DNA of 64,000 nt from assembly GCA_022826485.1 (NCBI GenBank), contig JAJDUU010000009.1, positions 1 through 64,000 of the forward strand, written 5' to 3'. Positions 1 to 64,000 of the stretch are shown here, in pieces. The position numbers and the translations under genes were made by a program. Source of the stretch: Chloroflexota bacterium. GTDB taxonomy: Bacteria > Chloroflexota > UBA11872. Every line of letters begins with the position of its first letter. Within the stretch, counting starts at the first letter, position 1. The notes beneath the pieces are model-generated. The model was not told where the DNA came from. It did not search any database and saw only the letters and a program-made list of their open reading frames with translations.

Positions 1-975
1 GGCAACCAGCAACCCGTCGCTGCGGTGGAGCGCGCACCCGACGATCACGTCGGTCAGGTGCCTCTCGGCCTCCAGCTCGGCGGCCACAGTGACCGTGTCG
101 CCCGGGAGCACGGTGTATTGCTCGGGGCCGTTGGCGCTCTCGCGAAGGACCGCCGCCCGAATTCTCAGGTCGCTGGGGGCGTCGGGTTCGCGCTGAACCG
201 CGGTTGCATCGTCGGGGGTCGCGCCCCCTTGCATGTACTGCACGTAGTCCTGGATCACCTGGTTGGGATCGCCGGCCTGACGCACCTTGCCCCGATCCAG
301 CCAGATCACACGGTCGCAGAATCGCCGCACCTGGATGGGATCGTGGGAGACGAGCACCATCGTGCGGCCGCGGCGCTTGATGCCGGCCAAGGCCGCGTAG
401 CACTTGGCGGCGAAGTGCGCATCGCCCACGGCCAAGACCTCGTCGATCAGCAGAATCTCCGGGTCGACGTGGATGGCGATGGCGAATCCCAACCGCATGA
501 ACATGCCGGACGAGTAGTGCTTGACCGGCGTATCGATGAACTGCTCAAGCTCGGCAAAGGCCACGATGTCGTCATACATGGCCTGGATGGCGCGCCGGTT
601 GAGGCCGAGAAACGAACCGTTGAGGAACACGTTTTCGCGCCCGGTGAGGTCCGGGTGCATGCCGGCGCCGAGCTCGAGCAGCCCGAACACCCGACCACGC
701 GCGGCGACCTGGCCCTCGGTGGCCTGAATCGTTCCGGCGAGCAGCTTCAGGATGGTGCTCTTGCCCGAGCCGTTCGGCCCGATGATGCCCAGCGTCTCGC
801 CGGGCGCCACGGCGAGACTCACGCCATCGAGCGCCCAGAACTCCTCGTGCTCCATGGGCCGCCGGCCCAGCATCGCCAGCGCCATGCCCTGAAAGGTGCG
901 GGCCGCTTCGTGGCGAATGACGAACCGCTTGCGGACATCGCGGAGCTCGATGGCGGGCGGCTGCGGGTCCGGCAC
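1..975 (-). CDS. wzt: Polysaccharide/O-antigen ABC transporter ATP-binding protein with Wzt-type C-terminal extension (3' end outside window)
   Basis: Reverse strand reads GIIGPNGSGKSTILKLLAGT (Walker A), HVDPEILLIDEV (Walker B) and a C-terminal extension after WLDRGKVRQAGDPNQVIQDYVQYM. Lies directly downstream of the permease. Likely GTG start at 975. Not in the ORF track because it runs off the window. Confidence 0.85.
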   Translation of the reverse strand, partial: MPDPQPPAIELRDVRKRFVIRHEAARTFQGMALAMLGRRPMEHEEFWALDGVSLAVAPGETLGIIGPNGSGKSTILKLLAGTIQATEGQVAARGRVFGLLELGAGMHPDLTGRENVFLNGSFLGLNRRAIQAMYDDIVAFAELEQFIDTPVKHYSSGMFMRLGFAIAIHVDPEILLIDEVLAVGDAHFAAKCYAALAGIKRRGRTMVLVSHDPIQVRRFCDRVIWLDRGKVRQAGDPNQVIQDYVQYMQGGATPDDATAVQREPDAPSDLRIRAAVLRESANGPEQYTVLPGDTVTVAAELEAERHLTDVIVGCALHRSDGLLVA

Positions 976-981
976 GACGCG

Positions 982-1869
982 CTACAGCTCCTCGGCGAAG
1001 CGGTGGGCAAAGCGTCGAAATACCCACCAGCCGAAGCCGAGCGCCACCGCCGCCACGACGATGGTGACGATGGTGTGGCGGATGGGGAACGACCCAAACA
1101 TGATGGCGAAGCGGTAGTCGGTGGTCAGCGTGGCCATGGGATTGAGCATGAAGACCCACCGGTGCACGTCGAGCCCGAGAAACGTGACGTTGGGCACAAA
1201 CGAAATGGGGTAGAAGATGGGCGTGAGGAAGAACCATGCCAGCAAGCCGACTTCGACCAGATGCTCCGTATCGCGAAAGAACACATTGGCCATCGCGAGA
1301 ATGAGACTGAGACCCATGACCAGCGCCAGCTGCAACAGCATGATCAAGGGGATCATGAGCATGGCACTCGAATTTCCGACACCGAACAATAGGCCGATGA
1401 GCCAGAAAATAACGAAAGCCAGCACGAAATTTACAAAGCTCGCAAGCACGGCGCTCATTGGGAGCAATTCGCGCGGAAAATAGACCTTCTTGATCAACTG
1501 GGCGTTGCTCGTGATGCTGCGCATGGCCGAGGTGAGCGCCTGCGCGGTGAACAGCCACGGCACCAGCGCGGCCATGAGGAAGAACGGATAGAGATGAATC
1601 TCGTCGTATTGCGCCAGGACCTGGAAGACAAGGGTGAAGACGGCCATCATCAGCAGCGGATTGAGCAGGGACCAGGCGAAGCCGAAGATTGACCCGCGAT
1701 AGCGCACCTTGAGGTCGCGCACGACGAGGTTGCGCAGCAGATCGGTATAGTCCGCGACCTCTCGGACAGCGCCCCACACACGTCGCGCCCTGGACATCTC
1801 GAGCGAGGCGGCGGCGCGTGCCATGCGGTTCTCCATGCGCGTGCTAGGCGGCTCGCGGGCGCATCTCAC
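982..1869 (-). CDS. wzm: ABC-2 type polysaccharide export permease (Wzm-like)
   Basis: Hydrophobic ORF with LRNLVVRDLKVRYRGSIFGFAWSLLNPLLMM, typical of Wzm/TagG permeases. Paired with the ATPase. Start probably internal (MARAAAS...). Confidence 0.85.
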   Translation of the reverse strand: MRCAREPPSTRMENRMARAAASLEMSRARRVWGAVREVADYTDLLRNLVVRDLKVRYRGSIFGFAWSLLNPLLMMAVFTLVFQVLAQYDEIHLYPFFLMAALVPWLFTAQALTSAMRSITSNAQLIKKVYFPRELLPMSAVLASFVNFVLAFVIFWLIGLLFGVGNSSAMLMIPLIMLLQLALVMGLSLILAMANVFFRDTEHLVEVGLLAWFFLTPIFYPISFVPNVTFLGLDVHRWVFMLNPMATLTTDYRFAIMFGSFPIRHTIVTIVVAAVALGFGWWVFRRFAHRFAEEL

Positions 1870-1946
1870 GCCCGGATTGGACCGTGCTCCATGCTACAAT
1901 CCGCCGGTTCTGGGGCTCCCAGCGACACAGCCATCATCGGAGGGGG

Positions 1947-2582
1947 ATGGACGTTACGTGGGTTGGAGGCGACTGTTTTCGCCTCCGCGGCCGTGACGCT
2001 TCCGTTCTCACCGACCCACACACCAGCGGCATCAGGCAGCGCTCCGCCATGCCCAAGGCGGACGTGGTGACGCTCAGCGAATCCGTCGGCGATAACTGGT
2101 CCAAACTGCCGACGCGGCGCACCGATAGCACCCGGCCCGCGTATCGCGCCGACGGTCCGGGCGAATACGAGGTGGCGGGCGTGTATGTGCACGGTGTGCC
2201 GGCCCCCGCCCAAGCCGAGCAACGGACGACGCTGTTCACGATCGACGTCGACGGCGTATCGGTTGGGCACCTGCCCGAGCTGGCGGGCGTCCCGGTGGAC
2301 GCGCTCTTGGATGAACTGGGCACGATTCACGTCTTGTTGATCGGCGTGCGCAGCGGCGACGGATTCCTCACGCCCGACCAGATCATCAAGACCGTCTCGC
2401 GCATCGAGCCAAACATCGTGATTCCCTACGGCGAGGACGACCTCGCCGGCGGCGAGGCGGCCTGGCGCCTGGTGGCGCGCGAGCTCCACGGCGCGGCACC
2501 CATGGCGGACAGCAACCTGAACGCCAACCGACGTCAACTGCCCGATCCCGTCGACGTGCGTATGCTCGAACGCAGGAACTGA
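1947..2582 (+). CDS. Degenerate metallo-beta-lactamase-fold protein upstream of pyrG
   Basis: MDVTWVGGDCFRLRGRDASVLTDPH... resembles COG2220-type MBL proteins. The HxHxDH motif is replaced by SESVGDN. RBS-like ggaggggg before the ATG. Confidence 0.65.
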   Translation: MDVTWVGGDCFRLRGRDASVLTDPHTSGIRQRSAMPKADVVTLSESVGDNWSKLPTRRTDSTRPAYRADGPGEYEVAGVYVHGVPAPAQAEQRTTLFTIDVDGVSVGHLPELAGVPVDALLDELGTIHVLLIGVRSGDGFLTPDQIIKTVSRIEPNIVIPYGEDDLAGGEAAWRLVARELHGAAPMADSNLNANRRQLPDPVDVRMLERRN

Positions 2583-2588
2583 GGGAAC

Positions 2589-4286
2589 GTGACGAGCGAC
2601 GGAGCGGCAGGCGCCGGGCGGGCGGCGGGGCAGCGGTCCCAGCGGCAATACATCTTCGTAACCGGCGGCGTTGTCTCGGCCATCGGCAAGGGCGTGACCG
2701 CCGCCAGCATCGGTCGCATGGTCAAGAGCCGCGGGCTGCGCGTGTCGATCATGAAGCTCGATCCGTATATCAACGTGGACCCCGGCACCATGAGCCCCCT
2801 CGAGCACGGGGAAGTGTTTGTCACGGTCGACGGCGCCGAGACCGACCAGGACCTGGGTCATTACGAGCGGTTCGTGGACGAGAACCTGACCGGGGCCAGC
2901 AACCTCACGACCGGCGGGGTCTACGACCGCGTGATCACCCGTGAGCGGCGGGGGGACTTCCTGGGCGGCACGATTCAGGTGATCCCGCACGTGACCGACG
3001 AGATCAAGGCGCGCATTCGAGACGTGGGCGACGGCGACGATCCCGACATCGTGATCGTGGAGGTCGGCGGCACGGTGGGCGACATCGAGAACATTCCGTT
3101 TCTCGAGGCGCTGCGGCAGCTGCGCCGCGAGGTCGGCATGCGCAACGTGCTGTTCGTGCACGTGACGCTGGTGCCGCGGCTCGGATCGACGCTCGAACTC
3201 AAGACCAAGCCCACCCAGCACAGCGTGCGGGAGCTGCGAAGTATCGGCATTCAGCCGGATGTGGTGGTCTGCCGCTCGGACGACGAACTCACGCCGGAGC
3301 TGGTCGACAAGATTGCGCTGTTTGCCGACGTTGAATCGCGGGCCGTGATTTCGAACCCGGAGGTGGCGTCCATCTACGAAGTCCCGCTGGTCCTGGAAGA
3401 GGCGGGCCTGGGGGCCTTCATCACCGAGCACTTCGGCCTCGGCGACGTGACGCCGGATCTCGACGAGTGGCGCGCCACGGTGGATGCATCGCTGGATCGC
3501 ACCGTGCCCGAGCTCGAGATCGCCATCGTCGGCAAGTACATCTCGCTGCCCGACGCCTACCTGAGCGTGGTGGAGGCGGTCCGCCACGCCGGCATTGCCT
3601 GGAAAGTCCGGCCGGTCATCCGCTGGGTCGATTCGGAAGAGCTCGAGGACCGCGATCCCCATGACTTGCTGGCCGGGGTCGCGGGCATCATCGTGCCGGG
3701 CGGATTCGGACCGCGGGGCATCGAGGGCAAGATCATGGCGGCCCACTACGCGCGCACGCACAAGGTGCCGTACCTGGGGCTCTGCCTGGGCATGCAGGTG
3801 GCCGTGATCGAATTCGCGCGCAAGGTGCTCGGCACCGACGATTGCACCAGCATCGAGTTCAACCCGGACACGGCGCATCCGGCGATACACCCGATGCCGG
3901 AGTACTATCACGTGGCCAACAAGGGCGGCTCGATGCGCCTGGGCGCGTGGCGCTGCGACCTGGTGGCCGGCACGCAGGCCCAGCGCGTCTACGGCGCCGC
4001 CAGCATCGAAGAACGACACCGGCACCGCATGGAAGTCAACAACAACTACCGCGATATCCTGCGTTCGCAGGGCATGACCCTCAGCGGCCTGTCGCCGGAC
4101 GGCGCACTGGTGGAGATCGTGGAGTTGGACCACCATCCATGGTTCGTCGGGTGCCAATTTCATCCGGAGTTCGCCTCGCGGCCGACACGCCCGCATCCGC
4201 TGTTCTGGGGATTCCTGGAGGCGGCGGTGCGGCACGTGGAAGGTCGGCATCCCGTGCCAGAATCGGTGCCAGAGGTGACCGGCTGA
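2589..4286 (+). CDS. pyrG: CTP synthase
   Basis: FVTGGVVSAIGKGVTAASIGRMVKSRGLRVSIMKLDPYINVDPGTMSP; GATase domain with GLCLGMQ and FHPEF. GTG start. Confidence 0.97.
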   Translation: MTSDGAAGAGRAAGQRSQRQYIFVTGGVVSAIGKGVTAASIGRMVKSRGLRVSIMKLDPYINVDPGTMSPLEHGEVFVTVDGAETDQDLGHYERFVDENLTGASNLTTGGVYDRVITRERRGDFLGGTIQVIPHVTDEIKARIRDVGDGDDPDIVIVEVGGTVGDIENIPFLEALRQLRREVGMRNVLFVHVTLVPRLGSTLELKTKPTQHSVRELRSIGIQPDVVVCRSDDELTPELVDKIALFADVESRAVISNPEVASIYEVPLVLEEAGLGAFITEHFGLGDVTPDLDEWRATVDASLDRTVPELEIAIVGKYISLPDAYLSVVEAVRHAGIAWKVRPVIRWVDSEELEDRDPHDLLAGVAGIIVPGGFGPRGIEGKIMAAHYARTHKVPYLGLCLGMQVAVIEFARKVLGTDDCTSIEFNPDTAHPAIHPMPEYYHVANKGGSMRLGAWRCDLVAGTQAQRVYGAASIEERHRHRMEVNNNYRDILRSQGMTLSGLSPDGALVEIVELDHHPWFVGCQFHPEFASRPTRPHPLFWGFLEAAVRHVEGRHPVPESVPEVTG

Positions 4287-4378
4287 GGGTCGCCGCCGCT
4301 CGACCCCGCTAAGACGATCATGTACTGCAGGACCCGGCGCACGTGGCAGTGCGCGCCCCGCCCGCGAGAGGACACCCG

Positions 4379-5677
4379 ATGAGCACCTTGGCCGTGATCG
4401 GCGCACAGTGGGGCGATGAAGGCAAGGGCAAGATCGTGGACCATCTGGCGGAGCGTGCCGACCTCGTGATCCGGTTCCAGGGTGGCAACAACGCCGGCCA
4501 TACGATCGTGAACGACTACGGCACCTACGCGCTGCACCTGCTGCCGGCCGGCGTGTTCCACGCGGGCACGGTGAACCTGCTGGGACCGGGCACCGTGGTG
4601 AATCCCCAGGCGCTGATCGACGAGATGCGCGAGGTCGGGGAGGCCACCGGCGTCTCGTTCGACACGTTCAAGATCGCCGAGCGCGCGCACGTGGTGATGC
4701 CCTATCACATCGCGCTTGACGCCGCCGAGGAGCAGCAGCGCGGCGAGCTGGTGCAGGGAACCACGCTGCGCGGCATCGGACCATGCTATGCCGATAAGGC
4801 CGCACGATCTGGGGTGCGGATCGGCGACCTGCTGGACGCCGACTACCTGACGACGTGGCTGCCGAGCATCCTCGAACCGAAGAATCGGCTGCTGAGCGAG
4901 GCCTACGGGCTGGAGCCCCTGGACCCGAGCGCGCTCATTGATGAGGCCCTGGCGTGGGGCGAGGCGCTGCGCCCCCACGTGGTGGACTCGCTGCCGTTGA
5001 TTTCCGAAGCCCTGCGCGAGAAGCGCAACATCGTGCTCGAAGGCCAGTTGGGCGTGATGCGCGATCTGGATTGGGGCCACTATCCCTACGTGACGTCGTC
5101 CAGCCCTTCCGCGGCGGGCGCCTGCATCGGCGCGGGCATTCCTCCGAAGGCGCTGGACAAGGTGCTCGGGATCGCGAAGGCGTTTACGTCCTCGGTCGGT
5201 GAGGGTCCGTTCCCCACGGAGCTGACCGGCAGCACCGGCGACCGCTTGCGCAACGTGGGTGCCGGGGAATACGGCGCCTCGACCGGGCGACCGCGGCGCT
5301 GCGGCTGGTTCGACGCGGTGCCGGTGCGCACCGCGGGCGCGCTGAGCGGGGTCGATGCCCTGGCGCTGACCAAGATCGACGCGCTGGACGGATTCGAGCA
5401 GCTGCGCGTCTGCGAGGGCTACATGGTCGATGGCCGGCGCGTGGACCTGGCGCCCGATACGCACGCGCTGGGCCGTGCTCGTCCGATCTACCGGGACGTG
5501 CCTGGCTGGATGTCCTCCACCGAGGGCGTGAGCGACTACGACGCGCTGCCGCCGAACGCCCAGCGGTATGTCCGAACCATTGAAGAGGTGACGGGTATTC
5601 CGGTGGCGCTGGTGGGCACCGGCCAGCATCGGACGGCCGTCGCGACGCGTGATCCGGCGTTCAGCCTGGCGGGCTAG
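4379..5677 (+). CDS. purA: Adenylosuccinate synthetase
   Basis: MSTLAVIGAQWGDEGKGKIVDHLAERADLVIRFQGGNNAGHTIV. Confidence 0.97.
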   Translation: MSTLAVIGAQWGDEGKGKIVDHLAERADLVIRFQGGNNAGHTIVNDYGTYALHLLPAGVFHAGTVNLLGPGTVVNPQALIDEMREVGEATGVSFDTFKIAERAHVVMPYHIALDAAEEQQRGELVQGTTLRGIGPCYADKAARSGVRIGDLLDADYLTTWLPSILEPKNRLLSEAYGLEPLDPSALIDEALAWGEALRPHVVDSLPLISEALREKRNIVLEGQLGVMRDLDWGHYPYVTSSSPSAAGACIGAGIPPKALDKVLGIAKAFTSSVGEGPFPTELTGSTGDRLRNVGAGEYGASTGRPRRCGWFDAVPVRTAGALSGVDALALTKIDALDGFEQLRVCEGYMVDGRRVDLAPDTHALGRARPIYRDVPGWMSSTEGVSDYDALPPNAQRYVRTIEEVTGIPVALVGTGQHRTAVATRDPAFSLAG

Positions 5678-5699
5678 GCAAAACTCAATCCACGCACGG

Positions 5700-5863
5700 G
5701 CAATGGCTCACATTCAGTCCGTCATTCCCGCGAAGAGCCTGCCCCGTACTCGATACGGGGCGGGAATCCACCCCCGCAAGTCAACCGCAAAATCGCGCGA
5801 GTGCCCGCCGGCGCCGAGTCTCCGTACGGCGCTCAAAATTGTGGATAAGTCGCCCACTACCAA
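5700..5863. repeat. Family A dispersed repeat element (palindromic core TCCGTCATTCCCGCG...CGGGAATCCACCC; right end AGTCGCCCACTACCAA)
   Basis: Core at 5719-5785. The right-end 16-mer at 5848-5863 is the exact reverse complement of 31200-31215. Left boundary approximate. Confidence 0.7.
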
Positions 5864-5898
5864 ACCGCAATCCGCGTAGGGTCACGGACCGGAGCGGC

Positions 5899-5904
5899 TA
5901 TACT
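5899..5904 (+). promoter_or_regulatory. Putative -10 box (TATACT) of the pyr operon
   Basis: TATACT lies 7 nt upstream of the GGGCCC that opens the PyrR-binding structure. No clear -35 element. Confidence 0.4.
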
Positions 5905-5906
5905 TC

Positions 5907-6001
5907 AGGGCCCTTTAATCCGTTCCAGCGAGACGGAAAGCGGCAGACCGCCGACGTCGTGTGTCGGGCGCGGATCGAGGGCCCTTCGTGGCCCTTTTTT
6001 T
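5907..6001 (+). promoter_or_regulatory. PyrR-dependent attenuator: PyrR-binding loop plus intrinsic terminator
   Basis: CCCTTTAATCCGTTCCAGCGAGACGGAAAG matches the PyrR-binding loop architecture (upper stem CCGT/ACGG, loop TCCAGCGAG, 5' AAT bulge, lower stem CTTT/AAAG). Terminator AGGGCC-CTTCGT-GGCCCT + T7 at 5978-6001. pyrR follows. Confidence 0.85.
5978..6001 (+). terminator. Rho-independent terminator (regulated attenuator) in the pyr leader
   Basis: AGGGCCCTTCGTGGCCCTTTTTTT: 6-bp stem followed by T7. Confidence 0.85.
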
Positions 6002-6048
6002 GTGCCCCGAGCACGCGGCCCGGAGGACGAAGACATAGGGAGGTGGGC

Positions 6049-6624
6049 GTGGCAGCGGCGCAGCGCCGCGTGGTGATGTCGGCGGCCGACATGGGTCGCG
6101 CGATGTCCCGCATTGCCCACGAGATCATCGAGCGAAACCGCGGCGCGGCGTCGCTCGTCCTCGTCGGCATTCCACGGCCGGGCCCCGTGCTGGCGGAGCG
6201 CCTAGCCAGCCTCATCGAGACGATCGAGGGCCGGCAGGTGCCGACCGGCGCCGTGGACCCCACGATGCACCGCGACGATTTGGACCGCCGGTCCATAGGT
6301 CCGCCGGTGCATCCCAGCCACATTCCGGTGGACGTGACCGATCGCACCGTGGTCCTGGTGGATGACGTGCTCTACACCGGCCGCACGCTGCGGGCGGCGC
6401 TGGACGCGCTGAACGACTTTGGCCGGCCGCGCACGATTCAATTCGCCGTCATCGTCGACCGCGGCCATCGTGAGCTGCCGGTGCGCGCCGACTTCGTTGG
6501 CAAGAATCTCCCGACCGCGGACGACGAGCGGGTGACCGTGCGCGTCCAGGAGCTCGACGGAGAGGACGCCGTGCACATCGAGCGCGTGGTGAGCCCTGCG
6601 CAGGAGGCCACCGCTGCAACGTAA
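6049..6624 (+). CDS. pyrR: Bifunctional pyrimidine operon regulator / uracil phosphoribosyltransferase
   Basis: RIAHEIIERNRGAASLVLVGIPRPG...VVLVDDVLYTGRTLRAALDAL...RGHRELPVRADFVGKN. GTG start with gggagg upstream. Confidence 0.95.
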   Translation: MAAAQRRVVMSAADMGRAMSRIAHEIIERNRGAASLVLVGIPRPGPVLAERLASLIETIEGRQVPTGAVDPTMHRDDLDRRSIGPPVHPSHIPVDVTDRTVVLVDDVLYTGRTLRAALDALNDFGRPRTIQFAVIVDRGHRELPVRADFVGKNLPTADDERVTVRVQELDGEDAVHIERVVSPAQEATAAT

Positions 6625-7552
6625 GCACCTGCTGGACGTGAGCGACTTCACCCGCGACGAGTTCGCGGAGGTCCTGGACACCGCCGAACGCATGCACGCG
6701 GTGCTGGAGCGCCCCATCCGACGCGTGCCGACGCTGCGCGGGACCACGATCGCCAACGTGTTCTACGAGCCCAGCACGCGCACGCGGGTGTCGTTCGAGC
6801 TGGCGGGCAAGAACCTGAGCGCGGACGTGGTGAACATTGCCGCCTCGGGCAGCAGCGTGGAGAAGGGTGAGTCGCTGATCGACACCTTCCAGACCATTCA
6901 GGCGCTCGGCGCGGACATCGTGGTGGTGCGCCACTCGCGCGCGGGCGCGCCGGAGCTGGCCTCGCGCCACCTCGACTGCGGCGTGATCAACGCCGGCGAC
7001 GGCACCCGCGGCCACCCGACGCAGGCGCTGCTGGACCTCTACACCGTGCGACGCCGGCTGGGCGACGTGGAGGGCCGCAAGATCGTCATCGTGGGGGACA
7101 TCCTGCACAGCCGGGTGGCGCGCTCAGGCATCTGGGCCTTCGCGCGCATGGGGGCGGAGGTGGTCTTGAGTGGGCCGCCGTCTCTGCTGCCCGACACCAT
7201 GGAGGCGCTCACCAACGGCACGGGCGACGTGCGCATCGAGCATGACCTGGACGGCGCGATTCAGGGCGCCGACGTGGTCATGGCACTGCGCGTGCAACGC
7301 GAGCGCATGCAGGCCGGTCTGCTGCCGGACTTGCGCGAATATGCCCGCCGCTGGTCGGTCAATCCCGCGCGGCTCGAGCGCGCCCAGCGCCACGCGCTGG
7401 TAATGCATCCGGGACCGATGAACCAGGGCGTCGAGATCTCGCCGGCGGTGGCCTACAGCGAGCAATCCGTGATCGAGGAGCAGGTGGCGAACGGCGTGGC
7501 GGTGCGCATGGCGGTGCTCTACCTCCTGCTCACCGGGGAGGGACGGCGATGA
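6614..7552 (+). CDS. pyrB: Aspartate carbamoyltransferase catalytic subunit
   Basis: FYEPSTRTRVSFELAGKNL...HPTQALLDLYT. ORF track start is GTG 6638; a CTG at 6614 with SD ggagg restores the conserved N-terminus LQRKHLLD. Confidence 0.95.
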   Translation: MQRKHLLDVSDFTRDEFAEVLDTAERMHAVLERPIRRVPTLRGTTIANVFYEPSTRTRVSFELAGKNLSADVVNIAASGSSVEKGESLIDTFQTIQALGADIVVVRHSRAGAPELASRHLDCGVINAGDGTRGHPTQALLDLYTVRRRLGDVEGRKIVIVGDILHSRVARSGIWAFARMGAEVVLSGPPSLLPDTMEALTNGTGDVRIEHDLDGAIQGADVVMALRVQRERMQAGLLPDLREYARRWSVNPARLERAQRHALVMHPGPMNQGVEISPAVAYSEQSVIEEQVANGVAVRMAVLYLLLTGEGRR

Positions 7553-8161
7553 GCGGCTATGCGGGATCCGGACCGCGCGAGATCCTGCCGGGCCTGACGC
7601 ACTGGTCGGTGGGTTGGCACCGGTATTCGCTGGAGTCCTTCGCCATCGAGCAGCCGTCCGGCTGCGTGCTGATCGACCCCAGCGACTATCCCCCGCACAG
7701 CATCGGCGCCATCGAGCGCCATGGGGTGAGCGACATCCTGATGACGAACCACTTTCACGAGCGGGCGGCGGCCATGCTGCGCGGACGGTTCGGCGCCAAA
7801 GTCTGGGCGCCGGAGGGAGACATCGGCGAGCTTGAATCGGTTGAGCCCGATCACGTGTACAACGCCGACACCGAACTGCCGGCCGGGCTGCGGGCGATCG
7901 CGCTCGGGACGATCACCGACGGCGAGCACGCGCTGCTCTGGCCCGAGAATCGCGGGGTGCTGATGGTGGGCGACGCGCTGGGAACCACGAGCTATTGGAC
8001 GCACAACGAAGGCCAGGTGGGCGCGCATCCGCGAGCGCGCCCGCCGCACGCGCTCCTGGGCTTGCTGGACCTGCCGTTCACCTCGCTGACCGTGGGGCAC
8101 GGCGAGCCGATTCTCGATGTGGCCAAAGAGGCCGTGCGCCGCTACCTGACTGAGGCCCTGG

Positions 8162-8169
<8 letters not shown>
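7549..8169 (+). CDS. Degenerate MBL-fold protein embedded between pyrB and pyrC
   Basis: TNHFHERA in place of HxHxDH, with VGDAL and VGHGEPI retained. ATGA overlap with pyrB and 8-nt overlap with pyrC. Confidence 0.7.
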
Positions 8170-9509
<1,340 letters not shown>

Positions 9510-9520
<11 letters not shown>

Positions 9521-10712
9521 GCCCGCCGCGCTGGCGCTGGCCACGGGCGACGTGTTCTTCGGCTACGGCTTTGGGAGCAGCGAGCCGGGCGAGGGCGAGG
9601 TGGTCTTCAACACCAGCATGACGGGCTATCAGGAAATCACGACCGACGCGTCCTATCGCGGGCAGATCGTGACGCTGACCTATCCGTTGATCAACAACTA
9701 CGGCGTGAACGCCGATGACGTGGAGTCGCGACGTCCGTGGATCGCGGGGCTCGTCGTGCGCGAGTTGGCGCCGACATCCAGCAACTGGCGCGCGGACGGT
9801 GGGTTGGGCGGGTTTCTGGCAGAGCACGGCATTGCCGGGATCATGGGCATCGACACGCGCTCGCTGGTGCGGGTGATCCGCCGCACGGGTCCGGCGCCCA
9901 GCCGGCTGGTCCGCGCTCCCCACGACGTGTCCCGTGGCGCCTCGACCTTCCACTGGCTGCGGGGAGCGCATCCGGGCGCCGCAGCCTGGGCCGAGAGCCA
10001 AGTTGAGCGTGCGCAGGACTTGCCTCCCTACGACGACCAGCCGTTCGTTTCCGAAGTCACCGTCCCCGAGCCGTTTACCGCCACCAGCGCGCCGTGGGCG
10101 CCCTGGCCGGAGCCGCGGCGGCGAGATCGGGAGCCGCGCATCGCGCTCCTGGACATTGGCGTCAAGACGAACATCGTGCGCTCGCTCGCCCGCCGGGGCG
10201 CCGAGGTGCACGTGCTGCCCTACGGCTCCACCCCAGGGGATATTGCCGCGCTGCAGCCCGACGGCGTGGTCGTGGGCAATGGACCGGGTGATCCCGTGCA
10301 GGCCGACCGGGCCGTCGAAACCGTCCGCGCCATGATCGGCCGCTATCCGCTGATGGGCATTTGCCTGGGACATCAGGTCCTGGGGCTGGCGATCGGGGCC
10401 ACCACGAGCCGCCTGCCCTTCGGCCACCGCGGGGCGAACCACCCGGTGCAGGACCTGACGGATGGGCGGGTGCACATCACGTCGCAGAATCACGGCTTTC
10501 AGGTGGACGCGGAGTCGATTCCGGCCGACAGCGGCTTCGCCGTGAGCCACGTGAATCTGAATGACGGCTCGGTCGAGGGCCTGAGCCATGAGCGCCTGCC
10601 GGTGTTTTCCATCCAATACCACCCCGAGGCCAGTCCGGGACCGCAAGACAACCAGTACCTATTCGACCGGTTCCTGGATGCGATCGAGGGCGTGGGCGGG
10701 CAGGCAGCTTGA
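9510..10712 (+). CDS. carA: Carbamoyl-phosphate synthase small subunit
   Basis: GEGEVVFNTSMTGYQEI; PLMGICLGHQVLGLAIGA; FSIQYHPEASPG. Confidence 0.97.
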
Positions 10713-10739
10713 CGGCGTCGGCGGCCCGAGGACGCGTGA

Positions 10740-13700
10740 GTGGCTGACCTCGAGAGCGTGCTGGTGATCGGCTCGGGGCCGATCGTGATCGGGCAGGCGG
10801 CGGAGTTCGACTACGCCGGGACGCAGGCCTGCAAGGCGCTGCGCGAGGAGGGCGTGCGCTCGATCCTGGTCAACTCGAACCCCGCCACGATCATGACGGA
10901 CGAGGGCATCGCTGATCGGGTGTACATCGAGCCCATCACGCGCGACGTGCTGGCGCGGGTCATCGAGCGGGAACGGCCGCAGGGGCTGCTGGCGTCCATG
11001 GGCGGACAGACGGGCCTCAACATGGCCGTGGAGCTTGCCGAGGCCGGCATCTTGGAGGCGGCGGGCGTGCGGATTCTGGGCACGCCGCTGGAAGGGATCC
11101 AAGACGCGGAGGACCGGGAACGATTTCGGGACTTGATGCGGCGCATCGGCGAGCCGGTGCCCGAGAGCCGCACGGTGACTTCGCTGCCCGAAGCCTGGGA
11201 TTTCGCCCGCTCCTGCGGCTTCCCCCTGGTGGTGCGCCCGGCCTACACGCTGGGCGGCACGGGCGGTGGCTTCGCGCGGCATGAGGACGAGTTCGAAGCG
11301 GTGGTGAACGCCGGGCTGCAAGCGAGTCCCATCGGCCAGGTGTTGGTCGAGCGCTCACTGGCCGGATGGAAAGAGGTCGAGTACGAGGTGATGCGCGACG
11401 GCGCCAACAACTGCATCACCGTCTGCAACATGGAGAACTTCGATCCGATGGGCGTGCACACGGGCGACTCCATCGTGTTCGCGCCCAGCCAAACCCTCAG
11501 CGACAAGGAGTACCAGATGCTCCGGTCGGCGGCGCTGCGGATCATCCGCGCGCTGCGCGTGGAGGGCGGGTGCAACGTCCAATTCGCGCTCGATACCGAC
11601 TCCTTCGACTACGCCGTGATCGAGGTGAATCCGCGCGTGAGCCGGTCATCCGCGCTCGCGTCGAAGGCCACGGGGTATCCGATCGCGCGCATCGCCGCCA
11701 AGATTGCCCTGGGCCGGCGGCTCGATGAGCTGCCCAATCCGATCACCCAGCGGACTTGCGCCGCGTTCGAGCCCGCGCTCGACTACGTGGTGACCAAGAT
11801 CCCGCGCTGGCCGTTCGACAAGTTCGCGCACGCCGACCGGCGCCTAGGCACGCAGATGAAGGCGACCGGCGAGGTGATGGCGATCGAGCGGACCATCGAA
11901 GCCTGCCTCAACAAGGCCGTTCGCGGGCTGGAAATGGGCGGCCGCACGTTGCTCTGGGAGGACCCGGCGTGGGCCAATGACGACGAGGCCATCTGGTGGC
12001 GCATCGACCACGCGCACGACGAGCGGCTGTGGGCCATCATGGCGGCCCTGCGGCGCGGCGCCGAACCAGCGGAGATTGCCCGGCGGTCGCGCATCGACAT
12101 CTTCTTCATCGACAAGATGGCTGGCATCCACGCCATGGAGCGCCGCCTGCTCGACGAACCGCTGACGGCCGACCTGCTGTGGGATGCCAAGCGGATGGGC
12201 TTCTCCGACGAGATGATCGCCGCGCTGGCCGACGACTTGCCGCAGCGCGTGCGGGAGCGGCGCGAGACCTATGGAATCACCCCGGTTTACAAGATGGTGG
12301 ATACGTGCGCGGCCGAGTTCGATGCCGTCACGCCGTACTACTGGAGCACCTACGAACACGAAAACGAGGCGCAGCCGGAGGCCGATTCGCCGGCGGTGGT
12401 GATCGGCAGCGGACCGATTCGGATTGGCCAGGGCATCGAGTTCGACTACTGCTCGGTGCACGCGGCGTGGGCCTTGCAGGCGGCGGGACGCGCCAGCGTG
12501 ATGATCAACTCGAACCCGGAAACCGTGAGCACCGACTTCGACTCGTCCACGCGGCTCTATTTCGAGGCGCTCGACGTGGAGAGCGTGGCCGACGTGCTCG
12601 CCAACGAGGGCCAGCGCGCCGGGATGCCGCCCGCCATCGCGCAGTTTGGCGGCCAGACGGCCATCAACCTGGCCGAGCCGCTCTACACGCTGGGCCATGA
12701 GATTGCGGGCGGCGGCCCAGGAAGCATCGACGAGGCGGAGGATCGGGCCAAGTTCGACCGGTTCCTCGAACGGCTGGGGCTGCTGCGTCCGCCGGGGGCC
12801 ACGGTGACGCGCATGCGCGACGCGGTGACCGTGGCGGAGCAGCTGGAATACCCGGTGCTCGTGCGCCCGTCCTATGTCCTGGGCGGGCGGGCCATGGAGA
12901 TTGTCGACAACCGGGCGGAACTGGAGCGCTATATCCGGGAGGTCACGCAGCCGTCGCCGGAACGCCCGGTGCTGGTCGACAAGTACCTGGAGGGTCGAGA
13001 GCTCGAAGTCGACGCGATCTGCGACGGCACGGACACCCTGATTCCCGGGATCATGGAACACATCGAGCGGGCCGGCGTCCACTCCGGCGACAGCTTTGCG
13101 GTGTATCCGCCGGTCACGGCCTCGGAGGCGACGCAGCAAGCGATCCTGGACGCCACGCGGCGAATCTGCGCGGGGCTGGGCGCGCGCGGGCTTGTGAACG
13201 TGCAGTACGTGGAATACGACGGCGACGTCTACGTGCTGGAGGTGAATCCACGCTCCAGCCGCACGGTGCCGTTCCTGAGCAAGGCCACGGGGATTCCCAT
13301 GGTGCGGCTGGCGATGCAGACGCTGTTTGGCGCCTCGCTGCGGGAGTTGGGTTGGGAGCCGGGCCTGGCGCCGGTGTCTCCCCTGGTGGCCGTGAAGGCT
13401 CCGGTGTTCTCGATGGCCAAGCTCTCGGGCGTTGACACCTATCTCGGCCCGGAGATGAAGAGCACGGGCGAAGTGATGGGCGTGGATCGCGCGTTTCCGC
13501 CGGCCCTGCTGAAGGCCATGATCGCGGCCGGCAACGCGCTGCCGCCCGACGGCGACGTGCTGCTCTCGATCGCCGATCGCGACAAGCCGGCGGCGGTCGA
13601 CATCATCCAACGCTTGGACAAGCTGGGGTATGGGCTCGCCGCGACGGAGGGCACGGCGCGCCTGATCCGCGACCTTGGGTTTCGGGCTCGCACGGTGGCC

Positions 13701-13961
13701 AAAATGCGCGCCGGCACGCCGAACGTGGAGCAGTTCATTCGCTCGGGGAGCAGCGTGCTGGTGGTCAACACGCTGACGGGCGGACGGCAGACGCTGCAAG
13801 ACGGCCACTACCTGCGGCGGGCGGCCGCGGAGACGCGCACGCCCTGCCTCACCACGCTGGAGACGGTGCACACGCTGCTGGATGCGCTGGAAACGACGCG
13901 CGGCACGTTCGACGTGCGCACGATCGACGAATACCGCGGCGCCCCAATGGCGACCGCGTGA
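10740..13961 (+). CDS. carB: Carbamoyl-phosphate synthase large subunit
   Basis: LVIGSGPIVIGQAAEFDYAGTQACKALREEG; duplicated ATP-grasp halves; 1073 aa. Confidence 0.98.
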   Translation: MADLESVLVIGSGPIVIGQAAEFDYAGTQACKALREEGVRSILVNSNPATIMTDEGIADRVYIEPITRDVLARVIERERPQGLLASMGGQTGLNMAVELAEAGILEAAGVRILGTPLEGIQDAEDRERFRDLMRRIGEPVPESRTVTSLPEAWDFARSCGFPLVVRPAYTLGGTGGGFARHEDEFEAVVNAGLQASPIGQVLVERSLAGWKEVEYEVMRDGANNCITVCNMENFDPMGVHTGDSIVFAPSQTLSDKEYQMLRSAALRIIRALRVEGGCNVQFALDTDSFDYAVIEVNPRVSRSSALASKATGYPIARIAAKIALGRRLDELPNPITQRTCAAFEPALDYVVTKIPRWPFDKFAHADRRLGTQMKATGEVMAIERTIEACLNKAVRGLEMGGRTLLWEDPAWANDDEAIWWRIDHAHDERLWAIMAALRRGAEPAEIARRSRIDIFFIDKMAGIHAMERRLLDEPLTADLLWDAKRMGFSDEMIAALADDLPQRVRERRETYGITPVYKMVDTCAAEFDAVTPYYWSTYEHENEAQPEADSPAVVIGSGPIRIGQGIEFDYCSVHAAWALQAAGRASVMINSNPETVSTDFDSSTRLYFEALDVESVADVLANEGQRAGMPPAIAQFGGQTAINLAEPLYTLGHEIAGGGPGSIDEAEDRAKFDRFLERLGLLRPPGATVTRMRDAVTVAEQLEYPVLVRPSYVLGGRAMEIVDNRAELERYIREVTQPSPERPVLVDKYLEGRELEVDAICDGTDTLIPGIMEHIERAGVHSGDSFAVYPPVTASEATQQAILDATRRICAGLGARGLVNVQYVEYDGDVYVLEVNPRSSRTVPFLSKATGIPMVRLAMQTLFGASLRELGWEPGLAPVSPLVAVKAPVFSMAKLSGVDTYLGPEMKSTGEVMGVDRAFPPALLKAMIAAGNALPPDGDVLLSIADRDKPAAVDIIQRLDKLGYGLAATEGTARLIRDLGFRARTVAKMRAGTPNVEQFIRSGSSVLVVNTLTGGRQTLQDGHYLRRAAAETRTPCLTTLETVHTLLDALETTRGTFDVRTIDEYRGAPMATA

Positions 13962-14761
13962 AAGCGATCCAGGAGACGGCGCGCGTCATCCGCAACGAGC
14001 GGATCACCAAGCGTCTGTGGTGGTGCACCTACGAGTCGCCGGGCATCGCCGCGACGGCGCGCGCCGGGCAGTTTGCCCACGCGCTGTGCGGCGACCCCTG
14101 GAGCTTCGATCCCATGCTGCGGCGGCCGTTAAGTTTCAGCCGCGTGGACCAGGCGGAGGGTCGCATTGCGTTCCTGATCGATGTCGTCGGTCGGGGCACC
14201 GACTGGCTCGTGCGTCAGGACCCCGGCGCCGAGATTGATCTGCTCGGCCCGCTGGGGACGTGGTTCGAGTGGCAACCGGATTCCACGCGCGCGCTCTTCG
14301 TTGGCGGAGGCATCGGGCTGGCGCCGCTCCTGGTGATGGCCGACGGCGCTGCGGCCGGCGGCGTGGAGTCCACCATTCTGTGCGGCGCGCGGGATGCGGC
14401 GGGCGTGACCCCGGCGGACTGGATTCCCGAGCGGGCCACCTATCTGACCGCCACCGACGACGGCTCGCAGGGGCACGCGGGCGTGATCACCGATCTCGTG
14501 CCCAACTGGTGGGACTGGGCGGAGCAAGTCTTCGTCTGCGGTCCAACGCCCATGCTAGAGGCGATATCGACGCTGAGCGAGAGCCTCGGACTACGCCGGG
14601 GCCAACGCCCCGTCTTCGCGTCGCTCGAAGCGCGCATGGGTTGCGCCGTCGGCGTGTGCTACTCATGCGTTGTCCGGACCACGCATGGCGTGAAGCGTGT
14701 GTGTAGGGACGGGCCAGTCTTTCGTCAAGACACACTCTCGTGGCAATGGACCCACGATTAG
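13958..14761 (+). CDS. pyrK: Dihydroorotate dehydrogenase electron-transfer subunit (PyrK/PyrDII-like)
   Basis: Ferredoxin-reductase-like fold with ALFVGGGIGLAPLL and C-terminal cluster GCAVGVCYSCVVRTTHGVKRVCRDGPVF. Start overlaps the carB stop. Confidence 0.85.
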   Translation: MKAIQETARVIRNERITKRLWWCTYESPGIAATARAGQFAHALCGDPWSFDPMLRRPLSFSRVDQAEGRIAFLIDVVGRGTDWLVRQDPGAEIDLLGPLGTWFEWQPDSTRALFVGGGIGLAPLLVMADGAAAGGVESTILCGARDAAGVTPADWIPERATYLTATDDGSQGHAGVITDLVPNWWDWAEQVFVCGPTPMLEAISTLSESLGLRRGQRPVFASLEARMGCAVGVCYSCVVRTTHGVKRVCRDGPVFRQDTLSWQWTHD

Positions 14762-14960
14762 AGCACCCGACAGCACACCAATTGCCGCAATGCAAGGTGG
14801 CAAGAAGCTACCGAACACGGTGCTGTCACTGATCTGCCTGGTATTGCCACGATTACGCTTCGGATAGATTCAACTCTGGTCCGAACCTTGCATCCGACGA
14901 TCAGAGTGTGCCATGATGCCGCGATCGAACTCGTATTGTTCTACAGGAGCGGAGAGTCAG

Positions 14961-15221
14961 ATGGAGCTCAAAGAAGTTGTATCTTCCAGCGACTGGCAGC
15001 AGCGACCGCAGCGATCACGCCGCATCAGCCCTGAGATTCGCAAGATCGTCGACCGTCTAGATAAGACGACGCGTGGCGAATGGGTAGTGATTAGCCTGAC
15101 GGAACAGGAAAAGAAGCGTCAGCCCACGATTCGCGGCCGGATTCAGTCGGCTGCCGCGCAGTCGGGCTTCAAGGTGAAGTTTGAAATGCGGGCGGGCGAC
15201 CTGGGCGTTCAAAAAGCCTAA
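14961..15221 (+). CDS. Small protein of unknown function (86 aa)
   Basis: MELKEVVSSSDWQQRPQRSRRISPEIRKIVDRLDKTTRGEW... with aggagcggagag upstream. No family recognised. Confidence 0.6.
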   Translation: MELKEVVSSSDWQQRPQRSRRISPEIRKIVDRLDKTTRGEWVVISLTEQEKKRQPTIRGRIQSAAAQSGFKVKFEMRAGDLGVQKA

Positions 15222-15228
15222 GCCAATA

Positions 15229-15249
15229 TCGACGGTCTTTAGCCGTCGA
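15229..15249. terminator. Hairpin between convergent genes
   Basis: TCGACGG-TCTTTAG-CCGTCGA, 7-bp perfect stem between the 14961 gene (+) and the 15252 gene (-). No strong T-tract. Confidence 0.45.
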
Positions 15250-15251
15250 AA

Positions 15252-15710
15252 TTAAATCCGACGCCAGGTTCGGTTTCGCTGTCGCACCCCATCGAGCAGG
15301 TCGGGGTCGAACGGTCGTGCTTTGGTGAAACCATCGGGCTGTGGATTTTCGGGTGTGAATCCCACGGCACGGCGCACTTCGGGGCTGGTGTAGTAGACGT
15401 TGAATGTCTGCTTGACCAGGGCGGTAAATGCGTCGGGTTCGGCCGCCTCAACGGCTCGCAAGATTTCGGGTCGAGCCTGCGGCTCGACGGCGAGGAATCC
15501 GCACGATCCAGCGGCGATATCGATGGCTTGCAATGCCTCGAGGATCGTCCGGCGCAGGTCCGGGGTATCGGCGAGGACGGCGTCAAGGCGCTGAGCGCCG
15601 CCGGATTCGCCGGCTCCCGGGCGGTCCCCTTCCGGCGGAATGATCACGTCGAGGACGGCCGTCGCGAGGCGCGATTGCTCGTCGGTCAGGAACCGCGGGT
15701 CGGCGCTCAT
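15252..15710 (-). CDS. Gluconate 2-dehydrogenase subunit 3 family protein
   Basis: LTDEQSRLATAVLDVIIPPEGDRPGAGESG...; ATGA overlap with the GMC oxidoreductase gene. Confidence 0.75.
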   Translation of the reverse strand: MSADPRFLTDEQSRLATAVLDVIIPPEGDRPGAGESGGAQRLDAVLADTPDLRRTILEALQAIDIAAGSCGFLAVEPQARPEILRAVEAAEPDAFTALVKQTFNVYYTSPEVRRAVGFTPENPQPDGFTKARPFDPDLLDGVRQRNRTWRRI

Positions 15711-17353
15711 GCCACGATCTCGCGACGGTTGGCGCTCATCCACTTCGCGGTGCGCAACGCCAGGGCTTGAATGGTGCTGGTGGGGTTGACCGGCGCCCCG
15801 GTGACGAAGAGGCTGGCGTCAACCACGAATAGGTTGGGCACGTCGTGGGCGCGCCCCCAGCGGTCCACGACCGAGGTCTCCGGATCGTCGCCCATGCGCG
15901 CGGTTCCCATGAGGTGCCAGCCCGACTCGGGCACGCAGGGCAGCTCCCGGACCTCATGTGCGCCGCACGTTTCGAGGAGCTCGCGCGCCCGCGCGACCAC
16001 GAAATCGATCGCGCGCTGGGTGTTATCGCTGAGCGTGTAGCTGATCTTGGGCGCCGGGATGCCGTGGCTGTCGGTGAGGGTGTCGTCGAGCGTGACCCGG
16101 TTGTGAAGCTCGGGGAGATCCTCGGTCATCGCGGTGATCGACAAGGTGCGACCGAGACGGTTTCGCATCACGCGATGATGATCGGCGCCCCAGGGCACGC
16201 GGTGCGCCGTGAATCCTCCGAGCGCCGTGGTCAGCGGCCCGAAGTCGTGATGCAACTGCATCTGGCAGCCGCGAACGAAGCCCCGCGACGGGTCGGACTC
16301 GTAGAACTCCTGACAGTGGAGCAACACGCCCAGCGGACCCTGATAGCCCTCGAGGTGCTCCTCGAACTCGCCGCTCACGAATCCAATTGGATGAAACATG
16401 AGGTTGCGGCCGACATAGCCGCTTGAATTGGCCAGTCCGTGCGGGAAGAGCGCCGATGCGGAGGTGAGGAGCAGGCGCGGGGTGCCGACGCCGTTGCAGG
16501 CCACCACGACCGCGCGCGCGGCCTGATGCCGCGCCACGCCGTCCCGGTCGTAGTAAACGGCGCCGGACGCGCGGCCACGGGTATCGACGGTGATCTCGCG
16601 CACGCGAGCGTGCGTGATGAGGCGCGCGCCAAGGTCGAGGGCCTTGGGCCAATAGGTGACATGGGCGCTCGACATGGCGCCGTTGGGGCACCCCAGGTCG
16701 CAGGGGCCGCAACGGTTGCACACCTCGCGGCCGTCGCCGTACGGGGCCGTCAGCAGGGCGCCGTCGGCGGGCCACCAGTGCCAGCCGAGCTTCTCGAGTC
16801 CCTCGATGAAGACGTAGGCGGCGCGATCGAGGGCGACCGGCGGCAGCGGCCGCGGGCCGCGCGGCGGATTGGCGGGATCGCCGTTGAGCCCGGCCACGCC
16901 GACGTTGATGTCGTTCTCTTCGTAGAAGGGCTCCAGGTCCTCGTAGACGATGGGCCAATCGTCGGCGACGCCGTCGAGCGTGCGGACACGAAAGTCCGAG
17001 GGGCGAAATCTCGGAAAGTGACCCGCCCAGTGGATGGTGCTGCCGCCCACGGCGTTGAACATGAGCGGCGAGATGGGCGTGTCGGCGTTGTTCAGCGGGT
17101 AGTCCTCGGGTCGTCCGCGCACGTTGGGATCGTTGGAGAAATCGGTCTGCCGGTGGACTTCCCAGTCCGGCAGCTCGTGCGGATAGTCGGTCCGATCCAG
17201 CCACCCGCCCTGCTCCAAACAGGTGACCTTGATGCCGTCTCGGGCGAGCGACCAGGCGACGGCCGCCCCGGACGCGCCGGCGCCGATGATGAGGACATCG
17301 GTGGCGTCGTGGTCGTGAGACATCGCGCTGGGCTCGTGGGCGAGACCGCTCAT
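15707..17353 (-). CDS. GMC-family FAD oxidoreductase
   Basis: DVLIIGAGASGAAVAWSLARDGIKVTCLEQGG; VVVACNGVGTPRLLL; MGTARMGDDPETSVVD; DASLFVTGAPVNPTSTIQALALRTA. Confidence 0.9.
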   Translation of the reverse strand: MSGLAHEPSAMSHDHDATDVLIIGAGASGAAVAWSLARDGIKVTCLEQGGWLDRTDYPHELPDWEVHRQTDFSNDPNVRGRPEDYPLNNADTPISPLMFNAVGGSTIHWAGHFPRFRPSDFRVRTLDGVADDWPIVYEDLEPFYEENDINVGVAGLNGDPANPPRGPRPLPPVALDRAAYVFIEGLEKLGWHWWPADGALLTAPYGDGREVCNRCGPCDLGCPNGAMSSAHVTYWPKALDLGARLITHARVREITVDTRGRASGAVYYDRDGVARHQAARAVVVACNGVGTPRLLLTSASALFPHGLANSSGYVGRNLMFHPIGFVSGEFEEHLEGYQGPLGVLLHCQEFYESDPSRGFVRGCQMQLHHDFGPLTTALGGFTAHRVPWGADHHRVMRNRLGRTLSITAMTEDLPELHNRVTLDDTLTDSHGIPAPKISYTLSDNTQRAIDFVVARARELLETCGAHEVRELPCVPESGWHLMGTARMGDDPETSVVDRWGRAHDVPNLFVVDASLFVTGAPVNPTSTIQALALRTAKWMSANRREIVA

Positions 17354-17436
17354 GCTAGCGCGTTGCCGGTGATTGCTGGGGAGGTGGACGTGGGCTATCC
17401 CAGGCTGCACGCAGCCTGGCCACCGGGCGGACCCGG

Positions 17437-17658
17437 TTAAGTCGCGTCGTCGGGATCGGGCCGGGGGACGGCTGTGCCGCGGCGGCCTTCGAGAACCTCC
17501 ATGGCCAGCAGCACCGTCTCGTAGGCCTCCGTCGCTCGACGGCCGTCGTCGTCGCGAAACTGCGGCGGCAGGCGTTCGAAGTCGCCTTCCGCCATCTGCG
17601 CGACCTTGCGCTGGAGCCAGGCCCGCAGGCGCTCCCATTGATCGGCGCGGGGCTCCAC
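17437..17658 (-). CDS. Small hypothetical protein downstream of cca (73 aa from GTG)
   Basis: VEPRADQWERLRAWLQRKVAQMAEGDFERLPPQFRDDDGRRATEAYETVLLAMEVLEG... No family recognised. Confidence 0.45.
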   Translation of the reverse strand: MEPRADQWERLRAWLQRKVAQMAEGDFERLPPQFRDDDGRRATEAYETVLLAMEVLEGRRGTAVPRPDPDDAT

Positions 17659-17662
17659 GGCG

Positions 17663-19045
17663 CTAGGAGTTAGCCGCTGCGGCCGGTACGGCGAATTCGT
17701 CGTCAACCAGCTCGCGCGCGATGGCGGTGGCTCCCTCCGTGTCGTCCGGGGCCAGCTCACCGTCGAGCACCAGATTGAGCAGGTGCTGCTTGATGGGCTT
17801 GATCCACGGGCCCGGCGGGCGCTGGAATAGCTCCATGAGCGCGTGGCCGTCGAGCGGACTGTCGAGGGCGGTGACGTCTTGCTCGGCCATCAGGCTGTCG
17901 CAGCGCGCCCGCAGCTCGGCGACGCGGGCGAGACCCGTTTCGATGCGCCGCGGCCGATAGCTGGTGATGTCGGCCCGGGAGAGGGCGATCAGGTTGTCGA
18001 GCTCCTCGCCGGCCTCGCGGATGAAGCGCCGCACCGCGCCGTCCGTCCACGACGGTTCGTAGCCGTTGGCGCGCATGTGCAGCGCCACGATGTGCGCGAC
18101 GCGGTCGGTCAGTCGATTGTCGGCCCGCAGCCGGTCGAGGATGGCGCGCGCCATGCGGGCCCCGACCTCGGCATGGCCGTAGAAGTGCACCCGCCCGCGA
18201 CGCACGGTCTTGGTGGTGGGCTTGCCCACGTCGTGCAGCAGGGCGCCCCAGCGCAGTTCCAACCGGTTCGGCGTCCGGGCGAGCACCCGCATGGTGTGGG
18301 CAAAGACGTCCTTGTGCTCATGACGGTCGTCCTGAACGGTGGACTGCATGGCGATCATCTCGGGAATGACGAAGTTCATCAGCCCGAGCTCCAGCAGGGC
18401 GACGATTGCCAGATGCGGTCGATCCGACGCCATGATGAGGTGCATCTCGGCGCCGATCCGCTCGGCGCTGATCGTTCCCAGGCCGGTGGCCTGGCGGCGC
18501 ATGGCAGCCATGGTGTCGCCGTCGATCGTGAAGCCGAGCTGGGCGGCGAAGCGCACGGCGCGCAGCACGCGCAGCGGGTCTTCGCGGAAGCGGTCGTCGG
18601 GAGTGCCCACGGCCCGAATCACGCGCCGCGCAATGTCGCCGAGTCCGCCCAGCGGGTCGAAGATGCGGCCGGTGGCGATGTCCTGCGTGATGGCGTTTAC
18701 CGTGAAGTCACGGCGGGAGAGATCGCCTTCGAGCGAGCGGCCAAAGGTGACGCTGGGCTTGCGCGAACCGGGTTCGTAGGTCTCCGACCGATAGGTCGTG
18801 ATCTCGACGGGCATGTCGCCGAAGACGGCGCCGATCGTGCCGAAGCGCTCACCGACGGTATAGACGTGGTCGGCGCCGGCGCGGCGCACCAACACCTTGA
18901 TCTCGGGCGGCCGCGCATCGGTGGTGAAGTCCAGATCCGTCGATTCGCGCCCCAGGACGCGGTCGCGCACGGGGCCGCCGACCAGATACAGGGCAAACCC
19001 CGCCCGCTGAAAGGCTTGCGCGAGGCGCCCGATGGGATTATTCAC
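17663..19045 (-). CDS. cca: CCA tRNA nucleotidyltransferase / poly(A) polymerase family with HD domain
   Basis: LYLVGGPVRDRVLGRESTDLDFTTDARP; RRDFTVNAITQD; GALLHDVGKPTTK. Confidence 0.93.
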   Translation of the reverse strand: MNNPIGRLAQAFQRAGFALYLVGGPVRDRVLGRESTDLDFTTDARPPEIKVLVRRAGADHVYTVGERFGTIGAVFGDMPVEITTYRSETYEPGSRKPSVTFGRSLEGDLSRRDFTVNAITQDIATGRIFDPLGGLGDIARRVIRAVGTPDDRFREDPLRVLRAVRFAAQLGFTIDGDTMAAMRRQATGLGTISAERIGAEMHLIMASDRPHLAIVALLELGLMNFVIPEMIAMQSTVQDDRHEHKDVFAHTMRVLARTPNRLELRWGALLHDVGKPTTKTVRRGRVHFYGHAEVGARMARAILDRLRADNRLTDRVAHIVALHMRANGYEPSWTDGAVRRFIREAGEELDNLIALSRADITSYRPRRIETGLARVAELRARCDSLMAEQDVTALDSPLDGHALMELFQRPPGPWIKPIKQHLLNLVLDGELAPDDTEGATAIARELVDDEFAVPAAAANS

Positions 19046-19060
19046 AGGTCTGAAACGATG

Positions 19061-21709
19061 CTAGGCGCGCTGTCGGAAGCGCGGCAGGCGGCGCAGCGAA
19101 CGAAGCGCCGTACGCAGCGATTCTACACGCTCCCGAAGCTGTTCCCAGACCTCACGCGGCGTGCCCCGAACCCGGCGCACGCCGACGTCGGCAACGGCGC
19201 ACAGCAGGCCAAGCGTGAGAAACAGCGGCCATCCGAGCGGCTGCCCCCCGGGCGTGGCGCGCAGGGCGGTGCGCGCGAGGTCCGTTGGCGTCTCGACCAT
19301 TTCGCCCCCGGTGGCCGCCGCGATGCGGCGCAGCGTGGCCATGTCCGGCTCGATGCTGCGAAACTCCGCCCGCGCCGGAACCACGAGCGATGTCTGGCTG
19401 CTCGCGACGAGCGCGCCGTCGGCCCGTTGCTCGATCCGGACCTCGTAGACGCCGGGCGGAGGACTGGCCGTGTCGAGGGTGTAGCGGCCGGGCGCCGTCT
19501 GGCCGGCGACGAACTCCAGCGTCCGACCCTCCGGAGAGATCAGCCGCACGGTGGTGTCGAGCCCGTTCCGGAAGCTCCCGTCAGCCTCGAGCGAGTCGAT
19601 GGTGATCGTGGTGCGCTCGGCCGATGCCTCCACGGCCGGAAAGAGACCCTCCGCGAGCGTCCCGTCGGGCGGCGGCATGACCCAATCCACCGCCTGGCGC
19701 AGATAGGCGCCGAACATGGGCCATTGGGACCATTCCGCGGCCCAATTCCCACCCAGATCCGAGGTCCAGGCCACGGCGCGACCGAGGCCAAACTGCCACT
19801 GCGCCAGGATTGGATCGTTGCTGTCGGAGGCCAGCACGACCTCGGCGGTGGGCTTGGCTCGGGTGCGCACGTATCCAGTGAGATTGGGCAGCGCTTGCCC
19901 CTGGAGCTCGCCGGCAAATACCGGGCTTGGGGTCTGGAGCCGCGGCTGGAACTCCCGCTCGACGATGGCGAACTCGCCGGCCAACTGGGTCTCTTGGGTC
20001 AGGACCCGCGGCAGATCGCTGGCCGTGGGCGCGAAGTAGTAGCGTCCATTGCCGATCCGCGCCACATCGGCCAGCAATTCCTTGTCCGCGTCCTCCCCGA
20101 TGGCGATTGACGAGACGGTGATGTCGCGCCGGCGCATCGAGCGGGCCATGGCGTCGAAGTCGCCGCGGTGCACCTTGCCGTCCGTCAGCATGATGACGTG
20201 CTTGACCGAGGCGTCGACGCGTTGCAGTCGCTCGCGGGCGGTGTACATGGCCAGGAAGAGGTTGGTCAGCTCACCGATCTGAATGCGCTGGATGGCATCG
20301 ACGACGTTCGAAAAATCGGCGACGCTTTCCATGGCGCGGGGCGGGACGATCCACTGCGTGTCTTCGTCGAAGGCGACCACACCGATGATGTCGCCCTCGT
20401 CGAGCAGCTCCACGGCCTCCACCGCCGCCTCGATGGCCAGATCGATCTTGACCTTTTCGTCGGGCGTCTCCCGCGACATGCTCGACGATCGATCGATCAG
20501 CAGCACGATGGCCAGGCGTGGATCAGGCCGCGCCTCGGTCGGGTTCGACCAGACCGGAAGCACCTCGTCCAGCGCCGTGCCTTCATATTCCCCGGCGGCG
20601 AAGCTCGCCGGGCCGCCGGTCACCACGAGGCCGTAGCCGTCGCGCACGTAGTCCCGCAGGGACTCCATCAGGCTGGGACTCAGCGACGCCGCGGCGGTGT
20701 CGGCCATGACCACGGCGTCGAACTCCCTGAGCGCCGCGGTGTCGACGTCCTCCGGGAGGACCGGGGTGATGTCAAGTCCGGATGCCGCGAGCGCGCCCTG
20801 GACCGCGGGCGCCACGGCGTCGCCGACGAGCAGAATCGATCCCGCGGGCTGCACCCAGGTGGCTGCCTCGGCCACGTTGTTGGCACGGCGGACGTCGGCG
20901 TCTTCGAGCAGCTCCGCGCGCAGGCGGTGAAAGCCGTCGGGGAGCCCGGTGAGGTCCGTGATGAACGTCTGGCGACCGGGTCGAAGCTCGACCGGGGCGT
21001 CGCTGAGCAGGGTTGCGCCGCTCCACAGCCTGAGCCGCGCGGTTGTCAGCCGGCCCGAGACGACGGTGATCTGCGCCTGCGCCGCGGCGCCCCGGCGCAT
21101 GGCCTGGGGCGCGTCGAGCGCTTCAATGGCCAGATCGGTGCCGGCTTCACCGGCCACCGGCATGGGCGAGACGGGGATGCCGCGGGCGACGGCGGCGTTG
21201 ATCGCCGCGTCGAGATTCCCGGCCGTCGGGTTGCCGTCGGTGACGAGCACGACCCGGCCCTCACGATCCGCGGGCACCAGCGCCAAGGCCGCCGAGAGGC
21301 CCTGCGCCAGGTCGGTTGCGTCGGACGGCAACGCGGCGGTGAGGGCCGGGGCCTCCTCCAAGCGATCGGGTGAGGCCAGCACCGCGGCGCGACCGGCGAA
21401 TTGGACCACGCCCACCGGAGTGTCCGCGCTGAATGCCCGGGCAAAGTCTTCGACCTGCCCCATGACAAGCGTCTGATGGGCGAGCGGCACGCTGGCCGAG
21501 GTGTCAACCGCGAAGACGGTGACCGGTGGTCCGCTGCCGCCCCCAGGCCCGGCCAGCGCGAGCACGATAGCCGCGATGGCGACCGCGCGCAGAACCGCGG
21601 CAATGGACGTGCGCCGGCGCGAGAGCCGGGCCCGGCTCGCGTGCGTCATCCAGACGCTGAGCGGGATGAGCGCCAGAAACGCGAGCAGCCAGATGCGGTC
21701 CAGCGTCAT
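19061..21709 (-). CDS. Membrane protein with two vWA-like domains and an intervening glutamine-amidotransferase-like segment
   Basis: N-terminal TM helices; VFAVDTSASVPLAHQ and VLLIDRSSSMS (MIDAS DxSxS); VVTGGPASFAAG. Confidence 0.85.
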   Translation of the reverse strand: MTLDRIWLLAFLALIPLSVWMTHASRARLSRRRTSIAAVLRAVAIAAIVLALAGPGGGSGPPVTVFAVDTSASVPLAHQTLVMGQVEDFARAFSADTPVGVVQFAGRAAVLASPDRLEEAPALTAALPSDATDLAQGLSAALALVPADREGRVVLVTDGNPTAGNLDAAINAAVARGIPVSPMPVAGEAGTDLAIEALDAPQAMRRGAAAQAQITVVSGRLTTARLRLWSGATLLSDAPVELRPGRQTFITDLTGLPDGFHRLRAELLEDADVRRANNVAEAATWVQPAGSILLVGDAVAPAVQGALAASGLDITPVLPEDVDTAALREFDAVVMADTAAASLSPSLMESLRDYVRDGYGLVVTGGPASFAAGEYEGTALDEVLPVWSNPTEARPDPRLAIVLLIDRSSSMSRETPDEKVKIDLAIEAAVEAVELLDEGDIIGVVAFDEDTQWIVPPRAMESVADFSNVVDAIQRIQIGELTNLFLAMYTARERLQRVDASVKHVIMLTDGKVHRGDFDAMARSMRRRDITVSSIAIGEDADKELLADVARIGNGRYYFAPTASDLPRVLTQETQLAGEFAIVEREFQPRLQTPSPVFAGELQGQALPNLTGYVRTRAKPTAEVVLASDSNDPILAQWQFGLGRAVAWTSDLGGNWAAEWSQWPMFGAYLRQAVDWVMPPPDGTLAEGLFPAVEASAERTTITIDSLEADGSFRNGLDTTVRLISPEGRTLEFVAGQTAPGRYTLDTASPPPGVYEVRIEQRADGALVASSQTSLVVPARAEFRSIEPDMATLRRIAAATGGEMVETPTDLARTALRATPGGQPLGWPLFLTLGLLCAVADVGVRRVRGTPREVWEQLRERVESLRTALRSLRRLPRFRQRA

Positions 21710-21713
21710 GGCG

Positions 21714-23552
21714 CTAGCGAAGCCCACGCACGCGGTGGAACCACCACCACTCGGCGATCAGGAAGAACAATGCCAGCGCGGCTAGGATCGGCCAGAGTTC
21801 GAAGGATTCCGGCACGCCCGCGGTTGCGCCGGCGGCAGGCGACGCGGCGCCCGTCATCGTCTGTGCGAATCCGGCGCCGACCTCGCCCTCGGGCGGCTCG
21901 ACCACCAAGCGCGTCTGCGCCAGCACCTCGCCCTCGCGGTATTGCCGCACCACATAGGTGCCGATCTCTCGCACATCGAGCATCGCGGGAGCGGTGACCG
22001 GGAAATCCGATCGAGCACCGCTTGGATGCACCACGGCCAGCTCGTCGGCCTGCGGATGCGCGATCAATTGCGCCGGCCGGTCGGGCGTGAGCGGCAGGTC
22101 GTCGCCGCGGGGATTGAACGGATCGGACCACTGCAGGACGTTGCTCCAGAACACCGGATACCAGGGCGCGATGGTGGCGCTCGGGGCCAGCAGATCGAGC
22201 CCAATGAGCACCAGCCGCTTGCGCTGCACGACGCCGTGGGCGAGCACGGCGCCACCGTCGACGTCCAGGTCCACGGCAAGCTCGGGCGGCGCCCGATAGC
22301 GCCGGGTCTGGGAGAGGGCCATATCCAGGGGGTCCACGTGTCGGAGGAGCGCGCTGTCCCGGGCGGCGCGGGGCGCCGATTCCAATGCGGGCAGCTCTTG
22401 CACGCCGAGCGCCTCGATATCCGGCGGACCCACCAGCACCACCGAGGTGTTGGGCAAGATCTCGGGCAGCCATCCCTGGAACACGTAGATGTCGTGCGGG
22501 CGCTCGGTGTCGAACTCGGCCGGGGTACCTGCCGCGGCCGTGACCCTGGCCGTCGCTTGCAGGGCGCGAACGATCGGCTCGGTTTCCTCGCCGACAACCA
22601 GGACGCGGAGGTTCCGCGGATCGCTCAACTCCGCGAACGCGGTGTTGTCGAGCGCCAGACCGTCGCCATCGCGCACGACGGTGGCCGAATAGCCGGGCGC
22701 CGCGCCGAGATCGTCGATGAGCAGGGTTTCACGGGCGCGGGGCGCGATGGTCAGTTGGCGTTCGGCAACGCCGATGCCGGCGGCCTCGATGCGCACGGCA
22801 ACGTCGGCCGCGCGCGTGCCATCGTTGCGGACCACAACCAGACCCTGGACGCCGCGCGCCTCGGCGAATTCACGGCGTACCGCGAACTGCTCCAGGGCCA
22901 CGTTGGCCGCGTCCCCGGCCACGATGAACGCCGTCACGTCGGCGTAGGCGCGGCCCGGCGGCAGCTCGAAGGCGCCGTCGCTGAACAACGCGACCATGCC
23001 GCCGGCGGCGGGCGGCGCCAGGGACAGCGCGATGTCCAGGGTGGCCGGGATCGCGCCCTCGGCGGCGGTTGGCCGAATGCCGTCGATCGCGGCCTCGATC
23101 TCGAAGCGGTTGGCGCTTTGCGTCACCAGGGGCCGCGGCGCGCCCCCGGCGCTGAGCACCGACACGCGCACGTCGGCGGGCAACTCGCGCACGAACCCGA
23201 TGGCCTGATCCTTGGCGGCTTCGATCCGGGGGCGGCCCACGTCGTCGATCTGCATGGACATGGACGCGTCCACGACCACCGCCACCGGCGGTCCAACCGC
23301 CCGCGTGCTCGTGCATTCCGGCCGCGCTAGCGCCAAAGCGAGGGCGGCGACGACAAGCAGTTGCAGAATCAGCAGCAGGTGGCGCTTGAGCCAGTCGAGC
23401 CACGATTCGTCGCGCTCACGCTGAAGCGTCCGCTGCCACAGCAGCAGCGAAGCCACGGCCAGGCGTTGCCGCTTGGGCCGGAGGAGATAGAACAGGCCGA
23501 TGAGCGCCATGAGCGCCAGCCATCCGAACGCGAGCGGCGCGGCCCAGGTCAT
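21714..23552 (-). CDS. BatA-like protein: N-terminal membrane anchor plus vWA domain
   Basis: MTWAAPLAFGWLALMALIGLFYLLRPKRQRLAVASLLLWQ...LLLILQLLVVAALALALARPE; VAVVVDASMSM. Confidence 0.88.
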   Translation of the reverse strand: MTWAAPLAFGWLALMALIGLFYLLRPKRQRLAVASLLLWQRTLQRERDESWLDWLKRHLLLILQLLVVAALALALARPECTSTRAVGPPVAVVVDASMSMQIDDVGRPRIEAAKDQAIGFVRELPADVRVSVLSAGGAPRPLVTQSANRFEIEAAIDGIRPTAAEGAIPATLDIALSLAPPAAGGMVALFSDGAFELPPGRAYADVTAFIVAGDAANVALEQFAVRREFAEARGVQGLVVVRNDGTRAADVAVRIEAAGIGVAERQLTIAPRARETLLIDDLGAAPGYSATVVRDGDGLALDNTAFAELSDPRNLRVLVVGEETEPIVRALQATARVTAAAGTPAEFDTERPHDIYVFQGWLPEILPNTSVVLVGPPDIEALGVQELPALESAPRAARDSALLRHVDPLDMALSQTRRYRAPPELAVDLDVDGGAVLAHGVVQRKRLVLIGLDLLAPSATIAPWYPVFWSNVLQWSDPFNPRGDDLPLTPDRPAQLIAHPQADELAVVHPSGARSDFPVTAPAMLDVREIGTYVVRQYREGEVLAQTRLVVEPPEGEVGAGFAQTMTGAASPAAGATAGVPESFELWPILAALALFFLIAEWWWFHRVRGLR

Positions 23553-24442
23553 GCCAGCACGCGGTGCGCCCGCAGTCGCCGGAGGAGCACCTCCTCGACC
23601 GACCAGTCCGACTCGATGGGGATGTAGCGCACATGCCGCCGGTGGCAGAACGCCTGCATGTCGTTGATCCACTCCGCCACGGTGGCCCGAAAGGCCGCCA
23701 GGAGCGCCGAGTCGCCGTAGAGCTCGAGGCTGGCGCCACTCTCGACATCAACGAGCTCGACCTCTTCGGCGAAGTCCGCCTGCACGCCCTGCCCGTCGAG
23801 CACGTGAATGACGACGAGCTCATGGCCTCGCTCGACGAGCATGCCGATGGCCTGGGTGGCGTCGTCGGCGAGCAGGTCGGATATCAGCACGGCCACGCCG
23901 TGCGGCCCGCCGCGGGCGGCATGGTCGCGCGCCGACGCCTCCAGGCGGGTGGGGCCTTCAGGTGACGAGGATTCGAGAAAGTCGTAGAAGCGGCCCGCCG
24001 CCGCGCGGCCCTGCTGAGCCGGAAAGTGATGCTGGGCATCGCCGCCGATGAGCGTTGCGGCCAGATAGTCGTGGCTGGTGAGCGCCACCCAACCGAGCGC
24101 CGCCGCCAGACGCTGAGCGATTTCGAACTTCGGCGGCCTGCCGGTGGCCATGGACGCGCTCGCATCCAGGAACAGGTGGACGACGAGCGTCTCCTCGGAT
24201 TCGCGGACCTTTACGAATAGCTCGTCGCTGCGGGCGTAAACGTTCCAGTCGATTTGCCGGAAATCGTCACCCGGCGTGTAAGACCGATAGTCGGCGAACT
24301 CGATGGACGAGCCGGACTTGCGGCTCCGGCGGCCACCCGTATGTAGATGTCCGTGGGGCCGATTGGAGACGACGGTGAGGCGCTCGAGCTGGGCGCGCAG
24401 TCCGACCTCCGGAGCGAAGGCCGGTCCGGCCCGCCGGGCCAC
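23549..24442 (-). CDS. DUF58 domain protein
   Basis: GRRSRKSGSSIEFADYRSYTPGDDFRQIDWNVYARSDELFVKVRESEETLVVHLFLDASASM. Confidence 0.93.
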   Translation of the reverse strand: MARRAGPAFAPEVGLRAQLERLTVVSNRPHGHLHTGGRRSRKSGSSIEFADYRSYTPGDDFRQIDWNVYARSDELFVKVRESEETLVVHLFLDASASMATGRPPKFEIAQRLAAALGWVALTSHDYLAATLIGGDAQHHFPAQQGRAAAGRFYDFLESSSPEGPTRLEASARDHAARGGPHGVAVLISDLLADDATQAIGMLVERGHELVVIHVLDGQGVQADFAEEVELVDVESGASLELYGDSALLAAFRATVAEWINDMQAFCHRRHVRYIPIESDWSVEEVLLRRLRAHRVLA

Positions 24443-24448
24443 GCTGCC

Positions 24449-25447
<999 letters not shown>

Positions 25448-25456
25448 GCTGGCACC

Positions 25457-27013
25457 CTACGGCGTGGAGAAGTAGCGGTCGAGGAGGATTTGCCGGTCCG
25501 CCGGCAGCGCGCGGCTCATGTCGGGACGCCCCACCGCCGTGCCGCGATTTCCGGCCGACGGCTCGAACTCGCGCGACACGTCGGTGCCCAGCTCGAGCAC
25601 GGGCCGCATGACGGTCTCCTGGCCCTCGGCGGTCGGATCGATGGGCACGGTTTCGAGCTGGCCCTGGGCGTCCAGGCGTTGATCGGCGGCCAGGCCCTCG
25701 ATGTTGGCGGGAACCTCCTGGCCCTCGGCGGCCGAGCCGCCCAGACCGCCACCTGCGCCCGCCCCCTGATCGAGCATGGCCGCGTTGCCGTCACCGGCCA
25801 TACCGCCCTCGCCCGACATTGCGGCGTCATCCAGCGCGGACTCGCCGGGCAGTCCGGCGCCCGCCCCGGTATCGGCGAGCATTTCGGCCAGCTCGGATTC
25901 GAGGGCCGCAAGCTCCTGCTGCATGGCCGTGTTGCCAGCTACCGATTCCTCGACGGCTTCAAGCATGCTGGCCAGCTCCTCGAAGCTGGAGCGGGCATCG
26001 CTGAGGCGACCGCTCTCCAGGGCGTCGGCCAGGTCTTGCAGCGGCTCGGCCAGGCGCGGATCCGCGGCAGCGGCCGCGGCGGATTCGCCGAAGCGCTCGC
26101 CAAGCTCCTCGCGCTGGGCCGAGCTCAACTGCGAAAGCTCGGCGGCGAGGCGGCGGAGCTCCGCCGCGGCAGCGGCGTACTCGCGATTGCCAAGCTCGCG
26201 GCCGAGCCGCCGTCCCTCGTCCGACAGACGGAGGTGCTGTGAGGCTTCATTGAGGGCTTGCTCCGCCGCCCCGGTTTCGGGGTCCATCTGGGCGCGCAGC
26301 TCGTCGATGGCGGCCTGCATGCGCTCGATCTCGGCGGCGGTGGCCGGATCGATCGCAGTCGCCGAATCCCCCGGCGCCGCTGCAGCCGGAGCCGCGCCAT
26401 CCGAGAGTTCGGCGCTCCCCGACTCGAGGGCCAGCGGCGGGTTGATCGTGCGCCAGAACGGGCTGAGCGCGAGCACCGCCACCCAGCCCGCAAGGGCGAC
26501 GGCCGCCAGCGCCAGGACCAGGAGGTCGCGCCTGGCGACGCCGTAGGGCATGGCGCGACCGGGATTGAGCCGGTCCGCCGCCTCCAGCGCGTCGGCGTGC
26601 TGCAACTCGCGCACGTCGGGATCGACGTTGCGAAGCTCGGCGATAGCCGTCGAAAGACGCTCGTGCAAACCCGCGCGGTGGTCGTAGGCCAGCGCGACGT
26701 CGTGGGGCGCCGGCACATGGAGCGTGACCGCGCCCAGGACGGCCACACCGGCCAGCGCGAGGGCAACGCCGGACGGGATCAGAAGGTCGGGGCCGCCAAG
26801 CCATGCGGCCGGGACGGCGATGATGAGCGCGCCGGCGATGACCACGGCGACCAGGCGCGGCACCAGGGCCAGCGCGCGGGCGCGTTGGCGGCGGCGCGCC
26901 AACTGCAGCAGCCGCAGGCCGAGCGCCTTCCGGCCGTAGGCCGTCCCGCGAAAGCTGGGCCGCGGCAGCGCGAAGCCCGACCAGGCCGCCCGGCGAGCGC
27001 TGGCGTTGATCAT
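25457..27013 (-). CDS. Membrane protein with long Ala/Glu-rich coiled-coil region (DUF4175-like), first gene of the MoxR locus
   Basis: N-terminal TM segments (LVAVVIAGALIIAVPAAWL) then a heptad-like Ala/Glu/Leu stretch and low-complexity Gly/Ala tail. Short gap to moxR. Family call tentative. Confidence 0.6.
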   Translation of the reverse strand: MINASARRAAWSGFALPRPSFRGTAYGRKALGLRLLQLARRRQRARALALVPRLVAVVIAGALIIAVPAAWLGGPDLLIPSGVALALAGVAVLGAVTLHVPAPHDVALAYDHRAGLHERLSTAIAELRNVDPDVRELQHADALEAADRLNPGRAMPYGVARRDLLVLALAAVALAGWVAVLALSPFWRTINPPLALESGSAELSDGAAPAAAAPGDSATAIDPATAAEIERMQAAIDELRAQMDPETGAAEQALNEASQHLRLSDEGRRLGRELGNREYAAAAAELRRLAAELSQLSSAQREELGERFGESAAAAAADPRLAEPLQDLADALESGRLSDARSSFEELASMLEAVEESVAGNTAMQQELAALESELAEMLADTGAGAGLPGESALDDAAMSGEGGMAGDGNAAMLDQGAGAGGGLGGSAAEGQEVPANIEGLAADQRLDAQGQLETVPIDPTAEGQETVMRPVLELGTDVSREFEPSAGNRGTAVGRPDMSRALPADRQILLDRYFSTP

Positions 27014-27113
27014 CCGAACTCCGGTCGATGCCGGGCGTGCGGCGCGCCGCGGACGACCGCTGCCGCGCGGGCCGGACACACGCCCTGCCCCGGCGGGGCA
27101 GGTAGCAGGGAGC

Positions 27114-28889
27114 CTAGCATCGGCTCACGGCCGCCTCTGTAGCGTATCCGTCGGATCGGTCGGCCTGGCCGGCGTCCTTCCACGCCGTCGCGTCGGCCAA
27201 CAGATCGCGCGCCACGCGCCGGCCGGCGGACGTGCGGCTGCCGCCCATGGCCGCGATTTCCTCGACCACGGCATCACGGTCGAGCCGTCGCACGTTGGTG
27301 ATCGTGCCCGCCGCCCCCTCGCGCTTCTCCACCACGAAGTGCGTGTCGGCGAAGGCGGCGACCGATGGCAGGTGGGTCACGCACAAGACCTGGTGGGCCT
27401 GCGCCAACCTGGCCAGCTTTTGCCCGACGACGTCGCCGCTGCGACCGCCCACGCCCACGTCGATCTCGTCGAAGATCAGCGTCAGCGTCTCGTCGGCGGC
27501 GGCGAGCGCCGACTTGAGCCCGAGAAGAATGCGCGACATCTCCCCGCCGGACGCAACCGCGGCCAGCGGCCGCACCGGCTGCCCGCGGTTTACGCTGAGT
27601 TGCATCTCGCCCGCGTCCACGCCCGTTCGATCGAACGCCACCGGCTCCTCGCCAGCGTCGATCACCAGCCCAGCGGGATCGGGCCGCGTGTCCAGCGGAA
27701 ACTCCACGGCGGCGTCGGGCAGGTTCAGCTCCGCGAGCTCGGCGGCGATCACACGCGTCAGCCGTCTGGCGGCGGCCAAGCGATGCGCCCGGAGGTCGGT
27801 CGCGGCGCGCGCGAGGTCAGTTTCGAGCGCGGCTTGCTCGGCGGCGAGTCCGCGCCGCCGGTCGTCGGCGGCCCCCAGCTCCGCCAGCTGCCGACGGGCG
27901 TCGTCGGCAAACGCCAACACATCGGCCAGCGAGTCGCCGTACTTGCGCTTGAGCGTGTCGAGCAGGTCGAGCCGCGCGTTGATTTCCTCCAGCCGGGCCG
28001 GATCCGATTGGATGTCGGCGGCATATGCGGCAATGGACTGCGCCGCGTCCGAAATGACGGCCTGCGCCTCGGCGATCTGATCCGCCGCGGGCTTTACCGC
28101 CGGATCGAGGTCGGCGATCTCGGCGAGGGCCGCCATCGCCTCGCCCAGGCGGTCCACCGCCGCCCCGGCGTCGTCGCCCGTCAGGAGCCGCTCGGAGGCG
28201 CCGGCCAACTCGCGCAGGCGCTGCGCGTTGGCCAGTACCTGACGTTCGACGCGCAGCGCCTCGTCTTCGTCGACCGACAGGCCCGCGCCGTCGATCTCGT
28301 TGATTTGAAACGACAGCAGGTCGATCAGACGCGCGGTCTCGCGGGCGTCCCGCCGCAGCTCCGCGTCTTCGGCCTCGAGGGCGCGCCAGCGATCGACGAG
28401 TTGCGCGACCGCCTGGCGCTGGCCGGCATGACCGCCGTAGCGATCGAGGTATTCAAGCTGACGCGAGGCGCGAAAGAGCGACTGGTGCTCAACCTGCCCG
28501 TGGATGTCGATCAGCTGCGGTCCCAGCTCGGCGAGGGCTCGCACCGGCACGGCGCGTCCGTTGACACGCGCCACCGAGCGCGCCACGCCGTCGACGACGA
28601 CCTCGCGGGAGATGAGCAGCGACTCGTCGGATTCGATGCCATACGCCTCCAGCGTGGCGGAAAGGGCGGCGCCGGCCGGCGGCGCGAAGACGCCGTCCAC
28701 GTAGGCCGCCTTGGCGCCGGCGCGCACGTCTTCGGGCCGGGCGCGGCGACCGAGCAGCAGGTCGATTGCGTCGATGAGAATCGACTTGCCCGCACCGGTT
28801 TCACCGGTGAAGACGTTGAATCCCGGCTCGAGCGCAAGCTCGACCGCGTCGATCAGGGCCAGATTCTGCACGCGCAGCCGGAGCAGCAC
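27114..28889 (-). CDS. recN: DNA repair protein RecN
   Basis: LRLRVQNLALIDAVELALEPGFNVFTGETGAGKSILIDAIDLLLG; SGGEMSRILLGLKSAL; LIFDEIDVGVGGRSGDVVGQKLARLA; GTG start at 28889. Confidence 0.95.
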   Translation of the reverse strand: MLLRLRVQNLALIDAVELALEPGFNVFTGETGAGKSILIDAIDLLLGRRARPEDVRAGAKAAYVDGVFAPPAGAALSATLEAYGIESDESLLISREVVVDGVARSVARVNGRAVPVRALAELGPQLIDIHGQVEHQSLFRASRQLEYLDRYGGHAGQRQAVAQLVDRWRALEAEDAELRRDARETARLIDLLSFQINEIDGAGLSVDEDEALRVERQVLANAQRLRELAGASERLLTGDDAGAAVDRLGEAMAALAEIADLDPAVKPAADQIAEAQAVISDAAQSIAAYAADIQSDPARLEEINARLDLLDTLKRKYGDSLADVLAFADDARRQLAELGAADDRRRGLAAEQAALETDLARAATDLRAHRLAAARRLTRVIAAELAELNLPDAAVEFPLDTRPDPAGLVIDAGEEPVAFDRTGVDAGEMQLSVNRGQPVRPLAAVASGGEMSRILLGLKSALAAADETLTLIFDEIDVGVGGRSGDVVGQKLARLAQAHQVLCVTHLPSVAAFADTHFVVEKREGAAGTITNVRRLDRDAVVEEIAAMGGSRTSAGRRVARDLLADATAWKDAGQADRSDGYATEAAVSRC

Positions 28890-28894
28890 GCGAC

Positions 28895-29758
28895 CTAGGC
28901 GTCCGAGTTCGAGGGCCGCGCCAGCTGATGGGGAACGCGCCAGCGCAGCTTCTCGGCCAGCGTGGCATAGAAGTAGGTGCGCGATTGCACCCGCGCGAAC
29001 TGCGCGATGTGCTCGGATGCGCGGCACACCACGCGGTCGCCGGCGTCCAGCAAGTATTGGGTCTGGCCGTCGATCGACAACGTGGCCTCGTGGGTGGTGC
29101 GCACGCCGATGTCGATGGTGACGTCCCGCCCCACGACGATCGAGTTGGCCGGCGTGAGGAACGGCGCGATGGGAGTGACGACAAGCTCGCGGACCTCGGG
29201 GTGCAGGATCGGTCCTCCAGCGGCCTGGGTGTAGCCGGTGGTGCCGGTGGGCGCCGCCACGATCACGCCGTCGGCGGTGTAGGTGGTGAGCTCGGCGTCG
29301 TCGATGCGCACCTCGATCTCGATGACCCGGGCGATGCGTCCGCGGCCCACCACCACGTCGCCGGCGGCAATGCCGCGAGCCTCGGCGCCGCCGGCGCCGG
29401 TGTGGGTCCAGTCGATGAGCAGCCGGGGCTCGATCCAATAGCCGCCCGCCACGAGGTCCGGGAGGCACGCGTCGAGGTCGGCGCCGCTGAATTCCGTGAG
29501 AAACCCGATGCGTCCGTAGTTGACGCCGGCACAGGGCACGCCATAGGGGGCCGCCGTGCGCGCGGCGCGCAGCACGGTGCCGTCGCCGCCGAAGGTCAGA
29601 ACGAGATCGGAGCCCTCGATCGGGTCCGGCATGTCGACGATTTCGAACGACGACGACGCCCAGGCATCGACGCCAAGCTCTCCGAGCCGCTCGCGAACGC
29701 GGTCCGCATGGCGAACCGACGCGGCGATATGAGGTTGGTACAGCAATCCAACGCGCAT
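28895..29758 (-). CDS. nadK: NAD kinase
   Basis: LVLTFGGDGTVLRAAR; GVNYGRIGFLTEF; APTGTTGYTQAAGGPILHPEV. Confidence 0.93.
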   Translation of the reverse strand: MRVGLLYQPHIAASVRHADRVRERLGELGVDAWASSSFEIVDMPDPIEGSDLVLTFGGDGTVLRAARTAAPYGVPCAGVNYGRIGFLTEFSGADLDACLPDLVAGGYWIEPRLLIDWTHTGAGGAEARGIAAGDVVVGRGRIARVIEIEVRIDDAELTTYTADGVIVAAPTGTTGYTQAAGGPILHPEVRELVVTPIAPFLTPANSIVVGRDVTIDIGVRTTHEATLSIDGQTQYLLDAGDRVVCRASEHIAQFARVQSRTYFYATLAEKLRWRVPHQLARPSNSDA

Positions 29759-29788
29759 GGCTGGGCCCGTGGTGGGCTTTGCCACATT

Positions 29789-30529
29789 TTAGTGGGGCGG
29801 CGGCCAGGGTGGCGCCAGGTGCACGAACGTCTCGTGATTGCCGCCCACACCAGGCACCGGGCTGGGGCATGTCGCGACCGCGACGTAGCCGGCGCCGGCC
29901 AGCCAAGCTTGGAATTCGCGCAGGACCGCGTCGCGCTGCTCCGGGCTCTTCACCACGCCATCCGCGGGCACACGCCTTCCCGGCAATTCGAACTGTGGCT
30001 TCAGGAGCAGGATCATCCATTGCGCCGCCGGCGCCGCGCGGACCAGGGAGCCGAGCACGTCGCGCAGGCGGATGAAGGCCAGGTCAACGACCACGGCGTC
30101 TACGGGTGGCTCGATAGCGTCGACTTCCCTGATGTCGGCGCCTTCGCGGACGTCGACGCGCGGGTCGTTGCGCAGAGCCGGAGCGAGTTGGCCGTGCCCA
30201 ACGTCGACGGCGACCACGTGCGCGGCGCCGCGCTGGAGGAGTACGTCGGTGAAGCCGCCCGTCCCGGCGCCGACATCGAGCACACGCCGGCCACCTGGAT
30301 CCAGGCCGAATGCATCGAGAGCGAAGGCCAGCTTGCGCCCACCGCGTCCCACGTAGCGCGACGCCTCCGGGTCCACCAGGATGGCGGCGTCGGACGCCAC
30401 GGCGCGGCCGGGTCGTCGGGCCGGGGCGCCGTCGAGCCGCACGAAGCCGTCACGCACGTACTGGCGCGCCTGGGCTCGCGTGGGCGCCAGTCCGCGACGG
30501 ACCAGCTCGACGTCCAGCCGGCGCTTCAC
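29789..30529 (-). CDS. tlyA: TlyA-family RNA methyltransferase (S4 domain plus FtsJ-like methyltransferase)
   Basis: KRRLDVELVRRGLAPTRAQARQYVRDGFVRLDG; YVGRGGRKLAFALDAFGLDPGGRRVLDVGAGTGGFTDVLLQRGA. Confidence 0.93.
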   Translation of the reverse strand: MKRRLDVELVRRGLAPTRAQARQYVRDGFVRLDGAPARRPGRAVASDAAILVDPEASRYVGRGGRKLAFALDAFGLDPGGRRVLDVGAGTGGFTDVLLQRGAAHVVAVDVGHGQLAPALRNDPRVDVREGADIREVDAIEPPVDAVVVDLAFIRLRDVLGSLVRAAPAAQWMILLLKPQFELPGRRVPADGVVKSPEQRDAVLREFQAWLAGAGYVAVATCPSPVPGVGGNHETFVHLAPPWPPPH

Positions 30530-30538
30530 CGGCCGCGG

Positions 30539-31138
30539 CTAGGTTTCGAGGGTGCCCTTGGTGCTGGGCACCTGGCCCTCGCGGCGCGGATCGAGCGCGG
30601 TGGCCGCGTCGAGGGCGCGCGCCAGCGCCTTGAAAATGGCTTCGGCCTTGTGGTGGTCGTCACGCCCGGCCAGCAGCCGCACGTGCACCGCCGCCCCGAG
30701 GTGGCGAGCGAGCGACCCGATGAAGTGCTCGATGAGCGACGTCTCGAGGTCGCCGATCGCGTCCTGCTGAAACTCCGCGTCGAACGACAGGTGGTCGCGC
30801 CCGGCCAGGTCCACCGCGACGTGGGCCAGCGCCTCGTCCATGGGCACGGTGGCGTCGGCCATGCGCGCGATACCCACGCGATCCCCGAGAGCGTCGTGCA
30901 GCGCCTTGCCCAGGGTGATGCCGACGTCTTCGGCCGTGTGATGCCCGTCGACGTTGAGGTCGCCGGTTGCCTGGACGTGGAGGTCGAACATGCCGTGCTT
31001 GGCGATCTGGGCCAGCATGTGGTCCAGGAACCCGATGCCCGTGGAGCCCTCGAAGCGGCCCTCGCCGTCGATGTCCACGGAAACCGTGACGTCGGTCTCG
31101 TCCGTTGTTCGCTGGACGGAGGCGGTGCGGTCAGCCAA
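30539..31138 (-). CDS. hisB: Imidazoleglycerol-phosphate dehydratase
   Basis: GIGFLDHMLAQIAKHGMFDL; DGHHTAEDVGITLGKAL; DHHKAEAIFKALARAL. Confidence 0.96.
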   Translation of the reverse strand: MADRTASVQRTTDETDVTVSVDIDGEGRFEGSTGIGFLDHMLAQIAKHGMFDLHVQATGDLNVDGHHTAEDVGITLGKALHDALGDRVGIARMADATVPMDEALAHVAVDLAGRDHLSFDAEFQQDAIGDLETSLIEHFIGSLARHLGAAVHVRLLAGRDDHHKAEAIFKALARALDAATALDPRREGQVPSTKGTLET

Positions 31139-31199
31139 TGCGGGCGCCCCCCTGGTGCGTTTGTTGCCGCGCCATTGTAGTCACGGGCCGACGGAGTTC

Positions 31200-31337
31200 T
31201 TGGTAGTGGGCGACTCTAAGTCCGTCATTCCCGCGAAGGCGGGAATCCACCCCTCCAAGTCAACCGACGAGTCCCGGGCGCCTGCCGGTGGTGGGTCACG
31301 ATCTGGCGCTCAGAGGTCGGAATCGCCCACTTCCCGA
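31200..31337. repeat. Family A MITE-like repeat (about 138 bp) with terminal inverted repeats, between hisD and hisB
   Basis: Left end TTGGTAGTGGGCGACTC (31200-31216); right end reads GGGAAGTGGGCGATTCC on the opposite strand; internal palindrome TCATTCCCGCGAAGGCGGGAATCCA. Confidence 0.75.
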
Positions 31338-32650
31338 TCCTGGCGGCGCTCGGCGGCCCGCGCGTGGCCTTCCAGCCGTTCCGCCCGCGCCATGCGGGCG
31401 GCGACCGGGGCCAGGCGCTGGGAGTCTTCCGCCCCAAGCCGCACCACGCTCATGGACTTGAGAAACGCGTAGACCCCGCACGGCGACGCGAAGCGCGCGG
31501 TGCCCCCGGTGGGCATGACGTGACTGGGACCGGCCACATAGTCGCCGTGGACCTCGGGCGAGCCCGCGCCGACGAACACGCCGCCGGCGTTGCGCACGCC
31601 TTCGAGCAATCGCTCTGGATCGTCCACCAGCAGGCAGAGATGCTCGGGCGCGTATTCGTTGGCCAGCGTCACGGCCTCGTCTAGATTCGCCACGACGCCC
31701 ACGCCGCCGCGCGCGGCAAAGCTGTCGGCCGCGATGTCGCGACGGGGAAGCGACGCCAGTTGGCGCTCGATCTCGTGGGCGATTCGGGTAGCAAGCGCGG
31801 CAGTGTCCGTGAGTGCGATGGGGCTGGCCGGACCGCCGTGCTCGGCCTGGGCGATGAGGTCGGCCGCGACATCGGACGGATCGGCGGTCGCGTCGGCGAT
31901 GACCAGGGTCTCGGTCGGTCCCGGCAGCACGCTCACGCCGGTGAGGCCGAACACCTCACGCGTCGCCAGGACCACCCAGGCGTTGCCAGGGGCTACGACC
32001 GCGTCGCAACGGGGCACCGACGCCGTGCCCACGGCCATGGCGGCAATGGCCTGCGCACCGGAGACCAGGAACACCCGATCGACCTCGGCCGCGTGCGCCG
32101 CAAGGGCGATGACGGGATCGATGCCATCCTCGGCGGCGGCCGTGCAGACCACGATCTCGCGCACGCCGGCCACGCGGGCCGGGATGGCCGTCATGAGCAC
32201 CGACGAGGCCAGCGGACCGGAGGCGCCGGGAATGTGGATCCCGGCGCGATCCACGGGCGTCCAGCGCTGCCCCACGCCGCTCGACTCATCGAAGAAGTCC
32301 GTTGGCAGCTGGCGCTGGTGAAAGGCGCGGATGCGTTCGGCGGCGATTTCGAGGTCGGCCGCCAGGTCGGGCGGAGCCTGGGCGCACGCGTCGGCAAGCT
32401 CCTCCGGGCTGACCTCGAAGCGCGAAGGAATGTGGTCGCCGACCTTGGCGGCGATCTCTCGCAGCGCGGCGTCGCCGTCGGTTTGTACGCGCTCGACAAC
32501 CCTGGCGACGAACTCCCGCGGGCTCAGCGACTCGCCAAAGACCGCCGATGCACGCTGCCGCGCCGCCTCGTCGACGACGGCCAGCTCACCGTGCCTGGCG
32601 ATCAGCTCCCGGCGCACGGCGTCGGCGCCGTGAACGATGCGAATGTTCAC
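31310..32650 (-). CDS. hisD: Histidinol dehydrogenase
   Basis: GIHIPGASGPLASSVLMTAIPARVAGV; VAPGNAWV; DQxIAQAEHG-type active site; AGPSHVMPTGGTARFASP. Confidence 0.95.
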   Translation of the reverse strand: MNIRIVHGADAVRRELIARHGELAVVDEAARQRASAVFGESLSPREFVARVVERVQTDGDAALREIAAKVGDHIPSRFEVSPEELADACAQAPPDLAADLEIAAERIRAFHQRQLPTDFFDESSGVGQRWTPVDRAGIHIPGASGPLASSVLMTAIPARVAGVREIVVCTAAAEDGIDPVIALAAHAAEVDRVFLVSGAQAIAAMAVGTASVPRCDAVVAPGNAWVVLATREVFGLTGVSVLPGPTETLVIADATADPSDVAADLIAQAEHGGPASPIALTDTAALATRIAHEIERQLASLPRRDIAADSFAARGGVGVVANLDEAVTLANEYAPEHLCLLVDDPERLLEGVRNAGGVFVGAGSPEVHGDYVAGPSHVMPTGGTARFASPCGVYAFLKSMSVVRLGAEDSQRLAPVAARMARAERLEGHARAAERRQDREVGDSDL

Positions 32651-32680
32651 GGCTGATCCGCGCCGGTGATCGTCGGTGGA

Positions 32681-33148
32681 CTACGCACGACGACGCGCGA
32701 TGTGCCGGTCATGGCTATCCAGAATGATGGTGACCGGACCCTCGTTGACCAACTCGACATCCATCGCGGCCCCAAACTCGCCGTAGCTTACGGGGACGCC
32801 CAGGGCGTCGAGGGCCGCGCCAAATTCCTGGACCAACGGCTCCGCGACCGCCGGCTCGGCCGCACCGGTGAAGCTGGGTCGCCGGCCCTTCCGCGTTTCG
32901 GCGATCAGCGTGAATTGCGACACCACGAGCACGGTGCCGGCCGTGTCGAGCACCGAGCGATTCATGCGCCGGTCCGCGTCCGCCATGATGCGCAGATTGG
33001 CGACCTTCTCCGCGAGATAGCGCACATCGTCGGGACCATCGCCCTCCGCCGCGCCCACCAGCGCCAGGAATCCCGGACCAATGGCCGCCACCTCGCGGCC
33101 GGCGACGGATACGCGCGCTCGCGAAACTCGTTGGATGACGACGCGCAT
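32681..33148 (-). CDS. dtd: D-aminoacyl-tRNA deacylase
   Basis: MRVVIQRVSRARVSVAG; VVSQFTLIAETRKGRRPSFTGAA; NEGPVTIILDS. Confidence 0.96.
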   Translation of the reverse strand: MRVVIQRVSRARVSVAGREVAAIGPGFLALVGAAEGDGPDDVRYLAEKVANLRIMADADRRMNRSVLDTAGTVLVVSQFTLIAETRKGRRPSFTGAAEPAVAEPLVQEFGAALDALGVPVSYGEFGAAMDVELVNEGPVTIILDSHDRHIARRRA

Positions 33149-33160
33149 GGAGACCGCGCC

Positions 33161-33520
33161 TCAATCGGACGCGGCGCCCTTGGCCGGCTCGGCCTTTGCG
33201 CCGGACTTGGCCGCGGCCGGCTCCTTCGCCGGAGTCTCTTTGGTCGCGCCATCCTTGGCCGGCTTGTCCGCCGCGTCCTTGCCGGAGTCGCCGGACTCAG
33301 CGGGCGCCTTGCCGTCTTCCTTGAACTTGTTCTTCTCGGCGCTGGGGCGGCTGTCGGTGGCGTACCAACCCTCGCCCTTGAAGATGATGCCGGCCGGATG
33401 AAAGATCTTGCGCACGCGGCCGGCGCACTCCGGACACTGCGTCACGGGATCGTCGCTGAACTTCTGCACCAACTCGAAGTTGTGGCCGCACGCGGTGCAC
33501 TCGTACTCGTAAGTCGGCAC
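33161..33520 (-). CDS. FmdB-family zinc-ribbon protein with low-complexity Lys/Ala/Pro tail
   Basis: MPTYEYECTACGHNFELVQKFSDDPVTQCPECAGRVRKIFHPAGIIFKGEGWYATD, then KAPAESGDSGKDAADKPAKDGA... tail. Confidence 0.9.
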   Translation of the reverse strand: MPTYEYECTACGHNFELVQKFSDDPVTQCPECAGRVRKIFHPAGIIFKGEGWYATDSRPSAEKNKFKEDGKAPAESGDSGKDAADKPAKDGATKETPAKEPAAAKSGAKAEPAKGAASD

Positions 33521-33791
33521 GCGGCAGCGCTCCTTGAGGAAGGTTTGAGCCGCCGGGCGTTATCGATCCGTGGCGGCGCAGGCGGAATTATACGAACGCG
33601 CCGATCCGCCCTGACGTTCGATCGCGCGGGCGGGCGACTGCCGGGGCGTGCCGGTTGCGGCCTGCGGGAGGTCCCTGGCCCACGGCTGAGCGTCGAGTTG
33701 CCTCGGTCAATCGGCACGTTTCACACCGATCGCGGGAAAGGGCGGGTGCTAGGATTGGCGGCCAGCGACAAGCGGTAGCGGGTCGGTGTCC

Positions 33792-34127
33792 ATGCGGTGT
33801 CCCGAGTGCAGCCATCAGAACACTGAGGGCGCCTGGCTATGCATCAACTGCGGCGAGAAGCTGCCTCGACCGGAGACGGCTGAAGCCGATTTGAGTTCCG
33901 AGACGGCCGCCCCGGACGAGTCCGGTCGATTCGCGCCGAAGATCAGCGAGAACCTGCGCCGGCTGCGCGAGCAGACCGAGCGCGAGCGCGCCGCGTCGGA
34001 GCGCCGCCCGCGCAAAGCCGCCCCGAGCACCCCGTCCACCAGCCTGCTGGGATTGCCGTTGACGGTGTGGGCCGCCGTGGCCATCCTCATCATCGCCTTC
34101 GTCATCGTCGTCTCGAACCTGCAGTAG
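33792..34127 (+). CDS. Zinc-ribbon protein with C-terminal TM anchor
   Basis: MRCPECSHQNTEGAWLCINCGEKL ... LPLTVWAAVAILIIAFVIVVSNLQ. Confidence 0.75.
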   Translation: MRCPECSHQNTEGAWLCINCGEKLPRPETAEADLSSETAAPDESGRFAPKISENLRRLREQTERERAASERRPRKAAPSTPSTSLLGLPLTVWAAVAILIIAFVIVVSNLQ

Positions 34128-35266
34128 CGTCCCGCAGTCCCCTTTTCGAGTCGCTTCGCCGGCGCATTGCCGCGGAGGGTCCGATCTCGTTCGCGGACTT
34201 CATGGCGTCCGCGCTTTACGACGAGCGGCACGGGTTCTATAGCCGAGCGCCATCGCGGGCGGCCGATTACTTCACCAGCGTTACGGTGCACCCGCGGCTC
34301 TTCGGCACGCTGCTGGCGCGGCACCTCGACGACGTGTGGACGGCGCTGGGGCAACCCCGGCCGTTCCGGGTGGTGGAGCTTGGCTGCGGGGACGGCACAC
34401 TCGCCCGCCAGATCGAGTCCGCCGCGCAGGAACTCCAATGGCGCGAGCACCTCAGCTATATCGGCGTCGAGCGTTCCGCCGCCGCCCGCACCCACGCTCG
34501 CGAACGGGCGTCCGCAGCCGAGTTTGTCGAATCGTTGGACGCAATCGACGCCGGGCCGTCGGCCGCGATTCTCAGCAACGAGCTGTTCGACGCCCTGCCC
34601 GTGCGGCTGCTGCAGCGCGAGGGGGACGATTGGGTCGAGCTTCGTGTGACGTGCGGCGACGACGCTCTTGCCTTCGAACCGGCGCCGGCGGAAGCCACGG
34701 CCGCGAGGTATGCACGGCGCCATGGCCAGTGCGTGCCGGACGGCGGAGTGATCGAGATGCGCGAGGGAGTGGCCGACATCTACGCCGGAATTCAACGCAT
34801 CGCGCGCCGCTGGGTCATGACCACCATCGACTACGGGGGCCTCGCGTCCGAAGTCCATGGCCCGCGGTTCCCCCAAGGAACGATGCTGGCGTACCGCCGG
34901 CATCGCGCCTCGGACGACGTGCTGGCCGATCCCGGCGCCTCCGACCTGACCGCGCACGTAAACTTCTCAGAACTCATCGACGCGGGAACGTGCGCCGGGG
35001 CCATGACGGCTCACCTGGGCACGCAGGGAGACTTTCTTACGGCACTGGGAATCGGCGAGCACTTGCCGGCGGTGCAGCGCCGTCCGAACCTATCGGTTGC
35101 GGACTATTCGCACGAGCGCGACGCCGTCTTTCAGCTCGTTTCCCCCACCGATCTTGGAAGGTTTCGCGTGCTGGTGCAGGCTCGCGACGCAGTGATCGAC
35201 CGTTTGCGCGGACTGGGGACAGCCGCAGCCGCGCCACAGCCCGCCACCGGGAAGGACCACGGATGA
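34067..35266 (+). CDS. MidA/NDUFAF7-like (DUF185) SAM-dependent methyltransferase; start uncertain
   Basis: ISFADFMASALYDERHGFYSRAPSRAADYFTSVTVHPRLFGTLLARHL; VVELGCGDGTLARQI; ILSNELFDALPV. First in-frame start (GTG 34067) lies inside the preceding gene. Confidence 0.85.
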   Translation: MGRRGHPHHRLRHRRLEPAVASRSPLFESLRRRIAAEGPISFADFMASALYDERHGFYSRAPSRAADYFTSVTVHPRLFGTLLARHLDDVWTALGQPRPFRVVELGCGDGTLARQIESAAQELQWREHLSYIGVERSAAARTHARERASAAEFVESLDAIDAGPSAAILSNELFDALPVRLLQREGDDWVELRVTCGDDALAFEPAPAEATAARYARRHGQCVPDGGVIEMREGVADIYAGIQRIARRWVMTTIDYGGLASEVHGPRFPQGTMLAYRRHRASDDVLADPGASDLTAHVNFSELIDAGTCAGAMTAHLGTQGDFLTALGIGEHLPAVQRRPNLSVADYSHERDAVFQLVSPTDLGRFRVLVQARDAVIDRLRGLGTAAAAPQPATGKDHG

Positions 35267-36678
35267 CGACACGGACCGAAACGGACCCCCTGGGCGATCT
35301 GGAAGTTCCGGCCGACGCGCTCTACGGCGTGCAAACGCAGCGCGCGGTCGACAACTTCGACATCAGCGGCATCGGACCGCATCCCGCGTTCGTGTGGGCG
35401 ACGGTGGTGGTGAAGAAGGCCGCGGCCATCGCCCATCGGCGCACGGGCCGGCTCGAGGCTGGGTTGGCGGACGCGATCGTGCAAGCGGCCGACGAAGTCT
35501 TGACCGACGGGCTGCACCAGGACCAATTCGTCGTCGACGTCTTCCAGGCCGGGGCCGGGACTTCGCACAACATGAACGCGAACGAGCTGCTGGCCAACCG
35601 CGCCAACGAGCTGCTGGGCGGCGAGCGCGGCGCCTACGCGCCGGTGCACCCCAACGACCACGTGAACATGGCCCAGTCGACCAACGACATCATTCCCACG
35701 GCCATCGCCCTCGCCGCGCTGAAGCTGCTGCAAGACCTCTATGTGTCATTGGACGGTCTGGCGGAGGCGTTCGACGAGAAGGCCCGAGATTGGGACGGGA
35801 TCGTGAAGTCGGGCCGCACCCACCTGCAGGACGCGACGCCGGTGCGGTTGGGCCAGGAGTTTGGGGCGTACGCGGAGGCCATCCGTCGCGACGCGGCGTT
35901 CATTCGCGACGCCGAGGCCCAGGTGCAGGAGCTCAGCCTCGGCGGCACCGCCGTCGGCAGCGGCTTGAACGCCGAGCCGGAGTATCAGGTGCAGGTGATC
36001 GACGTCATCGGCGAGATCACGGACCTCGACGTGCGCCGCGCGGAGAACCTCTTTTACTCGATGCAGAGCATGGCGCGGTTCGCCATGCTGTCGGGAGCGC
36101 TGCGCGCGCTGGCCATCGACCTGAGTCGCATCGCCAACGATTTTCGGCTGCTGGCCTCAGGACCCCGCACGGGCATCTCCGAGCTACGGCTGCCGGCGTT
36201 GCAGCCGGGGTCGTCGATCATGCCCGGCAAGGTGAATCCGGTGATGGCCGAGTGCCTGAACATGGTCTGCTTCCACGTGTTCGGCAACGACGCCGCCATC
36301 CAGTGGGCCGCCGAAGCGGGGCAACTGGAGCTGAACGTGATGATGCCGTGCATCGCCTACAACCTGTGCCAGTCCATCGAGGTCTTGGCGAATGCGACGC
36401 GGGCGTTCGACACGCGCGCGGTTCGCGACCTGGAAGTGGACGAACGCATGCTGCGCTTCTGGCTGGAGCGGAACACCATGCTGGCGACCGCCCTGGCGCC
36501 GCGGATCGGCTATGCGGCCGCCGCGGAGATCGCCAAGGAGGCCGTCGCCACGGGCGAAGGCGTGCCCGAGGTCGCGGCGCGGCTGACCGACGTCCCTCCC
36601 GACGAGCTGGCGGAGGCGCTGGATCCCACCCCCATGACGGAGGCCGGCGTGCGGGCGGGCGGCGGCGGAGGCGGCTAG
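35263..36678 (+). CDS. Class II fumarase / aspartate ammonia-lyase family enzyme (more aspartase-like)
   Basis: GDLEVPADALYGVQTQRAVDNFDISG; HPNDHVNMAQSTND; GSSIMPGKVNPV. Confidence 0.88.
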   Translation: MTTRTETDPLGDLEVPADALYGVQTQRAVDNFDISGIGPHPAFVWATVVVKKAAAIAHRRTGRLEAGLADAIVQAADEVLTDGLHQDQFVVDVFQAGAGTSHNMNANELLANRANELLGGERGAYAPVHPNDHVNMAQSTNDIIPTAIALAALKLLQDLYVSLDGLAEAFDEKARDWDGIVKSGRTHLQDATPVRLGQEFGAYAEAIRRDAAFIRDAEAQVQELSLGGTAVGSGLNAEPEYQVQVIDVIGEITDLDVRRAENLFYSMQSMARFAMLSGALRALAIDLSRIANDFRLLASGPRTGISELRLPALQPGSSIMPGKVNPVMAECLNMVCFHVFGNDAAIQWAAEAGQLELNVMMPCIAYNLCQSIEVLANATRAFDTRAVRDLEVDERMLRFWLERNTMLATALAPRIGYAAAAEIAKEAVATGEGVPEVAARLTDVPPDELAEALDPTPMTEAGVRAGGGGGG

Positions 36679-36702
36679 CGGCCCGTTTGCCCTGAGCCAG
36701 TG

Positions 36703-36732
36703 CCGTTCGTGGTGAGCCTGTCGCACCACAAG
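36703..36732. repeat. Degenerate copy of a GTTCGTGGTGAGCCTGTCG-type intergenic repeat
   Basis: CCGTTCGTGGTGAGCCTGTCGCACCACAAG; reverse strand reads VRQAHHERHW, a familiar repeat-encoded string. Confidence 0.4.
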
Positions 36733-36792
36733 TGGCGCCGGCCCTGCGCCGACCGGGATTGGCCCATGTCCCGGCGTCGCGCGAAATTCGTT

Positions 36793-36881
36793 CCAAGAAT
36801 TGTGGCGGCGAACGCCACATACCGTGGTACTGTTTCCGAGGTGTCAGGTTCCGCGTGGAACCTGCAACGTTAGATTCTTGG
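36793..36881 (+). ncRNA. Predicted structured 5' leader (three-way junction) of the RRM gene
   Basis: Perfect stems P1 CCAAGAAT/ATTCTTGG, P2 TGTGGCG/CGCCACA, P3 CAGGTTCC/GGAACCTG, with P2 and P3 nested inside P1. Confidence 0.6.
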
Positions 36882-36960
36882 CTGCGACCGCGGAGTGTGC
36901 GGCGGGCAAGGTTGGCGGATCAGGCGAGCGTCGCATGAGTTCCGCGGAAGGTTTAGCTGG

Positions 36961-37320
36961 ATGAATATCTTTGTAGGCAATCTGCCGTTCGTGACGACCG
37001 ATGACGAGCTTCATGAGCTCTTCGCACGTTACGGCGAGATCACTCGAGCCACGGTGATCAAGGACCGCGTGACCGGAAAGTCACGCGGTTTTGGCTTTGT
37101 CGAGATGATGGACGACGAGATGGCTCGTCAGGCCATCGAGGCCCTCAACGGCTCCGACCTGATGGGTCGCGCGCTGACCGTGAACGAGGCGCGCCCGCGC
37201 GAGTCTCGCCCGCGTAGCGGTGGCTACGGTGGCGGCGGCGGCGGTGGCGGCTACGGCGGCGGTGGCGGTGGCTACGGCGGCGGTGGCGGCGGCTACGGCG
37301 GCGGCGGCGGGCGCTACTAG
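36961..37320 (+). CDS. RRM-domain RNA-binding protein with glycine/tyrosine-rich C-terminus
   Basis: MNIFVGNLPFVTTDDELHELFARYGEITRATVIKDRVTGKSRGFGFVEM (RNP2 and RNP1), then GGYGGGGGGGGYGGGGGGYGGGGGGYGGGGGRY. Confidence 0.95.
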   Translation: MNIFVGNLPFVTTDDELHELFARYGEITRATVIKDRVTGKSRGFGFVEMMDDEMARQAIEALNGSDLMGRALTVNEARPRESRPRSGGYGGGGGGGGYGGGGGGYGGGGGGYGGGGGRY

Positions 37321-37356
37321 AAGTCCAGCGTCCGGCGTGGGTCCGTTAGATCCGCG

Positions 37357-38466
37357 CTAGCTCCCAAATAGCCCGCGCAGGCTCGTCGCGACGATTCCTA
37401 GGTCGTCGTCGCTGAGCGTGTTGGTCTGAAATGCCAGTTCCGTGCCTTCGACGCGCGCCCAGATCGGCGGATGACATTCGCTAAGGGCCGCGGCGACGGT
37501 CTCGGCAGTGTGCGTGCTTGCTGGGTCGAACGTGACCACGGCGCGCCCAAACTCGGCGTCCGCCCTCGCCGTGATTCCCGAAGTACCGGCGAGCAACTCG
37601 ACCAGGGCGTCGGCGCGGGCGTTGCTGCTGTCGCGGACGGACTCGTAACCGCCGCTGCGCCACTCGCGCAGCGCCTCGAGCACGGCGACGGCTTCCGCTC
37701 GATCCAGCTTGAAGCCGCGGCCGAACGCGTTGCCGCCGTGCAGCTCGAAGCCGATGAAGCCCTGTAACGCCGCCGCGCGGACCAGGTCGCGGCGGCCGCA
37801 GAGCAAGCCGGTGGAGTTCGGCGCGCCGAAGTACTTGGCGCCGAATCCGATCAGGTCGGCGCCGGTGCTCACGACCTCGTTCATAGCTTCCGGCGGGCTG
37901 ACGCTGCCGGCGGCGTCCACGATCACCGGAATGCCCCGCGCGTGAGCCATCGGGATGGCCTCCGACAAGAGCACGCTGCCGCCCCGACCGTCGTACGACG
38001 CCACGAAGAACACCGCCGCCGTGTCGTCGGTGAGGGAGGCTTCCCAGTCCCTTGGCTCGACCACCACGAGCTGCGCCCCCGCCACGCTCGGCATGCGGTC
38101 GTATTCATTGCGCTGCGGAGACTGGATGACCACCTTGTTGCGCATGCCGGTGGTGTCGGGAAGCTGGGCGATGAGCTCCTGGTCGTCGCCGGCCATGCAC
38201 GCCGCGGTGCCCAGCGCCATGGCCGCCGCGCAGCCGGACGTTGGGTACGCCGCCTCGCAGCCCAGAATCTCCGACACCAGGTTGCCCACGCGCGTCAGCA
38301 GTGCGTCCAGATCGACGAATGACGCGTTGGCGGACTCCATGGCGGCCAGCACGCGCGGCGAGAGGCGCGATCCGCCGAGCACTGTCTGATTGCCGCGGGC
38401 GTTGACCACCCGCTCCAGCCCCAAATCGGCATAAACGTCGGCTGTCACAGAGTCGTTGGGCGCCAT
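37357..38466 (-). CDS. SelA-like / DgaE-type PLP-dependent aminotransferase-fold protein
   Basis: VNARGNQTVLGGSRLSPRVLAAMESA; CEAAYPTSGCAAAMALGTAACMAG; VIVDAAGSVSPPEAMNEVVSTGADLIGFGAKYFGAPNSTGLLCG. Confidence 0.85.
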   Translation of the reverse strand: MAPNDSVTADVYADLGLERVVNARGNQTVLGGSRLSPRVLAAMESANASFVDLDALLTRVGNLVSEILGCEAAYPTSGCAAAMALGTAACMAGDDQELIAQLPDTTGMRNKVVIQSPQRNEYDRMPSVAGAQLVVVEPRDWEASLTDDTAAVFFVASYDGRGGSVLLSEAIPMAHARGIPVIVDAAGSVSPPEAMNEVVSTGADLIGFGAKYFGAPNSTGLLCGRRDLVRAAALQGFIGFELHGGNAFGRGFKLDRAEAVAVLEALREWRSGGYESVRDSSNARADALVELLAGTSGITARADAEFGRAVVTFDPASTHTAETVAAALSECHPPIWARVEGTELAFQTNTLSDDDLGIVATSLRGLFGS

Positions 38467-38589
38467 TTCGGCTCGATTCACGCGGTTGGTCGGCCACCGG
38501 CGATGGTAGGCGATTGCGGGACGGCGTGACACCGAGCGGAGATTGGCGGAGCATTGCGAGTCACCTTCGGCCGACAGGAATCCCGAGCC

Positions 38590-40155
38590 ATGCCCACCCC
38601 CTCCGGCGGCCGACCGGCCGTGCGGTCGATGCGCGGCATGGTGGCGTCGGCGCACCCGCTGGCAACCGTCGCCGGCGTGCGGCTGCTCATAGCCGGTGGG
38701 AATGCCTTCGACGCCGCGGTGGCCACGGCGGCGGCGCTGGGCGTGGCAGAGCCCTACATGTCCGGCCTCGCCGGCATGGGCGTGGCCTGCTGCTACGTGG
38801 CCGATGAACGGCGCGTCCGCGCGCTCGATTTCGTGCCGCCGGTGCCGCGCCGGCTCCAGACGGACTCCAGGCGCGAGGCGGAGCCAGCCAGCGCCGCCCA
38901 GACGGCGGGAACGCCGGGGAACCTGGCCGGGTGGTGGGCGTTGCTCGAGCGCTACGGGAGCAAGTCGCCGGCGGAAGTCTTGCAGCCGGCCATCGAGCTT
39001 GCGCGCGATGGCTATCCGATCTCCCCCTTCGCCGTCGAGTTCTATGAGATTTGCATCGAGCGCCACGCCGCTCAAGAGGAGTGGCTGGATGTATTCGCGC
39101 CCGACCGCGTGGCGCCCTCCGCCGGCTCGGTGCTGCGGCAACCCGACCTGGCGGCAACGCTGGAGCAATTCGTCGCCGACGGACCGGACGCCCTATACAA
39201 CGGTCCGCTGGGTGCGGCGCTGGCGCGGCACGTGCAGGCCCAGGGCGGATGGATCGGCGAGGACGACCTGCGTGAGGTCCGGCCCCGCTGGACCGAGCCG
39301 CTGGCCACGCCATTCAAGGGCACCCACGTGCACACGCCGCCGCCGACCAGCGAGGGCATCCAGATGCTGCTCACGCTGCGCATTCTGGAGGACGATCTGG
39401 CAGCCGGCGACGAGCCGGCGTACCTGGACGCGCTGGTGCGGGCGATCCGAGTGGCGGCGACAGCGCGGATCCGGCACACGAACGCGCCGCGCGACGAGCT
39501 GATCGGGTTGCTGTCCGACGAAGCTATTGCGCGCATGCGCGCGGAGGCGGCAGCCGCCTTTTCAAGCCGCACCAGCGACCGGGGCGAAGTCCACCCGCCG
39601 CAGCACACCACGGCCCTGGCCACTGGCGACGCCGAGGGAAACCTGGTTTGCCTGACGCAGAGCCTGGGCGGCAAGTTCGGTTCGGGGCTGGTCGTGCCGG
39701 ACACGGGAATCGTCTTGAACAACCTACTGGAGTGGGGCGACCGCGACCCGAGCAGCCTCAACCATTTGTCCGGCGGCCGGCCGCTGTCGCTGCCTCTGGC
39801 GCCGACGATCGTGACTCGTGGGGGCGAGCCGCGGCTGGCGCTCGGCACGCCGGGCAGCTACACGATCTGCCAGGCCCAGGCGCAGGTGTTGGTGGGCATG
39901 CTGGCCGGCGGCCTGGACGTGCAATCGGCGATCGAGTCGCCGCGCCTGCATGCCCACGACGGCGGCCTGGTCAAGATCGAGTCCCGCGCCAGGCCGGCCG
40001 TGGTCGAGGCGCTGCGAGCGCGCGGTCACCGGGTGGAGCCGGCCGAGTCGTTCGACCAGGGGATGGGCGGGATGCAGGGCGTCGCGCGGTCCGCGTCCGG
40101 GTGGCTGGAGGGCGGTGCCGATCCGCGGCGCGAGGGCTACGCCCTGGGCGTGTGA
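38590..40155 (+). CDS. ggt: Gamma-glutamyltransferase family protein
   Basis: RGMVASAHPLATVAGVRLLIAGGNAFDAAVATAAALGVAEPYMSGLAG; HTTALATGDAEGNLVCLTQSLG; GSYTICQAQAQVLVGMLAGGLDVQSAIESPRLH. Confidence 0.88.
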   Translation: MPTPSGGRPAVRSMRGMVASAHPLATVAGVRLLIAGGNAFDAAVATAAALGVAEPYMSGLAGMGVACCYVADERRVRALDFVPPVPRRLQTDSRREAEPASAAQTAGTPGNLAGWWALLERYGSKSPAEVLQPAIELARDGYPISPFAVEFYEICIERHAAQEEWLDVFAPDRVAPSAGSVLRQPDLAATLEQFVADGPDALYNGPLGAALARHVQAQGGWIGEDDLREVRPRWTEPLATPFKGTHVHTPPPTSEGIQMLLTLRILEDDLAAGDEPAYLDALVRAIRVAATARIRHTNAPRDELIGLLSDEAIARMRAEAAAAFSSRTSDRGEVHPPQHTTALATGDAEGNLVCLTQSLGGKFGSGLVVPDTGIVLNNLLEWGDRDPSSLNHLSGGRPLSLPLAPTIVTRGGEPRLALGTPGSYTICQAQAQVLVGMLAGGLDVQSAIESPRLHAHDGGLVKIESRARPAVVEALRARGHRVEPAESFDQGMGGMQGVARSASGWLEGGADPRREGYALGV

Positions 40156-40158
40156 CGC

Positions 40159-41169
40159 CTACTCGTGGTCGTGGTGGTGCGCGGACTCCGCGTAGTGCTG
40201 GGCCAGCACGTCCCCGCCAAAGTCGTTGGTGAAGTCGCGCCACACCGAGTGAATATGGTTCGCGCCGTCCTGCGTATTGTCGTATTCGATCAGAAACGTC
40301 GATCCGACGACGGCGTAATAGTGACCGTGACCCGGCTCTTGGGGGCCGGCCCAGGCGAAGGTGACGGGGTCCAGGCCGGCGCCTTCGATGTCGCGCCAGG
40401 CGTTGGCGGCCAACTCGCCGGCGGAGCGGTCGACGTAGTGCCGGATGAGCCGCACGAGCTGCTCGCGCGGGGCCTGCGCCATGTCACCCAAGACAAGCCC
40501 ACGCGGCGCCATGCCGGGCTGAATCGCCCGGTAGTTCTTGGTGAGGATGTCGTCGGGCGCCTGCGGATCGACCACGGCGACGCGGCGCTGGTCGGGCGTG
40601 AGCTGCTCGAGCAATCCGCGCGCCAGATCTTCTTCCACTGACAGGATGCGCAGTCCCTTCTCGGGGCCGTGGCGCACTTCGGCCGGGTTGGCGCCGAAGA
40701 AGAGCGGCACGCACGCCAGATGCGCCTGCGCGACGACGGTGATGTGCGTCAGCAGGTGATGGCCGCACACGCGCCAGGCCCAGCGGTCGTCGCCGGGCCG
40801 GCCAAAGACGCTGAGGTGGTAGTTCTCGGGATCTCGCAGCCAGCGCTGGGGAGGACCTTGCATGCGCTCCCACTCGTCGAGGATGGTTTCCAGCGCCATG
40901 ATCTGCCGGGCCTGGCGCCAGCCGCGCGGGCTGAGCCCGGTGGCCACCAGATCCAGGGCCGCCCGCCGCTGGTCCGGCTGCATGTCTTTGAGCGACAGGC
41001 CGCGCCGCGGCACCGGCGTGTAGTGCCAGACAAAGCGCTCGTCGCCGACGAACGGGAACATGGCCTCCGCCCGCCGGGCGTCGTCGAGCAAGGACAGGAA
41101 GTCGCTCGCCGCCGCCATCATCGCCGACGCCGCCTGGGGCGCGAACGACGTGACGGCCGCCGCGGTCAT
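40159..41169 (-). CDS. DUF3500 family protein, ATGA-coupled to ribH
   Basis: RFVWHYTPVPRRGLSLKDMQPDQRRAALDLVATGLS; VFGRPGDDRWAWRVCGHHL; YYAVVGSTFLIEYDNTQDGANHIHSVWRDFTNDFGGDVLAQHY. Confidence 0.88.
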   Translation of the reverse strand: MTAAAVTSFAPQAASAMMAAASDFLSLLDDARRAEAMFPFVGDERFVWHYTPVPRRGLSLKDMQPDQRRAALDLVATGLSPRGWRQARQIMALETILDEWERMQGPPQRWLRDPENYHLSVFGRPGDDRWAWRVCGHHLLTHITVVAQAHLACVPLFFGANPAEVRHGPEKGLRILSVEEDLARGLLEQLTPDQRRVAVVDPQAPDDILTKNYRAIQPGMAPRGLVLGDMAQAPREQLVRLIRHYVDRSAGELAANAWRDIEGAGLDPVTFAWAGPQEPGHGHYYAVVGSTFLIEYDNTQDGANHIHSVWRDFTNDFGGDVLAQHYAESAHHHDHE

Positions 41170-41696
41170 AGCTCGGCGGCGGGAACCACCGGACGGCCCT
41201 GGCGAACTGCGGCCAGCACGCGCGCCATCTCGATGGCGGCGAGCGCGGCATCGCCGCCGCGGTTGCCGGCGCGCGACCCGCTGCGATCCACGGCCTGCGC
41301 CAGCGTCTCGGCGGTCACGACGCCGTAGATCACGGGCGTTCCAGTGTCCAGCGCGGCACGGGCGATGCCCCGGGCCGACTCCTGGGCCACATGGTCGTAG
41401 TGGGTGGTCTCACCGCGAATGATGCATCCCAGGCACACCACGGCGTCCACGTCGCGGGAGGCGATGAGCTCACGCGCCGTGATCGGCAACTCCATGGCGC
41501 CGGGCACCCAGGCGACGATGACGTCCTCGTCGGCCACGCCATGCCGGCGGAGCTCGCGCCGGCAGGCGCGGAGCAGGTGCGTGGTGAAGAACTCGTTGAA
41601 GCGAGCGGCGACGATGCCCACCGAAAGCCCCGCGCCGTCGAGCGGTGGCTCGATGACTTCGCCGTCGGTCATCGTCGGTTCTTGATCAGACGCCAT
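41166..41696 (-). CDS. ribH: 6,7-dimethyl-8-ribityllumazine synthase
   Basis: VGIVAARFNEFFTTHLLRAC; VAWVPGAMELPITARELI; CLGCIIRGETTHYDHV; GVVTAETLAQAVDRSG. Confidence 0.96.
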   Translation of the reverse strand: MASDQEPTMTDGEVIEPPLDGAGLSVGIVAARFNEFFTTHLLRACRRELRRHGVADEDVIVAWVPGAMELPITARELIASRDVDAVVCLGCIIRGETTHYDHVAQESARGIARAALDTGTPVIYGVVTAETLAQAVDRSGSRAGNRGGDAALAAIEMARVLAAVRQGRPVVPAAEL

Positions 41697-42885
41697 GGCC
41701 CATTCGCTGTCGCTTGGTCTCCAGGTACCGCTGATTATGCTCCCCCGGCTCAACGGTTAGTGGAATCTGCTCGACCACGTGGAGTCCGTAGGCGCGGAAG
41801 CCCTCGGTCTTCTTGGGGTTGTTCGTGAGCAGCCGCAACTCCCGCAGGCCGAGATCGCGCAGGATCTGGGCGCCGACGCCATAGTCGCGCAGGTCGACAG
41901 CGAAGCCGAGATGGCGGTTGGCCTCGACGGTGTCGAGGCCGTCGTCCTGCAGCTGATAGGCGTGGAGCTTGTTGGCCAGCCCGATCCCCCGTCCCTCCTG
42001 GCGCATGTAGAGCACGACGCCGCGGCCTTCGGCCTCGATGCGCCGCGTGGCGGCGGCGAGCTGGTCGCCGCAGTCGCAGCGCAGTGAGCCAAACGCGTCG
42101 CCGGTGAGGCATTCGGAATGCACCCGCACCAGCGGAGGGCTTCCGCCTGCGACCGAGCCCTTCACCAGCGCCACGTGGTCTTCGTTCGTGGTGGTATCGC
42201 GGAAGGCGATCGCTCGAAACGTCCCGGCGACCATCGGCAGCGAAGCCTCCGCGCCTCGGATCACGACGCGCTCATTGAGCCGGCGGTGGCGCACGAGCTC
42301 GCTGATCGAGATCGACGGGATGTCACGGTCCGCGAGAAGCTCGAGGGCATCCGCCGGTCGGGCGGCGCGGCCCTCCGGCGTGTGCAGCGCGGTGAGCACG
42401 GCCACCGGCTCCAGCGAGGCCATACGCGCCAGGTCGATGGCGGCCTCCGTGTGGCCAAAGCGGCGGAGCACACCGCCGCTGCGTCCGCGCAGCGGCGCCA
42501 CGTGACCCGGCTGGCGAAACGCCGCGGCGTTGCGCGACGGGTCGGCCAGGGCGCGGATGGTACCCACCACGCCCTGCAACGAGCCGGGCTGCGGCGGTTG
42601 GTCGATCAGGTCCACGGTGACGGTGAATGCGACCGAGCGGGCGCCGTGATTGGCCGGCGACTCGAGCATGAGCGGGATGCCGAGCGCGTCGAGCCGCTCC
42701 GGCGCCACGGGGACGTGGAGTTGGCCGGTGGTCAGGGCGCGCATTTCCGCCAGGGCCGCCTCGGTGAGGGTCGAGCCGGCGGTGACAAGGTCCACGTCGG
42801 GCGGATCGCGGCCGTCGTCCACGACCGCCGCGATGCCGCCTGCGGCGATGTGGCCGATGACGGTCTCAGTCTCGGTCGCGGTCAT
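41686..42885 (-). CDS. ribBA: RibBA: GTP cyclohydrolase II with degenerate N-terminal DHBP synthase-like domain
   Basis: C-terminal VHSECLTGDAFGSLRCDCGDQL...MRQEGRGIGLANKLHAYQLQ...RYLETKRQRMGH. N-terminal RibB-like with RQPGHVAPLRGRSGGVLRRFGHTEAAIDLARMA. Confidence 0.93.
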   Translation of the reverse strand: MTATETETVIGHIAAGGIAAVVDDGRDPPDVDLVTAGSTLTEAALAEMRALTTGQLHVPVAPERLDALGIPLMLESPANHGARSVAFTVTVDLIDQPPQPGSLQGVVGTIRALADPSRNAAAFRQPGHVAPLRGRSGGVLRRFGHTEAAIDLARMASLEPVAVLTALHTPEGRAARPADALELLADRDIPSISISELVRHRRLNERVVIRGAEASLPMVAGTFRAIAFRDTTTNEDHVALVKGSVAGGSPPLVRVHSECLTGDAFGSLRCDCGDQLAAATRRIEAEGRGVVLYMRQEGRGIGLANKLHAYQLQDDGLDTVEANRHLGFAVDLRDYGVGAQILRDLGLRELRLLTNNPKKTEGFRAYGLHVVEQIPLTVEPGEHNQRYLETKRQRMGHGV

Positions 42886-43541
42886 TCCTCCGTCTCCACG
42901 TCCAGAAGCCCCGATGCCTGGAGCTGCGCGCGGCTGAGCGCGGTCTCGCGCGGCATCACGGTCATGGCGCGCTCGACGTACTTGGCCAGCACGTCCACCT
43001 CGAGGTTAGCGCGATATCCGACCTCGGCGAATCCCAGCGTCACCAACGCTCGGGTGTGGGGAATCAGCGCCACACGGAACTCGTCGGCGGACGCGTCGAC
43101 CACGGTGAGGCTCACACCGTCGAGGGCGACAAAGCCCTTGGGAACGATATGGGCGGCGTGGTCGGGCGGCAGCGTGAATGTCACAAGCTCGCTGGCTCCC
43201 TCAGGCTCCCGCCTGGTGACAGTGCAGGTGACGTCCACGTGTCCCTGCACGATGTGTCCGCCGAAGCGGCCGTCGGCCGGCAGCGAGCGCTCGACGTTCA
43301 CGGCATCGCCGATTTCGAGGGCGCCCAGATTTGTGCGGCGGAGCGTCTCCGGCACGACCTCGACGGTCATGCGTTCATGCTCGATCTGAACCGCCGTGAG
43401 ACAAACGCCGTTGACGGCGACGCTGTCGCCGACGGCCACGCCGTCGGCGAGCACCGGCGAGGCGATCACCAGGCGGTGCACGGCCCCGCTGGAATCGATC
43501 TCGGCCACTTCACCCAACGCCTCGACAATGCCGGTGAACAC
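42882..43541 (-). CDS. ribE: Riboflavin synthase (alpha chain)
   Basis: MFTGIVEALGEVAEI; DSVAVNGVCLTAV; GGHIVQGHVD; duplicated lumazine-binding repeats. Confidence 0.96.
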   Translation of the reverse strand: MFTGIVEALGEVAEIDSSGAVHRLVIASPVLADGVAVGDSVAVNGVCLTAVQIEHERMTVEVVPETLRRTNLGALEIGDAVNVERSLPADGRFGGHIVQGHVDVTCTVTRREPEGASELVTFTLPPDHAAHIVPKGFVALDGVSLTVVDASADEFRVALIPHTRALVTLGFAEVGYRANLEVDVLAKYVERAMTVMPRETALSRAQLQASGLLDVETEE

Positions 43542-43544
43542 GAT

Positions 43545-44693
43545 CTAGCCGTCCTGGGCCGCCGGGCGACGGCCCCGCACCATGATGTCGGGCCCAAGCT
43601 GCCGGACGTCAGGCTCGTCGAGCGTCCACGGCAGGATGCGACCGATGTCGGCCGGGGGATCCAGCGCGGGAACGCCCGGACCCATCACGCGCGGCGCGAT
43701 GAAGACCACGGCCTCATCGACGAGGTCAGCCGCAAACAGCGCGCCGAGCAGCCGCGACCCGCCCTCCACGAGCACGTGGGCCAAGCCGCGCGTGCCGAGG
43801 TGCGTCAGCGCATCGGCCAGGTCTATCCGGCCGTCCGGCCCGCCGGCGACGCGGGCGACCTCGGCGCCGGCGCGCGCCAGCCGGGTGCGGTCGGCGGGGG
43901 ACTCGCGCGAGGCCATGACCAGGGTCGACCCGACTTCGCCGAGCATGCGCGATTGTGTGGCCAGCAACGCCGCCGAATCCATCACGACGCGAAGCGGCTG
44001 CCGTCCATCGGCCGGCGCCGGCCGCACGGTGAGCCGCGGGTCGTCGATGCGCGCGGTGGCCGACCCGACGACGATGGCGTCCACCCGATCTCGCAAGCGG
44101 TGGGCCGCGGCCCTGGCCGCGGGGCCGGAAATCGGTTCGCCGCCACGAGGGCCGGCGATCTTGCCGTCGAGCGTCATCGCCCATTTTGCCGTGACGAACG
44201 GCCGACCGCGCGTGACGAGGGTGGTGAACGGCGCAATGAGCGCGTGTGCCTCACGGTCGAGCAGACCGACCTCCGAGGCGATGCCGCCGGCAGCCAGCGT
44301 CTCCAGGCCGCTTCCCGCTACGTTTGGGTTGGGATCGCGCGTACCGACGACCACGCGGGCGATGCCCGCGCGCTGAACGGCTTGCGTGCAGGGAGGGGTC
44401 CGCCCCACGTGATTGCAGGGCTCCAGCGTCACGACGAGGGTGCCGCCCCGAGCCTGCGGCCCCGCCGCGGCGAGCGCCGTGACCTCGGCGTGCGGACCGC
44501 CGGGCGGGGCGGTGGCTCCCTCGCCAACCACGCGGTCACCCTGCAGGACCACGGCGCCGACGGGCGGGAGGGGACTGGTGCGGCCGCGCACGGCGCGCGC
44601 CAGGTCGATGGCCCGGTGCATCGCACGCGCCAGGGTCTGCCGGTCGGTTGCGGTCAGCGAGTGGGTGGGCGTCGTAGTGCCCGACGATGTCAT
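43545..44693 (-). CDS. ribD: Bifunctional riboflavin deaminase/reductase
   Basis: AMHRAIDLARAVRGRTSPLPPVGAVVLQGDRVVGEGATAPPGGPHAEVTAL; VVTLEPCNHVGRTPPCTQAV; C-terminal reductase domain TAKWAMTLDGKIA. Confidence 0.95.
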   Translation of the reverse strand: MTSSGTTTPTHSLTATDRQTLARAMHRAIDLARAVRGRTSPLPPVGAVVLQGDRVVGEGATAPPGGPHAEVTALAAAGPQARGGTLVVTLEPCNHVGRTPPCTQAVQRAGIARVVVGTRDPNPNVAGSGLETLAAGGIASEVGLLDREAHALIAPFTTLVTRGRPFVTAKWAMTLDGKIAGPRGGEPISGPAARAAAHRLRDRVDAIVVGSATARIDDPRLTVRPAPADGRQPLRVVMDSAALLATQSRMLGEVGSTLVMASRESPADRTRLARAGAEVARVAGGPDGRIDLADALTHLGTRGLAHVLVEGGSRLLGALFAADLVDEAVVFIAPRVMGPGVPALDPPADIGRILPWTLDEPDVRQLGPDIMVRGRRPAAQDG

Positions 44694-44697
44694 CCTG

Positions 44698-44833
44698 GTG
44701 CGAAAGTCCTTTACGAACTCCTCCGTCATTCCGGCGGAAGCCGGAATCCAGTCCGGTCGAACCTGGCGGCGTGCTGGATGCCCGGCGTAGGGGCGGATTC
44801 GTAGCCCGCCCCACCGACGTCTACAAACGTCTC
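44698..44833. repeat. Family B MITE-like element, copy 1 (about 135 bp)
   Basis: Contains CTCCGTCATTCCGGCGGAAGCCGGAATCCAGTCCGGTCGAACCTGG, near-identical to the reverse complement of 54267-54314. Right end GTCTACAAACGTCTC. Confidence 0.65.
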
Positions 44834-44999
44834 CGCGGCGAGACGGCGGCAATGCCGGCGCGGCACCAACCGTTACTCCGCGAAACGCCAAGACCTCAAG
44901 GCAACTATAGACCGGGGCCGACGGTGACTTTGAACACGTGCTCGGCTGCGGCTCGTGTGGGACATTGCCGCTGCGTCGCTCCAGGGCCGCGCCATATCG

Positions 45000-45704
45000 A
45001 TGCCAGGCCAAGCTCCAACCGCGCAAGCCGCCGCGATCTTCGACTTCAACGGCACCCTCGTCACGGGCGAGGTGTGGCAGGCCATTGAGTCCTGGATGGG
45101 CGGACGCAGCACGTGGAAACGCCGCAAGGCCAGGATGATCGCGCGTCAGCTGCCAGTCATCCTCGCGAGCAAGGTCGGCCTGGTGAGCGCGGATTTCATG
45201 GTGCGCCGTTGGATGCCCGCGGCCTGGTCGACGGTTCGCGGGATGGACGAACGGGAGCTCGCGGCCCTGGTGCAGCATGCGTGGGAAACCGTCTTTCGCC
45301 CGTCCCTGCGGGAGCAGGTGGCGGAAGTGGTGCGCCGGAGCAAGTCGGACGGCCATTGCACCGCCCTGGTGTCCGCCACCTATGAGCCGTTCCTGCAGCC
45401 GGTGCGGGAGGCGCTGGGGTTCGACGTGGTGATCGGCACGCGGGTGGAGGTTCTCGACGGTCAGGTGACGGGTCGGGTGCTGGGCGACACGGTGACGGGC
45501 CCGGAGAAAGTGCGCCGCGTGACGACCATGGCGCAAGACGCCGATCCGCCCATCGACCTGAAGCGCAGCGTGGCCTACGCCGACACCGAGCGGGACCTCG
45601 ACCTCTTGCAGCTCGTGGGCAACCCCGTGGCGGTGTGGCCCAACGATCGCCTCCACCAGATTGCTCGGCGGCAGAAGTGGCCGATCATGCGCGACGCGGG
45701 ATAG
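45000..45704 (+). CDS. HAD-superfamily (subclass IB, SerB-like) hydrolase with Asp-to-Asn in motif I
   Basis: AAIFDFNGTLVTGEVW; ALVSATYEPFLQPVREALGFDVVIGTRVEV; SVAYADTERDLDLLQLVGNPVAVWPND. Confidence 0.85.
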   Translation: MPGQAPTAQAAAIFDFNGTLVTGEVWQAIESWMGGRSTWKRRKARMIARQLPVILASKVGLVSADFMVRRWMPAAWSTVRGMDERELAALVQHAWETVFRPSLREQVAEVVRRSKSDGHCTALVSATYEPFLQPVREALGFDVVIGTRVEVLDGQVTGRVLGDTVTGPEKVRRVTTMAQDADPPIDLKRSVAYADTERDLDLLQLVGNPVAVWPNDRLHQIARRQKWPIMRDAG

Positions 45705-45707
45705 GCC

Positions 45708-46328
45708 ATGGCCGCGCATCCGGTCTGGGGACTCACCGGCAATATCGGCGCGGGCAAGTCAACCGTTGGCGGCATGCTGCGCGAGCTTGGCGCGCGAGTG
45801 ATCGACTCCGACGCGACGGTGCGCACGCTGCTGGAGTCGGACGAGGCCGTGATGCGGGAAGTGCGCGCCGCCGTTCCGGCGGCCCGACGACCCGACGGCG
45901 GCATCGACCGCGCCGCCGTGGCGCGGGAGGTATTCGCGGACCGCGGGAAACTCACGGTGCTGCAGGACCTGCTGTACCCATCCGTCGGCAAGGCGACCGA
46001 GGCGCTGCTGGCGGAGGCCACAAACGCACCCGTGACGTTCATCGAGGCCATAAACGTGGTCGAAGGGCCATCCGGGAGTCGCCTGGAGGGGTTGTGGCTC
46101 GTCGAGGCCGATTCGGAGGTGCTGGTCGAACGCGTGGCCGCGAGCGGGCGTCTTTCAGTCGCCGAAGTTCAGGCCCGCCTGGCGATGCAGGCCGGTCCCG
46201 AGGCGAAAGCCGAGGCGTTTCGGGGACTCCGCCCGGGGCGACCGATCGTGCGAATCAGCAACAACGGCTCGCTGGAGGAGCTGCGGACCCAGGTGACCGC
46301 CCGCTGGAACGATCTGCCGGCCGGTTAG
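45708..46328 (+). CDS. coaE: Dephospho-CoA kinase
   Basis: VWGLTGNIGAGKSTVGGMLRELGARVIDSDATVRTLLE. Confidence 0.88.
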   Translation: MAAHPVWGLTGNIGAGKSTVGGMLRELGARVIDSDATVRTLLESDEAVMREVRAAVPAARRPDGGIDRAAVAREVFADRGKLTVLQDLLYPSVGKATEALLAEATNAPVTFIEAINVVEGPSGSRLEGLWLVEADSEVLVERVAASGRLSVAEVQARLAMQAGPEAKAEAFRGLRPGRPIVRISNNGSLEELRTQVTARWNDLPAG

Positions 46329-46507
46329 TCGCGAGCGATCTCGCTGGGGGAGTTGTCGGGCTCGGTTTCCTGGGAGAGGCGGCTGCGCCATTTGCCCCGC
46401 ATGTAGAACAGCGACAGGATTTCCTGCGGCGATAGTCCCTTGTCGGTCAGATCGCGGACTTCGCGGCGGATGCGATTGGATCGTTGGCGGGTGTCTTCCT
46501 GCCCCAT
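46325..46507 (-). CDS. Small hypothetical protein (60 aa)
   Basis: MGQEDTRQRSNRIRREVRDLTDKGLSPQEILSLFYMRGKWRSRLSQETEPDNSPSEIARD; amphipathic and charged, convergent to coaE. Confidence 0.45.
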   Translation of the reverse strand: MGQEDTRQRSNRIRREVRDLTDKGLSPQEILSLFYMRGKWRSRLSQETEPDNSPSEIARD

Positions 46508-46632
46508 CCTGTGGAACTCCCACGCCTGGTCGGCGGCACAGCCAGCGCGACCCGATATTAAGGCGGCGCGCCAAGCGCCAGCAAGTACCGGTACCCGCCA
46601 TGCGGCGCGCCCGCGAACTGGGCGATTTCGGC

Positions 46633-47697
46633 CTAGTTTGACCACCCCAGCACGCGGGTCACGGCATCGAGCTCGGGGGGCGTCGTGATCGGGTCGTCGG
46701 ACTCGCGCAGGGCGGTGTCCGGGTCTTTGAGTCCGGTGCCGGTGAGCACGCACACCACGCGGTCGGCCGAGGTCGAGCCGCCCGCGCGTCGTTGCAGCAA
46801 TCCGGCAACGCCGGCGGCCGAGGCGGGCTCGATGAACACACCCATCTCCTGGGCGAGCAGCCGATAGGCCTCGGCGAGCGCCGACTCGGGGACGGCTTCG
46901 ATCGATCCGTCGGAGGCGTCGCGCGCGGCCGCCGCTTCTTTCCAGTTGGCCGGATTGCCGATGCGAATGGCGGATGCCTGGGTCACGGGGTCGTCGATGG
47001 GATGCCCGAGCACCATCGGCGCCGCGCCCTCGGCCTGGAATCCGCGCAGCACCGGGGTCTGCGTCGCCCGCCCAGCCTCGCGATAGCCAACGAACCCGCG
47101 CCAGTAGGCAGCGATGTTTCCGGCGTTGCCCACCGGCAGGTACAGCTCGTCCGGCGCATCGCCCAGGGCGTCCACAATCTCGAACGCCGCCGTCTTTTGT
47201 CCCTCCAGGCGATGCGGGTTGACCGAGTTCACCAGAATCACGCCTTCGCGTTCGGCCAGCCGGCGCACGATGCTCAGCGCGTGATCGAAGGTGCCGGTTA
47301 CGGCCACGACGCGCGCCCCGAACATGCGGGTCTGCGCCATCTTCCCCGAGGCGGTGGAGTCGTTCGGGACCACGCACACGGTCATGACGCCGGCGCGGGC
47401 GCCGTAGGCGGCGGCCGACGCGGCCGTATTCCCGGTAGAGGCGCAAATCAGCGCGCGCGCGTTGGCCTCGAGCGCCTTGGCCACCGCCACCACCATGCCC
47501 CGGTCCTTGAAGGACCCGGTGGGATTGCAGCCTTCGAGCTTGAGCCAGACCTCGCGAATGCCGGTTCGAGCCTCCAGGACGGGCGCGCGGACGAGTGGGG
47601 TGCCGCCCTCGCCGATGGTGAGGTCGGGGGCGCCGTCCGCGAAGGGCAGGAACTCGAGGTAGCGCTCGATGACGCCCGCCGGGACGCTGAGCGTCAT
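46633..47697 (-). CDS. thrC: Threonine synthase
   Basis: LTIGEGGTPLVRAPVLEARTGIREVWLKLEGCNPTGSFKDRGMVVAVAKALE; STGNTAASAAAYGARAG. Confidence 0.95.
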   Translation of the reverse strand: MTLSVPAGVIERYLEFLPFADGAPDLTIGEGGTPLVRAPVLEARTGIREVWLKLEGCNPTGSFKDRGMVVAVAKALEANARALICASTGNTAASAAAYGARAGVMTVCVVPNDSTASGKMAQTRMFGARVVAVTGTFDHALSIVRRLAEREGVILVNSVNPHRLEGQKTAAFEIVDALGDAPDELYLPVGNAGNIAAYWRGFVGYREAGRATQTPVLRGFQAEGAAPMVLGHPIDDPVTQASAIRIGNPANWKEAAAARDASDGSIEAVPESALAEAYRLLAQEMGVFIEPASAAGVAGLLQRRAGGSTSADRVVCVLTGTGLKDPDTALRESDDPITTPPELDAVTRVLGWSN

Positions 47698-48995
47698 TCG
47701 AGGAGGTCTTCGATGCGGATTACGCTGGCGACTTCCGGCACCACGTCAAGCTCGGTGATGCGCTTGATCGCCGGCCGCCAGTCAGCCTCACGGGCGTCGT
47801 GGGTGAGCAGCACGAGCTCGGCGCGCCGGGCATCGGGGTCGACTTCTTTCTGCAGCACCGAGGCGATGCTGATGGCGTGCTCACCGCAGATGGCCGCGAT
47901 GCGCGCCAGAACGCCGGGGCGATCCTTGACCCAGAGGCGCAGGTAGTAGCGCGAGAGCACCTCTTCGATGGGAAGCACGCGCACCGGCTGGTCCAGGAGA
48001 ACGGGAATCCGGTTGTGGGCCGTCCGGCGGATGTTGTGCCCGAGGTCAATGAGGTCGGAGACGATGGCGCTGGACGTGGGCTCGGGACCGGCGCCGCGGC
48101 CCATGAACATGGCGCGTCCCACGAGGTCGCCGGAGATGCGCACGGCGTTGTAGACGCCCTCGACCTGCCCCAAGAGAAAGTCGCGCTGCACCAGCGCCGG
48201 ATGGACGCGGGCTTCGATCGTGTCGCCCCGGCGCTTGGCGATGGCCAGCAGCTTGATGCTGTAGCCCAACTCGGCGGCGTAGGTGAAGTCGGCCTGGGTG
48301 ATCTGCGTGATTCCTTCGCGAAAGACATCTTCCGGAGCGACGCGACTTCTGAATGCCAGCGTCGCGAGAATGGCCAGCTTGAAGGCCGTGTCGTGGCCCT
48401 CGACGTCGTTGGTTGGGTCCGGCTCGGCGTAGCCCAGCTGCTGCGCCTCGGCCAGCGCGTCGCCATAGCTCCGGCCGTGCTCGGCCATCTGGGAGAGGAT
48501 GTAGTTGGTGGTGCCGTTGAGAATGGCGTGGACTTCCTCGATCTCATTGGCCGCCAGGTCCTGTCGAAACGGGCCGATGAGCGGGATGCCGCCGCCGACG
48601 CTGGCCTCGAAATAGAGATCGAGTCCGCGATCGGCGGCCAGCTGCAACAGGTCGACGCCGTGCGCGGCCATGACCTCTTTGTTGGCGGTGACGACGTGCT
48701 TGCCGGCTTCGAGCGCGCGGCGCAGGTATTGCTGCGCGGGCTCGACGCCGCCCAGAACTTCAACGATGACGTCGACGCTGGGGTCGTCGATCACCGACGC
48801 GGCGTCGGTGGTCAGGCGATCCGAGGGGATGGAGGCATCGCGCGGCTTGTTGGGATCACGCACGAGCGCGCGCTGAACGGTGATCGTACGTCCAAGCTGC
48901 CGCTCGAGCATGGCGGCACGGGCGTGAATGTGGCGCGCGACGGCCGAGCCGACGTTGCCGACGCCAAGGAGGCCAAGGCCTATCCCGCTGGACAT
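47694..48995 (-). CDS. hom: Homoserine dehydrogenase with C-terminal ACT domain
   Basis: GLGLLGVGNVGSAVARHI; EALEAGKHVVTANKEVMAAHG; ILNGTTNYILSQM; C-terminal RLWVKDRPGVLARIAAICGEHAISIASVLQKE. Confidence 0.96.
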   Translation of the reverse strand: MSSGIGLGLLGVGNVGSAVARHIHARAAMLERQLGRTITVQRALVRDPNKPRDASIPSDRLTTDAASVIDDPSVDVIVEVLGGVEPAQQYLRRALEAGKHVVTANKEVMAAHGVDLLQLAADRGLDLYFEASVGGGIPLIGPFRQDLAANEIEEVHAILNGTTNYILSQMAEHGRSYGDALAEAQQLGYAEPDPTNDVEGHDTAFKLAILATLAFRSRVAPEDVFREGITQITQADFTYAAELGYSIKLLAIAKRRGDTIEARVHPALVQRDFLLGQVEGVYNAVRISGDLVGRAMFMGRGAGPEPTSSAIVSDLIDLGHNIRRTAHNRIPVLLDQPVRVLPIEEVLSRYYLRLWVKDRPGVLARIAAICGEHAISIASVLQKEVDPDARRAELVLLTHDAREADWRPAIKRITELDVVPEVASVIRIEDLLE

Positions 48996-49074
48996 TCGTG
49001 GCTCACCCCAGCCCGCAGCACCCCGACGGGAGGCGGCAGAGGCAGAATACCCGGCGCTCGCGGCGCGCGGGGCG

Positions 49075-49752
49075 CTACCTGGTCTCGGCGGGCCTGTTTC
49101 CGGGGCGGCGGCCGGCGCCATTTGGGGCTAGGCGATGGGCAAAACGCAGGCCCACGTCGTTGGAGGGGTAGTACTGCTCGTCGTAGCCCGTGAGCGCAAA
49201 GCCCGCGGCCTGGAGCGTGCGAATGGCGGGGAAATTGCGGGACTGGACGGTGGCGCAGAGGGCGCGGCGCCCGCCGGCGCGAGCCGCCTCGACCGCCGCT
49301 CGCGCCAGCCGAACCCCGAGCCCGCGCCGGCGGGCGTGGTGCCGAACCGCCAGCATCCACAGCGTGTCAACGGCGCGCGCGGCGTCGGGCACGACCAGGG
49401 CGAACCCATCGACGTCGCCACCGGCCTCGCCCACTATCAGGGATCCCTGCTCCGGTTGGGGCGGATCCGCCGACCCTCCCCATAGCGGATCGCGCAGGGT
49501 GATGGTGCGTGGGAGACGCACTCGCGCGAAGCCGACCATGGGCACGTCGGCCTGCACGCTGGTTTGCAATTGCCACACATGGTCGGTCTCGTAGGACACG
49601 TCCATGGCCAAACACGCCGCCCAATCGGAGGCCGTGCCGAGACGCACGACGCTGCTCGGCGTGGAATCGCGGGCGCGGACGGGACGGCGTAACGTGGCGT
49701 ATTCCGGCGGAGGGGGACGGGCGTCGTCGGCAGCCACGGTCCCCCAGGTCAC
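49075..49752 (-). CDS. GNAT-family N-acetyltransferase
   Basis: LWMLAVRHHARRRGLGVRLARAAVEAARAGGRRALCATVQSRNFPAIRTLQAAGFALTGYDEQYY. Confidence 0.85.
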   Translation of the reverse strand: MTWGTVAADDARPPPPEYATLRRPVRARDSTPSSVVRLGTASDWAACLAMDVSYETDHVWQLQTSVQADVPMVGFARVRLPRTITLRDPLWGGSADPPQPEQGSLIVGEAGGDVDGFALVVPDAARAVDTLWMLAVRHHARRRGLGVRLARAAVEAARAGGRRALCATVQSRNFPAIRTLQAAGFALTGYDEQYYPSNDVGLRFAHRLAPNGAGRRPGNRPAETR

Positions 49753-49919
49753 AACGGCGCAGGCACGGATGGCCGATGGTACCCGGTGCGGTCGGGATCG
49801 CCTTGACCGAGGCCCGGTCCGCCCCTGCCCGTTGCCACAGTCCTTCAGCGGGGTTTAGGACGTTTTCCACCTGCTGATGACTTGCCCCGACCCACCAATT
49901 TCACTCTCGACCCACAAGC

Positions 49920-50002
49920 TGTCATTTCGAGCGAAGCGAGAAATCTCAGGGGCCACGGCCGTGCTCCGGCGCTCTAGATTCCTCACTGCGTTCGGAACGA
50001 CA
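49920..50002. repeat. Family C imperfect palindromic repeat, copy 1
   Basis: TGTCATTTCGAGCGAAGCGAGAAATCT...AGATTCCTCACTGCGTTCGGAACGACA; inverted halves and about 83 bp long. Confidence 0.75.
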
Positions 50003-51133
50003 CTTTGGGGCGCTTCGATTACGCAGCTCGGTCGACGAGATGTCGACTCGGACCTCCGAGGCGGGTATGGCGTGAAACATGCCGGCGGCGGACGGCGGCA
50101 CCTGCAGGTCGTCGAGGCGAACGAGTCCTTGGCCCACGCGCCGCTCCGCCACATGGAAGCGGGCGCCCAGCTCGCGCAGCTCCGTCAGGGCCTGCGCCAT
50201 AGCCTCCGCGCCACCGTAGTAGCGGGGCTCCAGGATGCGGGCGGCGGTGTCGGCGCCCACCGCGAACGCCGTGCCCGGCAGCAGACGGGCTTTCTCGACG
50301 AAGGTCGGCGCGTTCGTGACCACCACCGGCGCGTAACGCGGAACCCGCGCGACCCGCGCAACGAGCTCGTCGGCCGAGAGCGCGGGCTTGTCGACGTTTG
50401 CGATGGATATCTCGTAGGCCGCCTGCCCGGCCGTGCGGCGGCGGGCGGCCGCCAGCAGCGCGTCGTGACCCTCGTGCAGCGGGTTGAACGACCCGGGCAC
50501 CACGATGCCGGGCAGCGCTCCTCCCGCGCTCACGCGGCTGTCAATGTGATCGACCGTGGCCCAGGGCTGCTCACCGCCTGCGACGACGTCCCGGTAGTGC
50601 GCCAGCGCGGTCGCGCCTGTCTGCAAGCGCTCATCCGAATGGAGCTCGATGTCGATTCCGCCGCCGACCATGGCCTCCGCCAGCGTGCCCAGGATGACCC
50701 CTTCGGCAATCGCCTCCTCGTCCGCGCGCGTGCGGGCGTTCTTGCGTAGCCGGACCGTCGACTCCCAGCACTGAAAGCCGTCGACGACCGCCACGTGGAC
50801 GCGGTGGGAGCCCTTGCGCTCGCGGTCGGTGGCCAGGGCGGCGGTGGCGCCGAGCCCAAGCACCGGCAATTGGGGCGACTCGCGCAGCCGCAGCGCTCGC
50901 CGATAGACGGCCTGGGCTAGCTCACGCGCGGTTTGCGGCGAGCAGCGCGACGCCGGCTCCGCCCCAAGCAGCTCCGTGAGCGCGCGGCGTCCATATGGCA
51001 CCTGCGCTTCCAGCACCGTGCGCGACGCGCCGGGGCGGGTCAGCAGGCGCGGGATGACGCCCGAGCCGCCGCCGGTGACCGCCAGCGCCACCATGGCTCG
51101 CGATGAACGGATCGCGGCTACCGCCGTCTCCAC
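49946..51133 (-). CDS. CinA-C-like domain fused to a nucleotidyltransferase (HxGH / ISSTxLR) domain
   Basis: N-terminal ALAVTGGGSGVIPRLLTRPGASRTVLEAQVPYGRRALTELLG...PVLGLGATAALATDRERKGSHRVHVAVVD (CinA-like). C-terminal VPGSFNPLHEGHDALLAAA...DISSTELR. Confidence 0.8.
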   Translation of the reverse strand: METAVAAIRSSRAMVALAVTGGGSGVIPRLLTRPGASRTVLEAQVPYGRRALTELLGAEPASRCSPQTARELAQAVYRRALRLRESPQLPVLGLGATAALATDRERKGSHRVHVAVVDGFQCWESTVRLRKNARTRADEEAIAEGVILGTLAEAMVGGGIDIELHSDERLQTGATALAHYRDVVAGGEQPWATVDHIDSRVSAGGALPGIVVPGSFNPLHEGHDALLAAARRRTAGQAAYEISIANVDKPALSADELVARVARVPRYAPVVVTNAPTFVEKARLLPGTAFAVGADTAARILEPRYYGGAEAMAQALTELRELGARFHVAERRVGQGLVRLDDLQVPPSAAGMFHAIPASEVRVDISSTELRNRSAPKCRSERSEESRAPEHGRGP

Positions 51134-51148
51134 CGCGCGGCGTCCGTG

Positions 51149-51513
51149 CTAGCCGAGGTCCACGTAGACGCGGCCGTCGGCGACGCGAGCGGGATAGGTC
51201 CTCACGCGGGCGCGCTCGGTAGCGTGCAGCGAGCGGCCGGTGCAGAGGTCGTATTGCCAGCCATGCCAGGGGCAGCGGAGCACGCGCGAATCCGGATCGA
51301 GGACGATAGGCGCGCCGGCCGCGGCGGCGGTGACGTGGTGGCACAGCGTGCCGCTCGACAGAGGCGCGCCCTGGTGGGCGCAGGTGTCGCGCAGGGCATA
51401 GACCTCGTCGTCCCAGCGGACCACGACGATGGCGTGGCGTCCGACCTGCACGCGGCGCGCGCCGCGCTCGCCAAAGTCGGCGAGCGCCCCCACGTCATGC
51501 GCGGTCGAAGTCA
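51149..51513 (-). CDS. Rieske [2Fe-2S] domain protein
   Basis: CAHQGAPLSSG...CPWHGWQYDLCTG (CxH...CxxH Rieske ligands). Confidence 0.92.
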
Positions 51514-52604
51514 TAGAACGCCGCCGCGTTGCCGGCCATGATGCCCTCGCGCATGTCGTCGGGGACGATGGGGGGAACCGCACGGTCGGGCGCGTCGAAG
51601 TCCCAGTGCGGATAGTCGGTGGCGAACATGAGGAAGTCGTCGCGGCCGAGCATGTCCATGATCTGCAGCAGGTGGCGCGGATCGTCCGGCTCCTCCATCG
51701 GCTGCGTGGTCGCTCGGAAATGCTCGCGGATGTACTCGCTGGGCAGCTTCTTGAGCCACGGAATCTCGTCGCGCAGCCCCTTGTAGTTCTTGTCGAAGCG
51801 CCACATCAGCGCCGGCAACCAGGCAAAGCCGCCCTCGACCAGCGCCACGCGCAGATCGGGGAAGGTCTCGAACACACCCTCGGCCACGAGGCTGAGCACC
51901 TGGGCCTCGAAGGCCTGCGGCATGCCCGTGTGGTCCTCGATGTAATACGACGGCCAGCCGGTGGCGGTGATCGGGCCGGGATCGCCGCCGAAGTGAATGC
52001 CCAGCGGCAGCCCCATGTCGCTGGCCGCGGCGAGGATGGGGCGATAGCGCCGGCGGCCATAGGGCTCGACGGCGCGGACGATCAGGAGCAGTTGCACGAA
52101 CCGCGGGTCCCGACCGGCGCGGCGAATCTCGGCGGCGGCCGCGTCGGGATCCTCCGTGTTGACGACGATCGATCCGCGCCAGCGGGGGTCGTGGTCCAGC
52201 CAGCGCGCCGCGGTCAACTCGTTCACCGCACGCGCGATCGCGTTGGAGAAGTCGAGATTGCGCAGCGCCGACACGGCATACAGCGGATTGAGAATGGCGG
52301 CCTCGATGCCCCAGCCGTCCAGGAGCTGGTCGCGGGCAAAGTCGGGATCGCCGCCGGGCAATAGCCCGCTGGGCGGGAAGGAGTCTCGGCGGGCCGCATA
52401 CTCGTAAAGTCGCGGGAAAACGTTGCCTCCCGGCCCGTCGAATCCCGATTGCTCGATGTAGGCATGCCAGCGCCTCGCCATGAACGGCAGCAGCTCGTCG
52501 ATCGAGTTGACGTAGTTGTGGACATCGGCGTCGATGAGCTTGAACTGTGTCTTGGCGTGCGAATCGGTGCGGGCGTCGGCTTCAGGTAGCGCGGTGGTGA
52601 CCAT
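51495..52604 (-). CDS. Amidohydrolase-2 family metal-dependent hydrolase
   Basis: LIDADVHNYVNSIDELLPFM; LGIHFGGDP; MFATDYPHWDFD; GNAAAFYDF. Confidence 0.9.
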   Translation of the reverse strand: MVTTALPEADARTDSHAKTQFKLIDADVHNYVNSIDELLPFMARRWHAYIEQSGFDGPGGNVFPRLYEYAARRDSFPPSGLLPGGDPDFARDQLLDGWGIEAAILNPLYAVSALRNLDFSNAIARAVNELTAARWLDHDPRWRGSIVVNTEDPDAAAAEIRRAGRDPRFVQLLLIVRAVEPYGRRRYRPILAAASDMGLPLGIHFGGDPGPITATGWPSYYIEDHTGMPQAFEAQVLSLVAEGVFETFPDLRVALVEGGFAWLPALMWRFDKNYKGLRDEIPWLKKLPSEYIREHFRATTQPMEEPDDPRHLLQIMDMLGRDDFLMFATDYPHWDFDAPDRAVPPIVPDDMREGIMAGNAAAFYDFDRA

Positions 52605-52661
52605 GGCGGGCCTCCTTGGCCCCGATGGTGAGCGCGGGCGGCGCTGTCGTCAAGATTTGGC

Positions 52662-54170
52662 CTAATCCAGGCCGTAAATCTCGCCGTATTTGCGGGACAG
52701 GTGGTGCATGAGAGCGTCGACGCCGATGGGGGCGCCGGTGACGCGCTGCACGAGCTCCGCGGCGGTGAAGACCCGGCCGTGGCGATAGATGGAGTGGCGC
52801 AGCCAGTCGAGGAGCGTCGCCAGGTCGCCGCGGCGAATGCGCTCGGGCAGGTCGGGAAGCGCGCGGCGGGCCGCGGCGAACACCTGCGCGCTGATGAGAT
52901 TGCCCAGCGTGTAGCCCTGAAAGGCGCCGCCGACCGTGCCGTGGAACCAGTGCACGTCCTGCAGCACGCCGTCGCGGTCGTCCGGGGGCTCGACGCCCAG
53001 ATCGCTTACATAGCGCGCGCGCCAGGCCTCGGGCAGGTCGCGCACCGCCAGCCGCCCGTCGAGCAGCTGCAGCTCCAGGTCGAAGCGCAGCATGACGTGC
53101 AGGTTGTAGGTGACCTCGTCGGCGTCGGTGCGAATTAGCGACGGCTGCACGTAGTTGATCGCGGGATAGAAGTCATCCAGCGGCACCGTGCCGAGCTGGT
53201 CCGGGAAGGTTGCTTGCAGGTGCGCGAATTGTCCTTCCCAGAAATCCCGGCCGCGCCCCACGAAGTTTTCCCAGAGACGCGATTGGCTCTCGTGCATGCC
53301 GTTGGAGGCGCCGTCGCCCAGCGGCGTGCCCTCGAATACGGGATCGACGCCCAGCTCGTAGAGCGCGTGGCCGGCTTCGTGCATGGCGCTGAAGAGGTGC
53401 TCGCCGAGGAAGTGCTCGTCGGCCCGGACGGTGATGCGCACGTCATCCGAGGCGAAGGTGGTCATGAAGGGATGCGCGGTGTCGTCGATCCGGCCGCGCT
53501 CGAAGTCGAACCCCATCAGCGCGACCACGCGACGGGCGAAATCGCGCTGGGCGCTGATGGGAAAGTGCCGGCGCACGGCGGAATCGTCGTTCCCACCTGC
53601 CGCGGCGATCCGTCGCAGCAAGGGAACCAGCCGCGCTCGCAGCTCCGCGAAAAGGGCCGATATCTCGGAGGCGGTCATGCCCGGGTCCTGGCGGTCGATC
53701 AGCGGATCGGCGACGTGCCGCGCGTTGGGGGTGAAGTTCGAGAGCTGCCGGCTGAGGTCGAGCGTGCGTTCGAGCACGGGCCGGACGGCGGCGAAGTCGT
53801 TGGCGGGCCGCGCCTTGATCCAGGCGGCGTATGAGGCTGCCGCATGCTCCTCGAGCTCGGCGGCGAAGTCGGCCGGCACGCGCACGTCGCGTTCGTAGTC
53901 GCGCCGCGCGACGCGAATCAACGCCGCGTCGGGATGCTCCGGCGGCAAGCTGTCGGCATGTGGCTGCAGGTCGTCGAGCAGGGTGCCGATGGCGGCGTCG
54001 GTGAACGCGGCGTGGGCCAGCCGTTCGAGCGTGGCGATGTGCCGCCCACGGGAAACGGCGCCCTTCGGCGGCATGTAGGTGGTCTGGTCCCAATGGAGCA
54101 CGCAGGCCGCCGCGCGCAGATCGCCGACTTCGCACAGGCGCCGGCGCAGGTCGTCAAGCTTGGGGTTCAT
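52662..54170 (-). CDS. M32 family carboxypeptidase (Taq type)
   Basis: LFSAMHEAGHALYELGVDPVFEGTPLGDGASNGMHESQSRLWENFVGRG (HExxH). Confidence 0.95.
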   Translation of the reverse strand: MNPKLDDLRRRLCEVGDLRAAACVLHWDQTTYMPPKGAVSRGRHIATLERLAHAAFTDAAIGTLLDDLQPHADSLPPEHPDAALIRVARRDYERDVRVPADFAAELEEHAAASYAAWIKARPANDFAAVRPVLERTLDLSRQLSNFTPNARHVADPLIDRQDPGMTASEISALFAELRARLVPLLRRIAAAGGNDDSAVRRHFPISAQRDFARRVVALMGFDFERGRIDDTAHPFMTTFASDDVRITVRADEHFLGEHLFSAMHEAGHALYELGVDPVFEGTPLGDGASNGMHESQSRLWENFVGRGRDFWEGQFAHLQATFPDQLGTVPLDDFYPAINYVQPSLIRTDADEVTYNLHVMLRFDLELQLLDGRLAVRDLPEAWRARYVSDLGVEPPDDRDGVLQDVHWFHGTVGGAFQGYTLGNLISAQVFAAARRALPDLPERIRRGDLATLLDWLRHSIYRHGRVFTAAELVQRVTGAPIGVDALMHHLSRKYGEIYGLD

Positions 54171-54181
54171 GAGTCCTCCAG

Positions 54182-54200
54182 TCCGTCATTCCCGCGGAGG
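54182..54200. repeat. Left half of a family A core repeat, interrupted by a family B element
   Basis: TCCGTCATTCCCGCGGAGG. The right half GCGGGAATCCACC resumes after 54338. Confidence 0.75.
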
Positions 54201-54332
54201 GAGACCTTTGCATAAATCTGTAGGGGCGTGTCTCAGACTCGCCCGACGCGAAGCATCTGGCGCGCTTCCAGGTTCGACCGGACTGGATTCCGGCCTCCGC
54301 CGGAATGACGGAGGGGTTTACGCAAAGGTCTC
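54201..54332. mobile_element. Family B MITE-like element, copy 2 (132 bp), flanked by 6-bp direct repeat CGGAGG
   Basis: Ends GAGACCTTTGC...GCAAAGGTCTC (11-bp perfect TIR, about 17 bp imperfect). TSD CGGAGG at 54195-54200 and 54333-54338. No ORF of note. Confidence 0.85.
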
Positions 54333-54373
54333 CGGAGGCGGGAATCCACCTCTCCATGACCCGCACCCCCTTT

Positions 54374-54457
54374 CGTCCTTCCGAGCAACGCGAGGAATCT
54401 AAGGGGCGCGGCGCCTGCGCCAACGTCTTTAGATTCCTCACTGCGTTCGGAATGACA
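54374..54457. repeat. Family C imperfect palindromic repeat, copy 2
   Basis: CGTCCTTCCGAGCAACGCGAGGAATCTAAG...CTTTAGATTCCTCACTGCGTTCGGAATGACA; parallels 49920-50002. Confidence 0.75.
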
Positions 54458-54492
54458 GATCTGCCGTTTGGAATGCCAGTGCTACGTCTCCC

Positions 54493-55320
54493 TCATGGGG
54501 CCGAGGCGTCGGCCGCGGGCCTGACGGCCGGCGAAAACGCTCGGGCGATGGCGGGCCAGGGGGCATCGCGCATGACCTGCGCCGTGAACGGATCGGTGAC
54601 GCACACCGACACCGCGCCGGCCTTCAGCGCCGCCGTCTCGTCATCGTCGGATCCAGGACCGTCGAAGATGTTGCCGTAGCGCACGCGAACCGTGATGCGC
54701 TTGCCGTCGACGATCGGCGGCTCTGTGAGGCGCAGGCTCTCGAACAGTGTGAATCGCGCGGGCCGCGTGAGCCGCGCCGGCTCCGTGGCCGCGAAGCCCT
54801 TGGGGGTATTGAGATTGACCAGCAGCGGTTGTTTCAGGACGCCGTGCGCATTGGCGGCCGCGACGAAGCGCGCCACGGCGGCGGCGATGGCCCGCTTGTC
54901 CTCCTCGGGCGATTGCGGGGCGTGGGACACGGCGATGCCGGTGAACCCGCGATCGAGCGCCACGCGCGCCGCGCCCATGGTTCCCGAGCTCACATAGCCC
55001 TGCACGCCGGTGTTCCAGCCGGGATTGATGCCGGACACGATGACGTCCGGCTCGCGGTCGAAGCCAATGGCGCATCCCAAGGCCGCCAGGTTGGCCGGCG
55101 GAGCATCCGCCGTGAAGGCGGGAACGGTCGTGCGGATGCCGTCCGGCGGCGCGGCGCGCTGCAAATCGAACTCAGGCGTCAGCGCCACGGACATGCCGGC
55201 GCCGCTGTAGTTGCGGTCCGGCGCGTAGACCCGAACCTCGCCCAGCGGCTCCAGCGCCTCCGCCAGCGCCCAGAGACCCCGGTCCTGGATGCCGTCGTCG
55301 TTCACGACGAGGATTTTCAT
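54493..55320 (-). CDS. surE: 5'/3'-nucleotidase SurE
   Basis: MKILVVNDDGIQDRGLWALAEALEPLGEVRVYAPDRNYSGAGMSVAL; VSGINPGWNTG. Confidence 0.96.
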   Translation of the reverse strand: MKILVVNDDGIQDRGLWALAEALEPLGEVRVYAPDRNYSGAGMSVALTPEFDLQRAAPPDGIRTTVPAFTADAPPANLAALGCAIGFDREPDVIVSGINPGWNTGVQGYVSSGTMGAARVALDRGFTGIAVSHAPQSPEEDKRAIAAAVARFVAAANAHGVLKQPLLVNLNTPKGFAATEPARLTRPARFTLFESLRLTEPPIVDGKRITVRVRYGNIFDGPGSDDDETAALKAGAVSVCVTDPFTAQVMRDAPWPAIARAFSPAVRPAADASAP

Positions 55321-55412
55321 ATCGGCGGCCAAACGCTCTGCCCGTGCTGCCGGGCGCACAGTAGCCGACCGCTCACGAAACTGCCGCGCATGCTCGCCGC
55401 CCGCCGTCCTGC

Positions 55413-57194
55413 CTAGGCCGGGCTCGACGCTTCACCGCGAAGCAGCTGGAGGTCGCAGAGCCGGCGGTAGTGGTCGTTGCGCGCGTAGAGCTCATCGTGC
55501 CGGCCGGCGTCCCGCACGCGCCCGCCGTCCAGGAAGACGATGCGGTCGGCCTGACGCACGGTGGCGAGCCGATGTGCGATCACCAGCGTGGTGCGGCCGG
55601 CGGAGGCCCGCTCCAAGCCCTGCTGCACCAGCCACTCGGACTCGGCATCGAGCGACGACGTGGCCTCGTCCAGAACCAAGATTCGCGGGTCGCCGACAAT
55701 CGCGCGAGCGATGGCGATGCGCTGCACCTGCCCACCCGACAGCCTCACGCCGCGCTCGCCGATGTTGGTGTCGTAGCCATGCTCCAGGGCGGTGATGAAG
55801 TCATCGGCGTTTGCCAGCACCGCGGCCCGGCGGACATCGGCCTCGGAAACCGTCTCGCGACCCAGCGAGATGTTCTCCAAGACCGACCCATCGAAGAGCG
55901 TGGCGTCCTGGAACACCACGCCAATGCTCTGTCTCACCGACGCCGCGCTGGCGTCGCGAGTGTCCTGTCCGTCGATCTCAATCCGACCCGAGCGCGGCTC
56001 GTAGAACTTGAGCAAGAGACTGATCAGCGTTGATTTGCCCGCGCCGCTCGGTCCGACCAGGGCCACCCGCTCACCAGGTGAAGCCGCGAACGACACCTGG
56101 TTCAGCACGTCGTCTTCGCCGTAGGAGAATCCGACATCCCTGATCTGCAGCTCGCCCCGCGTCACCGACAACGAACGTCCGGTCGATTCGTCGACTTCTC
56201 GCGGGGTGTCCAGGAACCCAAACACCCGGCGCGAGGTACCCAGCACGACCTGGATTTGGACGAACTCGTTCAACACGTTGCGCACCGGACCGCCGACCTG
56301 CAAGAGGTACTGGCCGGAGGCCACGAGGAAGCCGACGGCCACCGTTCCGGCAACCACCGCGTCGGCCAGGAAGGCCCAGATCGCGATCAGCGCCGCCCAG
56401 TAGGCCAGGTGCGCCGTTCGGCCCAAGCTTCCGAGGAGCGCCACCCGAACGCGAGCGCGCCACAGGGTTCGGGTCTCGGCATCGAGTCGCTCGCCCGCCC
56501 AGCGTTGCCGGTTGAAGGCCTTCACGTCGCGGGCGCCGCCGACCAGCTCTGTCATGACCGCCGAAAGGCGTCCCATCGCGTTTTGCACGCCCCGACCGGC
56601 GGCCTGGGTCCGCCCCCGGACGCGCGTCGCCATCAGCGCGTGAATCGGAAGCGTGGCGACGGTGATCAGTCCCAGCCGCCAGTCGATGACGAACATGATG
56701 ACCAGATAGCCGGGCAATCGCAGCGCATTGGCGCAAACCACCGACACCGCATGCAGGTAGACGGTGGAGATCACGGCCGCGTCGGCGGTGAGATGCGACA
56801 CGACGTCGCCCGTCCGCCGCCCGCGCAGATCGCCGATGGGAATGCGTTGGGCCTGTTGCAGCACCTCCTGGCGCATCCGCGACATCGCGCCCTCGGCCGC
56901 CCGGGTGTGAAACCAATGCCCGAAGACGGCGGCGAGCCCCAGCGCGACCCCGCAGCCGGCGATCCCCAGCAGCGTGGGAATCAACAAGCCCCGGTCCTGC
57001 TTGCCGAAGACATCGTCGATGAGGACGTGCAGCAGCCAGGGCCGAGTGAGCAGGACGGCGGAGTTTCCGGCGGTCATGGCCGCGGCCCCGGCGTAGTCGA
57101 GGCGCCAGCCGCGCAGATAGCCCCACAGCCGCGAGGCGATCTCGCGGTCGGAGATCGCCGGCGGCGCAGCCACGCCGGTCGCCGACGCGGTCAC
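55413..57194 (-). CDS. ABC transporter half-exporter (TM-NBD fusion), second of pair
   Basis: VALVGPSGAGKSTLISLLLKFYEP; LSGGQVQRIAIARAIVGDPRILVLDEATSSLD. GTG start at 57194 inferred. Confidence 0.93.
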   Translation of the reverse strand: MTASATGVAAPPAISDREIASRLWGYLRGWRLDYAGAAAMTAGNSAVLLTRPWLLHVLIDDVFGKQDRGLLIPTLLGIAGCGVALGLAAVFGHWFHTRAAEGAMSRMRQEVLQQAQRIPIGDLRGRRTGDVVSHLTADAAVISTVYLHAVSVVCANALRLPGYLVIMFVIDWRLGLITVATLPIHALMATRVRGRTQAAGRGVQNAMGRLSAVMTELVGGARDVKAFNRQRWAGERLDAETRTLWRARVRVALLGSLGRTAHLAYWAALIAIWAFLADAVVAGTVAVGFLVASGQYLLQVGGPVRNVLNEFVQIQVVLGTSRRVFGFLDTPREVDESTGRSLSVTRGELQIRDVGFSYGEDDVLNQVSFAASPGERVALVGPSGAGKSTLISLLLKFYEPRSGRIEIDGQDTRDASAASVRQSIGVVFQDATLFDGSVLENISLGRETVSEADVRRAAVLANADDFITALEHGYDTNIGERGVRLSGGQVQRIAIARAIVGDPRILVLDEATSSLDAESEWLVQQGLERASAGRTTLVIAHRLATVRQADRIVFLDGGRVRDAGRHDELYARNDHYRRLCDLQLLRGEASSPA

Positions 57195-57216
57195 TGCTCG
57201 CAACCCTTGCCGTGGA

Positions 57217-58977
57217 TCATGCGTCGCGCCCCTCCGTGGCCGGTTGCATCTGCCGGTCGCACAGGTCGCGGTAGAGATCGCAGCGTTCGTAGAGTTCCCC
57301 GTGGCGTCCGACGTCCAGCACGCGCCCCTCGTCGAGCACGACGACTTGGTCCGCCTGATGCACGGTGGACAGCCGGTGGGCGACGACGATCGTGGTCCGT
57401 CCCTCGCGGGCGCGTTCCAGGCCCTGCAGCACCAGGTGCTCCGATTCGGCGTCGAGCGCGGACGTGGCCTCGTCGAGCACCAGCACGCGCGGATCGCCGG
57501 CGATGGCGCGCGCGATGGCGATGCGCTGCGCCTGGCCGCCCGACAGGCGCAGGGCGCGCTCGCCGACCTGGGTGTCGAAGCCGTCCCGCGTGGCCTTAAC
57601 GAAGTCGGTCGCGGCGGCAATGTCGGCGGCCCTGGCGACCTCGCGCTGCCCAATGCCTTCGCGTCCGAAGCCGATGTTGTCGGCGATGGATCCATGGAAG
57701 AGGACCGGGTCCTGGAACACGACGCCGACGTGCCGGCGCACCTCCGTCGCGCTCGCGGACCCGGTGTTTTGCCCGTCGAGCCGGATTTCACCGGCGCTTG
57801 GCTGGAGGAATCGCAGCAGCAGGTTCACGACGGTCGACTTTCCCGCGCCGCTCGGACCCACGATGGCCGTCGTCGAGCCGCCCGGCACGTGGAATGACAC
57901 GTCCCGTAGCACCGGCGTATCAGCTAGGTAGGCCGCGCTGACGCCGCGAAACTCGATGTCGCCGCGGGTCACGGCCAGCGACGTGCCATCGCCCGCGTCG
58001 TCTTCCGCCGGCGTGTCCAGAAACCCGAAGAGTCGCCGCGCGGCGCCGACGGCGTGCAGCAGGTCCACATACGCCATGGTCAACGGCGTGACTTCACGGT
58101 TGAGCCATGAGAGATAGCCCGCCAGCGCCAGGGCGAACCCAATGGTCACCTCGCCGCCGAAGATCGGCTCCGCCAGCACGAGGAAGATGCCGGCGTAGAC
58201 GATCCAGAAGATGGTCGTGGTCACCCAGGTCCAGCCGACGATGAATCCCTGATAGACCCGCGCATCGCGCAGCGCCAACAGCAGGCGCCGCAGCCGTTCG
58301 AGCGACCAGGCCTGCCGATTGAACGCGCGGATGTCGCGCATGCCGGCGATGAGCTCGGTGGCCAGGCCGCCCAGCTCGCCGGTCGCGGATTGGACGCTCT
58401 GCGCGGCGCGCACGTGGTGCCCCTGGCGGAGCCGCGGCAGCAGCATGTACAGCGGCACGAGCACGGCGGCGAGCACGCCGAAGCGCCAGTCGATGATCGC
58501 CACGACGATGACGATGCCGAGAACGGAAATGGCGGCGGCGAGTCCGTTGCCGTAGGCGTTCTCGTAGGCCTCGGCGATCGCGGCCGAATCGGCGGTGAAG
58601 TGGGTCACCGTGTCGCCCGTGCGGTGCCCGCGAAAGTACGCGAGCGGCAGTCGCAGCACCTGGTCCATCAACGCTCGCCGCAGGACGTTGGCGGCCTGCT
58701 CGCCGGCACTCGTGAAGAGGTAGTTGGCGGCCACACCGCCAACCGCTCCCGCGATCGCCAGCGCGCCGATGGCAATGAGCAGCGGCGGCAGCAGGCTCAG
58801 GTCGCCGCCGATGGCAACATCGTCCACCAGGGCCTTGAGCAGCAGCGGCGCTGGAAGCTCCGCGCCAACCGTGACCAGCGAGGCCACCACGGCACCCAAC
58901 TGCGCCTTCCAGTGCGGGCGCAAATAGGACGCCATGCGGCGAACCGTGCGCGGGATGTTCTCGTTCGGCTGACTCAT
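57217..58977 (-). CDS. ABC transporter half-exporter (TM-NBD fusion), first of pair
   Basis: AIVGPSGAGKSTVVNLLLRFLQP; LSGGQAQRIAIARAIAGDPRVLVLDEATSALD. Confidence 0.94.
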   Translation of the reverse strand: MSQPNENIPRTVRRMASYLRPHWKAQLGAVVASLVTVGAELPAPLLLKALVDDVAIGGDLSLLPPLLIAIGALAIAGAVGGVAANYLFTSAGEQAANVLRRALMDQVLRLPLAYFRGHRTGDTVTHFTADSAAIAEAYENAYGNGLAAAISVLGIVIVVAIIDWRFGVLAAVLVPLYMLLPRLRQGHHVRAAQSVQSATGELGGLATELIAGMRDIRAFNRQAWSLERLRRLLLALRDARVYQGFIVGWTWVTTTIFWIVYAGIFLVLAEPIFGGEVTIGFALALAGYLSWLNREVTPLTMAYVDLLHAVGAARRLFGFLDTPAEDDAGDGTSLAVTRGDIEFRGVSAAYLADTPVLRDVSFHVPGGSTTAIVGPSGAGKSTVVNLLLRFLQPSAGEIRLDGQNTGSASATEVRRHVGVVFQDPVLFHGSIADNIGFGREGIGQREVARAADIAAATDFVKATRDGFDTQVGERALRLSGGQAQRIAIARAIAGDPRVLVLDEATSALDAESEHLVLQGLERAREGRTTIVVAHRLSTVHQADQVVVLDEGRVLDVGRHGELYERCDLYRDLCDRQMQPATEGRDA

Positions 58978-59085
58978 AAGACTTCGGATATTCGCATTTC
59001 GAACCATCGCCGGAACCGCCCGACCGCCGGGCCCGGAACGGGCTTCGCTAGCGCCGGGGATTCCCCGGACGGTCGGTCGGCACTG

Positions 59086-60852
59086 CTAGCCGTCGGCATC
59101 GAAGCCGAGCGTGTCGTGCGCGCGTGACGCGACGACGGGTTGCACGGCATTCAGGAAGTCGTCCAACGGCATGCCCTTGAGGTCCTCGCCGGTGCGGAGA
59201 CGGACGGAGACGTGTCCCGCGGCAATGTCGCGGTCGCCGGCGACGAGCATGTAGGGCACCTTCTGGAGTTGGGCGTCGCGGATCTTGCGGTTCATGCGTT
59301 CGGACCGCGCATCGAGCTCGGTGCGGAGCCCCGCGGCACGCAGTTTCTCGACCACGCCTTGGCCATATTCCGCGTGGCGGTCGGCAATGGGGATCACCAC
59401 GGCCTGCACGGGCGACAGCCAGACCGGGAACGCTCCGGCGAAGTGCTCGATGAGGATGGCCGTGAAGCGCTCGATCGTCCCCATGATGGCGCGGTGGACC
59501 ATCACGGGACGCTCGCGGCTGCCGTCGGCGGCCTCGTAGCTGATGTCGAACCGCTCCGGCAGATTGAAGTCCACCTGGATGGTCGTGAGCTGCCAGGTGC
59601 GGCCGATGGCGTCGACCAGATGCACGTCAATCTTGGGTCCGTAGAAGGCCGCCTCGCCCGGGACGCGGCGGTACTCGAGGCCGTGGCGGTCCAGGGCCTC
59701 GACCAGTCCCCCCTCGGCCAGCTCCCATAGCTCGTCGTCCCCGGCGTATTTGTCGCGCTCGTCGTCGGCGCGCACGCTCACGTCGATGGCGTAGTCCGCA
59801 AACCCGAACGTGCCCAGGATCATCTGGGTGAGGTCGATGACCCCGCTAACCTCGTCCACGAACTGGTCCCGACGGCAGAAGATGTGGGCGTCGTCCTGCG
59901 TCATGCCGCGCACGCGCAGCGCCCCGTGCAGCGTGCCCGAGCGCTCGTAGCGATACACGGACCCCAGCTCGCCCAGTCGCAGCGGCAGGTCGCGGTAGCT
60001 CCGCGTGCCCGACGCAAAAATCTGCACGTGGAACGGGCAGTTCATGGGCTTGTTGATGAAGGTCTGGTTCTCCAGCTCCATCTCCGGGAACAGCCCATCA
60101 GCGAAGAACTGCGTGTGCCCGCTGGTTTCCCACAGCTCCTTGCGGCCGATGTGGGGCGAGTAGACGAGGTCGTACCCGCGTCGCCGGTGCTCGACGCGCC
60201 AGAAGTCCTCCAACGTCTCGCGGATCACCCCGCCCTTGGGATGCCACAGCACCAAGCCCGCGCCGACCAGCGGGTTGAAGGAGAACAGGTCGAGCTGGCG
60301 CGACAGCAGGCGATGGTCGCGCTTCTTGGCCTCTTCGAGCCGTTGCAGATGCGCCTTGAGCTCGGCCCGCGTGGGAAAGGCCGTGCCGTAGATGCGCTGC
60401 AACTGCGGCCGCCGCTCGTCCCCGCGCCAGTAGGCGCCGGCTATGGACAGGAGCTTGTAGGCGCCGATCTCACCCGTCGATTCGACGTGGGGCCCGCGGC
60501 AGAGGTCGACGAAGGGACCGGACGTATACGTCGTGAGCGTCTCGTCCGGCGGCAGGTCGTCGATGAGCTCGATCTTGAACGACTGTCCCTGCTCGCGGAA
60601 TTGGTCGAGCAACTCCGAGCGCTCGTGCTCCGCGTACTCGAAGGGATAGTCCGCCGCCACGTGCTTGCGCATCAGCGCTTCGAACTGCTTCAAGTCGTCG
60701 GGCGTGAGCGCGCGCGGCAGCAGGAAGTCGTAGTAGAAGCCGTCGTCCGTGGGCGGTCCGATGCCGAGCTCGGCGTCTGGAAAGACGTCGAGCACGGCTG
60801 TGGCCAGCACGTGCGCGGCGGAGTGCCGCATGCGGGAGAGCGCGTCGTTCAT
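59086..60852 (-). CDS. thrS: Threonyl-tRNA synthetase lacking an N-terminal TGS domain
   Basis: MRHSAAHVLATAVLDVFPDAELGIGPPTDDGFYYDF; NKPMNCPFHVQIF; RGMTQDDAHIFC; C-terminal anticodon-binding domain. Confidence 0.96.
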   Translation of the reverse strand: MNDALSRMRHSAAHVLATAVLDVFPDAELGIGPPTDDGFYYDFLLPRALTPDDLKQFEALMRKHVAADYPFEYAEHERSELLDQFREQGQSFKIELIDDLPPDETLTTYTSGPFVDLCRGPHVESTGEIGAYKLLSIAGAYWRGDERRPQLQRIYGTAFPTRAELKAHLQRLEEAKKRDHRLLSRQLDLFSFNPLVGAGLVLWHPKGGVIRETLEDFWRVEHRRRGYDLVYSPHIGRKELWETSGHTQFFADGLFPEMELENQTFINKPMNCPFHVQIFASGTRSYRDLPLRLGELGSVYRYERSGTLHGALRVRGMTQDDAHIFCRRDQFVDEVSGVIDLTQMILGTFGFADYAIDVSVRADDERDKYAGDDELWELAEGGLVEALDRHGLEYRRVPGEAAFYGPKIDVHLVDAIGRTWQLTTIQVDFNLPERFDISYEAADGSRERPVMVHRAIMGTIERFTAILIEHFAGAFPVWLSPVQAVVIPIADRHAEYGQGVVEKLRAAGLRTELDARSERMNRKIRDAQLQKVPYMLVAGDRDIAAGHVSVRLRTGEDLKGMPLDDFLNAVQPVVASRAHDTLGFDADG

Positions 60853-60898
60853 GGGAGAGATCCTTCGTCAGGTGAGGGGCGGGCCGAAACCGGCCGGG

Positions 60899-60927
60899 AA
60901 AATAAAATCGCCCGGCGGTGCCGGGCG
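60899..60927 (-). terminator. Intrinsic terminator in the thrS leader (putative attenuator)
   Basis: Reverse strand: CGCCCGGC-ACC-GCCGGGCG then ATTTTATTTT. 8-bp perfect stem located between obgE and thrS. Confidence 0.7.
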
Positions 60928-60969
60928 TGGCCCCCGCGGCGCGGCGCGCTTGCCGCGGCCCAGCGGGGG

Positions 60970-61029
60970 CTAGGCAGTGACGCGGATCTCACGCAGTGGC
61001 GTGCAAATGCTTCGACTGCAAATGACCAT
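60970..61029 (-). CDS. Putative 19-aa leader peptide upstream of thrS
   Basis: Reverse strand ATG GTC ATT TGC AGT CGA AGC ATT TGC ACG CCA CTG CGT GAG ATC CGC GTC ACT GCC TAG = MVICSRSICTPLREIRVTA. Followed by stem and terminator. Confidence 0.4.
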   Translation of the reverse strand: MVICSRSICTPLREIRVTA

Positions 61030-61041
61030 GGCGGGATGCTA

Positions 61042-62340
61042 TCACAGCCCTTCGGCCTCCCATTCGAACTCCAACTCGCCGATCACGACGGTGTCTCCGG
61101 GCTCGGCGCCGGCCTTCTCCAAGCGCGCGGTGACGCCGCTGCGGTCGAGGCGGCGCTGGAAATAGTCGACGGCGTCCGGCGTGTCGAGCTTGAGCTGTCG
61201 CGCCAGCCGCTCGAGCACAGGGTCCCGGATGACGTAGGCCCCGTCGGCGCGACGAAACAGGCGCGGGGCATCGTGCACCGGTTCGGGGCGCAGCACGGGC
61301 GGGGCCGTCGGCTGGGGACGGGCCGGCTCCGGAGCTTCGGCCAGCGTGCCCAACGTGCGCTGAATCAGCGTCGCGATCCCGTCGCCGGTGGCCGCCGACA
61401 CCGCCACCGGCTCGCTCCCGCGCGTGCGGCACTCGGCGGCAAAGTCGCTCCACCCGGCGCGCGATTCGGCAAGGTCGATTTTGTTGAAGGCCACGATCTG
61501 CGGTCGCGACTCGAGGCCGGCGCCGTGGCTTGCCAGCTCGTGATCAATGGCGTCCAGGGCTTCGAGCGGCGGTCGCTCCAGGCCCGAGCCGTCCACCACG
61601 TGAATGAGCACGCGCGAGCGCCTGGCGTGGCGCAGGAATTGGGCGCCGAGACCGGCTCCCTCGCTGGCGCCCTCGATCAGCCCCGGCAGATCGGCGACGA
61701 CCAGGTGCGTGTCGCTGGCGACGACGACGCCTAGGACGGGTTGCAGCGTGGTGAAGGGATAGGGCGCAACCTTCGGCCGGGCGTCGCTGAGACGGGTCAA
61801 GAGCGAGGACTTGCCGGCGTTGGGCGCGCCCACGAGACCGACGTCGGCGATCAACTCGAGCTCAAGACGCAGATGGCCTTCGTCGCCGTCCGCGCCCCGT
61901 AGGGCAATGTCGGGCGCCGTGAAGCGCGACGACTTGAACCGCGCGTTGCCGCGTCCACCCTGCCCGCCGTGGGCGACGACCTCGACCTGGCCGACCTCCA
62001 CCAGGTCGTGGAGCACCTGCGAGGTCGCATCGTCGTACACGACCGTGCCGAGCGGGACGTCGATGGCGGCGGGCTTGCCGTCCCGTCCCTGGCGCAGGCT
62101 GCGCTGGCCAGGCGCCCCGTTGCCGGCGATGAAGCGATGGCGGTATTGCAGGTGCGTGAGGGCATGCAGGTTCTCGCGCGCCCGGATCAGCACGTCGCCG
62201 CCGCGACCGCCGTCCCCACCGTCGGGTCCGCCCAGCGGCACGTGCTTCTCGCGGCGGAAGCTCGCCGCGCCGTCGCCGCCGCGCCCGGCGCGCACGTAGA
62301 CGCGGGCCTGGTCGAAGAAGTTTGCCGTGGAGTCAGGCAT
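61042..62340 (-). CDS. obgE: GTPase ObgE/CgtA with C-terminal OCT domain
   Basis: FFDQARVYVRAGRGGDGAASFRREKHVPLGGPDGGDGGRGGDV; VGLVGAPNAGKSSLLTRLSDARPKVAPYPFTTLQP; C-terminal OCT-like region. Confidence 0.96.
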   Translation of the reverse strand: MPDSTANFFDQARVYVRAGRGGDGAASFRREKHVPLGGPDGGDGGRGGDVLIRARENLHALTHLQYRHRFIAGNGAPGQRSLRQGRDGKPAAIDVPLGTVVYDDATSQVLHDLVEVGQVEVVAHGGQGGRGNARFKSSRFTAPDIALRGADGDEGHLRLELELIADVGLVGAPNAGKSSLLTRLSDARPKVAPYPFTTLQPVLGVVVASDTHLVVADLPGLIEGASEGAGLGAQFLRHARRSRVLIHVVDGSGLERPPLEALDAIDHELASHGAGLESRPQIVAFNKIDLAESRAGWSDFAAECRTRGSEPVAVSAATGDGIATLIQRTLGTLAEAPEPARPQPTAPPVLRPEPVHDAPRLFRRADGAYVIRDPVLERLARQLKLDTPDAVDYFQRRLDRSGVTARLEKAGAEPGDTVVIGELEFEWEAEGL

Positions 62341-62426
62341 GGAATCGGCGCGGCGAAGGCACGGGGCAATTCTGCCGCACAAGGCACCGGGCTAAACTCA
62401 GACCACCGCACGCCGACGGAGACCCC

Positions 62427-63128
62427 ATGCGCATCCTGGCCCTGGCCGCATCGCCCGGCGACGCCGAAATGTGCTGCGGCGGCACGCTGGCGCGCGTGGT
62501 GGCGCTGCGGGGCGCCGTGGCGATCTGCACGCTGGGGAACGGCAACAGCCTGGGCGGTGAATTGCCGCCGCGGGAGCTGGCCGAGACGCATCGCGCCGAG
62601 GCGGAGGCCGCGGCTGAATCCCTGGGCGCGAAGCTGTTCTGGTTCGGCCACTCGGATTTCAGCGTGGCCAACGACGCCGTGACGCGGATGCAGTTGGTCG
62701 AGGTGCTGCGCACCTTTCGGCCCAACGCCCTGCTGACGCCTGCGTCGGTGGACGCGCACCACGACCTGCGCGACGTGTGGCGCCTGGCACTCGACGCGGC
62801 GCAGATTGCGGCTGCGCCGAGCGCCCGCACCGACCAGGACCCACTGGACGCTCCGCCCGCGGTGTTCGCCTATCAGCCGCGATGGTTCGAAGGCTTCACG
62901 CCCGACACCTACGTGGACGTGAGCGACACGATCGACGCAAAGCAGGCGGCGATCACGCAACTCAAGACGCTCGCGCAGTGGTACCTGACGCAGCGGGGCA
63001 TCGACATCGCCGAGGCTGCCGAGACGGTGTCGGCGTATCGCGGACTCCAGGCCGGCGTGGACTTTGCCGAGGCCTTCGCGGTGACGCCGATCGCCGGAGG
63101 TTCGGCGATCACGCGCATTCTGCCGTAG
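62427..63128 (+). CDS. PIG-L/LmbE-like deacetylase-fold protein with altered metal motif
   Basis: MRILALAASPGDAEMCCGGTLARVVALRGAVAICTLGNG; SVDAHHDLRDVWRLAL; YQPRWFEGFTPDTYVDVSDTIDAKQAAITQ. Confidence 0.82.
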   Translation: MRILALAASPGDAEMCCGGTLARVVALRGAVAICTLGNGNSLGGELPPRELAETHRAEAEAAAESLGAKLFWFGHSDFSVANDAVTRMQLVEVLRTFRPNALLTPASVDAHHDLRDVWRLALDAAQIAAAPSARTDQDPLDAPPAVFAYQPRWFEGFTPDTYVDVSDTIDAKQAAITQLKTLAQWYLTQRGIDIAEAAETVSAYRGLQAGVDFAEAFAVTPIAGGSAITRILP

Positions 63129-63165
63129 CTTCCCCGGCGTGAAGCGACCGTTGCGCACCCACCTG

Positions 63166-63259
63166 TCGTTCCCGCCCCTCGCTCCGTCATTCCCGCCCCC
63201 CGCTCCGTCGTTCCCGCCCCTTACTCCGTCATTCCCGCGAAGGCGGGAATCCACCCCCC
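63166..63259. repeat. Tandem amplification (3 x 21 bp) of the family A half-repeat followed by one complete core
   Basis: TCGTTCCCGCCCCTCGCTCCG / TCATTCCCGCCCCCCGCTCCG / TCGTTCCCGCCCCTTACTCCG / TCATTCCCGCGAAGGCGGGAATCCACCCCCC. Confidence 0.85.
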
Positions 63260-63329
63260 AGCCAACCTGGACCGCCCATTGGGTTCCGCGCGTCCCTCCC
63301 GCGTCTCACCTGGTGTTGCCAAGATCTCC

Positions 63330-64000
63330 GTGAACGGACCGACCGACAGCCGGCGGTCGCTCGAACGGTTGTTCGGCGCGGGCGGCAGCTTGGCGCGGTT
63401 GCTGCCCGAATACGAGACCCGCGCGTGCCAACTCCAGATGGCCGAGTTCGTGGAAGGCGCGCTGGCCACCGGACAGCATGCGCTGGTGGAGGCCGGCACG
63501 GGCACCGGCAAATCGCTGGCCTATCTGGCGCCGCTGCTGCGTTCGAAGTCGCAGGCCATCGTGAGCACGGCCACCAAGGCGTTGCAGGATCAGCTCTGGT
63601 TCCACGATCTGCCCTTGGCGGTGCGGCTCACGGGCGTGTCGCCGGTCGTGGCGCGCCTGAAGGGCCGCGCCAACTATCTGTGCCTGCTGTCGCTGGATGC
63701 CCAGGCGCGCATGCCGGACGCGGCAGTCGTGGGACACATGCCCCAGGTGCGAGCCTGGGCGGAGCGCACGACCAGCGGCGACATGGACGAGCTGGGCGAG
63801 GGCGCAACGCCGGTGGTGCGGGCGGCGCTCACACGGGGAACCGAGACCTGTGAAGGCCGCCTGTGCCCCTATGTACGCGAGTGCTGGGCCGAGAAGGCGC
63901 GCGCGCAAGCCGCCGACGCCCAGATCGTGATTTGCAATCACCACCTGGTGCTGGTGGACGCCAAGCTCCGGTCGGTTGGCGACGATGACGGAACCGGCAT
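63330..64000 (+). CDS. DinG/XPD-family Fe-S helicase (5' part; runs off window)
   Basis: ALVEAGTGTGKSLAYLAPLLRSKSQAIVSTATKALQDQL; CEGRLCPYVRECWAEKARAQAADAQIVICNHHLVL. GTG start. Confidence 0.88.
   Translation, partial: MNGPTDSRRSLERLFGAGGSLARLLPEYETRACQLQMAEFVEGALATGQHALVEAGTGTGKSLAYLAPLLRSKSQAIVSTATKALQDQLWFHDLPLAVRLTGVSPVVARLKGRANYLCLLSLDAQARMPDAAVVGHMPQVRAWAERTTSGDMDELGEGATPVVRAALTRGTETCEGRLCPYVRECWAEKARAQAADAQIVICNHHLVLVDAKLRSVGDDDGTG

Follow-up and report, generated by a model that had tools for sequence, protein, structure and literature searches.

In E. coli the cspA gene, which is small and of the RNA-chaperone type, is preceded by a long conserved 5'UTR. Bacterial RRM proteins are poorly understood beyond the cyanobacteria and Bacteroides, and each of these groups offers a case that comes close to the locus described here. 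The 5'UTR of rbpA1 in Anabaena variabilis is tied to cold-regulated expression, going by the titles of Sato & Nakamura 1998 and Ehira et al. 2005 as they are cited in PMC6091082. In Bacteroides thetaiotaomicron the rbpB mRNA carries a binding site for RbpB (PMC11697453). Our literature search found no papers joining RRM, sponge and Chloroflexota. This work concerns the DNA in front of an RRM gene in a 64 kb stretch of a Chloroflexota genome (the window), and coordinates below are positions in it, with all features of the locus on the plus strand. This DNA is under strong constraint and is probably a promoter followed by a 5'UTR, for which we propose a mechanism of control.

The gene lies at 36961-37320 and encodes a 119-aa glycine-rich single-RRM protein (Pfam RRM_1, E 5e-24); the glycine-rich tail is evident on inspection of the sequence. 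A genome-wide search returned it as the one RRM match in its own genome, and a search of the same genome detected no cold-shock-domain (CSD) protein. A Shine-Dalgarno-like GGAAGG is found at 36946-36951. No intrinsic terminator was found around the gene.

We compared the leader in six species, the window genome and five relatives (G001, G002, G004, G005 and one contig of G018). It is found once in each of the relatives, always before the same RRM gene, and the 82-aa RRM domain is 98-100% identical among the loci sharing it. G018 is placed in the sister genus, and its contig with this leader may be a binning error, since the assembly has 8% contamination and carries a second, sister-genus RRM copy. 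Synteny between that contig (G018:C24, L129) and the window stops precisely at the RRM stop codon (window 37320). The conserved block, which we read as promoter plus 5'UTR, runs from 36797 to 36950 and is near-invariant in the six species. Its left edge at about 36797 is sharp, and the intergenic DNA just upstream aligns poorly among the six. A REP-like palindrome, TTCGTGGTGAGCCTGTCGCACCA, sits in this variable DNA upstream of the promoter at 36706-36728; the window holds one copy within 3 mismatches, and similar pieces occur at the same place in some relatives. Among the 100-nt stretches of the window with at least 4 relatives aligned, 36851-36950 ranks first, being 98% invariant against a mean of 78%.

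The constraint on the leader is easily stated: 14 of its 160 columns vary in the six sequences, and 7 of the 120 nearest the ATG. It is not due to low divergence, because 25-26 of the roughly 42 fourfold-degenerate codon sites of the RRM gene vary in the same six species. Coding is an unlikely cause as well. In G002 the frame that runs open into the RRM gene is closed by a stop immediately before the RRM ATG, which speaks against an N-terminal extension of the RRM protein from the GTG at 36895. Covariance models from Rfam, the cspA leader included, gave no match in the window at the gathering threshold. With the limit relaxed to E 1, the RRM leaders at five loci gave none either, and the only hits were tRNAs and one sub-threshold match overlapping a tRNA, elsewhere in L109. 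A known RNA family is therefore rejected as the identity of the leader.

A few other places in the window deserve a remark. The stretch 46325-46600 is well conserved and holds no gene in rough gene calls; an open frame on its minus strand, with ...SLFYMRGKWRSRLSQETEPDNSPSEIARD at its end, may be a short missed gene. At 31200-31340, 44740-44880 and 54199-54457 the comparison with relatives gives alignment gaps or short repeated matches, and these suggest dispersed repeats or insertions between genes.

The promoter match is an extended -10 element, TGGTACTGT (TGG TACTGT), at 36825-36833, invariant in 6/6 species. No other motif of its type is found in the 400 nt before the RRM gene, and it lies at -136 in this genus (6/6). 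No classical two-hexamer promoter of the TTGACA/TATAAT type was found near the gene. The compared part of the window has four sites with the pattern TGnTAnnnT, of which three are intergenic, fully conserved and each upstream of a gene; TGGTACTGT at 36825 is one of the three. Near 30 tRNA genes of the same genome the pattern is found upstream (within 120 nt) of 6/30 and downstream of 1/30. The upstream sites are mostly at -18 to -22, TGGTACCGT and TGCTACCGT being examples, and TAnnnT accumulates at -20 to -11 before tRNA genes. Many tRNA genes have no extended -10 motif, and when the motif was counted more coarsely, over about 222 kb of the genome, the signal was weaker, with 3 same-strand versus 2 opposite-strand motifs upstream of genes. 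In eight species of the sister genus the one extended -10 motif in the same 400 nt lies at -231/232 in 8/8, exactly at the left edge of their conserved block; in this genus the block reaches about 28 bp farther upstream than the motif. The motif, its conservation and its likeness to tRNA promoters indicate that the transcript probably starts near 36840.

The initial annotation read 36793-36881 as a three-way-junction RNA that looked like a cis-regulatory element of the RRM gene or a target of autoregulation by its protein. Every pairing it described is present in the sequence: P1 (36793-36800 with 36874-36881), P2 (GTGGCG-GCGAA-CGCCAC within 36801-36819, arms 36801-36807 and 36813-36819) and P3 (CAGGTTCC-GCGT-GGAACCTG, 36845-36852 with 36857-36864). 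These exact stems speak for the junction, as does a folding z-score of about -5 in the window genome; the 99-nt fold of 36788-36886, which also contains a fourth, weaker middle stem, is stabler than dinucleotide shuffles (z -4.7, 0/200). A strict scan asked for two perfect hairpins, each with 7 bp or more, inside a perfect outer stem of 8 bp or more. It found this site alone in 64 kb and gave 0, 0, 0, 1 and 0 in five Markov-shuffled windows. The geometry is uncommon yet within reach of chance, since one shuffled window of the five has it. The orthologous leaders, which the annotation itself proposed to align, contradict the junction as a conserved element, for P1 and P2 are not kept and only P3 survives. 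P1 is perfect in the window genome only. In every one of the five relatives A.C replaces its central G-C pair (columns 17/97); the stem is further broken by a second mismatch in two of them and by a gap in another two. The 5' arm of P1 falls at the left edge of the conserved block, where the sequence is variable. In P2 a C.C mismatch is seen in 2/6 sequences. Not one pair is changed on both sides (0 in the alignment), so the losses come without compensation. The MFE folds of the five relatives lack P1, a junction-like fold appears in 1/6 leaders (the window's own), and the z-score is about -5.4 there versus -0.2 to -1.7 in the relatives. A start near 36840 would also make the 5' arm of P1 and all of P2 promoter DNA, and that arm is most likely absent from the RNA. 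Judging from the alignment, the three-way junction is a coincidence limited to one species, and as a regulatory element of the RRM gene it is very improbable. The broader idea of a cis-regulatory RNA leader survives insofar as a constrained non-coding leader, probably a 5'UTR, lies directly 5' of the glycine-rich RRM gene; the junction fold is the part that falls. The same repeats could be read at the level of DNA, as a complex promoter/operator bound by a transcription factor, with the P2 dyad spanning roughly -39 to -21 relative to the inferred start and P3 near +5. Both are inverted repeats adjoining the -10, and in this genus conservation extends upstream past the -10. We consider this unlikely. 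Conservation runs about 110 nt beyond the -10 to the Shine-Dalgarno, longer than usual operators, and the sister genus g2 keeps almost nothing upstream of its own -10. Every other site in the genome differs from the P2 dyad by 3 mismatches or more, which also disposes of P2 as an operator common to several genes.

Two further readings concern translation. P4 (36888-36895 with 36940-36947) encloses P5 (36897-36904 with 36929-36936), and together they form an invariant two-part hairpin at 36888-36947 that abuts the Shine-Dalgarno. They include the pairing of CCGCGG at 36888-36893 with CCGCGG at 36942-36947, both confirmed, the second overlapping GGAAGG, and it was this pairing that the annotation thought might control translation initiation. 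A thermosensor or riboswitch-like RNA would then mask the ribosome binding site (RBS). The pairing is perfect and invariant, and in Hydrogenedentes a conserved block of the RRM leaders can form as many as 11 bp with the RBS, more than shuffles do in 2/3 tested. However, the AAGG core of the Shine-Dalgarno lies outside P4, CCGCGG is self-complementary so that chance pairing is easy, and P4 is not predicted to weaken between 20 C and 50 C. The RBS has an unpaired probability of 0.39 versus 0.35 in shuffled leaders, so the pairing stands while the control suggested for it is not borne out by accessibility. No column of P4/P5 varies, which leaves no room for covariation. With z-scores of -0.6 to -1.6 in the six species, the 121-nt UTR shows no unusual stability, and the same holds for that of the sister genus. 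Predicted structures, with accessibility like that of shuffles and no opening with heat, speak against an RBS-sequestering thermometer in this genus, and we regard RBS sequestration here as improbable. The other reading is translational coupling through a possible minimal uORF at 36935-36964 (ATG AGT TCC GCG GAA GGT TTA GCT GGA TGA). An 8-9-codon version with its stop overlapping the RRM ATG is found in 6/6 species, which speaks for coupling, but it lacks a good Shine-Dalgarno, a 9-codon ORF is easily accidental, and coupling leaves the conservation of 36797-36934 unexplained. We give this reading the least credence of all.

The reading we prefer, and hold to be somewhat probable, is that 36797-36960 comprises an extended -10 promoter and a 5'UTR of about 120 nt serving post-transcriptional control that is autoregulatory and/or linked to cold. 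Transcription from the TGGTACTGT promoter would start near 36840, and the RNA would open with hairpin P3 (36845-36864) about 5 nt from its 5' end. P3 is kept in 6/6 species with one A-U/G-U change. After it would come an invariant, mostly single-stranded stretch at about 36865-36887, then P4/P5, then the Shine-Dalgarno and the ATG. The loops and linkers of the leader are conserved along with the stems, and this suggests sequence-specific binding rather than fold alone, so the leader may be a sequence-specific binding platform. Binding by its own product is the simplest proposal because a glycine-rich RRM protein is encoded downstream. The RRM protein binding its own leader, and/or temperature, would then set the translation or stability of the RRM mRNA, in whichever direction, and the leader would act like the cyanobacterial rbpA1 5'UTR.

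In each of the sister genera g2 and g8 the RRM gene likewise follows a conserved leader particular to the genus, roughly 215 nt long in the first and perhaps 370 nt in the second. These leaders have no common 9-mer and show no similarity to the present leader, so a common origin of the sister-genus leaders is rejected. In g8, 5/6 species (L094, L095, L096, L099, L108) have in the RRM leader a hairpin of the GGTGCAC...GTGCACC type with a T-run behind it, at roughly -100 to -65 relative to the RRM start; an invariant GCAACGCCGTGC comes before it. This hairpin and T-run are a possible transcription attenuator. Long conserved stretches also precede the RRM genes of Acidimicrobiia, Hydrogenedentes and Bryobacterales. 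In Hydrogenedentes the RRM leaders have TGTTATnnT between -163 and -173 (7/7), and a strong TGTTATAAT-type -10 is seen in 7/7 loci (L039, L053, L060, L046, L072, L064, L073). Within about -125 to -1 these seven loci also conserve a GTCGATCAGCTCCT block with complementarity to the RBS, AGGAGTTGATC; this pairing shows little covariation. Since conserved leaders are found in the sister genera and in three other phyla, long conserved leaders seem to recur among bacterial RRM genes, judging by the loci from our one search.

Could the RRM protein stand in for a cold-shock protein? In 41 genomes of the class, 25 have RRM only, 11 CSD only, 5 neither and none both (counting CSD over the cut-off), an exclusion that is not independent evidence because it follows families. 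Over the 201 genomes of the phylum the two co-occur in about 33, so strict exclusion phylum-wide is rejected. One Chloroflexota contig (G200:C94, L190) has a CSD gene and an RRM gene side by side, at 503-691 and 730-942. A bolder proposal is that the glycine-rich RRM genes of several phyla each evolved a long leader of their own, unrelated in sequence and under strong constraint, for RRM autoregulation, with RRM taking the role of CspA in CSD-less Chloroflexota. We offer this tentatively and think it has a minor chance of being right; if true, there is a convergent, recurring class of autoregulatory leaders.

The top-conserved leader of the compared window, together with the lack of detected CSD proteins, marks this RRM gene as tightly controlled. 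The lineage-specific conserved leaders of several phyla lead to a concrete prediction that can be put to the test, namely that RRM proteins in bacteria control the mRNAs encoding them. How does this locus compare with the described systems? It differs from E. coli cspA in protein family and has no Rfam match, and resembles it in having a long conserved leader before a small RNA-chaperone-type gene. As with cyanobacterial rbpA1, it is a leader, probably a 5'UTR, of a gene for a glycine-rich single-RRM protein. The phylum is unrelated, however, the likeness is one of description, and cold regulation, reported for rbpA1, would be a prediction here. RbpB comes from another phylum too, and a binding site in the present leader is hypothetical, but both are bacterial RRM proteins and RbpB's own mRNA has a binding site, implying possible autoregulation.
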